Shown here piece by piece: positions 1-64,000 of a stretch of DNA of 64,000 bases (position 1 is the first letter of the stretch; each line of letters opens with the position of its first letter). Source of the DNA: Gelidibacter sediminis (GTDB taxonomy: Bacteria; Bacteroidota; Bacteroidia; Flavobacteriales; Flavobacteriaceae); the NCBI RefSeq assembly GCF_004364975.1, contig NZ_SOBW01000007.1, positions 124,001 to 188,000 of the forward strand. Reading direction: 5' to 3'. The translations under genes and the position numbers were made by a program. The notes beneath the pieces are model-generated. The model had not been told where the DNA came from. It saw only the letters and a program-made list of their open reading frames with translations, and ran no database searches.

Positions 1-1
1 A

Positions 2-1804
2 TACCTCAATACAGTGCCTTTCCCAGATAATACTTACGGTATTGAAAGTGCCTCAGAAAAATTCTTTAATTCGCACACCAAAGATTTAACGCTTGTACAA
101 TCGGCCACCTTGGTAGGGTCATTAAAAGCCAACAATAGCTACAATCCACGTCGTTATCCGGAGAAATCCAGAGCTCGGAAAAATGTGGTCATCCACCAAA
201 TGCAAAAGTATGGCTATCTCAACGTAGAAGAAGCCAACAAAGCTAAGTCTGACAGTATTGTTATTGATTACCAAAACTACTCCCCTAATGAGGGTTTAGC
301 ACCCTATTTCAGGGCTGAAATAAAAAAGCAACTCGACACTTTATTAAAACAGGAAAAATTTCGAAAACCCGACGGTGAGATGTATAATATTTACCATGAC
401 GGTTTAAAAATTCATACCACATTAGACAATACAATGCAACGCTACGCAGAAGCTGCAATGACCGAGCATATGAGCGATTTGCAGCGGCAATTTGAAAAAG
501 CCTACGGCCAAAATGCACCTTGGCTTAAAGGCAAGGCAGCGTTTGAGTCCGCTAAAAAGCGTTTGAAATCTTATAAAAAACTTAAGGCTCAAGGTTTAGA
601 TGATAAGGCTATTGAAGACGCAATGAAACGCACGCATCAAATTGATCGTTTTTCGTGGGATGAAACCACTGTAGCCTCTATGTCTACTTTAGATAGTTTG
701 GAGTATTACTCCAAATTCTTAAACGCCGGACTCGTTTCTTTAGATCCAGCAACGGGGGCGATAAAAGCTTATGTGGGAGGCATTAATTATAATTTTTTTC
801 AGTTTGACCATATAGTACAGAGCAAACGTCAGGTAGGCTCCACCTTCAAACCTTTTGTGTATACTGCCGCTTTAGAACAAGGCATGGATCCGTGTACATA
901 TTTTCCACTTAAAGCCATAACTTATACCGATGTAAACAATTGGCGACCAACCAATGCTGGTGGTCCTGTTGATGAAGACCTTAATTATTCGCTTCAAATG
1001 GCTTTAAGCAACTCCATCAATACCATTGCTGTTAAAGTGCTCTATGAAACAGGGCTCGGAAATGTTATTGATCAAGCCAAGAAAATGGGTATTGAAAGTC
1101 ACATTGAAGCGGTTCCGTCTATTGCATTGGGATCTTCAAATCTTTCAGTTTTGGAATTAGCTAAAGCTTATACCACTTTTGTAAATGGCAGTAAGGCCTC
1201 CACTCCTATTTTTATAACCAAAATAGAAGATAAAGACGGAAATATTATCGCAGATTATAAAGATTTACATCCAGAGCAAGAGCAAAATAGAATGGCCTTC
1301 AGTAATGAGACACGGCAGGTGATGTTGGAATTCATGAAAGCAACAGTTAATGAAGGCACAGCCACCAGATTAAGATCCACCTACCAATTACCAAATGCAT
1401 TGGCGGGAAAGACCGGAACAACACAGGACAATAAAGATGGCTGGTTTGTTGGCATTATGCCTAAACTTGTAACAGTAACTTGGGTAGGCAATGACAATCA
1501 ACAAATTGGATTTAGCTCTACCGGATTAGGTCAAGGCGCTAATTCTGCACTGCCTATCTTTGCAAAATACCTGCAAAAATTAAATGCCGACACCAATTAT
1601 AACCGTATTACCAGAGCATCTTTTGAAAACCCTTCTGAAGCAGTTTTAAATGCCCTGAATTGCGATCCGACCAAAACCGATGGTTTTTTTAAACGCCTCT
1701 TTGGCAGTAATAAAAAGGAACGTAGATTTGAAAAGAAAGAAAAAAAGAAAAAGAAAGGCGGTGGTATTTTTGGATGGTTGAAGAAGAAGGATAAGGACGA
1801 ATAA
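2..1804 (+). CDS. Penicillin-binding protein 1A (class A PBP), 5'-truncated by the window edge
   Basis: Bifunctional peptidoglycan glycosyltransferase/transpeptidase acting at the outer face of the inner membrane. The reading frame is open from base 2, and the first codons (YLNTVPFPDNTYGIESA) match the end of the glycosyltransferase domain, so the gene begins upstream of the window; the GTG at 14 is internal. Numbering residues from that GTG, the transpeptidase motifs are all present: STFK with the nucleophilic Ser at 276, SNS at 332-334 and KTGTT at 466-470. The protein ends in a Lys-rich tail of about 40 residues holding an FFKRLFG segment and a GGGIFGWLKKK end, which could bind membrane or nucleic acid (inference). 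The domain architecture is class A; the assignment to 1A rather than another class A type is by similarity from memory. Confidence 0.93.
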   Translation, partial: YLNTVPFPDNTYGIESASEKFFNSHTKDLTLVQSATLVGSLKANNSYNPRRYPEKSRARKNVVIHQMQKYGYLNVEEANKAKSDSIVIDYQNYSPNEGLAPYFRAEIKKQLDTLLKQEKFRKPDGEMYNIYHDGLKIHTTLDNTMQRYAEAAMTEHMSDLQRQFEKAYGQNAPWLKGKAAFESAKKRLKSYKKLKAQGLDDKAIEDAMKRTHQIDRFSWDETTVASMSTLDSLEYYSKFLNAGLVSLDPATGAIKAYVGGINYNFFQFDHIVQSKRQVGSTFKPFVYTAALEQGMDPCTYFPLKAITYTDVNNWRPTNAGGPVDEDLNYSLQMALSNSINTIAVKVLYETGLGNVIDQAKKMGIESHIEAVPSIALGSSNLSVLELAKAYTTFVNGSKASTPIFITKIEDKDGNIIADYKDLHPEQEQNRMAFSNETRQVMLEFMKATVNEGTATRLRSTYQLPNALAGKTGTTQDNKDGWFVGIMPKLVTVTWVGNDNQQIGFSSTGLGQGANSALPIFAKYLQKLNADTNYNRITRASFENPSEAVLNALNCDPTKTDGFFKRLFGSNKKERRFEKKEKKKKKGGGIFGWLKKKDKDE

Positions 1805-1976
1805 AATGTACTTAAAAACATACCTTATTATGTAAGACAACTGGTTGACTTCAACCATACTTCACAAAAACATATGACGTCACAACGCCATTTCATTTCT
1901 TATGGTCATTTTAAAAGACTGCAATAAAGCAGTCTCAGCACTCAGGATTTACCTCTTGTCCAAACAACATTGTAAT

Positions 1977-2003
1977 AAAAAACCTCTCAAAATGAGAGGT
2001 TTT
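1977..2003 (-). terminator. Terminator of the downstream-reading tRNA-Thr
   Basis: A perfect inverted repeat (ACCTCTC / GAGAGGT, loop AAAAT) is followed, read on the minus strand, by a run of T. It lies directly after the 3' end of the minus-strand tRNA-Thr. On the plus strand it could also stop transcripts from the penicillin-binding protein gene, but the T run is weaker there. Confidence 0.75.
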
Positions 2004-2008
2004 AAAAG

Positions 2009-2082
2009 AGCCGATGGAGGGACTCGAACCCACGACCTGCTGATTACAAATCAGCTGCTCTAGCCAGCTGAGCTACATCGGC
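2009..2082 (-). tRNA. tRNA-Thr (anticodon UGU)
   Basis: The minus strand folds as a full cloverleaf: 7-bp acceptor stem GCCGATG/CATCGGC, D-arm TAGCTCAGC, anticodon loop TTTGTAA with TGT, and T-arm GGGTTCGAGTCCC. CCA is not encoded. The mature sequence is identical, base for base, to the second tRNA-Thr(UGU) at 20546-20619. It stands alone here with its own terminator. Confidence 0.95.
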
Positions 2083-2140
2083 TTAAGAGAGTGCAAATAT
2101 AATCTCGAAAATAATATCTGCAAATCTTTTAAAATAAAAA

Positions 2141-2410
2141 TTAACCTAAGTTGTTGAGTTTTTCAATCAACGCACGTCCTTTAGTTTCTAGTTCAGCGTT
2201 AACTTGCTTAAAGTGTGCTTTTTTGTTTTCAACAGTTTTATCGTTTACCTTAGCGATCAACTCGTCAAACGTTTCAATAGCTTCATCAACTATCGCTTCA
2301 GTTTTTTTAGTGTCTTTACCAGTATGTGTATATTCCCAAACATAAGCCGCTTCAATAATATCTCCTAATACGTAGTTAATATCTTTTTTTAGGTCTCTAA
2401 CATTTGCCAT
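2141..2410 (-). CDS. Conserved small flavobacterial protein, function unknown
   Basis: An 89-residue soluble, strongly charged, all-helical-looking protein starting MANVRDLKKDINYVLGDIIE. I chose the ATG at 2410 because the sequence from there looks like the conserved start; an in-frame ATG 36 bases further upstream would add a basic, unconserved stretch. There is no signal peptide, membrane segment or Cys. Acidic and Lys residues alternate through the second half (KKTEAIVDEAIETFDELIAK), suggesting a helical hairpin or bundle. A TACTTTTG element (-7 type) lies just upstream at 2434-2441. It resembles hypothetical proteins common in Flavobacteriia, but I do not know a function. Confidence 0.8.
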   Translation of the reverse strand: MANVRDLKKDINYVLGDIIEAAYVWEYTHTGKDTKKTEAIVDEAIETFDELIAKVNDKTVENKKAHFKQVNAELETKGRALIEKLNNLG

Positions 2411-2485
2411 TTTTCTTGATTTTAAAATTTTTACAAAAGTAGTCAATTAAACCGTGTCTTGCATAACGGATTGGGGATATTTTAA

Positions 2486-3457
2486 CTACACATAAACTTC
2501 CAATAATGTTGCATCGTTTGCAGTTATTTCAAAGGTTTGTAATGCTGCAGGAACCAATACCGTTTCCCCTTTTGTTAATTGTAATGAATAGGTGTCCGTT
2601 TTAATTTCAGCCTGGCCTTCCACACAAATGTATATCATAAATGAGTCGTGTGTATTTTCTATTTTAAGCGTAGTATCTACTTTTAGAAAGTTGGTAGTAA
2701 AATACGGACAACTCACCATAGGGTTAGAGTGGTTGGCTGTCTTTTTATAAGACACCCTAAAATTGTCAGGCATATCAAAACCTATAGCGTCTATGGCCAA
2801 ATCCGTGTGTAGTTCTCGTGCGTTGCCAGCATCATCCGTGCGCTCCCAATCGTAAATGCGGTAAGTAATATCACTTGTTTGTTGAATTTCAGCCAGCAAT
2901 ACACCAGCCCCAATGGCATGCACCCTCCCTACTTCAATAAAATAAGTGTCGCCCGTTTTAACCTTGTCAAAATTTAGGATTTCAGTGAGCGATTTGTTAT
3001 GGAGGTGTTCCAAATACAAATCAGGTGTCATTTTCTGGTTGAAATCAACAATCAAATTGGCATCTTTATCTGCTTGCATGACGTACCACATCTCTGTTTT
3101 TCCAAAAGAATTATGACGTTTGGCCGCTAATTTATCATTAGGATGCAATTGAATGGACAAATCCTGCTTAGCATCTATAAATTTTATAAGTAAGGGAAAC
3201 TTGTTTCCAAATTTCTCATAATTTTTCACCCCAATAAGATCCGCCTTAAAAGTACTTAGCAGATGTTTTAGAGTTTGATTTTCCAAACTCCCGTTTGAAA
3301 CAATTGATGTATCTCCGTCAACATCGCTTATTTCCCAACTTTCACCTATATTGGGCAAATTAGAACCTTTATATAATAGCGATTTTAATTTTTGGCCACC
3401 CCAGATTTTATCTTTTAAAATGGGGTGAAATTTGAGGGGGTATAAAGTCGTTTTCAA
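2486..3457 (-). CDS. manA: Mannose-6-phosphate isomerase, class I
   Basis: Zinc enzyme interconverting mannose 6-phosphate and fructose 6-phosphate, feeding GDP-mannose and glycan synthesis in the cytoplasm. The 323 residues match the short bacterial type I form. The Zn ligands are visible: Gln103 and His105 in SIQLHPND, Glu122 in GKTEMWYV and His180 in GRVHAIGAG; the catalytic-region motif AEIQQTSDITYRIYDW follows. It is the last gene of an apparent idi-queD-manA operon, starting 24 bases after the queD stop. No signal peptide. The family assignment is secure; the sugar specificity is inferred from the family. Confidence 0.93.
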   Translation of the reverse strand: MKTTLYPLKFHPILKDKIWGGQKLKSLLYKGSNLPNIGESWEISDVDGDTSIVSNGSLENQTLKHLLSTFKADLIGVKNYEKFGNKFPLLIKFIDAKQDLSIQLHPNDKLAAKRHNSFGKTEMWYVMQADKDANLIVDFNQKMTPDLYLEHLHNKSLTEILNFDKVKTGDTYFIEVGRVHAIGAGVLLAEIQQTSDITYRIYDWERTDDAGNARELHTDLAIDAIGFDMPDNFRVSYKKTANHSNPMVSCPYFTTNFLKVDTTLKIENTHDSFMIYICVEGQAEIKTDTYSLQLTKGETVLVPAALQTFEITANDATLLEVYV

Positions 3458-3481
3458 AATAATTGTGTTTAGCGTAAGGTA

Positions 3482-3892
3482 TTATGATCCTGAATAAGTC
3501 ACAAAATTACGTTGTGTTTCGTAGAGGGTAATAGTTAATTTTAAACCTGATTTCAGCTTCGGCTTAAGTTTATTGTAGATGACTACAGCAATGTTTTCAG
3601 CGGTAGGATTCAAATTCTTAAATTCTTCAACCTCTACATTTAAATTTTTATGGTCAAAAGCCTCTTCAATTTCTTCCTTAATGATATCTTTTAATACTTT
3701 CATGTCTATGACAAAACCTGTTTCTTGATCTATTTCACCAGTAACACTCACAATAAGATCATAATTGTGCCCATGATAGTTTGGATTGCTGCATTTGCCA
3801 AAAACGGATTCGTTTTGAGCATCACTCCACTCCTTTTTAAATAACCGGTGTGCCGCGTTGAAATGCGCTTTTCTGCTGACAGTAACCATCAT
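3482..3892 (-). CDS. queD: 6-pyruvoyl-tetrahydropterin synthase family (6-carboxytetrahydropterin synthase, QueD-like)
   Basis: T-fold enzyme acting on dihydroneopterin triphosphate, most likely for queuosine/deazapurine synthesis. Visible active-site residues are Zn ligands His15 (FNAAHRL), His40 and His42 (NYHGHNYD), catalytic Cys34 (FGKCSNPN), the Asp80-His81 pair (FDHKNLN) and Glu125 near the C terminus (LYETQRN). Its 136 residues suit the family. The start ATGATG overlaps the idi stop by four bases, so the second ATG is an equally possible start. Whether the product is 6-carboxytetrahydropterin or 6-pyruvoyl-tetrahydropterin cannot be told from sequence alone; the bacterial context favours QueD. 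Confidence 0.88.
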   Translation of the reverse strand: MMVTVSRKAHFNAAHRLFKKEWSDAQNESVFGKCSNPNYHGHNYDLIVSVTGEIDQETGFVIDMKVLKDIIKEEIEEAFDHKNLNVEVEEFKNLNPTAENIAVVIYNKLKPKLKSGLKLTITLYETQRNFVTYSGS

Positions 3893-4416
3893 GACGCCAC
3901 TCTATTTATGTGTTGATAAAATTTTTCAAAAATGATTTTGAACCACGCCGTATAAATTTCTGGATGTTTCACCATGTCTTTTTTAACCGCTTCCAAGGGC
4001 ATCCATTTCCATGCCGCAACTTCATCGGGGTTAATGTTGGGTGCATCTTCATAATTACCAACTAGAATATGGTCAAACTCATGCTCTGTCAATCCATTAT
4101 CAAATGGTGCCTTATAGATAAATGAAATTGTGTCCTCCAATTCGGTTTCAAAACCCATTTCTTCCATCAATCTGCGTTTCCCTGCTTGAATGTTGGTTTC
4201 ACCAACTCTTTGGTGACTGCAACAGGTGTTGGTCCATAGAAGTGGAGAATGGTACTTATGTGATGCACGCTGTTGCAACATCAATTCATTTTTATTATTA
4301 AAAACAAAAACGGAGAAAGCGCGATGCAATAGTGCTTTTTCATGCGCCTCCATCTTCGGCATTGTGCCTATCTGCTCGTCTTTTTCATTAACGAGTATTA
4401 CCTTTTCTTCTATCAT
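3889..4416 (-). CDS. idi: Isopentenyl-diphosphate delta-isomerase, type 1
   Basis: Nudix-fold isomerase interconverting isopentenyl and dimethylallyl diphosphate; in flavobacteria it serves the mevalonate pathway. I place the start at the ATG at 4416 (MIEEKVILVN), giving 175 residues, the normal length; the open frame further upstream codes for unconserved sequence. Visible residues: metal ligands His25 and His31 (HRAFSVF), the catalytic Cys in LLWTNTCCSHQ (65/66) with His68, the Nudix helix around MEEMGF (84-89), and Glu111/Glu113 in EHEFDH. It overlaps queD by four bases. Two TAnnTTTG-like boxes face this gene in the divergent prfC spacer, at 4423-4430 and 4435-4442. Confidence 0.93.
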   Translation of the reverse strand: MIEEKVILVNEKDEQIGTMPKMEAHEKALLHRAFSVFVFNNKNELMLQQRASHKYHSPLLWTNTCCSHQRVGETNIQAGKRRLMEEMGFETELEDTISFIYKAPFDNGLTEHEFDHILVGNYEDAPNINPDEVAAWKWMPLEAVKKDMVKHPEIYTAWFKIIFEKFYQHINRVAS

Positions 4417-4543
4417 AACCAACAAAGTTACCAACAAAAGTAATAAAAAGAACCAATGTTGTCTTAAAATAAAAATCGGTGTACGGGTACCCCTAATTTT
4501 GTAGACAATAATAGTATCTTTGCAACCCATTTTAATGCAGAAT

Positions 4544-6133
4544 ATGAGTTTTAAAACAGAAATTGAAAGACGACGAACTTTCGGAATTATTGCGCATCCA
4601 GACGCCGGAAAAACCACACTTACTGAAAAATTATTGCTATTTGGAGGTGCCATTCAGGAAGCTGGCGCCGTTAAAAGCAACAAGATTAAGAAAGGTGCTA
4701 CAAGTGATTTTATGGAAATAGAACGCCAACGTGGAATTTCTGTAGCTACTTCAGTATTGGCTTTCGAGTATGAGGGCACAAAAGTCAATATTTTAGATAC
4801 GCCTGGGCATAAGGATTTTGCTGAAGACACCTATAGAACGCTTACTGCTGTAGATAGTGTTATTGTTGTGGTAGATGTTGCAAAAGGTGTAGAGGAACAA
4901 ACTGAAAAGTTGGTAGAAGTGTGTAGGATGCGGAACATTCCTATGATTGTATTTATCAATAAAATGGACCGCGAGGGTAAAGATGCTTTTGATTTGTTAG
5001 ACGAAATTGAGCAGAAACTAGGCTTAAATGTTGTACCCATGAGCTTTCCGATTGGTATGGGCTATGATTTTAAAGGGATCTATAATCTTTGGGAAAAGAA
5101 TATCAATTTGTTTAGCGGTAACAGTCGTAAAAATATTGAAGAGACAATTGAAATTTCCGATTTGGAATCGCCAGAAATAGACAAACTTATAGGAGAAAAG
5201 GCTGCACATACCTTACGGGAAGAAATAGAACTTGTTGAAGGTATTTATCCAACCTTTAATAGGGATGAATATTTAAATGGCCACCAGCAACCCGTATTTT
5301 TCGGGTCTGCACTAAATAACTTTGGTGTTCGTGAATTGTTGGATTGCTTTATTGATATTGCTCCTAAGCCAAGAGCTAAACAAAGTGAAGAACGCTTGGT
5401 TCAGCCTGACGAAACCGATTTTTCTGGGTTTGTCTTTAAAATTCATGCCAATATGGATCCTAATCATCGCGACCGATTGGCCTTTATAAAAATTGTCTCT
5501 GGTACGTTTGAGCGTAATAAACCATACTTACACGTAAGAAATAAGAAAAAAATGAAGTTCTCAAGTCCGAATGCCTTTTTTGCGGAGAAAAAGGAAATTG
5601 TGGACATCTCCTACCCTGGAGACATTGTAGGCTTGCACGATACTGGCAATTTCAAAATTGGAGATACCCTTACCGAAGGCGAAAATATAAACTATAAAGG
5701 GATTCCTAGCTTCTCTCCAGAACACTTTAGATATATTAACAATGCGGACCCTCTAAAGTCCAAACAATTATTTAAGGGTATTGACCAATTAATGGATGAA
5801 GGGGTCGCACAATTATTTACTTTAGAACTCAACGGCAGGAAAGTTATTGGCACCGTAGGCGCATTACAATATGAGGTGATCCAATACCGATTGGAACATG
5901 AATATGGTGCAAAATGCACCTATGAGAATCTAAATGTCTATAAAGCTTGTTGGGTAGAACCCACAGATATAAAGAATGAAGAATACAAAGAATTTTTAAG
6001 AGTTAAGCATAGGTATTTAGCGAAAGATAAAGAAGATCAGTTGGTGTTTTTAGCGGACTCCCAATTCTCATTACAAATGACCCAACAAAAATATCCAAGC
6101 ATTAAATTCCATTTTACGTCGGAATATAAATAA
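4544..6133 (+). CDS. prfC: Peptide chain release factor 3
   Basis: Ribosome-bound GTPase that recycles RF1/RF2 after termination. 529 residues from the ATG at 4544 (MSFKTEIERRRTFGIIAHPD); an ATG at 4535 and a TTG at 4520 are also in frame, but the shorter start matches the conserved N terminus. G-domain motifs: AHPDAGKTTL (about 17-26), the switch RQRGISV, DTPGH and NKMD; the RF3 C-terminal domain follows. It is divergent from idi. A TATCTTTG element at 4515-4522 fits the flavobacterial -7 box, but I see no -33 TTG at the right distance. Confidence 0.95.
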   Translation: MSFKTEIERRRTFGIIAHPDAGKTTLTEKLLLFGGAIQEAGAVKSNKIKKGATSDFMEIERQRGISVATSVLAFEYEGTKVNILDTPGHKDFAEDTYRTLTAVDSVIVVVDVAKGVEEQTEKLVEVCRMRNIPMIVFINKMDREGKDAFDLLDEIEQKLGLNVVPMSFPIGMGYDFKGIYNLWEKNINLFSGNSRKNIEETIEISDLESPEIDKLIGEKAAHTLREEIELVEGIYPTFNRDEYLNGHQQPVFFGSALNNFGVRELLDCFIDIAPKPRAKQSEERLVQPDETDFSGFVFKIHANMDPNHRDRLAFIKIVSGTFERNKPYLHVRNKKKMKFSSPNAFFAEKKEIVDISYPGDIVGLHDTGNFKIGDTLTEGENINYKGIPSFSPEHFRYINNADPLKSKQLFKGIDQLMDEGVAQLFTLELNGRKVIGTVGALQYEVIQYRLEHEYGAKCTYENLNVYKACWVEPTDIKNEEYKEFLRVKHRYLAKDKEDQLVFLADSQFSLQMTQQKYPSIKFHFTSEYK

Positions 6134-6347
6134 AGACCCGTTAAGATTAATAATAAAATTCCGTGATGTTACCTGTGGCATTCTTGTTATTTGTAAATCC
6201 AATTGCTGCATTTCATCGAATATTCTTAATTTAATTTGCATTTCAACGATTTTTAACTACATTTAATCGTAATAAGATTAATATTTAGCATTGTAATGCT
6301 GCATTATCTTAACTCGAGATAGTATCAAACCCCAAATTGAACTATTT

Positions 6348-6575
6348 ATGGAAACAAATGTGAATCAGTATAGTAATAGAGATATTACGATTACTTATGA
6401 ACCTCGTGTTTGCACGAATGCTGGTCGTTGTGCAAAAGAATTATCGGATGTTTTTCGTAATTCAGTAATTCCTTGGATTGATGTAGATGGTGCGCCATTG
6501 CAAAAGATTGTCAACCAAGTTAAAAAATGTCCTTCTGGAGCTTTGAAGTGTATTATTAATGAGAAATTAGCCTAA
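6348..6575 (+). CDS. Small (4Fe-4S) mono-cluster protein, YjdI-like
   Basis: A 75-residue cytoplasmic protein of the divergent 4Fe-4S mono-cluster type found in E. coli YjdI. Four Cys could hold the cluster: Cys22 and Cys28 (RVCTNAGRCAKEL), Cys61 (KKCPSGALKC) and Cys68. The end GALKCIINEK recalls the second half of a bacterial ferredoxin. In many genomes this domain is fused or adjacent to an acetyltransferase (YjdJ) or a CDGSH protein; neither is next door here. The 214-base spacer after prfC holds no gene that I can see. Electron partner unknown. Confidence 0.8.
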   Translation: METNVNQYSNRDITITYEPRVCTNAGRCAKELSDVFRNSVIPWIDVDGAPLQKIVNQVKKCPSGALKCIINEKLA

Positions 6576-6590
6576 CTATTTCTAAAAAGA

Positions 6591-6624
6591 AAAAGCCCTT
6601 TGAAATAATATTCAAAGGGCTTTT
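6591..6624. terminator. Bidirectional terminator between convergent genes
   Basis: A 12-bp perfect stem (AAGCCCTTTGAA / TTCAAAGGGCTT) with a six-base loop, with A runs on the left and T runs on the right. It lies between the plus-strand Fe-S gene and the minus-strand DUF3467 gene, so it can serve both. Confidence 0.9.
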
Positions 6625-6630
6625 ATTTAT

Positions 6631-6948
6631 TTATGCTTGACCTGTCGGACCAAAATTTAATGGTATTGGAGGTTGTTCATAATCTTTAATTTCTCCATGC
6701 GCGTTCTCAAAACGCTTTACATTTTCGCCCAGTGCCTTAAGCAACCGTTTGGCGTGTTGTGGTGTCAGAATGATTCGTGACTTCACTTTGCTTTTAGGAG
6801 TTCCTGGCATAATGCTTACAAAATCAACTACAAATTCTGAAACCGAATGATTGATAATGGCAAGGTTGGAATAGATTCCTTCCGCTGTTTTCTCATCTAA
6901 TTCAATATTGATTTGTCCTTGCTTTTGGTCGTCTTTAATATCGCTCAT
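6631..6948 (-). CDS. DUF3467 family protein
   Basis: A 105-residue protein matching the DUF3467 family, whose function is unknown. Visible: an acidic N terminus, a beta-rich core (QINIELDEKTAEGIYSNLA, then VSEFVVDFVSIMPG), a basic patch (KSKVKSRIILTPQHAKRLL) and a Pro-rich end (YEQPPIPLNFGP). No signal peptide or Cys. It lies downstream of rpoC on the same strand, a neighbourhood I recall as common in Bacteroidota. The 181-base gap contains three inverted repeats, so it may be a separate transcript. Confidence 0.85.
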   Translation of the reverse strand: MSDIKDDQKQGQINIELDEKTAEGIYSNLAIINHSVSEFVVDFVSIMPGTPKSKVKSRIILTPQHAKRLLKALGENVKRFENAHGEIKDYEQPPIPLNFGPTGQA

Positions 6949-7002
6949 AATTCATACATTTCTGCGACTGCAGAAATCTTGTGTTTTAAAAATTCATGTT
7001 TT

Positions 7003-7061
7003 GAATGCATTGACAATTTCAAATATTAGATTAATAAACATTCAAAATTGTCAATTTATTC
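7003..7061. repeat. Long-spaced inverted repeat between rpoC and DUF3467
   Basis: Arms 7003-7019 and 7045-7061 are inverted copies of 17 bases with two mismatches; the inner 11 bases (ATTGACAATTT / AAATTGTCAAT) match perfectly. The 25-base spacer is AT-rich. It could be an operator or an RNA hairpin in the leader of the DUF3467 gene. No T run follows, so it is not an obvious terminator. Confidence 0.6.
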
Positions 7062-7066
7062 AAGAG

Positions 7067-7086
7067 ATCCCGACTTTCGTTGGGAT
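7067..7086 (-). terminator. Short hairpin after rpoC (ATCCCGAC-TTTC-GTTGGGAT)
   Basis: An 8-bp stem with one G-T wobble and a TTTC loop. Hairpins of the CCCGAC-TTTC-GTCGGG type recur in flavobacterial intergenic regions (from memory). On the minus strand it lies just past the 7098-7122 hairpin and could assist termination after rpoC, but the T run is poor. Confidence 0.45.
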
Positions 7087-7097
7087 AATTTGATTAA

Positions 7098-7122
7098 CCA
7101 CTTCTGTAAAAAACAGAAGTGG
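7098..7122 (-). terminator. Candidate rpoC terminator hairpin
   Basis: A perfect 10-bp stem (CCACTTCTGT / ACAGAAGTGG) begins eight bases after the rpoC stop. The loop is all T on the minus strand, but only a weak T-rich tract follows, so it may be an RNA-processing or stability hairpin rather than a strong intrinsic terminator. Confidence 0.5.
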
Positions 7123-7129
7123 CATCTCA

Positions 7130-10100
7130 TTAATTAAAATTTAACTCTTCTTTAGCTTTCATCATTTGGTTGAATTCTTCTTTAGAACCAACGATGATAT
7201 TCTCATAACGTCTTACACCAGTTCCGGCAGGAATTCTATGTCCAACAATTACGTTTTCTTTCAAGCCTTCCAGTTCGTCTACCTTAGCGCTTACTGCTGC
7301 TTCGTTAAGTACCTTAGTCGTTTCTTGGAACGATGCTGCTGAAATAAACGATTTGGTCTGTAATGAAGCTCTAGTAATCCCTTGTAATATTGGCGTCGCG
7401 GTAGCTGGTTGTGCATCTCTTGCAACAGCCAACTGACCATCTTCTCTTCTAATTAAAGAGTTTTCATCTCTTAATTGACGCATTGTAACAATTTGTCCTG
7501 GTTTAAGAGTTTTAGAATCTCCAGCATCTTCAATGACTTTCATTCCAAAGATTTTATCATTTTCCTCAATAAAATCAGATTTATGTGCCAATTGATCTTC
7601 TAAGAAAATCGTATCACCAGAATCAATGATTCTAACTTTACGCATCATTTGTCTTACAACAACCTCGAAGTGCTTATCATTAATCTTCACTCCTTGTAAA
7701 CGGTATACTTCCTGTACTTCATTTACCAAGTATTGCTGAACTGCAGAAGGCCCTTTAATATTCAAGATATCATCAGGAGTTACAGAACCATCAGATAATG
7801 GCATACCTGCTTTAACATAATCATTTTCTTGAACAAGAATTTGATTAGATAGCTTCACCAAGTATTTCTTAACCTCACCTAATTTAGATTCTATGATAAT
7901 CTCACGGTTACCTCTTTTAATTTTTCCAAAAGAAACCACACCATCAATCTCACTTACTACAGCTGGATTAGAAGGGTTACGTGCTTCAAATAACTCAGTT
8001 ACACGTGGTAAACCTCCTGTAATATCGCCAGACTTAGCTGATCTACGAGGGATTTTTACCAATACTTTACCGACATTAATCTTCTCTCCATCATTAATCA
8101 TAAGGTGAGAACCCACTGGTAAGTTATAAGAACGTATAGCGTTACCTTTAGAATCTTGAATGTGCAATGTTGGAATTAATTTCTTGTTTCTAGATTCAGA
8201 GATTACTTTCTCTTGGAAACCTGTTTGCTCATCAATTTCCACTTGGTACGTCACTCCTTGGTCAATATTTTCATAAGCTACTTTACCAGCAAACTCAGAA
8301 ATAATAACTCCGTTATATGGATCCCATGAACAAATCACATCACCTTTCTTCACTTTATCTCCCGGTTTGCAGTAGATGAATGATCCGTAAGGAATATTAT
8401 TTGTACTTAAAGTGATTCCAGTTTTAGCATCCACCAATTTAAATTCAGAAGTACGAGAAATTACAACATCAACAGCATCACCATTATTGTCAGTTCCTTT
8501 TACGACTTTTAAATCATCAATTTCTGCAATACCGTCAAACTTAACGGTCAATTTATTTTCTTCGGAAATGTTACCTGCAATACCCCCCACGTGGAACGTA
8601 CGAAGTGTTAACTGTGTACCTGGCTCTCCAATTGATTGGGCAGCAACTACACCAACAGCTTCACCTCTTTGTACCATCTTACCGGTAGCAAGGTTACGTC
8701 CGTAACATTTAGAACAAATACCTTTAGTAGCTTCACACGTTAATGCTGAACGCACTTCTACTGACTCTAAAGCCGAATTTTGAATACGTTTTGCAACAGC
8801 ATCGTCAATATGATCGCCTGCTCTTACAATAAGTTCTTCAGTTAATGGATCATACACATCATTCAATGATGTTCTACCAACAATTCTATCTTCAAGAGAT
8901 TCAATAATCTCTTCATTTTTCTTCAATGCAGAAACTTCAATACCTCTTAATGTTCCACAATCTTCACTATAGATAATCACATCTTGAGATACATCTACCA
9001 AACGACGTGTTAGGTAACCAGCATCTGCCGTTTTAAGTGCGGTATCGGCAAGACCTTTACGAGCACCGTGAGTAGAGATAAAGTATTCTAAAATTGAAAG
9101 ACCTTCCTTAAAGTTGGAAAGGATTGGATTTTCAATAATCTCTCCACCACCTGCATTAGATTTTTTAGGCTTTGCCATCAATCCACGCATCCCGGTTAAC
9201 TGACGAATCTGTTCTTTAGATCCACGAGCACCAGAATCAAGCATCATATACACTGAGTTAAATCCTTGTTGATCTTCGCGGATACGTTTCATTGACAATT
9301 CAGTCAATTCAGCATTTGTAGACGTCCAAATATCAATAACTTGGTTGTAACGCTCATTGTTAGTAATAAGACCCATATTATAGTTGGCCATAATACCATC
9401 AACTTGTTTGTTGGCGTTGTCAATCATACTTTGTTTTTCTGGCGGGATAATAATATCTCCTAAACTGAATGACAATCCACCTTGGAAAGCGAATTTATAT
9501 CCCAAATCTTTGATTTCATCTAAAAACTCAGCTGTTTCAGGAACAGAAGTAGCTTTTAAAATGTTACCAATAATATCTCTCAATGATTTTTTAGTCAATA
9601 CTTGATTGATGTATCCTGCTGCTTCCGGTACTTTTTCATTAAAAAGAACGCGTCCTACAGTAGTTTGTACAATCTGTTTAACTAACTCTCCTTCTTCGTT
9701 AAAGTCTTCAGTTCTTACTTTGATAGAGGCATTCAAATCAACCATCTTTTCATTGTAAGCAATATTTACTTCTTCAGCAGAATAGAATGTTAAACCTTCA
9801 CCTTTCACCTTAACTTCATCTGTAGATTTACGTTCCTTGGTCATATAGTAAAGACCAAGAACCATGTCTTGAGAAGGTACAGTAACAGGAGAACCGTTAG
9901 CTGGATTTAAGATATTATGGGAAGCCAACATCAATAATTGTGCTTCTAATATAGCCTCTGGTCCTAAAGGTAAATGCACTGCCATTTGATCCCCATCAAA
10001 ATCGGCATTAAACGCCGTACATACTAATGGGTGCAATTGGATAGCTTTACCTTCAATTAACTTAGGTTGGAAGGCTTGAATACCTAGTCTGTGTAACGTT

Positions 10101-11431
10101 GGAGCACGGTTTAAAAGAACAGGATGTCCTTTTAAAACATTCTCTAAAATATCCCAAACTACAGGCTCTTTTCTATCTATAATTTTCTTTGCAGATTTTA
10201 CAGTTTTAACAATACCACGCTCAATAAGTTTTCTGATGATGAATGGCTTGTAAAGTTCTGCTGCCATATTTTTAGGCAATCCACATTCAAATAATTTTAA
10301 TTCTGGTCCAACGACGATTACCGAACGTGCTGAATAATCCACACGTTTACCAAGTAAATTTTGACGGAACCGACCTTGCTTACCTTTTAATGAATCAGAT
10401 AAAGATTTTAATGGTCTGTTAGAATCTGTTTTAACTGCAGATGCTTTACGTGTGTTGTCAAATAATGAATCTACTGATTCTTGCAACATACGTTTCTCAT
10501 TACGTAAAATTACTTCTGGAGCTTTGATCTCAACCAAACGCTTCAAACGGTTGTTACGAATAATGACACGACGGTATAAATCATTCAAATCTGAAGTCGC
10601 AAAACGACCACCATCTAAAGGCACTAATGGACGTAATTCTGGTGGAATTACAGGAATCGCCTTCATGATCATCCACTCAGGTAGATTCTCACGGTTAGCG
10701 TTAGAATCACGGAAAGCTTCAACAACTTGTAAACGTTTTAACGCTTCAGTTTTACGTTGTTTAGACGTTTCTGTGTTAGCTTTATGACGTAATTCAAAAG
10801 ATAAATCATTCAAATCAATTCTTGAAAGTAAGTCAATCAAACATTCAGCACCCATTTTGGCGATGAATTTGTTTGGATCATTATCATCTAAGTACTGATT
10901 TTCTTGTGGCGTTGACTCAAGAATAGTTAAATACTCTTCTTCTGTCAAGAAATCTAAACGTTGTAATGGTTCTCCATCAACATTTTTAGCATTTCCTGGT
11001 TGAATTACCACATAACGTTCATAATAAATAATCATATCCAATTTCTTGGAAGGTAATCCTAATACATATCCAATTTTGTTTGGTAATGAACGGAAATACC
11101 AGATATGCGCTACAGGTACTACCAAATTGATATGTCCTACTCTGTCTCTACGTACTTTCTTTTCAGTTACTTCAACACCACAACGGTCACAAACAATTCC
11201 TTTGTAACGGATGCGCTTATATTTACCACAAGCACATTCAAAATCCTTTACAGGACCAAAAATACGCTCACAGAACAAACCATCTCTTTCTGGTTTGTGT
11301 GTTCGATAATTAATAGTTTCAGGTTTAAGAACCTCACCACGAGATGCTGCTAAAACAGACTCTGGAGACGCTAAACCAATGGAGATTTTGTTAAACCTCT
11401 GTACTGTATTCTTATCTTGTCTTCTTGCCAT
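7130..11431 (-). CDS. rpoC: DNA-directed RNA polymerase subunit beta'
   Basis: Catalytic subunit of RNA polymerase, 1433 residues. The N-terminal zinc site is Cys66, Cys68, Cys81, Cys84 (CACGK...CDRC). The Mg-binding active-site motif NADFDGD is at 475-481. The second zinc cluster is visible in [14 protein letters not shown], and the bridge-helix/trigger-loop region follows ([11 protein letters not shown]). The sequence is intact. It follows rpoB on the same strand after a 93-base spacer that is not plain intergenic DNA but two opposed arrays of 7-base units, described separately. Confidence 0.98.
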
Positions 11432-11443
11432 TTCTTTATAGTA

Positions 11444-11520
11444 TTCAGTTTGCAGTCTTCAGTCCTCAGTCTTCAGCTATACTCATAACTAAGGACTGTT
11501 TACTGGCGACTGCCGACTGT
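11444..11520. repeat. Opposed heptamer arrays filling the rpoB-rpoC spacer
   Basis: On the plus strand, five consecutive 7-mers of form NNCAGTN run from 11444 to 11478 (TTCAGTT, TGCAGTC, TTCAGTC, CTCAGTC, TTCAGCT). After 14 bases, four 7-mers of form NNACTGN run from 11493 to 11520 (GGACTGT, TTACTGG, CGACTGC, CGACTGT). ACTG is the reverse complement of CAGT and the two arrays keep the same 7-base phase, so the RNA can fold into a long stem of CAGT/ACTG blocks with mismatched connectors. The arrays occupy nearly all of the 93 bases between the genes. Confidence 0.85.
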
Positions 11521-11524
11521 TTTA

Positions 11525-14500
11525 TTATTCTTCTAATCTAATATCTAATCCTAATCCTTTCAATTCGTGCATAAGTACGTTGAAAGATTCAGGTAGTCCT
11601 GGTTCTGGCATTGGCTCTCCCTTAACAATTGCTTCGTAAGTTTTTGCTCTACCGATAACATCATCAGATTTTACTGTTAAGATCTCACGTAGTGTTGCAG
11701 ATGCGCCATAAGCCTCAAGTGCCCATACCTCCATCTCACCAAAACGTTGACCACCAAATTGAGCTTTACCACCCAATGGTTGTTGTGTAATTAATGAGTA
11801 TGGCCCAATTGAACGTGAGTGCATCTTATCATCAACCATATGTCCTAATTTCAACATATAAATTACACCAACAGTTGCAGGTTGATCAAAACGATCTCCC
11901 GTACCACCATCATATAAGTATGTATGTCCGAAACGTGGAATTCCAGCTTCATCTGTCAATTCATTAATTTGATCTAAGGTAGCACCATCAAAGATTGGTG
12001 TTGCATACGTACGACCTAATTTTTGACCAGCCCATCCAAGAACAGTTTCATAGATTTGACCAATGTTCATACGAGAAGGTACACCAAGTGGATTCAATAC
12101 GATATCTACCGGAGTTCCATCTTCTAAGAATGGCATATCCTCCTGACGTACAATACGCGCTACGATACCTTTGTTACCGTGACGACCTGCCATTTTATCA
12201 CCAACTTTCAGTTTACGTTTTTTAGCAACATAAACTTTAGCTAATTTGATGATTCCTGCTGGCAACTCATCTCCTACAGAAATTGTAAACTTCTCACGAC
12301 GCAATGAACCTTGAAGGTCATTTTCCTTAATCTTGTAATTGTGGATCAAATCTGCAATTAAAGCATTAGTATGGTCGTCAGTAGTCCAAACTCCTGAAGT
12401 TAAATGCGTATAATCATCTACTGAGTTTAACATTTTTAAGGTATACTTCTTACCTTTTGGAATGATTTCCTCTCCAAGATCATTAAAGATTCCTTGTGCG
12501 GTCTTACCGTTTACAATAGCAAATAATTTATCGACTAAAACTGCTTTTAAGTCGTCAAATTTTCTGTAGTAAACTGATTCTAATGCATCAATATCTTCTT
12601 TATCCTTAGCTCTCTTACGTTTATCTTTTACGGCTCTTGAGAATAATTTCTTCTCAATAACTACACCGTGTAATGATGGAGATGCTTTTAAAGACGCATC
12701 TTTTACATCACCAGCCTTATCACCGAAGATTGCTCTTAATAATTTTTCTTCTGGTGTTGGATCAGATTCTCCTTTTGGTGTAATTTTTCCGATAAGGATA
12801 TCACCTGGTTTGATCTCAGCACCAATACGAATCATACCGTTTTCATCCAAGTCTTTAGTAGCCTCTTCAGAAACGTTAGGAATGTCATTAGTTAATTCTT
12901 CGTTACCTAATTTGGTATCTCTTACTTCTAATGAATACTCATCAATATGAATTGATGTAAAAATATCATCACGAACTACTTTTTCAGAAATCACGATCGC
13001 ATCCTCAAAATTGTAACCTTTCCATGGCATAAACGCCACTTTCATGTTACGACCTAGAGCAAGCTCTCCGTTTTGAGTAGCATAACCCTCACAAAGTACT
13101 TGTCCTTTTTTAACTTTATCACCTTTGGTTACAATAGGTTTTAAGTTAATAGACGTGCCTTGATTGGTTTTTCTGAACTTCACTAATGGATAGGTTTTGG
13201 TATCACTATCAAAGCTTACCATTGCTTGTTCTTCTGTACGTTCGTATTTTATTGTAATCTCGTTGGCATCAACATACTCAACAGTTCCATCTCCTTCAGC
13301 ATTGATCAACACTCTAGAATCTGAAGCTACTTGACGCTCTAATCCAGTTCCTACAATTGGTGCATCAACACGCAATAAGGGTACTGCTTGACGCATCATG
13401 TTAGATCCCATCAAGGCTCTGTTGGCGTCATCGTGCTCCAAGAATGGAATTAACGAAGCTGAAATAGAAGCAACTTGATTAGGTGCAACGTCTGTATAAT
13501 TTGCGTTAGCTGGATCAATAACTGGGAAATCTCCTTCTTGACGTGCAATAATCTTGTCTTCAGTAATTTTACCATCCGTATCAATCTTGATATTTGCTTG
13601 CGCTATCAACATATCTTCCTCCTCTTCGGCGCTCAAATATGTAGGTTGATTTTTAATGTCAACAACACCGTCAGTAATTTTACGATAAGGTGTCTCAATG
13701 AAGCCCATCCCATTCACCTTTGCATACACAGAAAGTGAAGAAATCAGACCAATATTAGGGCCCTCAGGAGTTTCAATTGGGCATAAACGGCCGTAGTGGG
13801 TGTAGTGAACGTCACGAACCTCAAATCCTGCACGCTCTCTAGATAAACCTCCAGGTCCTAATGCTGATAAACGACGTTTGTGGGTAATCTCAGCCAATGG
13901 ATTGGTTTGATCCATAAATTGAGACAACTGATTCGTTCCAAAGAATGAGTTGATTACAGAAGACAAGGTCTTTGCGTTAATCAAATCAATAGGTGTAAAC
14001 ACCTCATTGTCACGCACGTTCATACGCTCACGAATAGTACGTGCCATACGTGCTAAACCAACACCAAACTGTTGAGACAACTGCTCACCTACTGTACGTA
14101 CACGACGGTTAGAAAGGTGGTCAATATCATCAATCTCAGCTTTAGAGTTGATCAACTCAATTAAATATTTTATAATAGTAATGATATCTAATTTGGTAAG
14201 CACTTGCTTATCCATACCGATATCCAACTGTAGTTTCTTGTTCATTCTGTAACGACCTACTTCACCTAAAGAGTAACGTTGGTCAGAGAAGAATAATTTG
14301 TCAATAATACCACGTGCAGTCTCTTCATCAGGCGGCTCCGCATTACGTAATTGACGGTAAATATGCTCAACAGCTTCTTTTTCAGAGTTTGTTGGATCTT
14401 TTTGTAATGTATTATGGATGATAGAATAATCACCTTGCTGCGCACTTTCTTTATGTAAAAGAACAGTTTTTGCATCAGCCTCAAGAATCTCTTCAATATT

Positions 14501-15337
14501 GTCCTTATCTAATACAGTATCTCTATCAAGTACAATCTCGTTACGTTCAATAGAAACTACTTCACCGGTATCTTCATCAACAAAATCTTCATGCCAAGTG
14601 TTCAACACACGTGCTGCCAATTTACGACCAATAATCTTTTTAAGTCCCGATTTGGACACCTTAACTTCTTCAGCAAGGTCAAAGATTTCAAGAATGTCTT
14701 TATCACGTTCAAAGCCGATAGCTCTAAACAAGGTAGTAACTGGTAATTTTTTCTTACGATCGATATACGCATACATCACTTGATTGATATCTGTAGCGAA
14801 TTCAATCCATGATCCTTTAAAAGGAATAACTCTGGCAGAGTATAATTTAGTTCCATTCGCATGGAAAGATTGACTGAAGAAAACCCCAGGAGATCTGTGC
14901 AATTGTGAAACGACAACACGTTCAGCACCATTAATACAGAAAGTTCCACTAGGCGTCATGTAAGGAATTGTACCTAAATACACATCTTGAACAATGGTCT
15001 CGAAGTCCTCATGTTCAGGGTCTGTACAATACAATTTCAAACGCGCTTTTAATGGCACACTGTATGTTAATCCTCTTTCAATACATTCTTCAATTGAATA
15101 TCTTGGCGGATCAATGAAATAATCCAAAAACTCCAAAACAAATTGATTGCGAGTGTCGGTAATTGGGAAGTTTTCCATGAAGGTGTTGTAGAGACCTTCA
15201 TTCCCTCTTTGTTCAGATTTAGTCTCTAATTGGAAAAAATCCTGGAAGGATTTTATTTGGATATCCAAAAAATCAGGATAATCCGTTCTATTTACAATAG
15301 AAGAGAAATTTAATCTTTCAGCTTTTTGTGCTAACAT
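11525..15337 (-). CDS. rpoB: DNA-directed RNA polymerase subunit beta
   Basis: Core RNA polymerase subunit, 1270 residues, intact. The rifampicin-binding region is normal: [17 protein letters not shown], then [13 protein letters not shown], with the Asp, His and Ser residues (E. coli 516, 526, 531) that resistance mutations usually alter all present in wild-type form. The C terminus [20 protein letters not shown] is conserved. The start [13 protein letters not shown] matches the usual flavobacterial N terminus. It follows rplL after a 125-base gap carrying a strong hairpin. Confidence 0.98.
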
Positions 15338-15402
15338 CGATGAACGAGATTTTGATTAAAAAAAATAGTAGTTTTTTTATGTACTTTTAATATACACAAA
15401 AG

Positions 15403-15439
15403 GGTTTAGGTCATTCCGAACATTCGGAAGACCTAAACC
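15403..15439 (-). promoter_or_regulatory. Strong hairpin between rplL and rpoB: likely attenuator or RNase III site
   Basis: Arms GGTTTAGGT...TTCCGAA and TTCGGAA...ACCTAAACC form an almost perfect 37-base hairpin with one bulge. On the minus strand it is followed by CCCTTTTG, a short T run. It begins 23 bases after the rplL stop and sits about 65 bases before the rpoB start. In E. coli the same junction carries a partial terminator and an RNase III site that set the ratio of L7/L12 to beta; the role here is inferred by position. Confidence 0.7.
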
Positions 15440-15462
15440 ATAAATTGTAGTTTGGGCTAAGC

Positions 15463-15837
15463 TTATTTAAGCTCAACTTCTGCTCCAGCTTCTTCTAATT
15501 GAGCTTTTAAAGCTTCTGCTTCATCTTTAGAAACACCTTCTTTAACGTTGCTTGGTGCACCGTCAACTAATTCTTTAGCTTCTTTCAAGCCTAAACCAGT
15601 TAATTCTTTTACCAATTTAACAACTGCCAATTTAGAAGCACCAGCTGCTTTAAGAACTACGTCAAATTCTGACTGCTCTTCAGCGGCTTCAGCACCAGCA
15701 CCACCACCTGCAGCAACTGCAACTGCAGCAGCAGCTGGTTCGATACCGTACTCATCTTTTAATATTGTAGCTAATTCATTAACTTCTTTTACTGTTAAGT
15801 TAACTAATTTTTCTGCGAAATCTTTTAAATCTGCCAT
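15463..15837 (-). CDS. rplL: 50S ribosomal protein L7/L12
   Basis: Acidic stalk protein, present in several copies per ribosome, that recruits translation GTPases. 124 residues: an N-terminal dimerisation domain ([21 protein letters not shown]), an Ala/Gly hinge (about 36-54, [20 protein letters not shown]) and a C-terminal domain with the conserved [19 protein letters not shown] helix-loop. It follows rplJ by 59 bases in the rplKAJL-rpoBC block. Full length and intact. Confidence 0.97.
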
Positions 15838-15896
15838 TTTCTATCGTTTTAATAATTTTAATAAAATATAATTTGTTTAAGTGCGTACTTGTTTGA

Positions 15897-16418
15897 TTAT
15901 CCTTCTCTTTCGGATAATGTTTTAACGATGCCTGCTATTTTACCACCACTTGATTTAAGTGCAGAGATAACATTTTTAGCTGGAGATTGTAACAATCCTA
16001 CAATTTCTCCAATTAACTCTTCTCTAGACTTGATATCAACTAAGGCATCTAACTGATCATCACCAATATAAATTGCTTCTTCTATAAAAGCGCCTTTAAG
16101 CAAAGGCTTATTAGACTTTTTACGGAACTCTTTTATAACCTTAGCTGGAGCGTTTCCAGTTTCAGAATACATTACAGAAGTATTGCCGACCAAAGTTGTA
16201 GGCAATTCGCCAAAATCTTTGTCAGAAGCTTCCATAGCTTTTGCCAACAATGTATTTTTTACAACGGCCATTTTAATGTTTGCTTTAAAACATGCACGAC
16301 GTAAATTTGAAGTAGTTCCTGCGTTTAATCCAGAAATATCTGTTAAATAGATATGTGTATTATCCGCTAATTGAGCAGTCAACTCTTTAATAACTTGTGA
16401 TTTTTCTTCTCTTGTCAT
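15897..16418 (-). CDS. rplJ: 50S ribosomal protein L10
   Basis: Stalk base protein that binds 23S rRNA and anchors L7/L12 dimers through its C-terminal helix. 173 residues, starting MTREEKSQVIKELT; conserved features include NLRRACFKANIKMAVVKNTL and the GAFIEEAIYIG region. It starts 18 bases after rplA. In E. coli L10 represses its own operon by binding a leader upstream of rplJ; so short a gap leaves little room for such a leader here. Confidence 0.96.
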   Translation of the reverse strand: MTREEKSQVIKELTAQLADNTHIYLTDISGLNAGTTSNLRRACFKANIKMAVVKNTLLAKAMEASDKDFGELPTTLVGNTSVMYSETGNAPAKVIKEFRKKSNKPLLKGAFIEEAIYIGDDQLDALVDIKSREELIGEIVGLLQSPAKNVISALKSSGGKIAGIVKTLSEREG

Positions 16419-16436
16419 AATATTAAAGTTTAACTA

Positions 16437-17126
16437 CTAACCTATTTTAGTATCAATTGATATACTCGGACTCATGGTACTTGACAAAAAGATGCTCTTT
16501 ACATATACACCTTTAGCCGCTACAGGCTTCATTTTGATTAAGGTTGTCAACAATTCGTTGGCATTCTCCTTCAATTTATCAGCAGTAAATGATGCCTTTC
16601 CAATTGGAGCGTGAACGATTCCTGTTTTATCAACTCTAAAATCAATTTTACCAGCTTTTACTTCTGCCACTGCCTTAGCAACATCCATAGTCACCGTACC
16701 TGTTTTAGGATTTGGCATTAAACCTCTTGGGCCTAATACTCTACCCAAAGGACCTAATTTACCCATGATTGCAGGCATGGTAACGATAACGTCAACATCT
16801 GTCCAACCATTTTTAATTTTCTCAAGGTATTCATCCAATCCTACATAATCAGCGCCTGCATCTTTAGCTTCCTGTTCTTTGTCAGGGGTCACCAATGCAA
16901 GAACTTTCATGTCCTTTCCTGTTCCGTGAGGTAAAGAAACTACACCTCTTACCATTTGGTTTGCTTTACGAGGATCTACTCCAAGTCTTACAGCGATATC
17001 CACTGAAGCATCAAACTTTGTATAAGTGATTTCTTTTAATAAAGTTGCAGCCTCTTCAAGAGAATAAAGTTTGTTCTTATCAACCTTAGCTCTAGCCTCT
17101 TTTTGCTTTTTTGTTATTCTTGCCAT
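16437..17126 (-). CDS. rplA: 50S ribosomal protein L1
   Basis: L1-stalk protein that binds 23S rRNA and helps release deacylated tRNA. 229 residues; the signature [24 protein letters not shown] is visible in the middle ([19 protein letters not shown], about 120-140). It lies 12 bases after rplK. L1 is an autogenous repressor of the rplKA mRNA in other bacteria; no matching site was sought here. Confidence 0.97.
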
Positions 17127-17138
17127 TTCAGAAATTTT

Positions 17139-17576
17139 TTAATTAGGTTTTTTACCTGTTACAGTAATACCCATTGATCTTGCTGTTCCAGCAACCATAT
17201 CCATAGCTTTTTCTGAGGTAAATGCATTTAAATCTTGCATTTTGTCTTCCGCAATAGCTTTAATTTGATCCCAGGTTACTTTTGCTACCTTCTTTCTGTT
17301 CGGTTCTCCAGATCCTTTTTTTACTTTGGCCGCTTCCAATAATTGTACCGCAGCTGGTGGAGTCTTAATAACGAAATCAAACGATTTATCCTTGAAAACA
17401 GAAATTACAACAGGTAATACTTTACCTGGCTTGTCCTGAGTTCTCGCATTAAATTGCTTACAGAATTCCATGATATTAACTCCAGCAGCTCCTAAAGCGG
17501 GTCCTACCGGCGGCGATGGATTCGCTGCGCCTCCCCGAACTTGTAGCTTAACTACTTTACTTAATTCTTTTGCCAT
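17139..17576 (-). CDS. rplK: 50S ribosomal protein L11
   Basis: Binds the GTPase-associated centre of 23S rRNA and is needed for RelA-type stringent signalling. 145 residues from the ATG at 17576 ([20 protein letters not shown]); a further in-frame ATG ten codons upstream gives an unconserved extension and was not used. The N-terminal Pro-rich loop [20 protein letters not shown] and the C-terminal signature about [12 protein letters not shown] are present. Second position of the nusG-rplKAJL group. Confidence 0.97.
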
Positions 17577-17644
17577 TTTTAAAATTTTAGTTGCATATCT
17601 CTCCATTGGAAGCTGAAAGACATACGATCTATTTGTAACAATTA

Positions 17645-18202
17645 TTAAACTTTTTCAACTTGCATATAACTTAATTCCAGTGGTGTTTTTCTTCCAAAGA
17701 TTTTCACCATTACCTCAAGTTTACGCTTTTCCTCATTTATCTTTTCTATGGTACCATCAAAACCGTTGAATGGACCATCGATCACTTTTACGGTTTCACC
17801 AATAGTAAATGGAATGGCAACGTTTGCATTCGCATCTACTGTAAGCTCATCCACCTTACCTAACATTCTATTCACTTCAGATTGTCTTAAGGGCACAGGC
17901 TCTCCTCCTTTTGTTTCACCTAAAAATCCAATAACATTTGTTATAGATTTTATAATGTGAGGAATCTCGCCACTCAAATTGGCTTGAATCATAATGTAAC
18001 CAGGAAAATAAACTTTTTCCTTATTGATTTTTTTTCCGTTACGGATCTGTATGACTTTTTCAGTAGGCACCAAAACCTGATCTACGAAATCTTCAAGACC
18101 CAAACGGGCAATTTCGTTTTCGATATAGGCTTTAATTTTGTTTTCTTGACCACTAACAGCCCTTACAACATACCACTTTTTATTTCCACTAGTTTCAGAC
18201 AT
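17645..18202 (-). CDS. nusG: Transcription termination/antitermination protein NusG
   Basis: RNA-polymerase-binding elongation factor that couples transcription to translation. 185 residues: the NGN domain ([21 protein letters not shown], about 9-30, with PGYIMIQ) and a C-terminal KOW domain ([20 protein letters not shown], about 130-155). It lies 14 bases after secE and 68 bases before rplK, the classical order. Confidence 0.96.
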
Positions 18203-18216
18203 TCTCTTTTTGTATT

Positions 18217-18411
18217 TTACTTAATCCAGTCGAAATAAGCTTCGATAACTCCACTAAACACAGTATCCACTCCCCATATTGCCAATGCAAATACTATTGA
18301 GAAAACAGCTACTACTATGGTTAAACGTTGTGCTTCAGCCCAAGTTGGCCAAGTCACATTGTTCTTTAATTCACCAAAAGATTCTGAAATATAATTTACA
18401 AATCCTGCCAT
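18217..18411 (-). CDS. secE: Preprotein translocase subunit SecE
   Basis: Single-span SecE of the SecYEG channel, 64 residues. The amphipathic helix with the conserved ELKNNVTWPTWAEAQR (about 14-29) is followed by one membrane segment (LTIVVAVFSIVFALAIWGVD). This is the short form typical of Bacteroidota. It precedes nusG, and the upstream tRNA-Trp ends 88 bases before its start. Confidence 0.94.
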   Translation of the reverse strand: MAGFVNYISESFGELKNNVTWPTWAEAQRLTIVVAVFSIVFALAIWGVDTVFSGVIEAYFDWIK

Positions 18412-18499
18412 TACGGTTGTGTTTATTTTAAAGCGAACGCTTCTAATTCTTTATTAACTTCATTAAAACTATGACTAATACATAGTCTAAATTACTTTG

Positions 18500-18572
18500 C
18501 ACGGGTTGAGAGACTCGAACTCACGACACCTGGTTTTGGAGACCAGTGCTCTACCAACTGAGCTAAACCCGT
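18500..18572 (-). tRNA. tRNA-Trp (anticodon CCA)
   Basis: Full cloverleaf on the minus strand: acceptor ACGGGTT/AACCCGT with discriminator G (usual for Trp), anticodon loop CTCCAAA with CCA, and T-arm GAGTTCGAGTCTC. It lies between tuf and secE, the position of tRNA-Trp in many bacterial genomes, and is probably cut from a tuf-to-secE transcript. Confidence 0.96.
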
Positions 18573-18633
18573 AAACATAATCAAGGCACCCTGAAAATTC
18601 AAGACGCCTTAATTAATATTTTGACCATTATAA

Positions 18634-19821
18634 TTAGTCTAGAATTTCAGTTACCTGACCTGCACCTACTGTTCTACCTCCTTCACGGATAGCGAAACGT
18701 AAACCTACGTTCATTGCAATCTTTTGGATTAATTCAACAGTGATAGTCAAGTTGTCTCCTGGCATAACCATTTCAACACCATCAGGAAGCATAATGTTTC
18801 CAGTTACATCAGTTGTACGTACGTAGAACTGTGGACGGTAGTTGTTATGGAATGGAGTATGACGTCCACCTTCTTCTTTTTTCAAGATATAAACCTCAGC
18901 TTTAAATTTAGCATGTGGTGTAACAGATCCTGGCTTAACAATAACCATACCTCTAGAGATTTGAGATTTCTCAATACCTCTTAATAAGATACCTGCGTTA
19001 TCTCCAGCTTCACCTCTGTCAAGAATTTGACGGAACATTTCAATACCAGTAATAGTAGAAGTCAATTTCTCAGCTCCCATACCAATGATTTCAACTGGAT
19101 CTCCAGTTTTAGCAACACCAGTTTCGATACGACCTGTAGCAACAGTTCCACGACCAGTAATAGAGAATACATCTTCAATAGGCATTAAGAACGGCTTGTC
19201 CATATCACGAACTGGCTCTTCAATCCACGCATCAACAGATTCCATTAATTGTAATACTGAATCAACCCATTTTTGCTCACCATTAAGTGCACCTAAAGCA
19301 GAACCTTGAATAACAGGACCATTGTCACCATCATATTCATAGAATGACAACAAATCTCTAATTTCCATTTCAACTAGTTCCAATAGCTCTTCATCGTCAA
19401 CCATGTCCACTTTGTTCATGAATACAACAATACGAGGAATACCTACCTGACGACCTAAAAGGATATGTTCACGAGTTTGTGGCATAGGACCATCTGTAGA
19501 AGCAACCACAAGAATAGCACCGTCCATTTGAGCAGCACCAGTAACCATGTTCTTTACGTAATCCGCGTGACCTGGACAGTCAACGTGAGCGTAGTGACGG
19601 TTTGCTGTTGCATATTCTACGTGAGATGTATTAATTGTAATACCTCTTTCTTTCTCTTCTGGAGCGTTATCAATTTGATCAAATGATCTTGCTTCTGAAA
19701 AACCTGCATCAGCTAATACTTTAGTAATAGCAGCAGTTAAAGTTGTTTTACCGTGATCTACGTGTCCAATAGTACCTATGTTAAGGTGTGGTTTTGAACG
19801 ATCGAAAGTTGCCTTTGCCAT
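18634..19821 (-). CDS. tuf: Elongation factor Tu
   Basis: GTPase delivering aminoacyl-tRNA to the ribosome. 395 residues: P-loop GHVDHGKT (19-26), switch [13 protein letters not shown], switch [18 protein letters not shown], and domains 2 and 3 with the conserved end [15 protein letters not shown]. Only one copy is in this window. It lies between tRNA-Thr(GGU) and tRNA-Trp. A weak imperfect hairpin (GGC...GCC) follows the stop at about 18584-18611. Confidence 0.98.
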
Positions 19822-19891
19822 GTTTAATTTATTTTAATCTTAATTTATATTAGTGTTCAAAAATTTAATTTTGCTTATTCAAAAAAAAAAG

Positions 19892-19963
19892 AGCCAATGA
19901 CGAGAATTGAACTCGTGACCTCTTCCTTACCAAGGAAACGCTCTACCCCTGAGCTACACCGGC
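19892..19963 (-). tRNA. tRNA-Thr (anticodon GGU)
   Basis: Cloverleaf on the minus strand: acceptor GCCGGTG/CATTGGC with two G-U pairs, anticodon loop TTGGTAA with GGT, and T-arm CGAGTTCAATTCTCG. It is the last tRNA before tuf, in the place of E. coli thrT. Confidence 0.94.
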
Positions 19964-19968
19964 GGTTC

Positions 19969-20028
19969 ATTTACGATAGCCGATTTTCAGATCTACGATT
20001 CGTAAATCACAGTACGCAACTCGTAAAT
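19969..20028. repeat. Imperfect inverted repeat built from TTACGA motifs in a tRNA spacer
   Basis: A 60-base stretch begins ATTTACGA and ends TCGTAAAT. Its centre holds CTACGATTCGTAAATC, so GAT(C/T)TACGA occurs on both strands near the dyad. The two halves of about 30 bases match well at both ends and poorly in the middle, with TTACGA-like blocks roughly every seven bases. It lies between tRNA-Thr(GGU) and tRNA-Gly. Its style recalls the rpoB-rpoC heptamer arrays, although the unit differs. Confidence 0.5.
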
Positions 20029-20123
20029 TAATCTAGAGCAGGACACCACGCCAAGTTGTTGCGATGATATCCTCTTTTAAGAGCGGATCTACGTATAATA
20101 CGTGACCACATTTTCACTTTTAG

Positions 20124-20196
20124 AGCGGGAGACCGGGTTCGAACCGGCGACATTCAGCTTGGAAGGCTGACGCTCTACCAACTGAGCTACTCCCGC
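20124..20196 (-). tRNA. tRNA-Gly (anticodon UCC)
   Basis: Cloverleaf on the minus strand: acceptor GCGGGAG/CTCCCGC, anticodon loop CTTCCAA with TCC, and T-arm CCGGTTCGAACCCGG. It lies between tRNA-Tyr and tRNA-Thr(GGU), in the place of E. coli glyT. Confidence 0.95.
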
Positions 20197-20372
20197 AATT
20201 CTAGAAATTTCATTTTAGAAACCTCATATTTCATGATCTAAATGAACATAATCTTGTTGATTGTGCTAACGCGCTATGCTCATTAATCTTGTTCGAATGA
20301 CATCGAACAAAAACCTCAGAATTAAGTTTTGCAAAAGTAAGCATTTTTACAACAACTTATTCAAAAATTTTG

Positions 20373-20454
<82 letters not shown>

Positions 20455-20545
20455 AATAAATCAATCTTACTTAATGAACTTGCCACTGGCTTTCCCAGTG
20501 CATTTATCGAAGGAAAACAATCCCAAAAACTCTTAGAGTTTTTTG

Positions 20546-20619
20546 AGCCGATGGAGGGACTCGAACCCACGACCTGCTGATTACAAATCAGCTGCTCTAG
20601 CCAGCTGAGCTACATCGGC
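20546..20619 (-). tRNA. tRNA-Thr (anticodon UGU), second identical copy
   Basis: Mature sequence identical to the tRNA at 2009-2082. It is the first gene of the tRNA-tuf transcript, placed about 50 bases after a good promoter (20671-20699). Anticodon loop TTTGTAA, T-arm GGGTTCGAGTCCC. Confidence 0.95.
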
Positions 20620-20670
20620 TTTTTATGACCTTTTCCTTCAATAAAAAAGCCCGCTATTTCTAACGGACTG

Positions 20671-20699
20671 CAAATGTATAGAAATATTTAAGTATTCAA
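20671..20699 (-). promoter_or_regulatory. Promoter of the tRNA-Thr/Tyr/Gly/Thr-tuf transcript
   Basis: Read on the minus strand: TTG (20699-20697), an 18-base spacer and TACATTTG (20678-20671). This matches the flavobacterial housekeeping consensus TTG-N17-23-TAnnTTTG. It lies about 50 bases before the first tRNA and is probably the entry point for tuf and perhaps the whole secE-rpoC block. Confidence 0.75.
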
Positions 20700-20731
20700 A
20701 ACATTTTTTTTATTTTTTTTAAAATTTTTTT

Positions 20732-21034
20732 TCAAATATGTGATCGGAGCTTCTCTTTTCGCTTTTTAAGTTGTCTTTCTAACGATGAAACGGCCATGTC
20801 TGCCCCTTCTTCAAATGTCTTGCATTGCTTTTTTACCACAAAACTATCTCCTGGCACATTGACTCTTGCCTCAAATACTTTGTTTTCCTTATCGCTGGTA
20901 TTCTCAACTTTTAAATAGACATCAGATTGTATGACTTTATCATAAAACAAATCCAATTTATCCATTCTTTTCTGAATAAAGTCTATTAACTTTTTGTCTG
21001 CACTAAAGTTAACTGATTGCATGTTTACTTTCAT
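20732..21034 (-). CDS. hpf: Ribosome hibernation-promoting factor, short form
   Basis: HPF/RaiA-family protein that binds the 30S decoding region in stationary phase and inactivates or dimerises ribosomes. 100 residues, the short form with no C-terminal dimerisation domain. Visible: MKVNMQSVNFSADKKLIDFI, the core VYLKVENTSDKENKVFEARVNV, and a basic C-terminal helix (SSLERQLKKRKEKLRSH). It lies 95 bases after xerC. TAATTTTG at 21067-21074 fits a -7 box, but the -33 element is weak. Confidence 0.88.
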   Translation of the reverse strand: MKVNMQSVNFSADKKLIDFIQKRMDKLDLFYDKVIQSDVYLKVENTSDKENKVFEARVNVPGDSFVVKKQCKTFEEGADMAVSSLERQLKKRKEKLRSHI

Positions 21035-21129
21035 CTGTTGATTCTTTTTTGAATAAATTCACAGCACAAAATTAGTTCACTATAAGTTCACGAATTTATG
21101 CCTTCATTTGGGTTAGACATTAGCTATTG

Positions 21130-22032
21130 TTATTTACTTCTAGGGTGCGCACTTTCGTACACTTTTTTCAATTCGGCAATACTGTTATGTGTATATACCT
21201 GGGTCGCTGCGAGACTCGAATGTCCGAGCAATTCCTTAACAGCGTTTAAATCAGCACCTTCATTTAACAAGTGCGTCGCAAATGAGTGCCTCAATATATG
21301 CGGGCTCTTTTTTACCTTTAAAGATGCTTTACTAAAATACTCATTTATAATTCTGTAAACAAGCGTTTCATATATTTTTAACCCTTTATTGGTTAAAAAC
21401 AAATATTCTTGATTTTTGACGGTTGTAATCGCTTCTCTTAATTTTAAATACGATTTTGCAGTCTGTAACACAGAGTCAATTAAAGGGATATAGCGTTCTT
21501 TGTTTCGTTTACCAAGTACTTTTAAAGTTTTATTGGGAAGATCAAGGTCTTTAAGCGTTATTTCAATTAATTCAATACGTCGAATTCCTGTGGCATAGAA
21601 CAATTCCACAATCAATTTATTTCTAACCCCCTCAAAATCGGTTTCAGACTCTAAAATATGCATTACATCATCCATTTCTTTTTGTGAAAATGGAATTTGT
21701 ACTTTCTTAGCGGTTTTTAAGGCTTTATGCTTAGATAGCGGATTTGCCTCTAAACTACCTGTCTTAATTAAGAACTTATAATACGAGTTTAATGAGGAGA
21801 TTTTTCGGTTAATTGTTCTATTGGAGATTTTAGCTTCTACCAACTGCACAATCCATCGTCTAATTTGAGAGTAATGAACATCTTGAAGGGTGTCAGAACC
21901 ATATACTTCAGTTATAAAATGCAGAAATGCATTCAAATCTGTTATATATGCCTTGACTGTCAATGTTGAATACTTTTTTTCGTGAAGCAAATATTCTGAA
22001 AAATAAGAGAACTCGGTATTTACTTCGGACAT
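21130..22032 (-). CDS. xerC: Tyrosine recombinase of the XerC/XerD type
   Basis: Site-specific recombinase resolving chromosome dimers at dif. 300 residues: an N-terminal SAM-like core-binding domain (about 1-90) and a catalytic domain with Arg151 (ATGIRRIELIEI), Lys175 (VLGKRNKER), His245, Arg248 (PHILRHSFATH), His271 (LLGHSS) and Tyr280 (TQVYTH). The length and the conserved ends are those of a housekeeping Xer. No att-like repeat or phage gene flanks it. The choice of XerC over XerD is tentative. It lies between rpsU and hpf. Confidence 0.9.
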   Translation of the reverse strand: MSEVNTEFSYFSEYLLHEKKYSTLTVKAYITDLNAFLHFITEVYGSDTLQDVHYSQIRRWIVQLVEAKISNRTINRKISSLNSYYKFLIKTGSLEANPLSKHKALKTAKKVQIPFSQKEMDDVMHILESETDFEGVRNKLIVELFYATGIRRIELIEITLKDLDLPNKTLKVLGKRNKERYIPLIDSVLQTAKSYLKLREAITTVKNQEYLFLTNKGLKIYETLVYRIINEYFSKASLKVKKSPHILRHSFATHLLNEGADLNAVKELLGHSSLAATQVYTHNSIAELKKVYESAHPRSK

Positions 22033-22072
22033 ATCTGAACCTATTTATAACTTTGATGTTTAAATATAAGGC

Positions 22073-22100
22073 AAAAAAAAATTCCTGCTCATGCAGGAAT
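22073..22100 (-). terminator. Terminator of rpsU
   Basis: Inverted repeat ATTCCTGC-TCAT-GCAGGAAT (22081-22100), followed on the minus strand by eight T. It begins 27 bases after the rpsU stop and separates rpsU from xerC. Confidence 0.9.
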
Positions 22101-22126
22101 CTCTTTTATTAATTTCAATAAGCCGC

Positions 22127-22321
22127 TTATACGTTTTCTTGATCTCTTAAACGTTGTACATATTGAGCTTTTTGAATCAACGCTCTATGTTCTACAGATG
22201 GCTTTGTAAACTGTTTACGAGACTGCAATTGACGCTTTGTACCCGTCTTGTCAAACTTTCGTTTGTAACGTTTTAACGCTCTATCTATATTTTCTCCTTC
22301 TTTAATTGGTATTATTAACAT
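22127..22321 (-). CDS. rpsU: 30S ribosomal protein S21
   Basis: Small basic protein of the 30S platform, 64 residues, with the conserved GENIDRALKRYKRKFDKTGT and the basic RKQFTKPS segment. In Bacteroidota ribosomes bS21, with bS18 and bS6, hides the 3' end of 16S rRNA so that anti-Shine-Dalgarno pairing is blocked; Tyr54, reported to be important for this (from memory), is present here (KAQYVQRL). The gene is monocistronic, with its own promoter and terminator, and its mRNA has a strong Shine-Dalgarno site, the only obvious one I found in this window. Confidence 0.95.
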   Translation of the reverse strand: MLIIPIKEGENIDRALKRYKRKFDKTGTKRQLQSRKQFTKPSVEHRALIQKAQYVQRLRDQENV

Positions 22322-22330
22322 AGTGTCTTA

Positions 22331-22337
22331 ACCTCCT
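22331..22337 (-). promoter_or_regulatory. Strong Shine-Dalgarno site of rpsU (AGGAGGT)
   Basis: The minus strand reads AGAGAGGAGGTTAAGACACT before the ATG, giving AGGAGGT with nine bases to the start codon. Nearly every other gene here has only an A/T-rich leader. A site complementary to the normally hidden anti-Shine-Dalgarno fits feedback control by bS21, as reported for Flavobacterium. Confidence 0.85.
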
Positions 22338-22359
22338 CTCTTTTAGAATTTTCAGGCTG

Positions 22360-22389
22360 CAAATATAAAAAGTTAATTATAATCTGCAA
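22360..22389 (-). promoter_or_regulatory. Promoter of rpsU
   Basis: On the minus strand: TTG (22389-22387), a 19-base spacer and TATATTTG (22367-22360), an exact fit to the flavobacterial consensus. Predicted transcription start at about 22352, giving a leader of about 30 bases that contains the Shine-Dalgarno site. Confidence 0.85.
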
Positions 22390-22510
22390 TTAATTATTTA
22401 AAATTTTTATTGATAGAACAGTAGTCATATAATACCTCATGAGGACACTGTATTTTCATAGGACCCCTAATACATTACTTTTTTTAAGTTCAACTTGTAG
22501 TACAATTAAA

Positions 22511-23935
22511 TCAATCTTTAAACAGTGACGACCTTTTTGTCAAATCTTGAATCAATTTCTCATCTTCTTCGCTTTCCAAGAGTGTATTGTAATTTCTCCA
22601 AAACTCCTTGTTGTAAGGTTTGACTGCAAATATATCTGGGTCCCATGATTGTTGCAAAGCACCATCTACTTTTTCAGGATCTACAATGATTTCTGTAAAC
22701 AACAATTCCTGTACCGTATAATAAAAGCGTTCATCAGTATTTGGTTGGCCCTCAATGATCTCACCTGGTTTTGTTGGCTTGTATCCCACATTCACCAATT
22801 TTGGTGTTTCATAATATATATAATTTAGATACATTTTTTCTTGGTACTCCCTAAAGGTCATGATCAATTTATGGTTGATCTGCGTATCAAATAACGTTTT
22901 GCTCCTACTCTTTTGGGCTTTGGATGCTGCAATCAACTCATATTCCAATTTTTTGATGGCATAAGTGTCATAATAAACATAAAGCCAGCCTTTGGCCTGA
23001 TACCCATCATTAAATACACCCTTAGTTTCTAGATTAATAAATTGATGACTCTCCGCAATTTCAATCTTATACAGTTTACGATCATTGTCCACCAAGATGG
23101 TGTCCAACCTGAATTGATGCGTATCCAAAACATCCTCTCCAAACAGTGCGCGTTTGGAATTGGCATTCCTAAATACGTTCAACTTGCTTTCAAATAAATT
23201 TTGAAGCCCATTAATTCGGGTATCATTCCATTTGATGGCTTTGACCAAGGTAGAGGTTTTAATCGTATCCCTCCTTAAGTTTCGCGCTTGTAGGTTTCCT
23301 CTGTTTGTTTTCTCCTTCAAATATGCCGTATAAGTCAATAAGCTGTCTACATCACGTAAATCGTAACTTTTTCTAACCTGATCTACATTAATTTTGAGAT
23401 TTGACACTGCTGGAGAAGTATAACTGGAATCATATACTGTAATGGCACTCTCTATGAGCCATTTAAATTCTCTCCTATTGCGTTCTTTATGACGTAAAAA
23501 CCCTTTTTGTAGATAAGGTTGTTCAGGCATATTCACGGCTAATCGTTCAAGTGCTTTGAGCACAATATCATTTCCTGTTTTAGGACGGGTTTCAGCCACC
23601 AATACAATCTCATCCAAAGAGGCAATATCTTCTTCCAAATAGATCTCTTGTGTATTGTCAAATTCGTTGACTAGGGTCTTATAACTTTTAAAACCAATGG
23701 ACGAAATCACCAAGGTGTCATTTAGGAACTGATTGGGCACCTGTAGAACAAATTTACCATCGGCATTACTTACTGTACCTATGGTAGTATTTTGAACGTA
23801 AATACTCGCACTTTCAATAGGCATTAAGGTTCCGAAATCAGAAATTTTATTTTTGAGTTCCTTCTGCGCAACGGCGGAGAACCAAAAAAAGCAAATTGAT
23901 AACGTTAGTAGGTGTTTGAAATAATTTACTCGCAT
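22511..23935 (-). CDS. Exported protein with N-terminal carboxypeptidase-regulatory-like domain
   Basis: 474 residues with a signal peptide (LLTLSICFFWFSAVAQ, cut near 24) and an N-terminal CarboxypepD_reg-like beta-sandwich (about 25-110: ASIYVQNTTIGTVSNADGKF, LVISSIGFKSYKT). The rest is a beta-rich region of unknown function with alternating aromatic strands. There is no plug domain, C-terminal beta-barrel signature or type IX sorting domain, so it is not a TonB receptor. The architecture is common in Bacteroidota and lies on the periplasmic or outer-membrane side; its function is unknown. It stands alone between rpsU and the acyl-CoA dehydrogenase terminator. Confidence 0.8.
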   Translation of the reverse strand: MRVNYFKHLLTLSICFFWFSAVAQKELKNKISDFGTLMPIESASIYVQNTTIGTVSNADGKFVLQVPNQFLNDTLVISSIGFKSYKTLVNEFDNTQEIYLEEDIASLDEIVLVAETRPKTGNDIVLKALERLAVNMPEQPYLQKGFLRHKERNRREFKWLIESAITVYDSSYTSPAVSNLKINVDQVRKSYDLRDVDSLLTYTAYLKEKTNRGNLQARNLRRDTIKTSTLVKAIKWNDTRINGLQNLFESKLNVFRNANSKRALFGEDVLDTHQFRLDTILVDNDRKLYKIEIAESHQFINLETKGVFNDGYQAKGWLYVYYDTYAIKKLEYELIAASKAQKSRSKTLFDTQINHKLIMTFREYQEKMYLNYIYYETPKLVNVGYKPTKPGEIIEGQPNTDERFYYTVQELLFTEIIVDPEKVDGALQQSWDPDIFAVKPYNKEFWRNYNTLLESEEDEKLIQDLTKRSSLFKD

Positions 23936-23980
23936 GTGCTGATGGCTATTAAGAATTTATCACGTTTATTGTTTGGTTAA

Positions 23981-24027
23981 AAATAAAAAAACCTCATTTA
24001 AGCAGAATTGAATCACTAAAATGAGGC
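23981..24027 (-). terminator. Terminator after the acyl-CoA dehydrogenase gene
   Basis: Stem CCTCATTT (23992-23999) / AAATGAGG (24019-24026) with a 19-base loop, followed on the minus strand by a long T-rich tract. It lies beyond the duplicated gene end at 24061-24115. Confidence 0.7.
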
Positions 24028-24060
24028 TTTCGTTTGTTGTTCCAGTCGTAATCTTGTTTT

Positions 24061-24203
24061 AAACTACGTTGCCGGTTTATAATCCTTCTTATCAATTACC
24101 ATTTTGGCGATAATTCCATTGGAAATGTTCGCCAAATGATAATCAGAAAAACTACGTTGCCGGTTTATAATCCTTCTTATCGATTACCATTTTGGCGATA
24201 ATT
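24061..24203 (-). repeat. Tandem partial duplication of the acyl-CoA dehydrogenase 3' end
   Basis: The last 18 or so codons and the stop of the gene (24149-24203) are repeated at 24061-24115: 55 bases with a single A/G difference, offset by 88 bases. The 33 bases between copies are unrelated to the gene. Copy 1 is a non-coding remnant encoding the same C terminus (IIAKMVIDKKDYKPAT); it remains in frame with a few upstream codons but has no start. Confidence 0.92.
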
Positions 24204-25318
24204 TCTCTCAAAATTTCAGAAGTACCGCCACCAATGGGACCGAGTCTACTATCGCGTAGTAAACGTGCCATTGGATAATCTTCCATATACCCATAGCCAC
24301 CTAAAAATTGAAGACAGCCATAAATAACATCATCAGCCATTTTTGTGGCATGTAGTTTAGACATCGTCGCCTCTTTAACTACATATTCCCCCTTATTAAG
24401 TCTATAGGCCACAGAATAGTTGAATTCTTTGGAAATTTCCATCTCAGTATAAAAATCGGCCACCTTGTGTCGTAAAGCTTGGAATTTGTCAATAGTTTTA
24501 CCAAAAGCTGTGCGCTCTGACATATACTGAACTGCATATTCCAATGCAAATTCAGCTCTGGCGTGGGCGTTGATCCCCATGATCAATCGTTCTAAAGCAA
24601 AGTGTTGCATAATGTATGGAAATCCTTTGCCTTCTTCCCCCATCAATTGATCCGCAGGAATGGTCACATTATCAAACGCAATTTCTCCAGTATCGGATGC
24701 GCGCCATCCTAACTTATCCAATTTTGAAGATGAAATTCCAGGAGTATCTCTGTCCATAACAAAAATACTCATTCCATTATGGCCCGCTTCAGGATCTGTT
24801 TTGGCAGCAACTACTAAATAGTCACTATAAATACCATTGGTAATAAAGGTTTTTGACCCATTAATAACATAACTATCACCTTGTTTGATTGCCGTAGTAC
24901 GCATCCCGGCTACATCACTACCGCCAAAAGGCTCCGTAATACAAAGACAGCCTATTTTATCGCCACTGATACTAGGCGCTAAATACTTTTCTTTTATGTC
25001 ATGACTTCCTTCCTTGTTCAAATGCGTCATAGCCAAATAAGCATGTGCCCACATTGCTGCGGCAAATCCACCTGAATTTACTTTTTGTAATTCTTCAAGA
25101 AAAATGACGGTATAGAACAAATCGAGATCCATGCCCCCATAAGCCTCTGGATAATTGATTCCGAAAAACCCCATCTCTCCAAATTTCTTCCAGATAAACC
25201 GTTCAATGGTTCCGGTTTTCTCCCATTTGTCAATATGAGGAACGACTTCTTTCTTTAAGAAATCTTGTAAACTTTTTCTAAAAAGTTGATGTTCTTCTGT
25301 GAAGTACATGCTATTCAT
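24152..25318 (-). CDS. Acyl-CoA dehydrogenase
   Basis: FAD flavoenzyme introducing the alpha-beta double bond in acyl-CoA. 388 residues with the usual N-terminal helical, middle beta (CITEPFGGSDVAGM, FITNG) and C-terminal helical domains (FGKTIDKFQALRHKVADF; FLGGYGYMEDYPMARLLRD). The position of the common catalytic Glu near the C terminus is Gly (GGGTSEI). As in isovaleryl-CoA and long-chain enzymes, the base is then probably Glu243 in ALERLIMG; this is inferred by alignment from memory. The chain-length preference is unknown. It starts 19 bases after the comEA-like gene. Its 3' end is duplicated downstream. Confidence 0.9.
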   Translation of the reverse strand: MNSMYFTEEHQLFRKSLQDFLKKEVVPHIDKWEKTGTIERFIWKKFGEMGFFGINYPEAYGGMDLDLFYTVIFLEELQKVNSGGFAAAMWAHAYLAMTHLNKEGSHDIKEKYLAPSISGDKIGCLCITEPFGGSDVAGMRTTAIKQGDSYVINGSKTFITNGIYSDYLVVAAKTDPEAGHNGMSIFVMDRDTPGISSSKLDKLGWRASDTGEIAFDNVTIPADQLMGEEGKGFPYIMQHFALERLIMGINAHARAEFALEYAVQYMSERTAFGKTIDKFQALRHKVADFYTEMEISKEFNYSVAYRLNKGEYVVKEATMSKLHATKMADDVIYGCLQFLGGYGYMEDYPMARLLRDSRLGPIGGGTSEILREIIAKMVIDKKDYKPAT

Positions 25319-25337
25319 ATAGTGTTTTTTTTGTCGT

Positions 25338-26231
25338 TTAATTAAGTTTCAAATATAACTTAATTATCTCAAATTTTTGAATTGGAAAGTTTTTAACCAT
25401 TAGCAACTCATCAAATGATTTGAAGCCATCTCTCAAGGTGCGCTGTTCAATGATATAGTGTGCTACTTCATAATCTATATACTGAATGGTTACCAATTGA
25501 TCTTTGGTAGCTGTATTTAGATCCAACCGCTCCACATGTCTGGGTGTCTTTACTGCAAAATCATTTGTTACACGGGCAATGACTTCTGGTGTTAACCCGT
25601 GAATATCCTGAAGTTGAATTTCAGATATAAAACCACCCTTAAATTTATTTCGGTATTTGATAATATTGTCAGACAATTTTTCGCCAATACCATTCACCTT
25701 TTGCAAATCGTGAGCGGTAGCTGTATTGAGATCTAATTTCAGGTGGTCAGCTTTTAGTCCATAATTTTTCAAATTGGGCTGTTTATTGTAATCTATCCAT
25801 GATGTTTTGGTTTTAGGTTCTGTTACCCATTCTGGAAATTTAAACAATGGTTGCAAAACCGCTAATAGAGAATCTGAAACCTTTGTAACCTGCTGAAATT
25901 GCAATGCAGAATTAATCCATTGGTCCTTGGCTCTGTAGGCGAGTAACCGGTCAATTTCCTCAGGGGTCATACCCAAGGTATAGCCTTTAAAATCTGTTAT
26001 GTAATTGGGGTTAAAGGGATACACTTTAGGGATGTTTTTTTCGGCTTGTAATCGTTTTAAAGAATCAATTTGATTTCTAAAAGACTCTAGTTGTCTAGCG
26101 TCAGATTCAACATGTACAGGTGTAAAGTTCGCAAAGAAATAGATGCCCTGAAAAATAACGATAAGTATGGCCAATAAAAAAATCCCATTCCGTTGACTGT
26201 TAGAAAACTTGAAATGGGATTTGATTGCCAT
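25338..26231 (-). CDS. Membrane-anchored helix-hairpin-helix protein, ComEA-like
   Basis: 297 residues: one N-terminal membrane segment (GIFLLAILIVIFQGIYFFA, about 16-34), a linker, and two or three helix-hairpin-helix units, each starting LDLNTAT (about 164-210: LDLNTATAHDLQKVNGIGEK; about 236-285: LDLNTATKDQLVTIQYIDY). ComEA-type domains bind double-stranded DNA during uptake in competent bacteria; many Bacteroidota have such proteins without known competence. It starts 12 bases after the symporter gene and 19 before the acyl-CoA dehydrogenase, so the three may be co-transcribed although their functions seem unrelated. Confidence 0.85.
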   Translation of the reverse strand: MAIKSHFKFSNSQRNGIFLLAILIVIFQGIYFFANFTPVHVESDARQLESFRNQIDSLKRLQAEKNIPKVYPFNPNYITDFKGYTLGMTPEEIDRLLAYRAKDQWINSALQFQQVTKVSDSLLAVLQPLFKFPEWVTEPKTKTSWIDYNKQPNLKNYGLKADHLKLDLNTATAHDLQKVNGIGEKLSDNIIKYRNKFKGGFISEIQLQDIHGLTPEVIARVTNDFAVKTPRHVERLDLNTATKDQLVTIQYIDYEVAHYIIEQRTLRDGFKSFDELLMVKNFPIQKFEIIKLYLKLN

Positions 26232-26243
26232 GTTAAAATTTAA

Positions 26244-28313
26244 TTATTTAGGCTCCTGTCTTTTAAAAAGCAAATTGGCCTTTAACTTTTCGATATATGA
26301 ATCCAAATCAATCTTGACTTCTTTAGACATGATGTATAATCCGATAATATTTGGAAATGACATAGCTAGGATCATCATATCTGAGAAATCCAAAACAGCT
26401 CCCAAACTTACTGATGCACCAATGACCACGAATATTAAGAATAACATTTTATAAATGAATTCAATTTTTTTACTCTTTCCGAATAAGTATGTCCAAGCTC
26501 TCATGCCGTAATAAGACCAAGATATCATTGTAGAGAATGCAAATAAGAAAACTGCCACCGCTAAAACATACGGGAACCAAGAGATTTGGCTACCAAAAGC
26601 ATCAGATGTTAACTGCGCACCTGCTAAGCCTTCTACCTCATGCATGCCCGTAAAAATTAAAACTAAAGCTGTTAATGTACATACCACAACTGTGTCAATA
26701 AAAGGTTCCAGTAAAGCCACAAACCCCTCAGATGGTGGGTGATTGGTTTTTGCTGTACTATGTGCAATCGCTGCAGAACCCACACCTGCTTCATTCGAGA
26801 AGGCTGCCCTTTGAAATCCGACAACTAATACTCCAATTACACCTCCCTTTAATGCAGAGGCACTAAAAGCGCCGTCAACAATAGCTGAGAATGCTGGCGC
26901 AATATTTTGAATGTTCATAATAATAACAGCTAAGGCAGCTACTATGTAAATGGTTGCCATAACGGGTACCACTTTTCCTGTCACTTTAGCAATACTACTA
27001 ATTCCTCCAATAATTACGACCCCCACCAAAATGGCGGTAACGATACCAAAATAAAATCCGTTGCCCGCTAATACTGGGAACTGCCCTGCCATTTGCTCAA
27101 ACGATTGATTAGCCTGAAACATGTTACCTCCACCAAAGGAAGCTCCCACTGCAAGTACAGCAAATAATCCGGCCAAAACCTTACCTACACCCTTCATTTG
27201 ACGTTTTTCAAGGCCATAACGCAAATAATTCATAGGGCCTCCAAATACACGTCCGTCAGGTAGGATATCTCTATATTTAACACCTAAAGTACATTCCACA
27301 AATTTTGTAGACATACCTAAAAGTCCACAAACAATCATCCAAAAGGTTGCGCCGGCACCACCAACAGATACTGCTACCGCCACACCGGCAATATTACCCA
27401 AACCTACAGTTCCTGAAACAGCTGTTGCCAAGGCCTGAAAATGCGTCACTTGTCCGGGTGCATTAGGATCATCATATTTTCCACGTGCTAAATCTATAGC
27501 ATGTTTAAAGCCTCTAAAATTTATGAACCCCATTCTAATTGTAAAGAACACAGCTCCTACCACCAACCAAATCACAATGAATGGAATAGGTTTTGTCAGC
27601 GGATCTCCGTTAGGATGCGTTAAAACTGCTGGTTTTTCATAAACAACTTGTGCAAAGTTATGGGCGCCTTGTTCAATTACGTGCTTAGTATTATCTGAGT
27701 TATAAATTACTTTACCTTCAGCAGTAAGATGTTTTAAAGTGCCTTGTGCAGAAGCATTTACGGTAATCTCTTTACCATTCTTATCTGTAATAATTGCAAT
27801 AGGAACATCTCTAGACACTCTCGCCCCTTCTGGTTTTAACCATTGTTTAAGTGTGTATTTATTTTCTACCTCATTAGTCCAATCAGGGATACCAATTTGT
27901 TTCACATCTGCATATACTACAGGATCATACACACCTATTGCTGCAAAAGGATCCCAAAACAATACCGCACCTAATGCAGCCACTGCAGGAGTCATCGTAC
28001 CATTAAATACTTCTGTTATTGCACCAGTTTTTACTGTATAGACTGAAGTTTTTGTATCGCCAACTGCATCTGTTACAACAACTGAATAGGGTACACCTTC
28101 GGTCAATCCAACGGCCTTATTTGAGGTTAAGGGTGTGTTTTGATTACTCCACCTATACGAATAAGGCGCAACGCCGCCTGTTGCAGTAATAGTAATCTCA
28201 CCATCATTAATACTTTCTGATGGATTTACTACTTCTCCACGGATTTCCAAATCTTGAGCAAAAAATAAAACGGGAAACAGGGTTAGAAATAGGGTAAGAA
28301 GATAATTCTTCAT
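26244..28313 (-). CDS. Alanine/glycine:cation symporter (AGCS) with N-terminal SprB-repeat domain
   Basis: 689 residues, about 200 more than a usual AGCS carrier. Residues 1-19 are a signal peptide ([13 protein letters not shown]). Residues about 20-95 match a SprB repeat ([20 protein letters not shown], then [17 protein letters not shown]), a fold of extracellular adhesins. A hydrophobic stretch ([19 protein letters not shown]) and a polar region precede the transporter core, which begins near 240 ([18 protein letters not shown]) and holds the AGCS signature [20 protein letters not shown] (306-325). It presumably imports alanine or glycine with Na+ or H+; the extension should lie in the periplasm. 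Not a fusion artefact: there is a single uninterrupted frame. Confidence 0.88.
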
Positions 28314-28587
28314 AAGTGAATTTTGTATTAGTTAGTTATAATATTTGGTTAAAAACACCACAAGATGCTAAAAAAAAATGATTTTATAAAGGTTTGCTTG
28401 TTAAAATGAAAAACTTCGTAATTCTTAAGAAGACTGAAAGAGATTCTGATGTTTTATACGTTTTATTTTTTTACGCACCCCTAACCAAAAGCTTTTCCAG
28501 TTCAACCTTCACTGAACCAAAAAACTAGAATGTATATAGACTATGATTTTCTGTAATTATTTTGTATCATAACTATAGGACCATCAC

Positions 28588-28818
28588 TTATAAATCGAAA
28601 ACGGAAGATCTTTTTGTATAGATTAAATCTTTGATGCGCATCCAAAAAGCGAAGAATAAATAAAGCGCGAAACCAAAACCAACAGTAACGAAAGTAAGGT
28701 ACATAAAGGATATGCGCACCACCTTGGCACGAATGCCCAACCGATCAGCTATACGCTGACAAACGTAATACCCACGTTTTTGAAAATATAGTAACGCTTT
28801 ATAGAAAATGTTCATCAC
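28588..28818 (-). CDS. PspC-domain small membrane protein
   Basis: 76 residues resembling the PspC domain: RGYYVCQRIADRLGIRAKVVR followed by a membrane segment (ISFMYLTFVTVGFGFALYLFFAFW). PspC proteins sense envelope stress or act as toxin-like membrane partners in enterobacteria; in flavobacteria the short form is common and uncharacterised. The 274-base gap on its downstream side to the symporter gene holds nothing recognisable. Confidence 0.75.
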   Translation of the reverse strand: MMNIFYKALLYFQKRGYYVCQRIADRLGIRAKVVRISFMYLTFVTVGFGFALYLFFAFWMRIKDLIYTKRSSVFDL

Positions 28819-28842
28819 TACAAAGTTGAAAAATTTTAACCA

Positions 28843-28872
28843 TAAAAAAAAGCCACTTTAATAAAGTGGCCA
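28843..28872 (-). terminator. Terminator of the subtilisin-like protease gene
   Basis: Stem GCCACTTTA / TAAAGTGGC (28852-28870) followed on the minus strand by eight T. It lies 20 bases after the protease stop. Confidence 0.88.
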
Positions 28873-28889
28873 TTTTAATAAATTTTAAA

Positions 28890-30095
28890 TTAATTATGAA
28901 TGATTGGATCCGGATTGCCATCTGGGTCTCCATTTACCGTACCATCTGAAGATGGGTTTCCTAATAATAGAACGCCAGCGGCATGTGGGGCCGCCATTGA
29001 AGTGCCACTAATTGAATTGTATCCACCATTCTTCCAAGTGGAATATACTGACACCCCAGGTGCACAATAATCTACTGCAGATCCATAGTTAGAAAATGAA
29101 GCCCAATTGTCACTTGAATTCATTGCGGAAATAGTATAAATGTTATTACCATTTACTCTCGCTGGAGAATGATTGTTGGCATCATCTGATTCATTACCAG
29201 CAGCCAAAGCAAATTTTAAACTAGAGGATGCTGCAAGTACAGCATTATCAAGGGCTGTAGACACACCGCCCCCCAAACTCATATTAGCAACGTCATTACT
29301 ATTTGCATTTGCAGCTACATAGTCTACACCGGCAATAACTCCTGAAGTAGAACCACTACCGCGTCTGTCTAACACTCTAACTGCAACAATCAATGTACCC
29401 GGGGCTACACCTACGGAACCTATAGAGTTGTTAAGCGCTCCAATAGTACCGGCAACGTGCGTCCCATGACCATTTTGATCGTCTGGTGTCGAATTTCCTC
29501 CTAAAAAAGTTCTGCTTCTAGTAACATCAACATTTAAATCTGGATGATCTAAATCTACTCCTGAATCTATTACCCATGCTGTATGAGATGAGGCTGTAGT
29601 ACCACCCCCTACTCTTATAGTACCATACGGCAATTGTTGTTCTTCTGTACTTCCACCACTACCTGGTTTTCCTTTGTAAGGTGATATTTTAATGGTCATA
29701 TCCCGCTCGATGCTTTTTACCCGAGAATCGCCTTTTAAAAGACGTAACTGTTCATCAGATAAATTAGCAGCAAAGCCATTTAATACATGACCGAAAGTTT
29801 GAGTAATTGAAGCCTCCGTCAATTTTGCAAGTTTAAATTCTTCAACAAACATAGCTTTTAAATCTTGCATTTGACGCTCATAAACCTCAGGTGATTCTGC
29901 TTTTTGAAGCGGTGCCATCTTATTATGGATATCATTATAAACTATAATATAACTGCCTGGTATTGGTTGTGAGTCTTCAAATGTAACATTCTCAGCATCT
30001 ACTATAGGATCCTCATTCGAATCGGTTTGACAATTAATCAGTGTCATACTCAAAACACCAACTAGTGAATACTTTAAAATTGATTTAATCTTCAT
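28890..30095 (-). CDS. Subtilisin-like serine protease (S8), predicted lipoprotein
   Basis: 401 residues. The signal ends in a lipobox (MTLINC, Cys22), so the protein is probably lipid-anchored. An I9-type propeptide follows (about 47-135: GSYIIVYNDIH...VKSIERD), then the S8 domain with the full triad Asp177 (WVIDSGVDLDHPDL), His210 (NGHGTHVAGTIGA) and Ser366 (SGTSMAAPHAAG), plus oxyanion Asn301 (LAAGNESDD). It ends soon after the domain in a Gly/Asp/Pro-rich tail with no type IX sorting domain, so it is an unlikely type IX cargo. Probably degrades proteins at the cell surface or in the periplasm. Confidence 0.93.
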   Translation of the reverse strand: MKIKSILKYSLVGVLSMTLINCQTDSNEDPIVDAENVTFEDSQPIPGSYIIVYNDIHNKMAPLQKAESPEVYERQMQDLKAMFVEEFKLAKLTEASITQTFGHVLNGFAANLSDEQLRLLKGDSRVKSIERDMTIKISPYKGKPGSGGSTEEQQLPYGTIRVGGGTTASSHTAWVIDSGVDLDHPDLNVDVTRSRTFLGGNSTPDDQNGHGTHVAGTIGALNNSIGSVGVAPGTLIVAVRVLDRRGSGSTSGVIAGVDYVAANANSNDVANMSLGGGVSTALDNAVLAASSSLKFALAAGNESDDANNHSPARVNGNNIYTISAMNSSDNWASFSNYGSAVDYCAPGVSVYSTWKNGGYNSISGTSMAAPHAAGVLLLGNPSSDGTVNGDPDGNPDPIIHN

Positions 30096-30230
30096 TTTTT
30101 AATATTTAAAAGTTTATAATGCTTCAAATTAAAGTTAATTTATCAAATATTTTAACAAATCTTTAAGTTTTCGACAAAACACCTAAATATTAACATTTCC
30201 ATTATATTTACATTATGTCATAATCCCAAA

Positions 30231-31511
30231 CTATTGCTCCTCAGTTTTCATGAGGGAATGTCCAATAGCACAGTGCATACAGTTATTTTTCTCACAATAC
30301 TCAGTTTTGAGTTGCAGTAATGCTTGAGAAATCAAAGCTGATTTTGAAATAGGTTTGAGCTTATTATAAGATGTGATAATATTGTTTTTCTCTGAATTGA
30401 GGCTTTGGGCAAAGTTTAGTACAGATTCAGTGGGCTGCTTTCCTTGAAATTTTAAATAGCTAAATTTTAAAGGCAATAGCGTATTAATAAGGAGTAGATC
30501 AATAAAATTTTTGGTGAGCATTTTACTTGAAGCTTTAGAAGTCTTTGAAAACGTATAGTGCGTAACCCAATACTCAGAGGCACCGATACTGAAAAGTCGA
30601 TAGATATCTTCTAAAGTCTCAGCCGTCATCACTTTAGTGAAAACATTAGGATGTTGATGGTATAACATTGCAAGTTGAGAAAGTCTAATGGTTGGGAAAT
30701 TGGGAGGACGCAACCTAAAAAACTGAAGCGGAATGACATTAGTGGCAGGAAGGTTAAATTTTTGTTTTAAGAATTGGTACTCCTTTACTAAGCTTACATA
30801 ATAAGCATCTTCATGATCTTTATCTAAAACGCCAGCCTGTCCAAAGAGTAATGCTTCCAATTGCAGTGGTTGGCTTTGTAATTTTCTCAGGATTGAAAAC
30901 TTAAAGGATTTGGCCATCATCAAAAACGCCTCCCCATTTATTTTAAGTCCGAAATTTTTAGCCAAAAGCGTAAAAAGTACCGCTTCCCAATCATTCTTGG
31001 TGGCCTTTAACAGATCGTCTATAACAATCGCCTTTCTTTCTAGACGCTCAATATAGAGTCGCTCTAGCCAATTGTTCATTAAAAACTCATCAATATTGGC
31101 AAAATCTGATTCACAATTGATCCATTTATGGGAAGATACTAACAACTTCTCGTAATTGCGAAGTAAATTAGTATGGATGATATCCTTTAGCACTAACGTA
31201 GGGACAACCGCATTATTTTTTATAAAGACCTCAGTATCGTGCTCATAAACCACATGTAAAATGACATTATCATAGGCAGAATCCATTTCATGGCTATGAA
31301 CGTACCAATCACTAGATTTTATATGTATCTCAACATTGCCCACCCAGGTAATTCCATCAATTTCCAATTGCGCATTGAAAAAATCTGGACCACCATGCGT
31401 ATTTGGATAACCGGTATTTCTTAATATAATGGCTTCCCCACGCGTGGTTTGCAGAGACGCTGTGTCAAACTTTTTAAATTGCCATATATAATGTAGAAAA
31501 GCCTCTTGCAT
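30231..31511 (-). CDS. DUF2851 family protein
   Basis: 426-residue cytoplasmic protein of the DUF2851 family, specific to Bacteroidota and relatives, function unknown. Conserved-looking parts: MQEAFLHYIWQFKKFDT, GGPDFFNAQLEIDG, VGNVEIHIKSSDWYVHSH, HVVYEHD. The N-terminal portion (GPDF, then VEIHIKSSDWYxHxH) resembles an endonuclease-like core with an acidic residue before a beta strand, but I would not claim activity. The C terminus has four Cys (YCEKNNCMHCAIG). The last of three genes (ABC-F, CPXCG, DUF2851), 83 bases after CPXCG. Confidence 0.85.
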   Translation of the reverse strand: MQEAFLHYIWQFKKFDTASLQTTRGEAIILRNTGYPNTHGGPDFFNAQLEIDGITWVGNVEIHIKSSDWYVHSHEMDSAYDNVILHVVYEHDTEVFIKNNAVVPTLVLKDIIHTNLLRNYEKLLVSSHKWINCESDFANIDEFLMNNWLERLYIERLERKAIVIDDLLKATKNDWEAVLFTLLAKNFGLKINGEAFLMMAKSFKFSILRKLQSQPLQLEALLFGQAGVLDKDHEDAYYVSLVKEYQFLKQKFNLPATNVIPLQFFRLRPPNFPTIRLSQLAMLYHQHPNVFTKVMTAETLEDIYRLFSIGASEYWVTHYTFSKTSKASSKMLTKNFIDLLLINTLLPLKFSYLKFQGKQPTESVLNFAQSLNSEKNNIITSYNKLKPISKSALISQALLQLKTEYCEKNNCMHCAIGHSLMKTEEQ

Positions 31512-31594
31512 ATCTTTAAATTTAAGATATTTGAGCCTAGGTTTTACATGGCTTTAAAAATTATTTTAATTTGAAAATAGGTTTCAAAATAATC

Positions 31595-31777
31595 TTATTG
31601 TTCAATGCTTTGTGCATTAAAATTTGTAATGATGGCATCAGAAATAGAAACCGATATTTCAATTGGATTGCAGCATACTTCACAGTCTTCAACATAAACT
31701 TGTTGTATGATGGATAAATCGATCAGCATGGATATGGCTTCCCAACAATGTGGACATTGAAAAAAATGTTCTTCCAT
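31595..31777 (-). CDS. CPXCG-motif cysteine-rich protein
   Basis: 60 residues from the ATG at 31777 (MEEHFFQCPHCWEAIS); starting at an upstream ATG would overlap the ABC-F stop. Cys8 and Cys11 (CPHC) pair with Cys32, Cys35 and Cys36 (DCEVCC) in a likely zinc ribbon. Conserved small protein of Bacteroidota and proteobacteria with no known function. It begins four bases after the ABC-F gene, so it is probably co-transcribed. Confidence 0.85.
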   Translation of the reverse strand: MEEHFFQCPHCWEAISMLIDLSIIQQVYVEDCEVCCNPIEISVSISDAIITNFNAQSIEQ

Positions 31778-31781
31778 TCTA

Positions 31782-33689
31782 CTAACTGACTTGCTCAAGT
31801 TCTTCTTGAATGGTTTCCCACTCCTGCATTAAGTTAGCAAGCTTTTCCTTTTTGTTTTTATAGCGCTCAAAAAACTTTGGGTCGGCAGTTGTTTTATCAT
31901 AATCATTTGCTAAGTTGGCATCCATCAACTTGATCTCCTTTTCATGTTGCGTAATTTTTGCTTCTACATTACTTAATCTATTGTTCAAGGACTTCAACTT
32001 CTTCTGATCTTCGTAAGTTTGCTTATTGGTTTCTTTAGGGGTCTCCTTAACCACATCACGTTTTTCAATCTCTCTTAAGTTTTCAACATTACGCTGGTCT
32101 AAATAAAAATCGATATCACCTAAATATTCCTTGATGCGTTGCTCTTTAAATTCATATACACTATTTGTCAAACCCTGTAGAAAATCCCTATCATGTGACA
32201 CCAAGATTAGTGTGCCCTCAAATCTGTTAAGTGCCTCCTTTAAGACATTTTTAGATTTTATATCCAAGTGATTGGTAGGCTCATCCATTACCAACACATT
32301 AAAGGGTTGCAATAATAATTTTGCCAGGGCCAATCGGTTACGTTCACCACCCGAAAGGACTTTTACATACTTATCTGCTTCCTCTCCTCTGAAAAGGAAT
32401 GACCCGAGGATATCACGGACTTTACTTCTGTTTTTCTCATTAGCAGCATCAATCATAGTATCCAATACGGTTTTGTTTCCATCTAAATATTCTGCTTGAT
32501 TCTGGGCAAAATATCCAATTTGCACATTATGACCGAGCTTTAAATGGCCCTCATACTTCAATTCGCCTACAATAATTTTAGCCAAAGTAGATTTTCCTTG
32601 ACCATTTTGACCAACAAAAGCAATCTTGCTCCCGCGTTCTACATTAAGGTGAATATTTTTTAACACCTGCAAGTCGCCGTAGCGCTTAGAAATGTGGTCA
32701 GCTTCAACCACAACTTTACCTGGTGTTACTGAAACTGGAAAGTTTAGCGTCATCACACTATTGTCATCCTCATCCACCTCAATTCGATCCATACGATCTA
32801 ATTTTTTGATAAGCGATTGTGCCATGGTTGCTTTAGAAGCTTTAGCTCTAAACTTTTCAATTAGTTTTTCAGTTTGTTCAATTTGCTTTTGCTGATTTTT
32901 TTGTGATGCCAGTTGTTGGGTCTTAAGTTCATTACGAAGTACCAAATAGTCTGAATATGCTTTTTTGTAATCGTAAATTCTTCCAAGGGAAATCTCAATA
33001 GTACGATTGGTCACATTATCTAAAAACATCTTATCATGCGATACAATAACCACTGCACCAATATAATTTTTTAAGAAACCTTCAAGCCATATTATAGATT
33101 CAATATCCAAATGGTTGGTAGGCTCATCCAATAAAAGGATATCATTATTCTGAAGCAATAGTTTGGCTAGCTCAATACGCATACGCCAACCACCAGAGAA
33201 AGTATCTGTCAGCTTATTAAAATCATCGCGCTTAAAACCTAAGCCTTGAAGAATCTTTTCTGTTTCACCTTGATAATTGTAACCGCCAATAATTTCATAT
33301 TGGTGCTGAAACTCGCTCAAATCAACCATCAGTTGATGATATAGTTCGCTTTCATAATCTGTGCGTAATAGCAATTGCTCATTGATATGCTCTATTTTGG
33401 CCTCTAGTTCCTTAATTTCATGGAAGGCTTCATAGGCCTCTTCCAACACAGTTCTACCCAAAACAAAATCAATATCCTGTTTTAGAAAACCAATGCTCAA
33501 ATTTTTATCAGCAGCAATTTGTCCTGAATCTGGCTCCATTTCTTTCGATAGAATTTTGAGCATGGTAGATTTACCTGCACCATTTTTTCCGATAAGGCCA
33601 ATCCGGTCACCGGCGCCGAGTCTAAAAGTGATATCTTCAAAAAGGTATTCTCCCTGAAATGAAATGGAAAGATTATGTATATTGAGCAT
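31782..33689 (-). CDS. ABC-F family ATPase
   Basis: 635 residues with two ABC domains and no membrane part; ABC-F proteins act on the ribosome in translation (ribosome rescue, fidelity) or in antibiotic protection. Domain 1: Walker A GKNGAGKST (34-42), signature FSGGWRMRIELAK, Walker B LLLDEPTNHLD. Domain 2: Walker A GQNGQGKST (about 360), signature LSGGERNRLALAK, VMDEPTNHLD. The interdomain linker (about 240-300) is the P-site tRNA-interacting motif. A C-terminal coiled coil (about 545-632) resembles Uup. A housekeeping Uup/YheS-like role is more likely than resistance, since no resistance context is present. Confidence 0.93.
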   Translation of the reverse strand: MLNIHNLSISFQGEYLFEDITFRLGAGDRIGLIGKNGAGKSTMLKILSKEMEPDSGQIAADKNLSIGFLKQDIDFVLGRTVLEEAYEAFHEIKELEAKIEHINEQLLLRTDYESELYHQLMVDLSEFQHQYEIIGGYNYQGETEKILQGLGFKRDDFNKLTDTFSGGWRMRIELAKLLLQNNDILLLDEPTNHLDIESIIWLEGFLKNYIGAVVIVSHDKMFLDNVTNRTIEISLGRIYDYKKAYSDYLVLRNELKTQQLASQKNQQKQIEQTEKLIEKFRAKASKATMAQSLIKKLDRMDRIEVDEDDNSVMTLNFPVSVTPGKVVVEADHISKRYGDLQVLKNIHLNVERGSKIAFVGQNGQGKSTLAKIIVGELKYEGHLKLGHNVQIGYFAQNQAEYLDGNKTVLDTMIDAANEKNRSKVRDILGSFLFRGEEADKYVKVLSGGERNRLALAKLLLQPFNVLVMDEPTNHLDIKSKNVLKEALNRFEGTLILVSHDRDFLQGLTNSVYEFKEQRIKEYLGDIDFYLDQRNVENLREIEKRDVVKETPKETNKQTYEDQKKLKSLNNRLSNVEAKITQHEKEIKLMDANLANDYDKTTADPKFFERYKNKKEKLANLMQEWETIQEELEQVS

Positions 33690-33772
33690 TATTGTAAGGA
33701 TTGTTACAAAACATTGATTTTAAAAATCTTAATTTTGTAATTTATTTGAAAATGCAAAAGTAAACATTATCC

Positions 33773-34165
33773 ATGATAAATAAAGGAAGTAAACTATATA
33801 GTATTTTTACGGGCACCTGTCCGAAATGTCATGAGGAATCCATGTATTTTAATCCGAATCCTTATATGATGGCTGACACACTTAAAATCAAGGAAAAATG
33901 CTCCCATTGTCAGACCAAATACCGTATGGAGCCTTCTTTCTTTTTTGGCTCAATGTATGTGAGTTATGGTTTGGGTGTGGCGTTTGCAGTAGCTGCCTTT
34001 ATTATCAGTTTTTTCTTTTTTAGTGCTACACTTACCACAGCATTTATTGTCATTGTGATTACCCTAGTGGTTTTCATGCCAATTATCATGCGCTTGTCTC
34101 GCAACATTTGGATTAATATGTTTATGAGTTTTGATGAGAACCTCGCAAAAAAACATCCCAAATAA
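33773..34165 (+). CDS. DUF983 family membrane protein with zinc ribbon
   Basis: 130 residues: an N-terminal zinc ribbon (Cys16-x2-Cys19, Cys43-x2-Cys46), then two membrane segments (about 58-82 and 86-106). Matches DUF983, found in Bacteroidota and alphaproteobacteria near respiratory genes, of unknown function. Divergent from ABC-F and convergent with the FAD oxidoreductase. TAATTTTG at 33730-33737 may be its -7 box. Confidence 0.85.
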   Translation: MINKGSKLYSIFTGTCPKCHEESMYFNPNPYMMADTLKIKEKCSHCQTKYRMEPSFFFGSMYVSYGLGVAFAVAAFIISFFFFSATLTTAFIVIVITLVVFMPIIMRLSRNIWINMFMSFDENLAKKHPK

Positions 34166-34212
34166 TAAATTTACTGATAATAGCTGTGTTCAATTAAAGG
34201 CACATGGCATGG

Positions 34213-35268
34213 CTATTTCGAATGGAATCGCTTGATATCAATATCGCGTTCAAGTGCTGTGCCATATTCTAAATGCTGAAATAGACTTTTGGCCACATAC
34301 GGACCAATCATTACCCCTCGAGTGCCCAAACCATTGAGAATTGCAATATTATGGTGCTTAGGGTGTTTTCCCACTAAAGGCCTTCTATCTTTAACAGTGG
34401 GTCGGATGCCGGCAACTTGATTCAGCACTTCAAATTGACAACTAAGCAAACCTTTTAACTTTTCTATAAGTTCGGTTTTAGCTTTGGACGTGATGGCATG
34501 GGTTTTGTCTTCCCAATTGTAAGTGGCTCCTACCGAATAACAATCATCCAATTCAGGCACCACAAAAATGGACGACTTTAAGATGAATTCCATTTTCAGT
34601 TCCGGCGCTTTAATGGTCAGGACTTCACCCTTTGCAACATTGAGCGGTAAGTGATTAAAAAATGGGTTTTGAACCATACCAAAACCCTCAGCAAAAACCA
34701 CAAATCTAGCGTTAATATTCTTGTAATTCACATGCGACTCGTCTATTGAAAGTGCAGCATAATCAAAACGTTCAGTAATATAATTGTTATTGGTTTTTAG
34801 ATAGAGCTTATAATGCTGAAGTAGAGTTGACGTATCAATACGACCCGTTTCCAGCACTTTTCCAAATCCGAATGGGGCTTCAATAGCGGGATTTGTATTG
34901 CTCATGACTTTGGGATGCAGATATACGGCCAATGTAGGTTGATCTGAGGCAGTAAACCAATCATTTTGTTCTTCAATGGATGCAAACCGTCTATACACAG
35001 GAAGTTTGTAATCCAACTTGACGCCCAATAACTTTTCTAAGTGTTCATAAAAGGAAGCTGAAAGTGTTAATTGCTCTTTAGCCTTCCAAACCGCGGTAAA
35101 ACGTTTTAGTATGACCGGATTATATAATCCAGCAGCGACAATGGAAGATTGTTGAGAATGATCATCAAACACGACAAATGATTTGTTCTGAGCTCTAAGC
35201 TCTTCACAAAATGAAATACCCGCTAAGCCACAACCAACAATTATATAATCTACCTGTTTCATATCCAC
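34213..35268 (-). CDS. FAD-dependent oxidoreductase (DAO family)
   Basis: 351 residues with an N-terminal dinucleotide fold (YIIVGCGLAGISFCEEL) and a DAO-type substrate domain. The C-terminal FAD-contact motif NGLGTRGVMIGPYVA is present. The N terminus and NPVILKRFTAVW are typical of flavobacterial homologues of the MnmC C-terminal or glycine-oxidase-like group; the substrate is unknown. The start at 35268 gives MDMKQVDYII; a TACTTTTG box is 7 bases upstream or less, so a start at the second Met is equally possible. Confidence 0.82.
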   Translation of the reverse strand: MDMKQVDYIIVGCGLAGISFCEELRAQNKSFVVFDDHSQQSSIVAAGLYNPVILKRFTAVWKAKEQLTLSASFYEHLEKLLGVKLDYKLPVYRRFASIEEQNDWFTASDQPTLAVYLHPKVMSNTNPAIEAPFGFGKVLETGRIDTSTLLQHYKLYLKTNNNYITERFDYAALSIDESHVNYKNINARFVVFAEGFGMVQNPFFNHLPLNVAKGEVLTIKAPELKMEFILKSSIFVVPELDDCYSVGATYNWEDKTHAITSKAKTELIEKLKGLLSCQFEVLNQVAGIRPTVKDRRPLVGKHPKHHNIAILNGLGTRGVMIGPYVAKSLFQHLEYGTALERDIDIKRFHSK

Positions 35269-35332
35269 AAAAGTACTATTTAATTGCAGTTAATTAAAAC
35301 TATAGAGAACCTGAAGATGGTCACTCTAAACC

Positions 35333-35362
35333 AAAAAAAACGTCCACTTTAAAAGTGGACGT
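35333..35362 (-). terminator. Terminator of the gldKLMN operon
   Basis: Stem CGTCCACTTT / AAAGTGGACG (35341-35361), followed on the minus strand by eight T. It lies 25 bases after the gldN stop. Confidence 0.9.
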
Positions 35363-35386
35363 TGCTTTTTATATAATGGCCCTACT

Positions 35387-36286
35387 TTAATAGGCCCACA
35401 TGTCTTGTTCAAAATCACGAATCTTATCTTTTATCCGATCAGATTCCAAAAGCTGCATTAATGCGTTGTCAGCCACATACTCTTTAACCTCTCTGTCTCC
35501 ATATACATTTTCTTCTTTGTACATGTATCCATTAAAACGTCTTGAATTCAGCAAGTGATCATACGAGAATGGCATAGAACTATTCTTGTTGTTAAATGCT
35601 TTAGCTTGATGCAAAACATCTCTAACTTCAGGATAAAACACCCAGAATAATGCAATTGGTTGCTTGTTGGCTTCATCTTCTGAATCAATAAAGTTAACAT
35701 CAGGCGCTGCTGGAGCAATACCTAAGAGCCTGTATTTTAATTCGCCTTGACGCTTATCAAAGTACCATAATCCCTTAATTAGGTAAGCACTAATGTCATA
35801 AGACTGAATATCTCTTTTGATGATGTATTCTGGAGAGACAAAGCCTTCAGAGTTGTATTGTTGGTATCCAATGTCTAAGGTATCAGTTTTTGACATGATA
35901 GACTGGATATCTCTAGGGTTACGTTTTGTAGTAAAATAAGAATCATCATAAACATTCTTAATCTTTCCTTCCCTTACGTTCTTCCATAACACATCAAATA
36001 AAGATCGTCTATTAGATCCTATATTATTCGTGTCTACAGGATAGTAGAGTGGAAAATTGACACGCTCATCTAGAACAATTTTTTCCCAAGTCATTTTTGA
36101 AAACATGATATCTCTATCATCAACATAACCGTATTCAAGCGGTTTGTCGTTATCCATTGCTTTTTGAGCATCAGATTTTACACCAATCTCATCTGGTGTC
36201 TTAGCGTTAAGCAGGTTGCTTTGACCAAACGAACTCACTGCCAACCCCATACTTAAAACGGTTAATAAACAATATTTTAATTTCAT
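35387..36286 (-). CDS. gldN: Gliding motility / type IX secretion protein GldN
   Basis: Periplasmic component that forms the ring beneath the outer membrane together with GldK in the type IX secretion system. 299 residues from the ATG at 36286 (MKLKYCLLTVLSMGLAVSSFGQ, signal peptide); an upstream in-frame ATG adds 11 residues that spoil the signal peptide start. Conserved text: YGYVDDRDIMFSKMTWEKI, RRSLFDVLWKN, LRYRLLGIAPAAPDV-like core (YRLLGIAPAAPDVNF). Last gene of gldKLMN, with its own terminator. Confidence 0.95.
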   Translation of the reverse strand: MKLKYCLLTVLSMGLAVSSFGQSNLLNAKTPDEIGVKSDAQKAMDNDKPLEYGYVDDRDIMFSKMTWEKIVLDERVNFPLYYPVDTNNIGSNRRSLFDVLWKNVREGKIKNVYDDSYFTTKRNPRDIQSIMSKTDTLDIGYQQYNSEGFVSPEYIIKRDIQSYDISAYLIKGLWYFDKRQGELKYRLLGIAPAAPDVNFIDSEDEANKQPIALFWVFYPEVRDVLHQAKAFNNKNSSMPFSYDHLLNSRRFNGYMYKEENVYGDREVKEYVADNALMQLLESDRIKDKIRDFEQDMWAY

Positions 36287-36353
36287 CTTTTTTATTATTA
36301 TTTGGGATGTTACCTTCATTCTTATTCAACGTTGCAACAATACCTATAGTATA

Positions 36354-37898
36354 TTAATTAGATATTTCTATAAATACTGGAGACGCCGGAAGTAATTTTA
36401 TGTTGCTATTGCCTTGAATTTGTGATTTAATTTCAAAGATTTGTACCGCATCACCTCTAGAGGCTTTACGAAGCGCACTTCTTGCCTGATCGTTCATTCT
36501 GTTACCATTAACAGTAACCGTTGGTTGACCAGGGACTTTTATCTTAAATGAGGTTACATTGATATTTAAATCGAAGTCAAAATCAAATAACTTTGCATCA
36601 ACAGTTGCAATTTCTACGTTACTTTTTGGTAGACTCACGTTATCCGGTTGTCCAGCAATTGTACCAGATGGCTTAGGAATATCCTTAATTCTAAATGTAG
36701 ATCTGTCACTTACTTTAGTGCCATCAGGTAGCGTTCCTGTTACATTAATGGTTACTTCCTTACCAGAACCAGGGTTCATAACATATTTTCCAGTACCAGA
36801 GCTTTTAGATAGACCCGGTGCAGATGCGTTAACATTATTATCAGGCACACCCGCAAAAGAAATTGTCATAGGGTTGGCTACACCACGGTATACTACGTTC
36901 ATTTTGTCTGCAGAAATAGTTGCAGAGTTTGGTTTAGGAACTACAGCATAACTACTTTTTACAGGAATGGTAATGATAGAATCTCCTTCTTTAAACTGAA
37001 ATTCACCAACAATCTCTCTTTCTCCTACTCCACCGGCAGGAAACTTCAATAAGGTTTTACCAGCTTGCATTGCATCTGGAGAAAGTTCTTTACCGTTAAT
37101 GATAACTTTATCAGCTCTTAAAGTTTGATCTTTCTTTCCTAGAATTATTGTTCCAGTAAATTCTTCTCCACTAAAGAAGGCAGTTTTGTCCGGTACAACA
37201 ATCGCGTCAAAGTTTGTTAAGGAAGCTTCAATTTTAAGTTTACCTGCTAACATAGAAGATAATACTTCAGATTCAGCCGTCTTAACATCCGCTTGCATTT
37301 GAGTTAATTTAGTTAAAGAAGCTACCATCGGGAAACCTTCAAAGTGATAGTTTAACCATCCCTTTGAAATACCTTCAGATGTTTTAACATCTTCAGTAGC
37401 AAATTTCTTCTGAATATCGGCTTGAATATCTTTATTGTCTTCACCTAAAATCTCAATAACACCTTCTCGATACGCTTTAATCTGAGCTAAAAACTCTTCA
37501 CCAGCTTTAGTAACTCTATCGCCAGTGAACCATTTTTCATCAAGGAAATCAGTTCGATCCATTTTTTCGTATTCAGATGGATCATCCACAGATTTCAATA
37601 ATTCCGTTTTTACATTCTCTATATAAGAATTGAAGTCAGATGACAGCTTATCAATAGCGTCTGCTTTTGCTTTTAATGGTTGGTATTTAGCTGGTTGCTC
37701 TTCCACCTTATCTGCTAAACCTTGCATAAAGGCAGCATTACGTACAGTTGCCGATGCATTAGAATCACTGATTCTTTCGTTCATTAACCCAAATGCTGAA
37801 AGCACTTCTTTGGACATATTAAGTGCCATCATTGCGATAAACACTAAATACATAAGGTTAATCATTTTTTGTCTTGGGGATAATTTTCCTCCTGCCAT
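36354..37898 (-). CDS. gldM: Gliding motility / type IX secretion motor protein GldM
   Basis: Inner-membrane motor subunit whose periplasmic shaft drives secretion and gliding. 514 residues: a short cytosolic start with Arg9 (the motor residue known from F. johnsoniae GldM), one membrane helix (about 12-30, MINLMYLVFIAMMALNMSKE) and four periplasmic domains; the Gly/Pro-rich beta region (300-510) is the C-terminal shaft. It lies 47 bases after gldL and 67 before gldN. Confidence 0.96.
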   Translation of the reverse strand: MAGGKLSPRQKMINLMYLVFIAMMALNMSKEVLSAFGLMNERISDSNASATVRNAAFMQGLADKVEEQPAKYQPLKAKADAIDKLSSDFNSYIENVKTELLKSVDDPSEYEKMDRTDFLDEKWFTGDRVTKAGEEFLAQIKAYREGVIEILGEDNKDIQADIQKKFATEDVKTSEGISKGWLNYHFEGFPMVASLTKLTQMQADVKTAESEVLSSMLAGKLKIEASLTNFDAIVVPDKTAFFSGEEFTGTIILGKKDQTLRADKVIINGKELSPDAMQAGKTLLKFPAGGVGEREIVGEFQFKEGDSIITIPVKSSYAVVPKPNSATISADKMNVVYRGVANPMTISFAGVPDNNVNASAPGLSKSSGTGKYVMNPGSGKEVTINVTGTLPDGTKVSDRSTFRIKDIPKPSGTIAGQPDNVSLPKSNVEIATVDAKLFDFDFDLNINVTSFKIKVPGQPTVTVNGNRMNDQARSALRKASRGDAVQIFEIKSQIQGNSNIKLLPASPVFIEISN

Positions 37899-37945
37899 TC
37901 TAATTAGTTTTTTAGTTGTTGGTTTGGTTATCGACTAATTCCTAA

Positions 37946-38569
37946 TTAGTTTCTGTTCATTGCTGATAGCATTCCACCGTAAACACCATTTAAAGATGAT
38001 AGGTTAGACGCCAAAGACTTCATTTGCTCTTTAAGTTTCTCAGCGTTCTCAACAGCTTCTTCATTGATAGCAGCTTGTCTACTTGCAGAATCCATCTGTA
38101 CTTTGTAAAGACTGTTTAATGATTCCATTTGCGCAGCGGCCAGGGACATTTCTTCACCATACTTTTTAGTAGCAGCAATAGAATCTACAGTTGGGCTAAT
38201 ACCTTTTGCAGCGCCTTCAAAGTTTTTAATGCTGTTTCCTAAACTTGCCATAAGCTCGCCATCAATTTTTGCATCTTTAAGTAACTCGTCTAATTTTTTA
38301 GATAAAAGACCTTCTGCATCCTTAGGTTGTTCTTTCTTTCTATCAATACTTTGTCCACCCGCTAATTCAGGGTATACCAATGACCAATCCAAGTCGTTAT
38401 CAACAGGTTCAAATGCCGAAATTGCGAATACTAGGGCCTCCGTTACCAATCCTGCGATAAGCATTTCATTTCCTCCTGGCCAGTGCATGATTTTAAAAAG
38501 GGCACCGAGAATTACTACTGCGGCACCGAGGCCGTATACCATGTTCATTGCTTTTTTACTAATTGCCAT
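37946..38569 (-). CDS. gldL: Gliding motility / type IX secretion motor protein GldL
   Basis: Proton-powered stator of the type IX motor. 207 residues: two membrane helices (about 9-26 and 36-53) and a cytoplasmic coiled-coil region (about 120-200). Glu44 in helix 2 (LVTEALVFAISAFEP) corresponds to the functional Glu49 of F. johnsoniae GldL (known from the literature); the loop before it is five residues shorter. Second gene of the operon. Confidence 0.95.
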   Translation of the reverse strand: MAISKKAMNMVYGLGAAVVILGALFKIMHWPGGNEMLIAGLVTEALVFAISAFEPVDNDLDWSLVYPELAGGQSIDRKKEQPKDAEGLLSKKLDELLKDAKIDGELMASLGNSIKNFEGAAKGISPTVDSIAATKKYGEEMSLAAAQMESLNSLYKVQMDSASRQAAINEEAVENAEKLKEQMKSLASNLSSLNGVYGGMLSAMNRN

Positions 38570-38632
38570 AATGTGTGTGTGTTTTAGTTAAGATAGATTT
38601 CTTAAGTAGATTAATATTTAGTTTTGGTTGTA

Positions 38633-40003
38633 TTAATTGTTGTTAATTGCTGCGTTTGAAGTAATATCTGTACCCATATAATCCTGTACAGTTCTAAATC
38701 CGATATAACTTCTGGCAGAATCTGCATATTCATAATCTCTTGAACTTACTTGTAGGAAGTAAGCCACATCTTTCCATGAACCTCCACGCACTACCTTACG
38801 TTGATTATTTGGATCATTCACATTAGGGTTGATAGTAGACATGTATTCATAGGATGCTGGATCATAAGATCCATTTACCCATTCTGATACGTTACCAGCC
38901 ATATTATATAAGTTGTAATCATTAGGCTCATAAGACTTTGCCTCAACAGTATATAATGCCATATCTGCCGCGTAATCTCCACGTAAAGGTTTAAAATTTG
39001 CCAAGAAACAACCTCTGTCATTTTTAGCATAAGGCCCACCCCAAGGGAATGTTGCACCTTGTAATCCGCCTCGAGCAGCATACTCCCATTCCGCTTCAGA
39101 TGGTAGTCTGAAAGAATTGACATGTTGTTTGCCTCTACTTTTCTGATCAGCATTTTTGTATAATGTTCTCCATTTTGTAAATGCATTAGCTTGTTTCCAA
39201 GATACACCTACAACTGGATACTCGCCGTAAGCATCATGCCAGAAATAATCATTATGCATTGGTTCATTATAAGAGTAAGCAAAATCTCTGATCCAAGCGG
39301 TAGTATCAGGATATATTGCAACCTCTTCAGTAATTAATACGTCCTTACGTTTCAAATCTCTGTTTTTAGCCGCTTTTTGAATGTCCATATACGTGTACTG
39401 AAACTTAAATTTTTTAACATCCCAAGTACGCTGACCATTATATGATTCTTCTATAGGAAGATACATGGTATCCATAACCTCAGCGTAGTACTCGTCAGGA
39501 TATTTACTGGTATCAAAAATCAGTTTTACATCCTTGTTGAGTTTTCGGCCTTCGTAACCTGTAGGGCCTAAACCACTATAGTTATCATACATGTACTTTT
39601 CATATACAGTCATGTTTTCAGGATCTGCATCTTTAAATGCAAATTCTCCGGTACCTCCATCTCCAGGAGTCAAACCTAGTTCATCAGCAATGATTGCCAA
39701 TTTGGTTCTAATAGTAGAATCTCTAACCCAGTTCACGAACTGACGGTATTCACTATTTGTAATTTCAGTTTCGTCCATGTAAAAGGCTCTAACTGTGGCA
39801 GTTTTGGTTGGAGCATCTTGTATGCCGGCCAAATCATCATCAGATTTACCCATAATGAAAGAACCACCAGGTACTAGGGTCATTCCGTAAGGTTTTTCTG
39901 GATGCCATTTCTTTCCTTTAACTCCTACCAGCTCTCCTCTGTCTCCAGAATTACAACTAGCTAATAGAGCTAAAACAGCGGTTAATAAAGCGAACTTCTT
40001 CAT
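38633..40003 (-). CDS. gldK: Gliding motility / type IX secretion lipoprotein GldK
   Basis: Outer-membrane lipoprotein of the type IX core ring. 456 residues from the ATG at 40003 (MKKFALLTAVLALLASC, lipobox Cys17); an ATG two codons upstream is also possible. The body is a formylglycine-generating-enzyme-like (FGE-sulfatase) domain (YGMTLVPGGSFIMGKSDDD; PVVGVSWKQANAFTKW; FRLPSEAEWEYAARGG; NVSEWVNGSYDP; VVRGGSWKDV), without evidence of enzyme activity in this family. First gene of gldKLMN. Confidence 0.95.
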   Translation of the reverse strand: MKKFALLTAVLALLASCNSGDRGELVGVKGKKWHPEKPYGMTLVPGGSFIMGKSDDDLAGIQDAPTKTATVRAFYMDETEITNSEYRQFVNWVRDSTIRTKLAIIADELGLTPGDGGTGEFAFKDADPENMTVYEKYMYDNYSGLGPTGYEGRKLNKDVKLIFDTSKYPDEYYAEVMDTMYLPIEESYNGQRTWDVKKFKFQYTYMDIQKAAKNRDLKRKDVLITEEVAIYPDTTAWIRDFAYSYNEPMHNDYFWHDAYGEYPVVGVSWKQANAFTKWRTLYKNADQKSRGKQHVNSFRLPSEAEWEYAARGGLQGATFPWGGPYAKNDRGCFLANFKPLRGDYAADMALYTVEAKSYEPNDYNLYNMAGNVSEWVNGSYDPASYEYMSTINPNVNDPNNQRKVVRGGSWKDVAYFLQVSSRDYEYADSARSYIGFRTVQDYMGTDITSNAAINNN

Positions 40004-40117
40004 ATTCATATAAACTCGAGGTTAAATTATTTAGTCTTAAATGTTCAGTTTGTATTTTTTGAGGGAGTAAACATATCTATATATTTTCAAAAAAACAATT
40101 TTTTTTTCACTTTTTTT

Positions 40118-40156
40118 GCATTTCATCCCAAAAAGCAAGCATTTCATCGATGAAAT
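40118..40156. repeat. Direct repeats plus palindrome upstream of gldK
   Basis: GCATTTCATC occurs at 40118-40127 and 40139-40148, exactly 21 bases apart. The second copy runs into the perfect 16-base palindrome ATTTCATCGATGAAAT (40141-40156). The block lies about 115-155 bases upstream of gldK and just after the stop of the arginase-fold gene. Spacing of two helical turns suggests a protein-binding site. Confidence 0.5.
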
Positions 40157-40174
40157 TTAGGTTGTTATAAAGAC

Positions 40175-41341
40175 CTAATATGTGTTCTTTTTGTAGGCTT
40201 TATACCACCTCTCGGGGATTTTACCTTGCATCGCCTCTGTATAATCCTCATATGTACAAGGTAATAACGTATGCTTCTTTAATTTATTATTGACATCTGG
40301 TAAAAAAGGAATTTCAATCCACCAACGCCCCGTTTTATTGCTTTTATAAAAAACAAGCTCATCATCGTCAATTAACACGTTGAACTTTTGGTAGTTAACT
40401 GTGTCATCTAATACATTTTCACTTACCCGGCAATTTACGCCTTCAATAAAATACCACATAATTTGGGCTACCAACATGGCAGTAACATGATCTTCAGCGG
40501 CGTTTTGGTACTCATAGATCCCAAAAGACCCTACTTTATTACTGATTCCGGCATATCGGGCAATGGTACATATCTCCTTACCATCAAAACCGTTTGGCGA
40601 ATATTTTTGCGGTTTAGAGACTTCAGAGGCTTTTATCACTTTTAAATCCACACTTACAATATGTGCATCTCGCATGACAGGCTCAACTAAATTGATGGCA
40701 TTGGAGACCTCTCCTAAGCGATAAGCTTCAAAATAAAGTTTTTCCATCAAATCTATTTCTTCTTGTGAGTTGAAATAGGTTTGGTAACCGATGGTGGAGT
40801 AATTAAAAAGGTTATAAGGCTGTTCTAATATGATCTTTCCTAAATAACTATTATTTTTTATAGGCTGTGTGGAATCGCCTAAATCAAAGTTACTATCCAC
40901 GTTCACCACATTTACCATTGGGGCAATACTATCATATGCTCTATATATAGGATAGGTTAAATCTTGACTTCCTCCTAAAATTATTGGGATGATTTTTTTC
41001 TCAAGCAGAATAGTTATAGTAGTTCGTAAGGCAAAATACGTGTCCTCTACACTATCGCCCTTCAAAATATCACCCAAATCAGCTAAATTAGTGTGCCAAT
41101 TGCCTGGATACAGATTGTAAAAGACAGTTCGTATAGCATCTAAGTTTACCTCGGCCCCTATATAATTAACATCATTCCTATTTTCAAGAACTCCAATAAT
41201 GGCAATTTTCACGTTATCGAGATCAGGAAGACCATGCGCTTTGGTATGTATTTTCAATTTTTTACCTAGGGTCTGCGGCAACAACAACTCATTTTGAGCC
41301 AATACAACGTCTGAAACTGGCGATAGAAAGTTAAACGTCAT
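40175..41341 (-). CDS. Arginase/formimidoylglutamase-fold protein with degenerate metal site
   Basis: 388 residues with the ureohydrolase fold, but the six metal ligands are eroded. In the GGDH position it has GGSQD (123-127, His to Gln126); DxHxD is DSNFD (Asp149, Asn151 for His, Asp153); SxDxD is SVDLK (Asp232, Lys234 for Asp). So both ligand His and one ligand Asp are replaced. It is therefore unlikely to be a manganese ureohydrolase. It starts three bases after topA and ends 165 bases before gldK. Similar proteins occur by the same type IX genes in other Flavobacteriia (from memory); no function is known. Confidence 0.85.
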   Translation of the reverse strand: MTFNFLSPVSDVVLAQNELLLPQTLGKKLKIHTKAHGLPDLDNVKIAIIGVLENRNDVNYIGAEVNLDAIRTVFYNLYPGNWHTNLADLGDILKGDSVEDTYFALRTTITILLEKKIIPIILGGSQDLTYPIYRAYDSIAPMVNVVNVDSNFDLGDSTQPIKNNSYLGKIILEQPYNLFNYSTIGYQTYFNSQEEIDLMEKLYFEAYRLGEVSNAINLVEPVMRDAHIVSVDLKVIKASEVSKPQKYSPNGFDGKEICTIARYAGISNKVGSFGIYEYQNAAEDHVTAMLVAQIMWYFIEGVNCRVSENVLDDTVNYQKFNVLIDDDELVFYKSNKTGRWWIEIPFLPDVNNKLKKHTLLPCTYEDYTEAMQGKIPERWYKAYKKNTY

Positions 41342-41344
41342 GAA

Positions 41345-43861
41345 TTATTTCTTTTTAGCAGATGCTGTTTTCTTTGTCGTTTTTTTCTTTGTAGCTTTTT
41401 TAGCGGTTTTCTTTTTAGGTGCTTTAGCCTCTAATAGCGCTTTGGCTTTTTCTAAAGTAAATTCAGAAACGTCTACAGACTTGTCCAACTCAACTTTGGT
41501 TTTACCTTTTACAATGTTGTGTCTTCCCCAACGGGCCTTTTCAATACGTATACCCTCATCTTCCCAATTATGAATGACCTTATCAATTTCTTTTTGAATT
41601 TTATCTTCTATCAATTGTACGATATCCTCGTCAGACAAATTATCCCAATCGTATTTTTTGTTGACGTTTATAAACATATCATTCCATTTGATAAACGGAC
41701 CAAAGCGACCTTTACCTTTTTGCACGGGTAAATCTTTATACATATATATGGGTGCGTCTGCCTTTTCCTTCTCCTTTATCAAATCTATGGCAAGGTCCAA
41801 TTCTACATTTAAAGCTTCCATTCCTTTTGGTAAGGACACAAATTTATCTCCAAATTTTACGTAAGGTCCAAAACGACCGTTATTAACCTCAACTTCTTCT
41901 CCTTTATATGTGCCCAATAATTTTGGCAGCTGAAACAAATCCATAGCTTCTTCATAGGTAATCGTGTTTAGTTGCTGATCTGGTGACAAACTGGCAAATA
42001 ATGGCTTTTCTTCTTCTTCAACCGTTCCTATTTGAACCATTGGTCCGAATTTGCCCAATCGCACACTTACCTGACGGCCGGTTTTCGGATCTGTACCCAA
42101 GATACGCTCTCCAGATTCGCGCTCAGCATTTTCCTGCACATCTTCCACCTGTGGATGAAAATCTTTGTAAAAATTCTTCATCATTTTGGTCCAATCTTCC
42201 TTACCCTCAGCAATTTCGTCAAAATCTGCTTCTACTTTGGCCGTAAAATTGTAATCAAGGATACTTTCAAAATGATTGACTAGAAAATCAGTTACAATCA
42301 TACCAATATCTGTTGGCACCAACTTCCCTTTATCTGAACCTACTTTTTCAGACAATTGTATATCTTTAACTTTCCCTTCTTTTAAAGTCAACTGTGTGTA
42401 ATCTCGCTCTATACCTTCTACGGTACCTTTCTCTACGTAATTTCTGTTTTGGATGGTTGAAATGGTTGGTGCATAGGTTGATGGACGACCAATTCCCAGT
42501 TCTTCCAATTGCTTAACTAAGGAGGCCTCAGTGTACCTATATGGTGGTCGGGTGTAACGCTCAGTAGCTGTTATGTAAGAATTGAGCAAGGTTTCATTAG
42601 TGCGCATTGCTGGTAACATCCCTTCCTGTTCAGTTTCTTCATCATCAGTACCTTCTAAATACACTTTCAAAAAACCATCAAAAGTGATGACTTCGCCGTT
42701 GGCGGCAAATAATTCTTTATGGGTAGAGGCGCTAATCTTGACGTTGGTACGCTCCAATTCAGCTTCACTCATTTGAGAAGCAATAGCCCGTTTCCAAATC
42801 AAATCGTATAATCTTGCCTGATCTCTATCCAACTGTACCGTATGTACAGAAAAATCAGTAGGTCTAATAGCCTCATGCGCCTCTTGTGCGCCTTTGCTCT
42901 TACCTTTATAATTACGTGGTTTACTATATTTGTTACCGTAAGCCTCTTTAATTTCAGCTTCTGCGCCCTTACGGGCATCATCAGATAGATTGACACTATC
43001 AGTTCTCATATAGGTAATCAACCCAGCTTCGTACAAGCGTTGTGCCATGGTCATGGTTTTGGACACTGAAAAATACAATTTACGTGATGCCTCTTGTTGC
43101 AATGTAGAAGTTGTAAATGGGGCCGCTGGTGATTTCTTTGCCGGTTTTTTATCCAGTTCAGCTACTTTAAATGAGGCTGAAGCATTTGATTCTAAAAATT
43201 TATAAGCCTCCTCTTTGGTTGCAAAGTTTTTAGGAAGTTTTGCTTTGAAGGATTGCCCGTCTTCATTTGAAAATTCAGCATCAATTCTGTACGATGCCTC
43301 TGGAGTGAAATTTTGAATATCCCTTTCGCGCTCTACAATCAATCTTACAGAAACAGATTGAACGCGACCTGCTGAGAGTCCGCCTTTAACCTTGCGCCAT
43401 AATACTGGTGATAATTCATACCCAACAATCCTATCCAATACACGTCGTGCTTGTTGCGCATCTACTAAATGATAATCAATATCACGCGGATTCTCTATCG
43501 CCTTAAGAATAGCAGTTTTTGTAATCTCATGAAAAACAATGCGTTTAGTTTTAGCTTTATCAAGTTTTAGTGTCTCAGCTAAGTGCCAAGCAATGGCCTC
43601 ACCCTCGCGGTCTTCATCACTCGCTAACCAAACCATATCGGCTTTCTTTGCTAAGTCTTTCAGTTTTTTTACAACTGCTTTTTTATCTTTGGAAACTTCA
43701 TATTTAGGTTTAAAATCGCCATCAACATCCACCCCTAATTCTTTTGAAGGCAAGTCGGCAATATGTCCAAAACTGGACTCTACCTTATAATCTTTACCTA
43801 AAAATTTCTCAATAGTTTTAGCCTTCGCAGGGGACTCAACAATAACTAAGTTCTTCGCCAT
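41345..43861 (-). CDS. topA: DNA topoisomerase I
   Basis: Type IA enzyme relaxing negative supercoils. 838 residues: a TOPRIM domain (MAKNLVIVESPAKAKTIEKF; ASDEDREGEAIAWHLAE), the catalytic region with Tyr284 (LITYMRTDSVNLS) and DNA-binding repeats in the C-terminal third (RFGPFIKWNDMFINV, RWGRHNIVKG). The C terminus is a Lys/Ala/Thr tail (about 805-838: PKKKTAKKATKKKTTKKTA), typical of Bacteroidota. No four-Cys zinc domains are seen. First gene of a topA-arginase-fold pair, with a 3-base gap. Confidence 0.96.
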   Translation of the reverse strand: MAKNLVIVESPAKAKTIEKFLGKDYKVESSFGHIADLPSKELGVDVDGDFKPKYEVSKDKKAVVKKLKDLAKKADMVWLASDEDREGEAIAWHLAETLKLDKAKTKRIVFHEITKTAILKAIENPRDIDYHLVDAQQARRVLDRIVGYELSPVLWRKVKGGLSAGRVQSVSVRLIVERERDIQNFTPEASYRIDAEFSNEDGQSFKAKLPKNFATKEEAYKFLESNASASFKVAELDKKPAKKSPAAPFTTSTLQQEASRKLYFSVSKTMTMAQRLYEAGLITYMRTDSVNLSDDARKGAEAEIKEAYGNKYSKPRNYKGKSKGAQEAHEAIRPTDFSVHTVQLDRDQARLYDLIWKRAIASQMSEAELERTNVKISASTHKELFAANGEVITFDGFLKVYLEGTDDEETEQEGMLPAMRTNETLLNSYITATERYTRPPYRYTEASLVKQLEELGIGRPSTYAPTISTIQNRNYVEKGTVEGIERDYTQLTLKEGKVKDIQLSEKVGSDKGKLVPTDIGMIVTDFLVNHFESILDYNFTAKVEADFDEIAEGKEDWTKMMKNFYKDFHPQVEDVQENAERESGERILGTDPKTGRQVSVRLGKFGPMVQIGTVEEEEKPLFASLSPDQQLNTITYEEAMDLFQLPKLLGTYKGEEVEVNNGRFGPYVKFGDKFVSLPKGMEALNVELDLAIDLIKEKEKADAPIYMYKDLPVQKGKGRFGPFIKWNDMFINVNKKYDWDNLSDEDIVQLIEDKIQKEIDKVIHNWEDEGIRIEKARWGRHNIVKGKTKVELDKSVDVSEFTLEKAKALLEAKAPKKKTAKKATKKKTTKKTASAKKK

Positions 43862-43880
43862 ATCTGATTTTTTGTGGCTA

Positions 43881-43908
43881 CAAATGTATATGAAAAATAA
43901 TTATTCAG
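43881..43908 (-). promoter_or_regulatory. Candidate topA promoter
   Basis: TACATTTG (43888-43881 on the minus strand) 19 bases before the topA start, with CTG (43908-43906) 17 bases upstream in place of the usual TTG. The -7 box is perfect and the -33 box is one base off. Confidence 0.5.
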
Positions 43909-43966
43909 CCTAATTTAAAAAATTTAAGCCTATTTATATGCCGTTTACCGAATACTGATGACAAAC

Positions 43967-43993
43967 AAAAAAAGCCTGAACATTCAGGCTTTT
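43967..43993 (-). terminator. Terminator after the LVIVD lipoprotein gene
   Basis: Stem AAAGCCTGAA / TTCAGGCTTT with a 2-base connection (43971-43992) and a T run on the minus strand, 20 bases after the stop. Confidence 0.85.
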
Positions 43994-44011
43994 AAAATTG
44001 TGAAGAGCATT

Positions 44012-45238
44012 TTAATCGAGATGAAATGTACTTATCAATTGTAAGGCATTTTCATTGTAACTATATTGATACAGGGCTTTTTCCCCTATCATTAAGAGAC
44101 TATTATGTAGTGGAATGACATCCTTAGCATAAATATCTGTAAATGATTGGGTTTGCTGAAGTTCTAAAGGATTGGTCTTATCAAAAACTTTTAGGCCAGA
44201 AGTACCATCACACACATACAACGCTGCACCTTTAAACCCTAAACCATAAGGGTTGTCTAAAATATGTCTACTCGCCAAAGTGGGATTGGTTTTGTCAGTT
44301 ATATCGATAACTTCCAACACACTTTCCATTTGGCCGCAAGCATTACCACCTCTCAGTGTTAAATATGCATAATTGCCATCTACCACAACAGGGTCGCAGC
44401 CTTCCCAATGTACAAATTGTGACACATATTCTGGGATGTTAGAATTTTCTAAACTGTAAATATACATCCCATTGGTCCCACCCAAATACAAATGATGATC
44501 TGCATAGAACATGGTTTCAATACTCCATCCTGCATACTGTAAGTTCTCAAATATAGGGTTCGCCAAATTTGAAATATTAAATATGGAAAGGGCTGAAGAT
44601 CCAACAGTATATAAATAATTGTCTATAATTTGAAAACGTGCTAAGGACCCTCCAACACCAACACTACTTTCTGCTGCAGTTGAAAATGCCGCATCATTAA
44701 ATACTAACAAACTATTATCAACCTTTTCACGCCGTTCTTTCACGATGCGCCAACTGATAACAACGTTGTTTTCAAAATCATAATTACTAAAGTCGGCATA
44801 CTCTGCATCACGAGGAATTTGATAGTCATAAATTGAAAACACATCTTCTAACCGATCAACAACTTGTACGTTAGTAATATCTGAAATATCAAAAACAACT
44901 AGATCCGTTGCACTGTCAGCGTAGAGATAATTGTTTTTTATAGAAATATCCTCATTGCCAGGAATCTTTAAGTAAGCGATAGCTTTTGGTGCTGACGGAT
45001 TAGAATTATCAATAATATGTACCCCCTTAAATGCATCAGTTATAAATATGAAATCTTGGTAAGCGTAAATTTTACCAACATTTACTGTAGGTTTGGCAGC
45101 CTGCACTTTAACCGACTTTCTAAATTCAGACTTGGACATCATTTCAGGAATAGCCACAGCTACCATTTCATAATCTGCATCGTCAGTTTGACACGAAAAC
45201 AGACTAATAATAATAAGAACAAATAATAACGGTTTCAT
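44012..45238 (-). CDS. LVIVD-repeat lipoprotein
   Basis: 408 residues from the ATG at 45238 (MKPLLFVLIIISLFSC; an upstream ATG two codons earlier is also in frame). The signal ends in lipobox LFSC, so the protein is lipid-anchored. The body has repeats of about 45 residues of the LVIVD type (VHIIDNSNPSAPKAIAYL; LVVFDISDITNVQVVD; LSIFNISNLANPIFEN; LEVIDITDKTNPTLAS; LKVFDKTNPLELQQ), predicting a beta-propeller on the periplasmic or outer face. Binding partner unknown. It stands alone after topA. Confidence 0.85.
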   Translation of the reverse strand: MKPLLFVLIIISLFSCQTDDADYEMVAVAIPEMMSKSEFRKSVKVQAAKPTVNVGKIYAYQDFIFITDAFKGVHIIDNSNPSAPKAIAYLKIPGNEDISIKNNYLYADSATDLVVFDISDITNVQVVDRLEDVFSIYDYQIPRDAEYADFSNYDFENNVVISWRIVKERREKVDNSLLVFNDAAFSTAAESSVGVGGSLARFQIIDNYLYTVGSSALSIFNISNLANPIFENLQYAGWSIETMFYADHHLYLGGTNGMYIYSLENSNIPEYVSQFVHWEGCDPVVVDGNYAYLTLRGGNACGQMESVLEVIDITDKTNPTLASRHILDNPYGLGFKGAALYVCDGTSGLKVFDKTNPLELQQTQSFTDIYAKDVIPLHNSLLMIGEKALYQYSYNENALQLISTFHLD

Positions 45239-45311
45239 AAGCATTGGCGGTATTAAAGTAGATGACTGAATAACACTACTTAATAGATGCCCGGAATTAG
45301 AAAAGGTTGCG

Positions 45312-46094
45312 TTAAAATTCTTTCTTAATACCTATTTGGTTCAATTCACTAGTATCTTCAAATCCGATGGTTTCCTTATATATAAAATATATAGGATGAA
45401 ACATAAATGGCGCTAAAAACAAACTTCCTATACCACAGGTTACCAAAGTGAGGATCATCATTAATATATACGAAACAACAAGGAGCCCAAATGTTAAAAC
45501 CCATTTTTTATTGCCAAGTCTGAAACTGGAAGCCACAATATCCCCCACAGACCATTCTGGATTAAATGCAAAAATTACAGCAAAAAAAGCGAGAGGGACC
45601 ATTACGTATATCAATGGTAAATAAAACGCCAAGGCTGCTGGAACTGCAATTAATACGGTTACAAACATAAGCAGCAGTAATTTTCCGAAATAGGCACCTT
45701 TCAAATAATAAAATAAATCTGAGGTACGCACTTCTGCACCCTCATCTAACGCTTTTAGTATCCTGAAAAAAGCAGCATTAAGTGCCAATTGCATGGCAGC
45801 AACAACCATTATGCCCAAGAAAAACAACAATCCGTACACCACTGTAAAGCCTTCCAACAATCCGTTGACATTATTAGGATCAAAATCTCCAGATTCAGAT
45901 TGTGCGACAATTGCCATAATTAGAGGTACATATATGATAAGTATAAAAGGCAACATCAAAATCATGATAAACAATTGCATCAAAAAGCCTTGTAACCAGC
46001 TTTTCTTAAAGAGTTCTATCGATTGATTAAATAGTGTTCCAAAATCTAAGGCCTTTGCGTTAGCCAATTTGGATTGAAATTCATTTGGTGTCAT
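45312..46094 (-). CDS. Multi-span membrane protein, function unknown
   Basis: 260 residues with about six membrane segments (LQGFLMQLFIMILMLPFILI, VVYGLLFFLGIMVVAAMQLA, LLLLMFVTVLIAVPAALAFY, VPLAFFAVIFAF, GLLVVSYILMMILTLVTCGI, LFLAPFMFHPIYFIY). The N terminus (ALDFGTLFNQSIELFKKSW) and the FNPEWSVGDIVASSFRLGNKKW loop look conserved. It resembles a family sometimes named beta-carotene monooxygenase in flavobacterial records, which the sequence gives no reason to believe. No metal or catalytic motif is seen. Confidence 0.7.
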   Translation of the reverse strand: MTPNEFQSKLANAKALDFGTLFNQSIELFKKSWLQGFLMQLFIMILMLPFILIIYVPLIMAIVAQSESGDFDPNNVNGLLEGFTVVYGLLFFLGIMVVAAMQLALNAAFFRILKALDEGAEVRTSDLFYYLKGAYFGKLLLLMFVTVLIAVPAALAFYLPLIYVMVPLAFFAVIFAFNPEWSVGDIVASSFRLGNKKWVLTFGLLVVSYILMMILTLVTCGIGSLFLAPFMFHPIYFIYKETIGFEDTSELNQIGIKKEF

Positions 46095-46172
46095 TTTTTG
46101 GTTTTTAGTTGGTTAGTATTCAAAGAAACCATAAATATTTAACAAAATCAAAACATTTTTAAGTACTGTCAC

Positions 46173-46205
46173 TTTGTCACAATCATTAAATTAATCTTAT
46201 CTTTG
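46173..46205 (+). promoter_or_regulatory. Promoter of the miaB-rightward group
   Basis: TTTG (46173-46176), a 21-base spacer and TATCTTTG (46198-46205), in line with the flavobacterial consensus. Predicted start at about 46212, about 50 bases before miaB. Confidence 0.75.
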
Positions 46206-46259
46206 CAGTTGCATTTTATAGAAGTGTAAAAATTCAAATTCAGACGTTTTAAAAGCCTT

Positions 46260-47705
46260 ATGGAGAAAATTATTGACGAAAGCAAACAAGGAGAATCTCT
46301 AGTACTCGAACCTAAAAATGGTAACACCCGAAAACTTTTTATAGAAAGTTATGGCTGCTCCATGAACTTTAGTGACAGTGAAATTGTGGCGTCCATTCTT
46401 CTTAAAAACGGCTATAATACCACTCAAAGCCTGGATGAGGCAGATTTGGTATTGGTAAACACCTGCTCTATTCGGGATAAAGCTGAACAAACTGTTCGTA
46501 AAAGACTTGAAAAATATAACGCCGTTAAGCGCATCAATCCAAAGATGAAGGTTGGGGTACTAGGCTGTATGGCTGAACGTTTAAAAAGCAAATTTTTAGA
46601 AGAAGAAAAAATTGTAGATCTTGTTGTTGGTCCTGACGCTTACAAAGACCTTCCTAATTTATTGGCAGAAGTTGAAGAAGGGCGAGACGCTATTAACGTC
46701 ATCTTGAGCAAAGATGAAACTTATGGCGACATATCTCCAGTGAGACTAAACTCTAACGGCGTATCAGCATTTGTATCCATAACCCGTGGCTGTGATAACA
46801 TGTGTACATTTTGCGTAGTTCCTTTTACGCGTGGACGAGAGCGCAGCCGTGATCCACAAAGTATTTTAGAAGAAGTTAGGGATCTATGGGATAGAGGATT
46901 TAAAGAAATTACACTACTAGGACAAAATGTAGATAGCTACTTGTGGTATGGCGGCGGACTCAAAAAGGATTTTGACAAAGCTAGTGATATTCAAAAGGCC
47001 ACAGCCGTAAATTTTGCCAATTTGCTTGATTTATGTGCTAAGGCGTATCCTAAAATGCGCATCCGTTTTTCAACCTCCAATCCTCAGGATTTAACTTTGG
47101 ATGTGATTGAAACAATGGCAAAGCACAAAAACATTTGTGACCATATCCATTTACCTGTGCAAAGTGGCAGCAACAGAATTCTTAAGGAAATGAATCGTCT
47201 ACACACACGTGAGGAATATTTTGAACTTATAGACAATATCAGACGCATCTTACCAAACTGCTCCATCTCTCAAGACATGATTGCAGGTTTCCCAACTGAA
47301 ACGGAAGAAGACCATCAGGATACCTTAAGTTTAATGGAGTATGTAAAATATAATTTCGGATATATGTTTACCTATTCAGAACGTCCGGGAACTTTAGCTG
47401 AACGAAAAATGGAAGATGATGTTCCTGAAGCGATTAAAAAAAGACGATTGGATGACATTGTTCAATTACAAAGACAGCATAGCGAATACAGGACGAAAGC
47501 ATTTTTAAACACAACAGTAGAGGTGTTGATTGAACGGGAATCGAAAAAATCGAATCAAGAATGGTCAGGAAGAACTTCTCAAAATGTAGTGGCCGTATTC
47601 CCAAAAGCACAGTACCAAATTGGCGACTTGGTAAATGTTAACATTACAGATTGTACAAGCGCTACTTTAATTGGAGAAGCTATTGGTTATGCGATGAATG
47701 ACTAA
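46260..47705 (+). CDS. miaB: tRNA-2-methylthio-N6-dimethylallyladenosine synthase
   Basis: Radical-SAM enzyme that adds a methylthio group to i6A37 of tRNA. 481 residues: an N-terminal methylthiotransferase domain with cluster Cys (Cys33 in [35 protein letters not shown]), radical-SAM Cys178, Cys182, Cys185 ([10 protein letters not shown]) and a C-terminal TRAM domain (about 405-475). The specific match is MiaB rather than RimO ([20 protein letters not shown] region). First gene of the miaB-EBP-lptE-TPR-secG run. Confidence 0.95.
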
Positions 47706-47763
47706 GAAAACTTAAGTCTAAACATTTATTACTAATTATAAAAGTATTCATAATATTATTTAA

Positions 47764-49032
47764 ATGGAATCAATTCAAGCCATAAAACAACGTTTCGGAA
47801 TTATTGGGAATGACCCCAAACTCAACCGATCTATAGAAAAAGCCATCCAAGTTGCCCCAACAGACATTTCAGTGTTGGTTACTGGAGAAAGTGGTGTTGG
47901 TAAGGAAAGCATTCCAAAAATTATACACCAATTGTCGCATCGCAAACACGGAAAATACATAGCGGTAAACTGTGGTGCAATTCCAGAAGGTACTATTGAC
48001 AGCGAACTTTTTGGTCATGAAAAAGGCGCGTTTACCGGAGCCACCCAAACCCGTGAAGGTTATTTTGAAGTAGCTGATGGCGGTACTATCTTCCTTGATG
48101 AAGTTGGTGAGTTGCCATTAACTACCCAGGTACGTTTACTACGTGTGCTGGAAAATGGCGAGTTTATTAAGGTAGGATCCAGTAAAGTTCAAAAAACAAA
48201 TGTGCGTATTGTAGCGGCTACTAACGTGAACATGTTTGAAGCCATTAAAAAAGAAAAATTTAGAGAAGATCTTTATTATAGGCTTAGCACAATTGAGATC
48301 CACCTTCCTCCATTACGCGAACGGAAAGAGGATATCCATTTATTGTTCCGAAAGTTTGCTAGTGATTTTGCACTTAAATACAAGATGCCAACGATAAAAC
48401 TAACAGAAGAAGCAGTTGAGGTGCTTTTAAAAAATAGATGGAATGGAAACATCAGACAATTGCGCAATGCTGCTGAACAAATCTCCGTTTTAGAACAAAC
48501 CCGGACTATTAATGCGGCGACTTTAAAGGAATATTTACCCAATTATGAGGATAATCTCCCAGCGGTCATAAAAAATTCGAAGAGCGAAAGCGATTTTAGC
48601 AGTGAGCGCGAGATACTTTATAAAGTGCTATTTGATATGAAAGGCGATTTAAATGATCTGAAAAAATTGACCATGGAACTGATGAAAAGTGGCACTACTC
48701 ATGATGTTCAGAAAAAGAATGAAGGTTTGATTCAAAAAATTTATGGTGATGAAGATGACGAAGAAAACTACGAAGATACTATTGAAGATTTGGAAGTGCT
48801 ATCCATTCCAGAAAAAATGAATCAACTGTCAGAAGCTATTGATGAATCCAATGATAAGTATTATTTTGCGGAAGAAGTTGAAGAGGAAGAAACCTTATCA
48901 CTTCATGACAAAGAATTGGAATTGATTAAAAAATCATTAGAACGTCATCAAGGGAAACGCAAACTGGCAGCTGCTGAATTGGGCATTAGCGAGCGTACAT
49001 TATATAGAAAAATTAAGCAATACGATTTATAA
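47764..49032 (+). CDS. Sigma-54-dependent transcriptional activator without a receiver domain
   Basis: 422 residues: an AAA+ sigma-54 interaction domain right at the N terminus (Walker A GESGVGKE 41-48; GAFTGA 88-93; Walker B GGTIFLDE 106-113; arginine fingers FREDLYYRLS), an unusual acidic linker (about 270-380, with DEDDEENYEDTIEDLE), and a C-terminal Fis-type helix-turn-helix (383-422, GKRKLAAAELGISERTLYRK). There is no N-terminal sensor domain, so the signal is unknown. It should activate RpoN promoters; a good candidate lies before groES, 2 kb downstream. It is in the miaB-lptE run; this order is widely conserved in flavobacteria (from memory). Confidence 0.93.
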   Translation: MESIQAIKQRFGIIGNDPKLNRSIEKAIQVAPTDISVLVTGESGVGKESIPKIIHQLSHRKHGKYIAVNCGAIPEGTIDSELFGHEKGAFTGATQTREGYFEVADGGTIFLDEVGELPLTTQVRLLRVLENGEFIKVGSSKVQKTNVRIVAATNVNMFEAIKKEKFREDLYYRLSTIEIHLPPLRERKEDIHLLFRKFASDFALKYKMPTIKLTEEAVEVLLKNRWNGNIRQLRNAAEQISVLEQTRTINAATLKEYLPNYEDNLPAVIKNSKSESDFSSEREILYKVLFDMKGDLNDLKKLTMELMKSGTTHDVQKKNEGLIQKIYGDEDDEENYEDTIEDLEVLSIPEKMNQLSEAIDESNDKYYFAEEVEEEETLSLHDKELELIKKSLERHQGKRKLAAAELGISERTLYRKIKQYDL

Positions 49033-49056
49033 TCGGTCGTTGACTATTAAATATTT

Positions 49057-49563
49057 ATGAAGTATTTTAAAATTTCAGCTCTTTTGTTTAGCCTCAGCGT
49101 ATTGACTGGCTGTGGCAATTACGGTTTTACAGGAATTTCATTACCGGCAGGCACGACAACATATCAGGTTAATTATTTTCAAAACGACGCCCCCTTGGTC
49201 GAACCAGGTTTGGAACGCACATTTACGAACGCGCTTGCTGATTTAATTCAAAATCAAACCAGTTTACAACTAGTAACTTCTGGTGGTGATATTACTTATG
49301 AAGGCGAGATAACAGAATATCGTATATCGCCAACTACAGCTACGGCTGACATTACCGCCGCACAAAATAGGCTGACCATAGGGGTACGGGTTCGGTTTTA
49401 CGATAAAAACAATCCAGATGGAGACGTCAATCAAACTTTTTCATTCTTTTATGATTATCCGGGCAATGTACAGTTGGTGGGCGCCCAAAAAGATGCTGCA
49501 ATTTCTGAAATACTAGAACGAATAACTCAAGACATTTTAAATGCTACTTTAGGCAAATGGTAA
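49057..49563 (+). CDS. lptE: LptE family LPS-assembly lipoprotein
   Basis: 168 residues, signal peptide with lipobox (LSVLTGC, Cys19). Conserved LptE-like features: a short NYGFTG after the Cys, TYQVNYFQNDA, PGLERTFTNALADLIQ and a terminal ITQDILNATLGKW. LptE plugs the LptD barrel and helps insert lipopolysaccharide into the outer membrane. It starts 24 bases after the sigma-54 activator gene and ends 9 bases before the TPR gene, so it is co-transcribed. Confidence 0.88.
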   Translation: MKYFKISALLFSLSVLTGCGNYGFTGISLPAGTTTYQVNYFQNDAPLVEPGLERTFTNALADLIQNQTSLQLVTSGGDITYEGEITEYRISPTTATADITAAQNRLTIGVRVRFYDKNNPDGDVNQTFSFFYDYPGNVQLVGAQKDAAISEILERITQDILNATLGKW

Positions 49564-49572
49564 TTTTATAAC

Positions 49573-50511
49573 GTGAACACACAAGATTTTACATATCTAC
49601 TTAGTCATCCAGAAGAATTGAGCGCAGTACATACCTCCAATGTTGGAGACATTGTTACGAAGTATCCTTATTTTCAGGCCGCTAGAGCTTTACATCTAAA
49701 AGGTTTAAAAACAAAGGAGAGTGCTCAGTATAATCAGGAGTTGCGAAAAACCGCGGCCTACACGACGGATCGAAGTATTTTATTTGATTTTATTACCTCT
49801 GAAGCGTTCAACCAAAATGAAATCTCCAAACTTATAAAGCAAAATACTGAGCTTTTAAAAAGCATAGATGTTAAGGATGCGGAAGATATAACGGTTAACA
49901 AAAGTGTTACCTTAGATGATGCTTTAAGCAAACAAGTTATAGAGAGCGCAGGGGTTTTAGATCCAAATTTATTTGAAGAAAAACCTGGTTTTGCTTCAAC
50001 ATCCAAGCAGCCCATTATAGATGTGGATGTTAAAAATATCGAGCCCTCACCTGAAGAACAGTTAAACATTGGAAAACCCTTGCAATTTGATAAGAATGAA
50101 ACCCATTCGTTTACGCAATGGTTAAAAATTACAAGTTTTAAGCCTATAACACGGGATGAGGAAGAAGATGAGTTGCCCATTGAAACACCCGAAATAGAGC
50201 CCATTACTCCAGCCAAAGCAGAGTCCGCTTTAGATAAAAAGTTGGATTTAATAAATAAATTCATCACCACCAATCCTAAAATTTCTCCTGTTAAAGAATC
50301 TAAGCCTCCACTAAATCTTGCGCAAACACAACTAGTTCAAAATGATAACTTCATGACGGAGACCTTGGCGCGCATTTATTTAGAGCAAAAAAACTATGAA
50401 AAAGCAATTCAATCTTATAAAATTTTAATTTTGAAATATCCAGAAAAAAGTGGTTTCTTTGCAGACCAAATTAAAGCGGTAAAACAAATACAAGCAAATA
50501 ATACCAAATAG
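49573..50511 (+). CDS. Tetratricopeptide-repeat-containing protein, function unknown
   Basis: 312 residues starting at a GTG (MNTQDFTYLLSHPEEL), with no nearer ATG in the conserved frame. An N-terminal helical region, a Pro/Glu-rich middle (DEEEDELPIETPEIEPITP) and a C-terminal TPR unit (LARIYLEQKNYEKAIQSYKILILKYPEKS). No signal peptide, so cytoplasmic. It lies between lptE and secG with gaps of 9 and 3 bases; translational coupling with secG is likely. The link to LPS or Sec is inferred only from position. Confidence 0.8.
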   Translation: MNTQDFTYLLSHPEELSAVHTSNVGDIVTKYPYFQAARALHLKGLKTKESAQYNQELRKTAAYTTDRSILFDFITSEAFNQNEISKLIKQNTELLKSIDVKDAEDITVNKSVTLDDALSKQVIESAGVLDPNLFEEKPGFASTSKQPIIDVDVKNIEPSPEEQLNIGKPLQFDKNETHSFTQWLKITSFKPITRDEEEDELPIETPEIEPITPAKAESALDKKLDLINKFITTNPKISPVKESKPPLNLAQTQLVQNDNFMTETLARIYLEQKNYEKAIQSYKILILKYPEKSGFFADQIKAVKQIQANNTK

Positions 50512-50514
50512 CAC

Positions 50515-50871
50515 ATGAGTACATTTACAATATTTCTAGTCTTAATCATCATTGTATCATTTCTCTTGGTGGTTGTCATAATGGTCCAAAATCCAAAAGG
50601 AGGCGGTTTGTCTTCATCATTTGGAGGTGGCGGCTCTCAGCAATTAGGAGGCGTTAAAAAAACAACTGACTTTTTAGATAAGAGTACTTGGATTTTAGCA
50701 ACTGTATTGTTAGCGTTAATTTTGGTCTCCAATGTCGCAATTGATGGAGCAACAGGAACTACTGAATCCAAAGCCTTAGATACTGATGCAGCCACTAGCA
50801 TGCCTGCTCCTGCTAGTCCTTCAACTCCTGCCGTTAATACCCCTACAACACCTATTGATACTACAAATTAA
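50515..50871 (+). CDS. secG: Preprotein translocase subunit SecG
   Basis: 118 residues, with two membrane segments (TIFLVLIIIVSFLLVVVIM and WILATVLLALILVSNVAI) joined by the Gly/Ser loop QNPKGGGLSSSFGGGGSQQLGG typical of SecG, and a Thr/Pro/Ala-rich tail (about 85-118). Last gene of its run, followed by a terminator. Confidence 0.92.
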   Translation: MSTFTIFLVLIIIVSFLLVVVIMVQNPKGGGLSSSFGGGGSQQLGGVKKTTDFLDKSTWILATVLLALILVSNVAIDGATGTTESKALDTDAATSMPAPASPSTPAVNTPTTPIDTTN

Positions 50872-50897
50872 TTAAAGTAGTACGTTTTATATATTTT

Positions 50898-50929
50898 AAA
50901 ATGCCAACAAATTTTGTTGGCATTTTTTT
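50898..50929 (+). terminator. Terminator after secG
   Basis: Stem AAATGCCAACAAA / TTTGTTGGCATTT followed by a seven-T run; 27 bases after the secG stop. It isolates groESL from the upstream run. Confidence 0.92.
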
Positions 50930-50959
50930 GTTACTGAAACTTTGTCAGTTCACCGCCCA

Positions 50960-50975
50960 TGGCACATTTTTCGCA
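50960..50975 (+). promoter_or_regulatory. Candidate sigma-54 (RpoN) promoter of groESL
   Basis: TGGCAC-ATTTT-TCGCA, compared with the RpoN consensus TGGCAC-N5-TTGCA: one mismatch, and the invariant GG and GC lie exactly ten bases apart. Predicted start near 50986, 59 bases before groES. No TAnnTTTG box is seen between the secG terminator and groES, and no CIRCE-type repeat. Confidence 0.65.
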
Positions 50976-51044
50976 ACTACGTAATCCATTAAACAAAATT
51001 AATTAACCATTCACGCGTGGCGTGACTAAAACAACAATAAAACT

Positions 51045-51320
51045 ATGGGATTAAACATTAAACCATTGGCAGACCGTGTTCTTATTGAACCTGTAGAAGC
51101 TGAAACAAAAACAGCTTCAGGAATTATTATTCCGGACAACGCAAAAGAAAAACCTCAAAAAGGTAAAGTTGTTGCCGTTGGTGCTGGAACTAAAAAAAAT
51201 CCAATTACTGTAAAGGTTGGTGAAACCGTTCTTTACGGAAAATATGCAGGAACTGAATTGAAACTTGAAGGCAAAGATTATTTAATCATGCGTGAAAGTG
51301 ATGTTCTAGCAATCATCTAA
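51045..51320 (+). CDS. groES: Co-chaperonin GroES
   Basis: 91-residue lid of the GroEL folding chamber. Conserved mobile loop [19 protein letters not shown] (about 19-37), the GKVVAVGAG turn and the [22 protein letters not shown] core are present. Starts with [13 protein letters not shown]. It precedes groEL by 94 bases in the usual order; a possible sigma-54 promoter lies upstream. Confidence 0.97.
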
Positions 51321-51402
51321 TCAAATAGGAAAGAAATTGTACGTCAAACTCCAATATTTATGTATTGGAATTTGAAATTTGAAACAGTAAAAGTTTTTAT
51401 AA

Positions 51403-53043
<1,641 letters not shown>

Positions 53044-53071
53044 TTCAAAAAATATCAGACTACATTTAATA

Positions 53072-53112
53072 AAAAACGCCTCAATGACATTGAGGCGTTT
53101 TCTTTTTTTAAA
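53072..53112 (+). terminator. Terminator of groESL
   Basis: Stem AAAACGCCTCAAT / ATTGAGGCGTTTT with a GAC loop and a long T run. Confidence 0.93.
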
Positions 53113-53153
53113 AATCTACTTGAACAGTTCTAATGTTAATCTGTTTTTACAAA

Positions 53154-53252
53154 CTACTTCTTCTTAGGAGCAGCTTGTGGTGCCTTTTTTGCCGGTTGCT
53201 TTTGCGCAGGCTTAGGCGTTTGTGGTTTCCCACCTAAATTAGATTGTGCCAT
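53154..53252 (-). CDS. Small Lys/Pro/Gln/Ala-rich protein, 32 residues
   Basis: An intact 33-codon frame on the minus strand beginning MAQSNLGGKPQTPKPAQK and ending in a basic PKKK. About one in four residues is Lys and about one in five is Pro; there is no acidic residue. It resembles the basic low-complexity tails of TopA and histone-like proteins rather than a folded domain. No frame of this composition is expected by chance beside the AT-rich DNA, but with so few codons the call is uncertain. It lies between the groEL terminator and the heavy-metal-domain gene. Confidence 0.6.
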   Translation of the reverse strand: MAQSNLGGKPQTPKPAQKQPAKKAPQAAPKKK

Positions 53253-53338
53253 AATAATTTATGATTTAAAATCTATCCTAAATTTACAACCAACTTAGGC
53301 ACCGTTATTCTCTCCTTAGTAAATATTTAACTAAAACA

Positions 53339-53701
53339 TTATTGCTTCTCGTTTTTATGATCGTCTTTTACAGCCTCATCTCTATAATAACAACAGGCAT
53401 GCAAACTGTTATAAGCCTCGTCCGTCGCTTTAACATCTTTGGTGTCATGTCCAACCTCAGCAATGCTTTGTTGTATGGCTTTTAAACTTGTTTTGCGTTC
53501 ATCAAAAATTAATTTCAATTCATGGGTATTCACATCCCAGTTGGCAATTTTCACACCTTTCGCTTTAATGGCGGCTTTCTCGATGCGCTCTTTACACATC
53601 ATACACACACCATCTACTTCAATAGTGGCTTTGGCATTTTTATTTTGTGCCATGGTAACTGTTCCAATTAATAATGTGATTGCTAATACTATTCTTTTCA
53701 T
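53339..53701 (-). CDS. Exported heavy-metal-associated (HMA) domain protein
   Basis: 120 residues, signal peptide (MKRIVLAITLLIGTVTMAQ) then a MerP/CopZ-like HMA domain: ATIEVDGVCMMCKERIEKA holds the metal-binding Cys33 and Cys36. A second cluster, HACCYYRDEA near 101-110, and a basic/acidic tail (DDHKNEKQ) could add ligands. It follows the TonB receptor gene by 8 bases on the same strand, so the two are co-transcribed. Metal, probably copper, is inferred from the domain. Confidence 0.88.
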   Translation of the reverse strand: MKRIVLAITLLIGTVTMAQNKNAKATIEVDGVCMMCKERIEKAAIKAKGVKIANWDVNTHELKLIFDERKTSLKAIQQSIAEVGHDTKDVKATDEAYNSLHACCYYRDEAVKDDHKNEKQ

Positions 53702-53709
53702 AATTTTAT

Positions 53710-55962
53710 TTATTTAATTTTAAATCGTAAACCCGCATAATACATACTGCCATAAATAGGCCCATAAACAAAGGTCGTATCAAAATTTGCACCAAAAGGA
53801 TCATCCGCTCCCAAAATTGGATTATTCTGTCGTACATCCGTGATGTTTTCGCCACCTAAATACACTTCAAATTTTTCTGAAAACACCTTAGTGATTTGAA
53901 GATTGAATGTGCCTACTGATTCTGAATACTCGGGTAAGCGGTATTGTATAGAGCTGTGGGCTGTTGATGAAAAACGTTGCTCTCCCAGCCAATTGTAGGT
54001 GGCATCAAATTTCCATTGCGCAAGGTTTTCCTTAATCTTGGTGTGGTAAGATATATTTCCGAATATACGGTGTTGGGGTGTTAACGGCTTCTCTAACTTT
54101 CCTGAATTGTATTGCGTTTTAATATCATATAATTTGTATGCTGTTCTAAGATCAAAACCTTCAAAAACATTATAATTAAATTCTATTTGAAAACTGTTGG
54201 CATAACTCTCACCATCGAGATTATAGAAATTAAGCTGTTGAGAGTTCTCAAAATCGACCACAATTTGATTTTGGAAATCCGTTCTATAGTAATCTAGTGT
54301 TACATCAGCTTTATTGCCAAAAAGGTTGAATCCTTGTAAAAAGGATACGCCATAATTCCATGCAATCTCTGGCTCCAAACCATAGGCACCTTTAGCATCA
54401 CCCATAAGTTCCGCTCCATTAATCATCAATGTTCTGGAAGTAGCAAATATGTTCTGGTTTTCTGCAAAAATACTGGCGCTGCGTTTTCCACGACCAAACG
54501 AGGCCCGCAAGGCCGATTTTGCCCAAGGGGTATAACGCATATGCAATCTGGGGGTTACAAAAGTTCCTAATAAATTATGGTTATCAATGCGAAGCCCAGC
54601 CGTTAAATTTAAGTTATCCAAATTATCAAAATTGTATTCCACAAAGGCACCTATTGAATTCTCTGTGCGTTCAAAATTTTCAGAGAGCACCAATTCATCA
54701 TAGTAATCATAGGCATAACTGACGCCCGTTTTAATCTTATGTCTAGAGTCGCTAATTATAGTGTTATAAATAGCGTTAAGATACAAACTGTTGTGCAAAA
54801 TATCGTATTGTCGCAATCCGAAAAAAGACTCTTGTTTATGACTGCTAAAGGCCGACTGAAACCCGAGGGTTTGCCAAGGTATGTCAGGATTAACATACCC
54901 AGACTTTAAAGACACATCAAATCTTCTAGTATTAATCTCACTACCCCATGCATTGGTAGTCAATCGATCTGTTTTAGGATTAAAATTAACTTGGCCTGTA
55001 TGTTTGCTATCATCTAAAAAACCGAGGTTAATAAAACTTACAAAACCCTTTTCTGCATTAGTATACTGCCAACGGTTCAGGACATTAATTTGATTATATT
55101 TTGGCATATCCATAAATCCGTCGTCATTAACATCATGTGTTTGATTCTGTGTATTTCCATGAATATAAAAGCCTGTACTCCATTGATCACTAATCTTTGT
55201 GTTTAAATGTACATTTGCTTCCATACGTTCATTACTTGCCCCATACAAATTAACAAAAAGTCTGTTATCAGTTGTGGGTTTGACAAGCTCCGTATTAATT
55301 TGGCCAGCAATGCTTTCGAAACCGTTCACCACGCTCCCCGCACCTTTAGTAATTTGAATACTTTCTACCCATGTGCCTGGTGTAAAACTCAGTCCGTAAG
55401 CTTGAGATGCACCACGTATGGTTGGAATATTCTCTGAGGTTATTAAAATATAAGGACTGGTTAAGCCCAACATCTTAATCTGTCGTGTTCCTGTTACCGC
55501 GTCCGCAAAATTTACATCAATGGAAGGATTGGTTTCGAAACTTTCCGACAGGTTACAACAGGCCGCTTTAAGTAATTCTTCACTACTTACAAACATCACA
55601 TTTGCCGATTGCAAATACGATTTAGAAGTTGCTTGATTGCGAGAGGTAAGGGTAATTTCGTTAAGTTCGCCAGTGGCTTGGAGCGTATGCTTAATAAACT
55701 TTAGGGTGTTGACGGTAATTGTATCTGTTTTGTATCCCACATAACTAATGACTAATTTGGAATAATCATCCTGGTACGGAATTCTGAATTTCCCGTCAAT
55801 GTCGGTAATAACGCCAATTGTTGAATCTAACCAATATACATTGGCTCCCGCAAGTGGCACTATCTTTTTTTGATCCGACAATTCAGAGATGACACCGTCA
55901 ATTTTTTCCTGAGAAAATATAAGTACAGGAAGAAGAAAAGTGAGATATAATATATTTTTCAT
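53710..55962 (-). CDS. TonB-dependent outer membrane receptor
   Basis: 750 residues: signal peptide (MKNILYLTFLLPVLIFSQ), a carboxypeptidase-regulatory-like domain (about 20-95, GANVYWLDSTIGVITDIDGKF), a plug (about 110-220, KSYLQSANVMFVSSEELLKA, PSIDVNFADAVTGTRQIKML) and a 22-strand barrel to the end (YYAGLRFKIK). Cys135-Cys136 (LKAACCNLSESFE) in the plug is unusual and could bind metal. Genes for the HMA protein and a HYC_CC_PP protein flank it, so a metal-chelate substrate, such as copper, is likely (inference). Confidence 0.9.
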   Translation of the reverse strand: MKNILYLTFLLPVLIFSQEKIDGVISELSDQKKIVPLAGANVYWLDSTIGVITDIDGKFRIPYQDDYSKLVISYVGYKTDTITVNTLKFIKHTLQATGELNEITLTSRNQATSKSYLQSANVMFVSSEELLKAACCNLSESFETNPSIDVNFADAVTGTRQIKMLGLTSPYILITSENIPTIRGASQAYGLSFTPGTWVESIQITKGAGSVVNGFESIAGQINTELVKPTTDNRLFVNLYGASNERMEANVHLNTKISDQWSTGFYIHGNTQNQTHDVNDDGFMDMPKYNQINVLNRWQYTNAEKGFVSFINLGFLDDSKHTGQVNFNPKTDRLTTNAWGSEINTRRFDVSLKSGYVNPDIPWQTLGFQSAFSSHKQESFFGLRQYDILHNSLYLNAIYNTIISDSRHKIKTGVSYAYDYYDELVLSENFERTENSIGAFVEYNFDNLDNLNLTAGLRIDNHNLLGTFVTPRLHMRYTPWAKSALRASFGRGKRSASIFAENQNIFATSRTLMINGAELMGDAKGAYGLEPEIAWNYGVSFLQGFNLFGNKADVTLDYYRTDFQNQIVVDFENSQQLNFYNLDGESYANSFQIEFNYNVFEGFDLRTAYKLYDIKTQYNSGKLEKPLTPQHRIFGNISYHTKIKENLAQWKFDATYNWLGEQRFSSTAHSSIQYRLPEYSESVGTFNLQITKVFSEKFEVYLGGENITDVRQNNPILGADDPFGANFDTTFVYGPIYGSMYYAGLRFKIK

Positions 55963-56133
55963 TATTATAATGTTATAAGATTGAATTTTTGGGTGTTATG
56001 GACAAAACTTAAATACCATTGTAGCACATCTATAATGTAACATATGTTTCAAATATCAAAAACATTGAAGTCGGCATGCTAAAAGCTGGTACTAAGAGAC
56101 TGTAGACGGGTTTGTCTACCTTAACCGAAAAAA

Positions 56134-56541
56134 TCAAATAATGAAGACTTGGTCACGAATATGAATATCGAAGACCAAAATAGGTGGAGTATAATCATTG
56201 TGTGGGACAACAAGCTGAGGTATTCTTTCCAAAAAGGTTGTATAACCAGAGTGTAAATAGGTTGCAACAAATTGTTGCGCATAACTCAGCTCTTCAAAAG
56301 ACGTTTTCTTTAATTGATCTTGACCTTTCAAAATTTCAACTACGTCCTTACAACAATGCTGCTCGACAATATCTGTACCGTCTGGTAAATTGCTCCCGCA
56401 GGATTCAGGGTGAGAGAAAACAGCAACATCAATCAGAACTTCCCCACAGAAATGCTTTTCTAAAGTAAACGAGACTGTAGATAACAGTACTAAAACTGTT
56501 AGTACTGTTGAAAAAATTTTATGAATGATTTTATGCTTCAT
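56134..56541 (-). CDS. HYC_CC_PP family protein (metal-associated, putative)
   Basis: 135 residues with an N-terminal hydrophobic segment (FSTVLTVLVLLSTVSFTLE), then the family markers: KHFCGEVL (His30-Phe-Cys32), HCCKD (His62-Cys63-Cys64) and YTPPIL (Pro119-Pro120), plus Cys48. These Cys/His could form a metal site on the periplasmic side. Family members commonly sit beside TonB receptors in Bacteroidota; the function is unknown. A small hairpin (GTAGAC/GTCTAC, 56103-56120) lies between it and the receptor gene. Confidence 0.8.
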   Translation of the reverse strand: MKHKIIHKIFSTVLTVLVLLSTVSFTLEKHFCGEVLIDVAVFSHPESCGSNLPDGTDIVEQHCCKDVVEILKGQDQLKKTSFEELSYAQQFVATYLHSGYTTFLERIPQLVVPHNDYTPPILVFDIHIRDQVFII

Positions 56542-56597
56542 CGCGGCAAAATTACAAAATATTGCACGTATACCAAGAAAATTCGAAAAAGCATATT

Positions 56598-57029
56598 TTA
56601 ATGAGATTTCAATTGATTATAATAGAAAGCAGGCAATAACAAAAGCAAGAGCAACGGTTGGATTAAAAACCGTCTAATATTGAAGAAAATATAATAATCT
56701 TCCTTTTTAGGATTTATTACGAAATAGAGATACAAGACTAAAAGTACTACAAATGCCAAGACATATATAATAGCTGAAAACTTTATCACATTCCTATCCT
56801 CAAAAAAGAGGTAAATTATGCCCAATGAGATTATCGAATTGAGAAAGAATCTCAATGTTGTAAATAAAGTCAGTTTAAAAATTTCCCGACGCGGGTTATC
56901 AATATAGAGGTAATCATTCTTAAAAAAGGTGAGATAGGGATCATAAAACAATTCATGTTCAAAGGCACGAATTAGGACTAACAACCCGAAAAGCAGCAAC
57001 AATAATACTAATTTAAGCACCTTAGTCAT
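56598..57029 (-). CDS. Exosortase F system-associated membrane protein
   Basis: 143 residues with about four membrane segments and the conserved early motif VLIRAFEHELFYDPYLTFFK. Such proteins accompany exosortase F in flavobacteria. It starts within the last 8 bases of xrtF, so translation is coupled. Role in the system unknown. Confidence 0.85.
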   Translation of the reverse strand: MTKVLKLVLLLLLFGLLVLIRAFEHELFYDPYLTFFKNDYLYIDNPRREIFKLTLFTTLRFFLNSIISLGIIYLFFEDRNVIKFSAIIYVLAFVVLLVLYLYFVINPKKEDYYIFFNIRRFLIQPLLLLLLLPAFYYNQLKSH

Positions 57030-57570
57030 CTACCCTCGTTAAATTAGAAAATCTATTCACCCAAAACATCCATAGTAAAAAAACCATTCCATATATAATT
57101 AAAGGGAAGATTACCGTATGCAACTCTTCACTACGCCATGGATAATGGTAAAGCCCTATGGATAAAATCACAATTCTAAATAGATTTACAACATACAGCA
57201 ATACGCTTCCTGCCAAAATATATAAAAATGTAGTTTTGAATTTCCCCGCAAAGGCAATCACGAAAGAACCGAATAATATAAGTACACTTATAGAATTGCA
57301 CCCCTCTACTACCCTTGCTACATATTTATTATTAATTATAAGCTTCATGGAAGGTTCATCAGGATGTTTCTGAATTGCAGAGTCGTAGCCCAAATTTTCT
57401 AATAACACATCAGTTTGTTTTGCCACCAAGTGGGTGAGATAATCCGGATGGTTATTAAAGTTGGCACTATCTAAATAAAATTTATAGGCAAAAGTTAAGG
57501 TACCATAAACCAGTAAAAAAGTCAGGATGAACTTAATTACAGATTTGTATTTTGTTACCAATTCCTTCAA
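57022..57570 (-). CDS. xrtF: Exosortase F
   Basis: 182-residue membrane cysteine protease/transpeptidase of the exosortase family. The catalytic triad is visible in membrane segments: Cys91 (VVEGCNSISV), Arg132 (NLFRIVILS) and His151 (SEELHTVIFP). It would cut proteins bearing a C-terminal sorting signal at the periplasmic face. No substrate with such a signal is coded in this window. It forms a pair with the associated protein and is upstream of the metal-related genes on the same strand. Confidence 0.93.
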   Translation of the reverse strand: MKELVTKYKSVIKFILTFLLVYGTLTFAYKFYLDSANFNNHPDYLTHLVAKQTDVLLENLGYDSAIQKHPDEPSMKLIINNKYVARVVEGCNSISVLILFGSFVIAFAGKFKTTFLYILAGSVLLYVVNLFRIVILSIGLYHYPWRSEELHTVIFPLIIYGMVFLLWMFWVNRFSNLTRVDD

Positions 57571-57661
57571 AAGTAGCCGTTTGTATTTTGCGTGTTAAAA
57601 ATATACAAAAAGAAGAATTGATGACGGGCATTTTAGATACTTTTACCAAAACTTTTAAACA

Positions 57662-58120
57662 ATGAATTTAGAGCAGCTTAAACCACAAATACTTACCATC
57701 ATATCGAATACATCAGACAGCGTGGATGCGCGTTTATTTTCTATCTGTGAGGTTTTGGAATCTCATGTGCCTTATTATAATTGGGTTGGATTTTATTTTA
57801 GAAATGGTGAAAAAGAAGAACTAAAACTAGGCCCATATGTTGGTGCTCCAACAGATCATACGATTATTCCGTTTGGAAAGGGTATTTGTGGTCAAGTAGC
57901 GGTCAGCAATCAAAACTTTGTAGTACCGGATGTTACTGCACAAGATAATTACATTGCCTGCAGCATAACCGTAAAGGCCGAGATAGTGGTACCTATTTTT
58001 GTCAATGGCGAAAACATAGGCCAAATTGATATTGATTCTAATACGCCAGACCCATTCACAGCACAGGACGAGCGCTTTTTAGAATTTGTATGCGCGGAAG
58101 TCTCTACTATGCTTATCTAA
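57662..58120 (+). CDS. GAF domain protein, fRMsr-like
   Basis: 152 residues forming a single GAF domain. It resembles free-methionine-R-sulfoxide reductase (WVGFYF; LGPYVGAP; PFGKGICGQVA; VVPDVTAQDNYIACS; AEIVVPIFVNGENIGQIDIDS). In E. coli fRMsr three Cys act in the reaction; here Cys76 and Cys100 are kept but the third position (GAPT) is Thr64. So activity is doubtful or uses a two-Cys cycle. Divergent from xrtF and convergent with the permease gene. Confidence 0.8.
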   Translation: MNLEQLKPQILTIISNTSDSVDARLFSICEVLESHVPYYNWVGFYFRNGEKEELKLGPYVGAPTDHTIIPFGKGICGQVAVSNQNFVVPDVTAQDNYIACSITVKAEIVVPIFVNGENIGQIDIDSNTPDPFTAQDERFLEFVCAEVSTMLI

Positions 58121-58130
58121 ATTTCAACAT

Positions 58131-58190
58131 AAAAAAAATCCAAGTTCCCGTAGTTACAAGATGTTATGGGAATTTGGATTTTATTTTTTT
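58131..58190. terminator. Bidirectional terminator between GAF and permease genes
   Basis: Long inverted repeat ATCCAA-TTCCC / GGGAA-TTGGAT (58138-58149 and 58168-58179) with one mismatch and a loop of 18, flanked by A on the left and T on the right. Confidence 0.85.
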
Positions 58191-58209
58191 AGCAGGCTTT
58201 AAATTCCAT

Positions 58210-59460
58210 CTACATACCAGTTCTAATAGCTTCTACAGGATCTAATTTAGATGCCGAGATAGCAGGAATAACCCCAGATACCAGTCCGATAATTGTTGAC
58301 AGAACAAAACCTAAAAACATATTGCCGGCAGACAGCACAAACTCAAAATCTCCGGTAAATTGTGAGGCAATCAATGATACAATCCACACAAAGAACAGTC
58401 CGACAAGACCTCCAATGACAGCCAATATTACAGCTTCAAATAAAAACTGGAAAAGAATAAATCTATTTTTAGCGCCTAATGATTTTTGAATTCCAATCAG
58501 ATTGGTTCGCTCCTTTACACTTACAAACATAATGTTGGCAATACCAAAACCACCCACTAATAACGAAAAACCACTAATAATCCATCCCATTAAATTCATC
58601 GTGCCAATAATTCCATCAATGGCATCAGTAAAACCGGACATTTTATTTACAAAGAAATTATCCGGTTCGCCGGCTTTCAATCCTCTATAAGCTCTAAATT
58701 TCTGTTTTAAAACCTCTTCGAAAGCACCTATATCCACATTGCTTTCTGGCTTTATAATTACAGCTCCAGGAATTCCATTTACCCCACCTGTTTGAAAACG
58801 ACGAACAAAATTAGCCGGCACATAGCCCTTATTATCAGGACTGCCGCCCAATCCTGCCCCCATTTTTTTCATGACTCCGATCACCGTCAATTTCCTGCCG
58901 TAAACTCTTATTTGTTTACCTATAGGGTTCATATTACCAAATAAGTTTTCGGCAACGGCATGCCCTAAGACGATAACGGGAGATCCATTTATGGATTCGG
59001 ATTCTGAATAAAAACGGCCCTCTTCAATTTTAATACTTTCTATATCATAAATTTCATTGGATACAGGATTGATATCCACTCCCGAGATAGTTTCTGATTC
59101 ATACTTTACTGTTTGTGGACTTCCAAAAATCACATAGGCAGAAGCCTCTATATCCGGCACATTTCTTCTAATAAAATCAAAATCGTCATATTCGGTTTGC
59201 GGAAAATTGTCACGTTGCCAGCGGGGAACATCCGTAGGTCCAAATGAAAATTTGGTCAAGTACATGGTGTTTTTATCCAATCCTGAAAGTTGGTCTTGAA
59301 TATTCCTGTCTAAAGAATCTACCGCGGCCAACACTGCAATAATCGAAAAAATACCAATAGTTACCCCTAAGAGTGACAAAAAGGTACGTAGCTTATTGTT
59401 AGTAAGCGCATTTAGTGCAAATGAGAAACTTTCTTTAAATAAGCGTAAGTAGAGCAACAT
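58210..59460 (-). CDS. ABC transporter permease, MacB/FtsX-like
   Basis: 416 residues: N-terminal membrane helix (about 15-45, LRTFLSLLGVTIGIFSIIAVL), a large periplasmic MacB-like domain (about 50-270) and three C-terminal helices of the FtsX domain (about 275-410, INLMGWIISGFSLLVGGFGI, IMFVSVKERT). A type VII permease; the partner ATPase is not next door. Substrate unknown, perhaps lipoprotein or macrolide export. It has its own promoter (59482-59510). Confidence 0.9.
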   Translation of the reverse strand: MLLYLRLFKESFSFALNALTNNKLRTFLSLLGVTIGIFSIIAVLAAVDSLDRNIQDQLSGLDKNTMYLTKFSFGPTDVPRWQRDNFPQTEYDDFDFIRRNVPDIEASAYVIFGSPQTVKYESETISGVDINPVSNEIYDIESIKIEEGRFYSESESINGSPVIVLGHAVAENLFGNMNPIGKQIRVYGRKLTVIGVMKKMGAGLGGSPDNKGYVPANFVRRFQTGGVNGIPGAVIIKPESNVDIGAFEEVLKQKFRAYRGLKAGEPDNFFVNKMSGFTDAIDGIIGTMNLMGWIISGFSLLVGGFGIANIMFVSVKERTNLIGIQKSLGAKNRFILFQFLFEAVILAVIGGLVGLFFVWIVSLIASQFTGDFEFVLSAGNMFLGFVLSTIIGLVSGVIPAISASKLDPVEAIRTGM

Positions 59461-59481
59461 TGATGATGGATGGTTTTAGAA

Positions 59482-59510
59482 CAAATTTAAAGATAGGACG
59501 TTCTCAACAA
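59482..59510 (-). promoter_or_regulatory. Promoter of the MacB-like permease gene
   Basis: On the minus strand TTG (59510-59508), an 18-base spacer and TAAATTTG (59489-59482), a good match to the flavobacterial consensus, 22 bases before the start codon. Confidence 0.65.
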
Positions 59511-59664
59511 TTTTTTGTTACAAAAAACACAAATAAACTGCTGCTTGTTACTCGAAAATGTCTCTGATAAATTGTACTTTTGCGCTTCAAAATACATATT
59601 TTACCAAAATTAAATAATTCCATCGCTTTTATTGTAAACAAAGCCAAACTAGACACACAACACC

Positions 59665-61194
59665 ATGCAAAACAAAACCATTTCATCTGCCTTAATTTCT
59701 GTTTTTAGCAAAGACGGACTAGAACCTATTGTAAAACAATTAAACCAATTAGGAGTAACAATATATTCTACTGGTGGCACTGAAAAATACATTAAAGATT
59801 TAGGTATTGAGGTTGTTCCAGTAGAAGAAGTAACGTCTTACCCTTCTATTCTAGGTGGGCGTGTAAAAACTTTACACCCTAAGGTTTTTGGAGGAATATT
59901 AAATCGTCAGAGCAATACTCAAGATGTAAAAGAATTGGAAGAGTATTCCATTCCACAAATTGATTTGGTCATTGTAGACTTATACCCTTTTGAAAAAACC
60001 GTTGCTTCAGGCTCCAGTCATGAAGATATTATTGAAAAAATTGACATTGGTGGAATTTCATTGATAAGAGCTGCTGCCAAAAATTATGCAGATGTCGTAT
60101 GTGTGTCCTCAATGGACGATTATAATGAGTTTTTGGAATTACTAAAATCTAAAAACGGAGAAACGTCAGAAGAAGATCGTAAACGTTTTGCAGGTAAAGC
60201 CTTTAATGTATCATCCCATTACGATACCGCAATCTTTAATTACTTCAATAGCAACCAAGAAGAAACTGTATTTAAAATCAGCGAAACCAATGGAAAAGCA
60301 TTGCGTTATGGTGAGAACCCACATCAAAAAGGATTTTTTTATGGTGATTTTGAAGCGATGTTCACCCAACTTCATGGAAAAGAATTAAGTTACAATAATC
60401 TTTTAGATGTTGATGCTGCAGTAAATTTAATGAATGAATTTAAAGGCGAAGCACCAACTTTTGCAATCTTAAAACATAATAACGCCTGCGGGTTTGCTCA
60501 AAGAGATACACTTCACCAAGCATATATAGATGCTTTGGCAGGTGACCCTGTGTCAGCTTTTGGTGGTATCTTAATTGCAAATACTGAAATTGACAAAGCG
60601 ACAGCTGAGGAAATTCACAGTTTGTTTTGTGAAGTGGTTATTGCACCTTCTTTTTCAGCAGACGCACAACGTATTTTAGAGGGTAAGAAAAACAGAATTC
60701 TTTTAGTACAAAAGGATGTTGTACTTCCACAAACCACAGTAAGAACATGCTTAAACGGTGTATTGGTGCAAGATAAAGACAATAAAACAGATGCATTGAC
60801 AGATTTAAGTTACGCTACCAACAATAAACCAACTCAAAACGAGTTAGAAGACTTGATATTTGCTTCTAAAATATGCAAGCATACCAAATCCAACACCATC
60901 GTATTGGCAAAAAACAAACAATTATGTGCTAGCGGAACCGGACAAACAAGTCGTGTGGACGCCCTTAACCAAGCAATTCATAAAGCACAATCCTTTAATT
61001 TTGATTTGAAGGGCGCAGTGATGGCTAGTGATGCCTTTTTTCCGTTTCCAGATTGTGTAGAAATTGCTAAGGATGCTGGCGTTACTGCCGTTATTCAACC
61101 AGGAGGCTCTATTAAAGACGAATTGAGCATTGCATATTGTAATGAAAATAATGTGGCTATGGTATTTACCGGGATACGTCATTTTAAACATTAA
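59665..61194 (+). CDS. purH: Bifunctional AICAR formyltransferase/IMP cyclohydrolase
   Basis: Makes the last two steps of IMP synthesis. 509 residues: an N-terminal cyclohydrolase domain (SALISVFSKDGLEPIVKQL; GGRVKTLHPKVFGGIL) and a C-terminal formyltransferase domain (LRYGENPHQKGFF; KHNNACGFA; GTGQTSRVDALNQAIHKA; ASDAFFPFPD). The start MQNKTISSAL is 10 bases past a run of ACACACA. Regulation is not visible; TACTTTTG (59575-59582) is a candidate -7 box with a weak -33. No PurR-type site was looked for. Confidence 0.96.
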   Translation: MQNKTISSALISVFSKDGLEPIVKQLNQLGVTIYSTGGTEKYIKDLGIEVVPVEEVTSYPSILGGRVKTLHPKVFGGILNRQSNTQDVKELEEYSIPQIDLVIVDLYPFEKTVASGSSHEDIIEKIDIGGISLIRAAAKNYADVVCVSSMDDYNEFLELLKSKNGETSEEDRKRFAGKAFNVSSHYDTAIFNYFNSNQEETVFKISETNGKALRYGENPHQKGFFYGDFEAMFTQLHGKELSYNNLLDVDAAVNLMNEFKGEAPTFAILKHNNACGFAQRDTLHQAYIDALAGDPVSAFGGILIANTEIDKATAEEIHSLFCEVVIAPSFSADAQRILEGKKNRILLVQKDVVLPQTTVRTCLNGVLVQDKDNKTDALTDLSYATNNKPTQNELEDLIFASKICKHTKSNTIVLAKNKQLCASGTGQTSRVDALNQAIHKAQSFNFDLKGAVMASDAFFPFPDCVEIAKDAGVTAVIQPGGSIKDELSIAYCNENNVAMVFTGIRHFKH

Positions 61195-61379
61195 TCTGAA
61201 GCCTTTTAACCCATCAGATTTTACGTGATGATTTTATCAGAATAAATTTCGCTTACGCTCAACTAAAACCTAAAAAAACTCGTATATAATAAAAATCGTT
61301 GATATTTATGATCTTTTATTACATTTACATCAATATTGACAATCAATCTAATATCAACTAATACAATCAATAATAGCAC

Positions 61380-62408
61380 ATGGGATTTTTTGATTTCTTG
61401 ACAGAAGAAATAGCCATTGACTTAGGAACCGCAAACACCTTAATTATTCACAACGACAAAGTTGTTGTTGATAGTCCATCAATAGTTGCAAGAGACCGTA
61501 TTTCTGGAAAAATAATTGCTGTTGGCCAAGAAGCCAATATGATGCAAGGAAAAACACACGAAAACATAAAAACAATACGCCCATTAAAAGATGGCGTAAT
61601 TGCTGATTTTGATGCATCAGAGCAAATGATCAGTTTGTTTATCAAAAATATTCCTGCATTAAAAAAGAAACTTTTTACACCAGCTTTGCGTATGGTGGTA
61701 TGTATCCCATCAGGCATAACAGAAGTAGAAATGCGCGCGGTAAAAGAATCGTGTGAGCGGGTTAATGGTAAAGAAGTCTATTTGATCCATGAGCCAATGG
61801 CCGCTGCAATAGGTATTGGTATAGACATTATGCAGCCTAAAGGAAATATGATTGTGGACATAGGTGGTGGTACTACAGAAATTGCAGTAATTGCATTGGG
61901 TGGTATTGTTTGTGATAAATCGGTTAAGGTTGCCGGCGATGTTTTTACAAATGACATCGTATATTATATGCGTACCCAACATAACTTATATGTGGGTGAG
62001 CGTACCGCTGAAAAAATTAAAATTCAAATTGGTGCTGCTACTGAAGATTTAGAATTACCACCAGAAGAAATGAGCGTTCAAGGACGTGATTTACTGACTG
62101 GTAAACCTAAGCAAGTTCAAATTTCGTATCGCGAAATTGCGAAGGCACTTGATAAATCCATTTTGCGTATTGAAGATTCAGTAATGGAAACCTTATCTCA
62201 AACCCCACCTGAATTGGCCGCAGACATTTACAATACAGGTATTTATTTAGCTGGTGGAGGATCTATGCTGAGAGGCTTGGATAAACGTTTATCCCAGAAA
62301 ACCGATTTGCCAGTATATATAGCTGAAGATCCTTTAAGAGCTGTGGTTAGAGGTACAGGAATTGTATTGAAAAATCTTCCAAAATTCAAAAGCATATTGA
62401 TTAAATAG
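61380..62408 (+). CDS. mreB: Rod shape-determining protein MreB
   Basis: Actin-like cytoskeletal ATPase that guides lateral wall growth. 342 residues, start MGFFDFLTEEIAIDLGTANT; phosphate-binding and adenosine motifs IDIGGGTTEIAVI (about 160-172) and LAGGGSMLRGLDK (about 293-305), connect motifs present. First gene of mreB-mreC-mreD-mrdA. Confidence 0.97.
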   Translation: MGFFDFLTEEIAIDLGTANTLIIHNDKVVVDSPSIVARDRISGKIIAVGQEANMMQGKTHENIKTIRPLKDGVIADFDASEQMISLFIKNIPALKKKLFTPALRMVVCIPSGITEVEMRAVKESCERVNGKEVYLIHEPMAAAIGIGIDIMQPKGNMIVDIGGGTTEIAVIALGGIVCDKSVKVAGDVFTNDIVYYMRTQHNLYVGERTAEKIKIQIGAATEDLELPPEEMSVQGRDLLTGKPKQVQISYREIAKALDKSILRIEDSVMETLSQTPPELAADIYNTGIYLAGGGSMLRGLDKRLSQKTDLPVYIAEDPLRAVVRGTGIVLKNLPKFKSILIK

Positions 62409-62417
62409 TAAGCCCAG

Positions 62418-63239
62418 ATGCAACAAATCATAAACTTTGTACTTCGGAACAAAACCTTCCTAGTGTTTTTGTTGCTTTTTGGTCTGTCGTTATTTTTTAC
62501 CATTCAGTCCCATTCTTATCATAAAAGTAAGTTTATCAACTCGTCCAATATGGTTACAGGAGGGGTGTATCAAGTTGCTAATGGCATTGGTCAATATTTT
62601 AATTTAGCCGATGAAAATAAGGCATTATTGGAAGAAAACCGGATGTTGAAAACCATAGTATATAATTTAGATCTTGACACGACCCGTCTTGAACTAGAAA
62701 ATTTTAAGCTCAACCCGAGCTATAAGTTCAGGACTGCTCAAGTTTATAAAAATAGTTACTCTCAAACCACCAATTATCTTACTATAAATAAAGGAAAAAA
62801 AGACAGTATAAAGGTCGATTTTGGCGTTGTTACCTCAAAAGGAATTGTGGGCATCGTAGAGAATACCTCACAGAACTTTTCATCAGTGCTATCTATTTTA
62901 AACACACGTAGCCGCATCAACGCACAACTTAAAAAAACCAACCACATTGGGTCCTTGGTTTGGAACACAGAATCAGCTGAATTTGCGCAATTGATTGATA
63001 TATCCAAATTTGCACCACTCAACATTGGAGATACTATCATTACTGGTGGCCAGTCTACTATTTTCCCAAAAGGAGTATTAATTGGCACGGTAAACTCCTT
63101 TAAGATTGACAATGGAGGTGATAGTTACGTGGTTAACGTTAAGCTTTTTAATGACATGACCAATATTGGCCATGTCTATGTGATTGAGAATTTGCAAGCT
63201 GCCGAAATTAAATCGCTACAAAAACCGAAGAATGACTAA
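62418..63239 (+). CDS. mreC: Rod shape-determining protein MreC
   Basis: Periplasmic elongasome protein binding PBP2 and MreB. 273 residues: membrane helix (about 12-32), a coiled coil (about 65-95, ENKALLEENRMLKTIVYNL) and a beta-barrel domain with the typical NYLTINKGKKDSIKVDFGV, GIVGIVENTS and TGGQSTIFPKGVLIGTV. It starts 9 bases after mreB and overlaps mreD by 8. Confidence 0.95.
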   Translation: MQQIINFVLRNKTFLVFLLLFGLSLFFTIQSHSYHKSKFINSSNMVTGGVYQVANGIGQYFNLADENKALLEENRMLKTIVYNLDLDTTRLELENFKLNPSYKFRTAQVYKNSYSQTTNYLTINKGKKDSIKVDFGVVTSKGIVGIVENTSQNFSSVLSILNTRSRINAQLKKTNHIGSLVWNTESAEFAQLIDISKFAPLNIGDTIITGGQSTIFPKGVLIGTVNSFKIDNGGDSYVVNVKLFNDMTNIGHVYVIENLQAAEIKSLQKPKND

Positions 63240-63738
63240 GGTAATATTAAATATGTCCGTTAGGTTTGTGGTTTTGATTTTAATACAGGTTTTGATCTTC
63301 AATCACATTAATTTTATGGGGTATATCAATCCCTATATCTACATTCTATTTATCATTTTATTTCCAGCAAATAACAATCGTACGTTATTCGTGTTTTTAG
63401 GATTCCTACTTGGACTTTGTGTGGATATATTTTCTGATTCTGGTGGTGTACATGCTGCAGCCTGTGTAACTATAGCGTATATAAGACCTGTCTTTTTAAA
63501 ATTCTCATTTGGAACGGTGTATGATTATCAGTCAATCAAATTCAACCAAATTGATTTTGGAAGTAAGCTAACCTATTTTTCTGCGTTGATTTTTATCCAT
63601 CATTTCATTATGTTTTCCTTAGAAATCTTTAACATTTCTAAAATACTTTTAATACTTCAAAAAACGTTATTCTCAGGGATTTTCACTATACTCCTATGTT
63701 TGATAATCACAATACTTTTTAGTCAAAAACGTAAATGA
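63232..63738 (+). CDS. mreD: Rod shape-determining protein MreD
   Basis: 168-residue membrane protein from the ATG at 63232 (MTKVILNMSVRF; the frame is open further upstream inside mreC, where the codons are not conserved). Five or so membrane segments. It overlaps mreC by 8 bases and mrdA by 4, so the three are translationally coupled. Confidence 0.92.
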   Translation: MTKVILNMSVRFVVLILIQVLIFNHINFMGYINPYIYILFIILFPANNNRTLFVFLGFLLGLCVDIFSDSGGVHAAACVTIAYIRPVFLKFSFGTVYDYQSIKFNQIDFGSKLTYFSALIFIHHFIMFSLEIFNISKILLILQKTLFSGIFTILLCLIITILFSQKRK

Positions 63739-64000
63739 GAAAATTATTACTCCTTACTGTTATTGTTGTTGTAGGTTTTATTTTTATTGCACGCTTATTT
63801 TATCTTCAGGTTTATAATGAAGATCCGTATAGCTTGTATGAAGATAATGCCATACGAAAGGTATACGACTACCCAAAACGCGGTTATATATATGACCGTC
63901 ATGGCAAATTACTGGTCGCCAATCAACCATCATATGATGTGATGTTTATTCCGCGGGAAGTAAAACCTTTAGATACTCTAGAATTCTGTAACCTTTTAAA
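63735..64000 (+). CDS. mrdA: Penicillin-binding protein 2, N-terminal part (cut by the window edge)
   Basis: Class B transpeptidase of the elongasome. Only the first 88 codons are in the window: a membrane helix (LLLLTVIVVVGFIFIARLFY) followed by the conserved dimerisation-domain text KRGYIYDRHGKLLVANQPSYDV. ATG at 63735 overlaps the mreD stop. The rest lies beyond the window. Confidence 0.93.
   Translation, partial: MRKLLLLTVIVVVGFIFIARLFYLQVYNEDPYSLYEDNAIRKVYDYPKRGYIYDRHGKLLVANQPSYDVMFIPREVKPLDTLEFCNLL

Follow-up and report, generated by a model that had tools for sequence, protein, structure and literature searches.

The groESL and dnaK operons are usually under the control of HrcA/CIRCE or sigma-32, and a sigma-54-type route to heat-shock control is represented by HsfA of Myxococcus xanthus, an NtrC-like activator that is a two-component response regulator. 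In Flavobacterium psychrophilum, mapped transcription starts carry a sigma-54 motif (SM4) before groES-groEL, lon, dnaK, grpE-dnaJ, htpG, and clpB, and five of these genes fall into one expression cluster (PMC9723704). Its authors suggest that different clusters answer to different activators, and the available text of that paper names neither an activator nor an upstream site for these genes (PMC9723704). Sigma-54 promoters have also been predicted to be enriched at GroEL, GroES, GrpE, DnaJ, and DnaK in Bacteroidota, with the highest enrichment in Flavobacteriia; the portion of that study available to us gives no activator, enhancer, or symbiont analysis (PMC12316311). For flavobacteria, groESL has thus already been published as being under sigma-54, once as a mapped start (PMC9723704) and once as a prediction (PMC12316311), as far as the accessible text of both goes. 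In flavobacterial insect symbionts, the retention of RpoN has been called unusual and tied to nitrogen in the part of the source that was available (PMC3971599).

We analyzed a 64,000-nucleotide stretch of Gelidibacter sediminis DNA (the window) that contains groESL. The F. psychrophilum locus resembles it in having −24/−12 starts before chaperone genes and a homologous activator gene at the same locus, and differs in that an SM5 promoter precedes activator-lptE there, whereas a putative sigma-A promoter covered by a candidate activator site precedes miaB here (PMC9723704, available text). The phage-shock system offers another likeness: PspF of E. coli combines an AAA+ domain with an HTH in the absence of a sensory domain, serves stress genes under sigma-54, and represses its own expression, according to the accessible part of the source (PMC3709507). 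The target genes are different, and the activator described here has a long linker and scores 270.2 bits against the NCBIfam PspF model (TIGR02974), below its cut-off of 443.55. We propose, from sequence comparisons, that a PspF-like enhancer-binding protein runs the chaperone regulon from enhancers lying unusually close to their promoters. The open-access literature that we searched names neither such a site, nor the activator that owns it, nor a link to the symbionts.

Promoter Upstream of groESL

A −24/−12 sigma-54 promoter box, TGGCACATTTTTCGCA, was read in the sequence at 50960–50975 (+); ten bases separate its GG from its GC. It lies 85 bp 5′ of the groES start codon, between the secG terminator (a hairpin and T run at 50901–50929, +) and groES (51045–51320, +; Pfam Cpn10), which is the placement given in a preliminary description of this DNA; groEL follows at 51415–53043 (+; Pfam Cpn60_TCP1), and secG (50515–50871, +; Pfam) is the final gene upstream of groES. 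Reading of the interval 50872–51044 also bore out the reported absence of a TAnnTTTG box and of a CIRCE half-site. A sigma-54 box, with no CIRCE half-site in that interval, sets the locus apart from the HrcA/CIRCE and sigma-32 systems, with which it shares the control of groESL.

Taken by itself, the 16-mer carried little information. With up to one mismatch allowed, the window contains three matches (1.06 expected), a count reached in 9 of 100 shuffles; with up to two allowed, it contains 17 (17.6 expected). We therefore rejected the match as stand-alone evidence, as it is at chance level in the window; the box rises above chance because it is conserved in relatives and not because of the window match itself. 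A simple genome scan with TGGCAYNNTTTNNG was likewise rejected as a description of the regulon: it returned 24 matches, most of them within open frames, and the reversed control returned 16.

Conservation was assessed in two sets of related sequences, which share ancestry and are not independent samples. In the first, groES upstream regions were read in the window's genome and in 38 relatives, 39 genomes in all. A box of the form TGG(C/T)A(C/T)-N7-G, or GG-N10-G, was present no more than 115 bp from groES in 38 of the 39; the sole exception was G023, which had no groES box. The GG and the −12 G were invariant in 36/36 boxes, a count that leaves aside one box containing an N (G011) and any relative whose upstream region has no box under the TGGCA-Y rule, and the following C was kept in 21 of the 36. 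The earlier expectation that relatives would keep GG-N10-GC thus held for GG and G and only in part for C. The second set was gathered separately by scanning with the activator protein, and 80 named Bacteroidota loci were kept. A simple pattern recognized groES within the flank in 42 of these (the other 38 are not evidence of absence), and every one of the 42 had the box; 60 dinucleotide shuffles averaged 0.8 such loci and never exceeded 3. One relative, G024, has a second groES-like gene (contig C65, locus L039) with no sigma-54 box or site upstream, which was excluded from the counts.

The sigma-54 reading depends on rpoN, which is present in the genome (PF04552, E 1.3e-51) and in 39/39 relatives. 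Overall, the earlier proposal that RpoN controls groESL is supported by the conservation of GG-N10-G, by the joint loss of box and rpoN in insect symbionts described below, and by the published F. psychrophilum start, as given in the available text (PMC9723704).

Activator Gene and Its Neighborhood

The orphan sigma-54 activator gene mentioned in the preliminary description was located at 47764–49032 (+), 2.0 kb upstream of groES. By Pfam, its product is a sigma-54 enhancer-binding protein composed of an AAA+ region (residues 13–180; PF00158, E 9.9e-68) with the motifs GESGVGKE, FLDEVGEL, and GAFTGA, a lid (185–261), a linker, and a C-terminal Fis-type HTH (383–420; PF02954). No N-terminal sensory domain is present: Pfam gave no receiver match and the AAA+ region begins at residue 13, so the protein does not class as an NtrC-type response regulator. 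It resembles HsfA as a sigma-54-type activator tied, by our proposal, to heat shock, and differs from it in having no receiver domain. Across 30 aligned rows (G043 being entered twice), the loop reads GA/SFTGA and the HTH segment LGISERTLYRKI is identical. An AlphaFold model of the protein had a mean pLDDT of 53.7 and a pTM of 0.38, too poor for a fold search, with the C-terminal helices at a pLDDT of 73–86 and most of the linker below 50.

The operon opens with a miaB-type radical SAM gene (46260–47705, +; Pfam). Downstream of the activator gene are lptE (49057–49563, +; Pfam) and a hypothetical gene whose weak match to TPR falls under the Pfam cut-off (49573–50511, +), followed by secG. An ortholog of the activator was found in 39/39 relatives, adjoining groES in 32 and not in the remaining 7. 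The window's genome encodes four PF00158-type proteins besides the activator (five in total), and the assignment of this activator to groESL consequently depends on the symbiont data and the putative autoregulatory site. A second PF00158-type protein of ~390 aa (G000:C1:68835-69548), encoded ~6 kb from grpE, did not match the window's activator in the HTH and also occurs in several related genomes.

Putative Activator Site and Its Spacing

The groES upstream regions of symbionts contain a palindrome 5′ of the box, most often ATGTCATAATGACAT, and comparison across genomes reduced it to TGNCA-N3-TGNCA. At groES in the window, the proposed site is CTGAAACTTTGTCAG (50934–50948, +), which is imperfect, with one mismatch (TGAAA), and stands 25 bp start-to-start from the box. 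Within the named set, 29 of the 42 groES upstream regions carried the site (shuffles: mean 0.03, maximum 1). The perfect form was found at groES in only 13/39 relatives, and 15 others, the window's genome included, had a one-mismatch form, TG(A/T)AA-N3-TGTCA, exactly 25 bp from the box. Many relatives also have a perfect activator site (e.g., TGACAAGCTGGCA) inside the secG terminator hairpin, such that the terminator and a putative enhancer share bases.

The distances between site and box were phased. In the named set they were 35, 45–48, 55–57, 66–67, and 75 bp (n = 29, R 0.86 at 10.5 bp; 0/20000 simulations), and with distinct values alone R was 0.78 (0/20000 simulations). The other set gave 36, 45–47, 55–57, 78, and 89 bp (n = 14, R 0.85), with a single value for G038 and G044, which belong to one genus (G044 was dropped). 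Two spacings of 59 bp in the symbiont genus g39 fall off the helical beat. Because any period between 9 and 12 bp outdid all simulations of the named set, the distances are best read, for these related genomes, as steps of about one helical turn with no exact period assigned.

A perfect site, CTGTCACTTTGTCAC (46166–46180, +; core 46167–46179), was also present upstream of the miaB-activator operon. Starting 31 bp after the site start is a sigma-A −7 box, TATCTTTG (46198–46205, +), and the −33 element, placed by its known spacing to the −7 box, is covered by the site. Of the 73 named loci whose sequence extends 2.8 kb or more upstream of the activator gene, 51 have an equivalent site, and in 47 of these 51 a TAnnTTTG followed at +29 to +33 (chance about 0.0006 per interval). 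Since the site lies over the −33 element, binding there should exclude sigma-A polymerase, which suggests autorepression by the activator. We regard this placement as the best sequence evidence that the activator reads TGNCA-N3-TGNCA.

Proposed Chaperone Regulon

Further members of the proposed regulon were sought in 12 genomes as a site, 12 bp, and a box, with at most one mismatch. This search, which covers a spacing of 25 bp alone and could therefore miss other members, gave 51 matches, compared with 4 for the reversed pattern. The window's genome accounted for six of them: perfect matches at grpE, htpG, and dnaK, and matches with one mismatch at groES and two other positions. The spacing between site and box is 25 bp at all four chaperone loci of this genome. 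Among 38 free-living relatives, the grpE upstream region had the box in 36, the site in 29, and both in 27, and in 26 of these 27 the two were exactly 25 bp apart. These results support one shared upstream site as the predicted link between groES, grpE, dnaK, htpG, and the operon that encodes the activator, which both sustains and extends the earlier hint that the neighboring orphan activator matters.

Elsewhere in the genome (G000:C2:174969, locus L116), a sigma-54-like box, TGGCATACTTTTTG, and two TGACA half-sites were observed ~141 bp 5′ of the tmRNA gene, with a TAnnTTTG box between the sigma-54-like box and that gene.

Reduced Insect Symbionts

We also examined 61 reduced genomes (0.26–0.64 Mb) of insect symbionts, all from the family of G038. 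rpoN was present in 48 and missing from 13, the latter belonging to three genera. The activator followed rpoN throughout, the two being jointly present in 48/61 and jointly absent in 13/61; at the genus level, six had both and three had neither (Fisher p 0.012). Each of the 48 rpoN-positive genomes had exactly one PF00158 match below E 1e-60, and in 48/48 the gene lay on the groES strand, 722–2337 bp upstream of groES. No activator ortholog was found by the same threshold in the 13 rpoN-negative genomes, with one strong PF00158 match, in G041, set aside because it was judged by eye to be on a 19.6-kb phage-like contig. That contig (C1; loci L098 and L372) carries a 281-aa frame for an NtrC-like AAA+ protein beside ligase-like and helicase-like frames.

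The promoter elements followed the same pattern. The groES box was no more than 115 bp from the gene in 45/48 rpoN-positive symbionts and 199 bp away in G094, and it was lost in G039 and G043, both of which retain the grpE module; every one of the 48 has thus kept the groES box or the grpE module. In the rpoN-negative symbionts, box or site was seen in 0/11 groES and 0/11 grpE upstream regions read. A strict box pattern, TTGGCAYNNNTTTNGC, was found in 41/42 genomes of genus g39, once in each and twice in G070, for 42 matches against 14 with the reversed control. On the complete 630-kb contig of G047, the groES box was the top score genome-wide (20.0 bits; the next, at 16.1, was inside a gene), and there were only three perfect sites, one each upstream of groES, of grpE-dnaJ, and of the miaB-activator operon. 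The groES box of G038 ranked second, behind a box-like sequence inside a gene, and the sites of that genome were upstream of groES, upstream of grpE, and within a gene. These patterns suggest chaperone control, instead of nitrogen, as the role of RpoN in the symbionts, and the chaperone circuit may be what sigma-54 is kept for in these organisms.

Discussion

Based on the conservation, co-occurrence, spacing, and genome-wide specificity of these elements, we consider it probable that the locus encodes a single circuit, comprising a sigma-54 box at groESL, the neighboring activator working through TGNCA-N3-TGNCA, self-repression of that activator, and the retention of rpoN in symbionts. Protein–DNA binding, activation, autorepression, and feedback are the predicted parts. 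Sigma-54 RNA polymerase would transcribe groESL from the box at 50960–50975, and the AAA+ protein encoded at 47764–49032 is the most likely activator. It would bind TGNCA-N3-TGNCA near the promoter, on a fixed face of the helix, and open the promoter by ATP hydrolysis. The activator would also bind over the −33 element at the sigma-A promoter that serves miaB-activator-lptE-secG and thereby limit its own amount. The circuit would then provide heat-shock (chaperone) control in place of HrcA/CIRCE or sigma-32. As the activator lacks a sensory domain, we expect a partner that acts in trans; our guess is free chaperone, acting as negative feedback. In insect symbionts, the circuit appears to be reduced to groESL and grpE-dnaJ, which is probably the reason for rpoN retention.

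Other readings of these data were considered. Transcription of groESL could depend on sigma-54 and yet be activated by a different PF00158-type protein, with the neighboring activator serving something else. The window's genome has five such proteins to choose from, among them the one of ~390 aa near grpE that had no HTH match, and the authors of the F. psychrophilum study leave the activator of the chaperone promoters open in the available text (PMC9723704). However, the rpoN-positive symbionts kept box and site with the neighboring activator as their only strong PF00158 match, and TGNCA-N3-TGNCA also marks that activator's own operon; we regard activation by another protein as improbable.

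TGNCA-N3-TGNCA might instead be the operator of a separate repressor of the chaperone genes and the miaB operon. Its overlap with the sigma-A −33 region at the miaB operon is an operator position. Textbook enhancers lie much farther from the promoter than 25 bp, and the site at that distance would be a poor likeness of them. Such an operator would still have to be reconciled with phasing to the sigma-54 box over several turns, which suits contact with the holoenzyme, with the joint absence of site, rpoN, and activator in the symbionts read, and with the invariant HTH of the aligned activators. We judge a separate repressor to be quite unlikely. That the groES box is a sigma-A or ECF promoter, conserved and resembling sigma-54 sites, as the C of the −12 GC in only 21/36 boxes and the TAnnTTTG-like letters inside some of them could imply, is very hard to credit given the GG and G in 36/36 boxes, the equally good fit of the grpE and dnaK boxes, the loss of the box together with rpoN, and the sigma-54 motif assigned to the published starts of these chaperone genes in the accessible text (PMC9723704).

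Returning to the circuit proposed here, its broader form would be that heat shock in Bacteroidota is run by a dedicated, self-repressing sigma-54 activator from an enhancer in near contact with the holoenzyme, placed roughly at −51 to −39 or farther upstream by full helical turns, and that a one-activator regulon of groESL and grpE-dnaJ, not nitrogen control, preserves rpoN in the symbionts, with activator, sites, and boxes lost together in the lineages that lost rpoN. We think this generalization somewhat more probable than its opposite. If true, a major bacterial phylum would have a heat-shock regulator of its own, and the published but ownerless sigma-54 chaperone promoters would gain a named activator. 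There would also be enhancers whose closeness to a sigma-54 promoter seems to rule out looping of the DNA. Finally, the circuit would explain why flavobacterial insect symbionts retain RpoN, which was noted as odd in the available part of an earlier report (PMC3971599).
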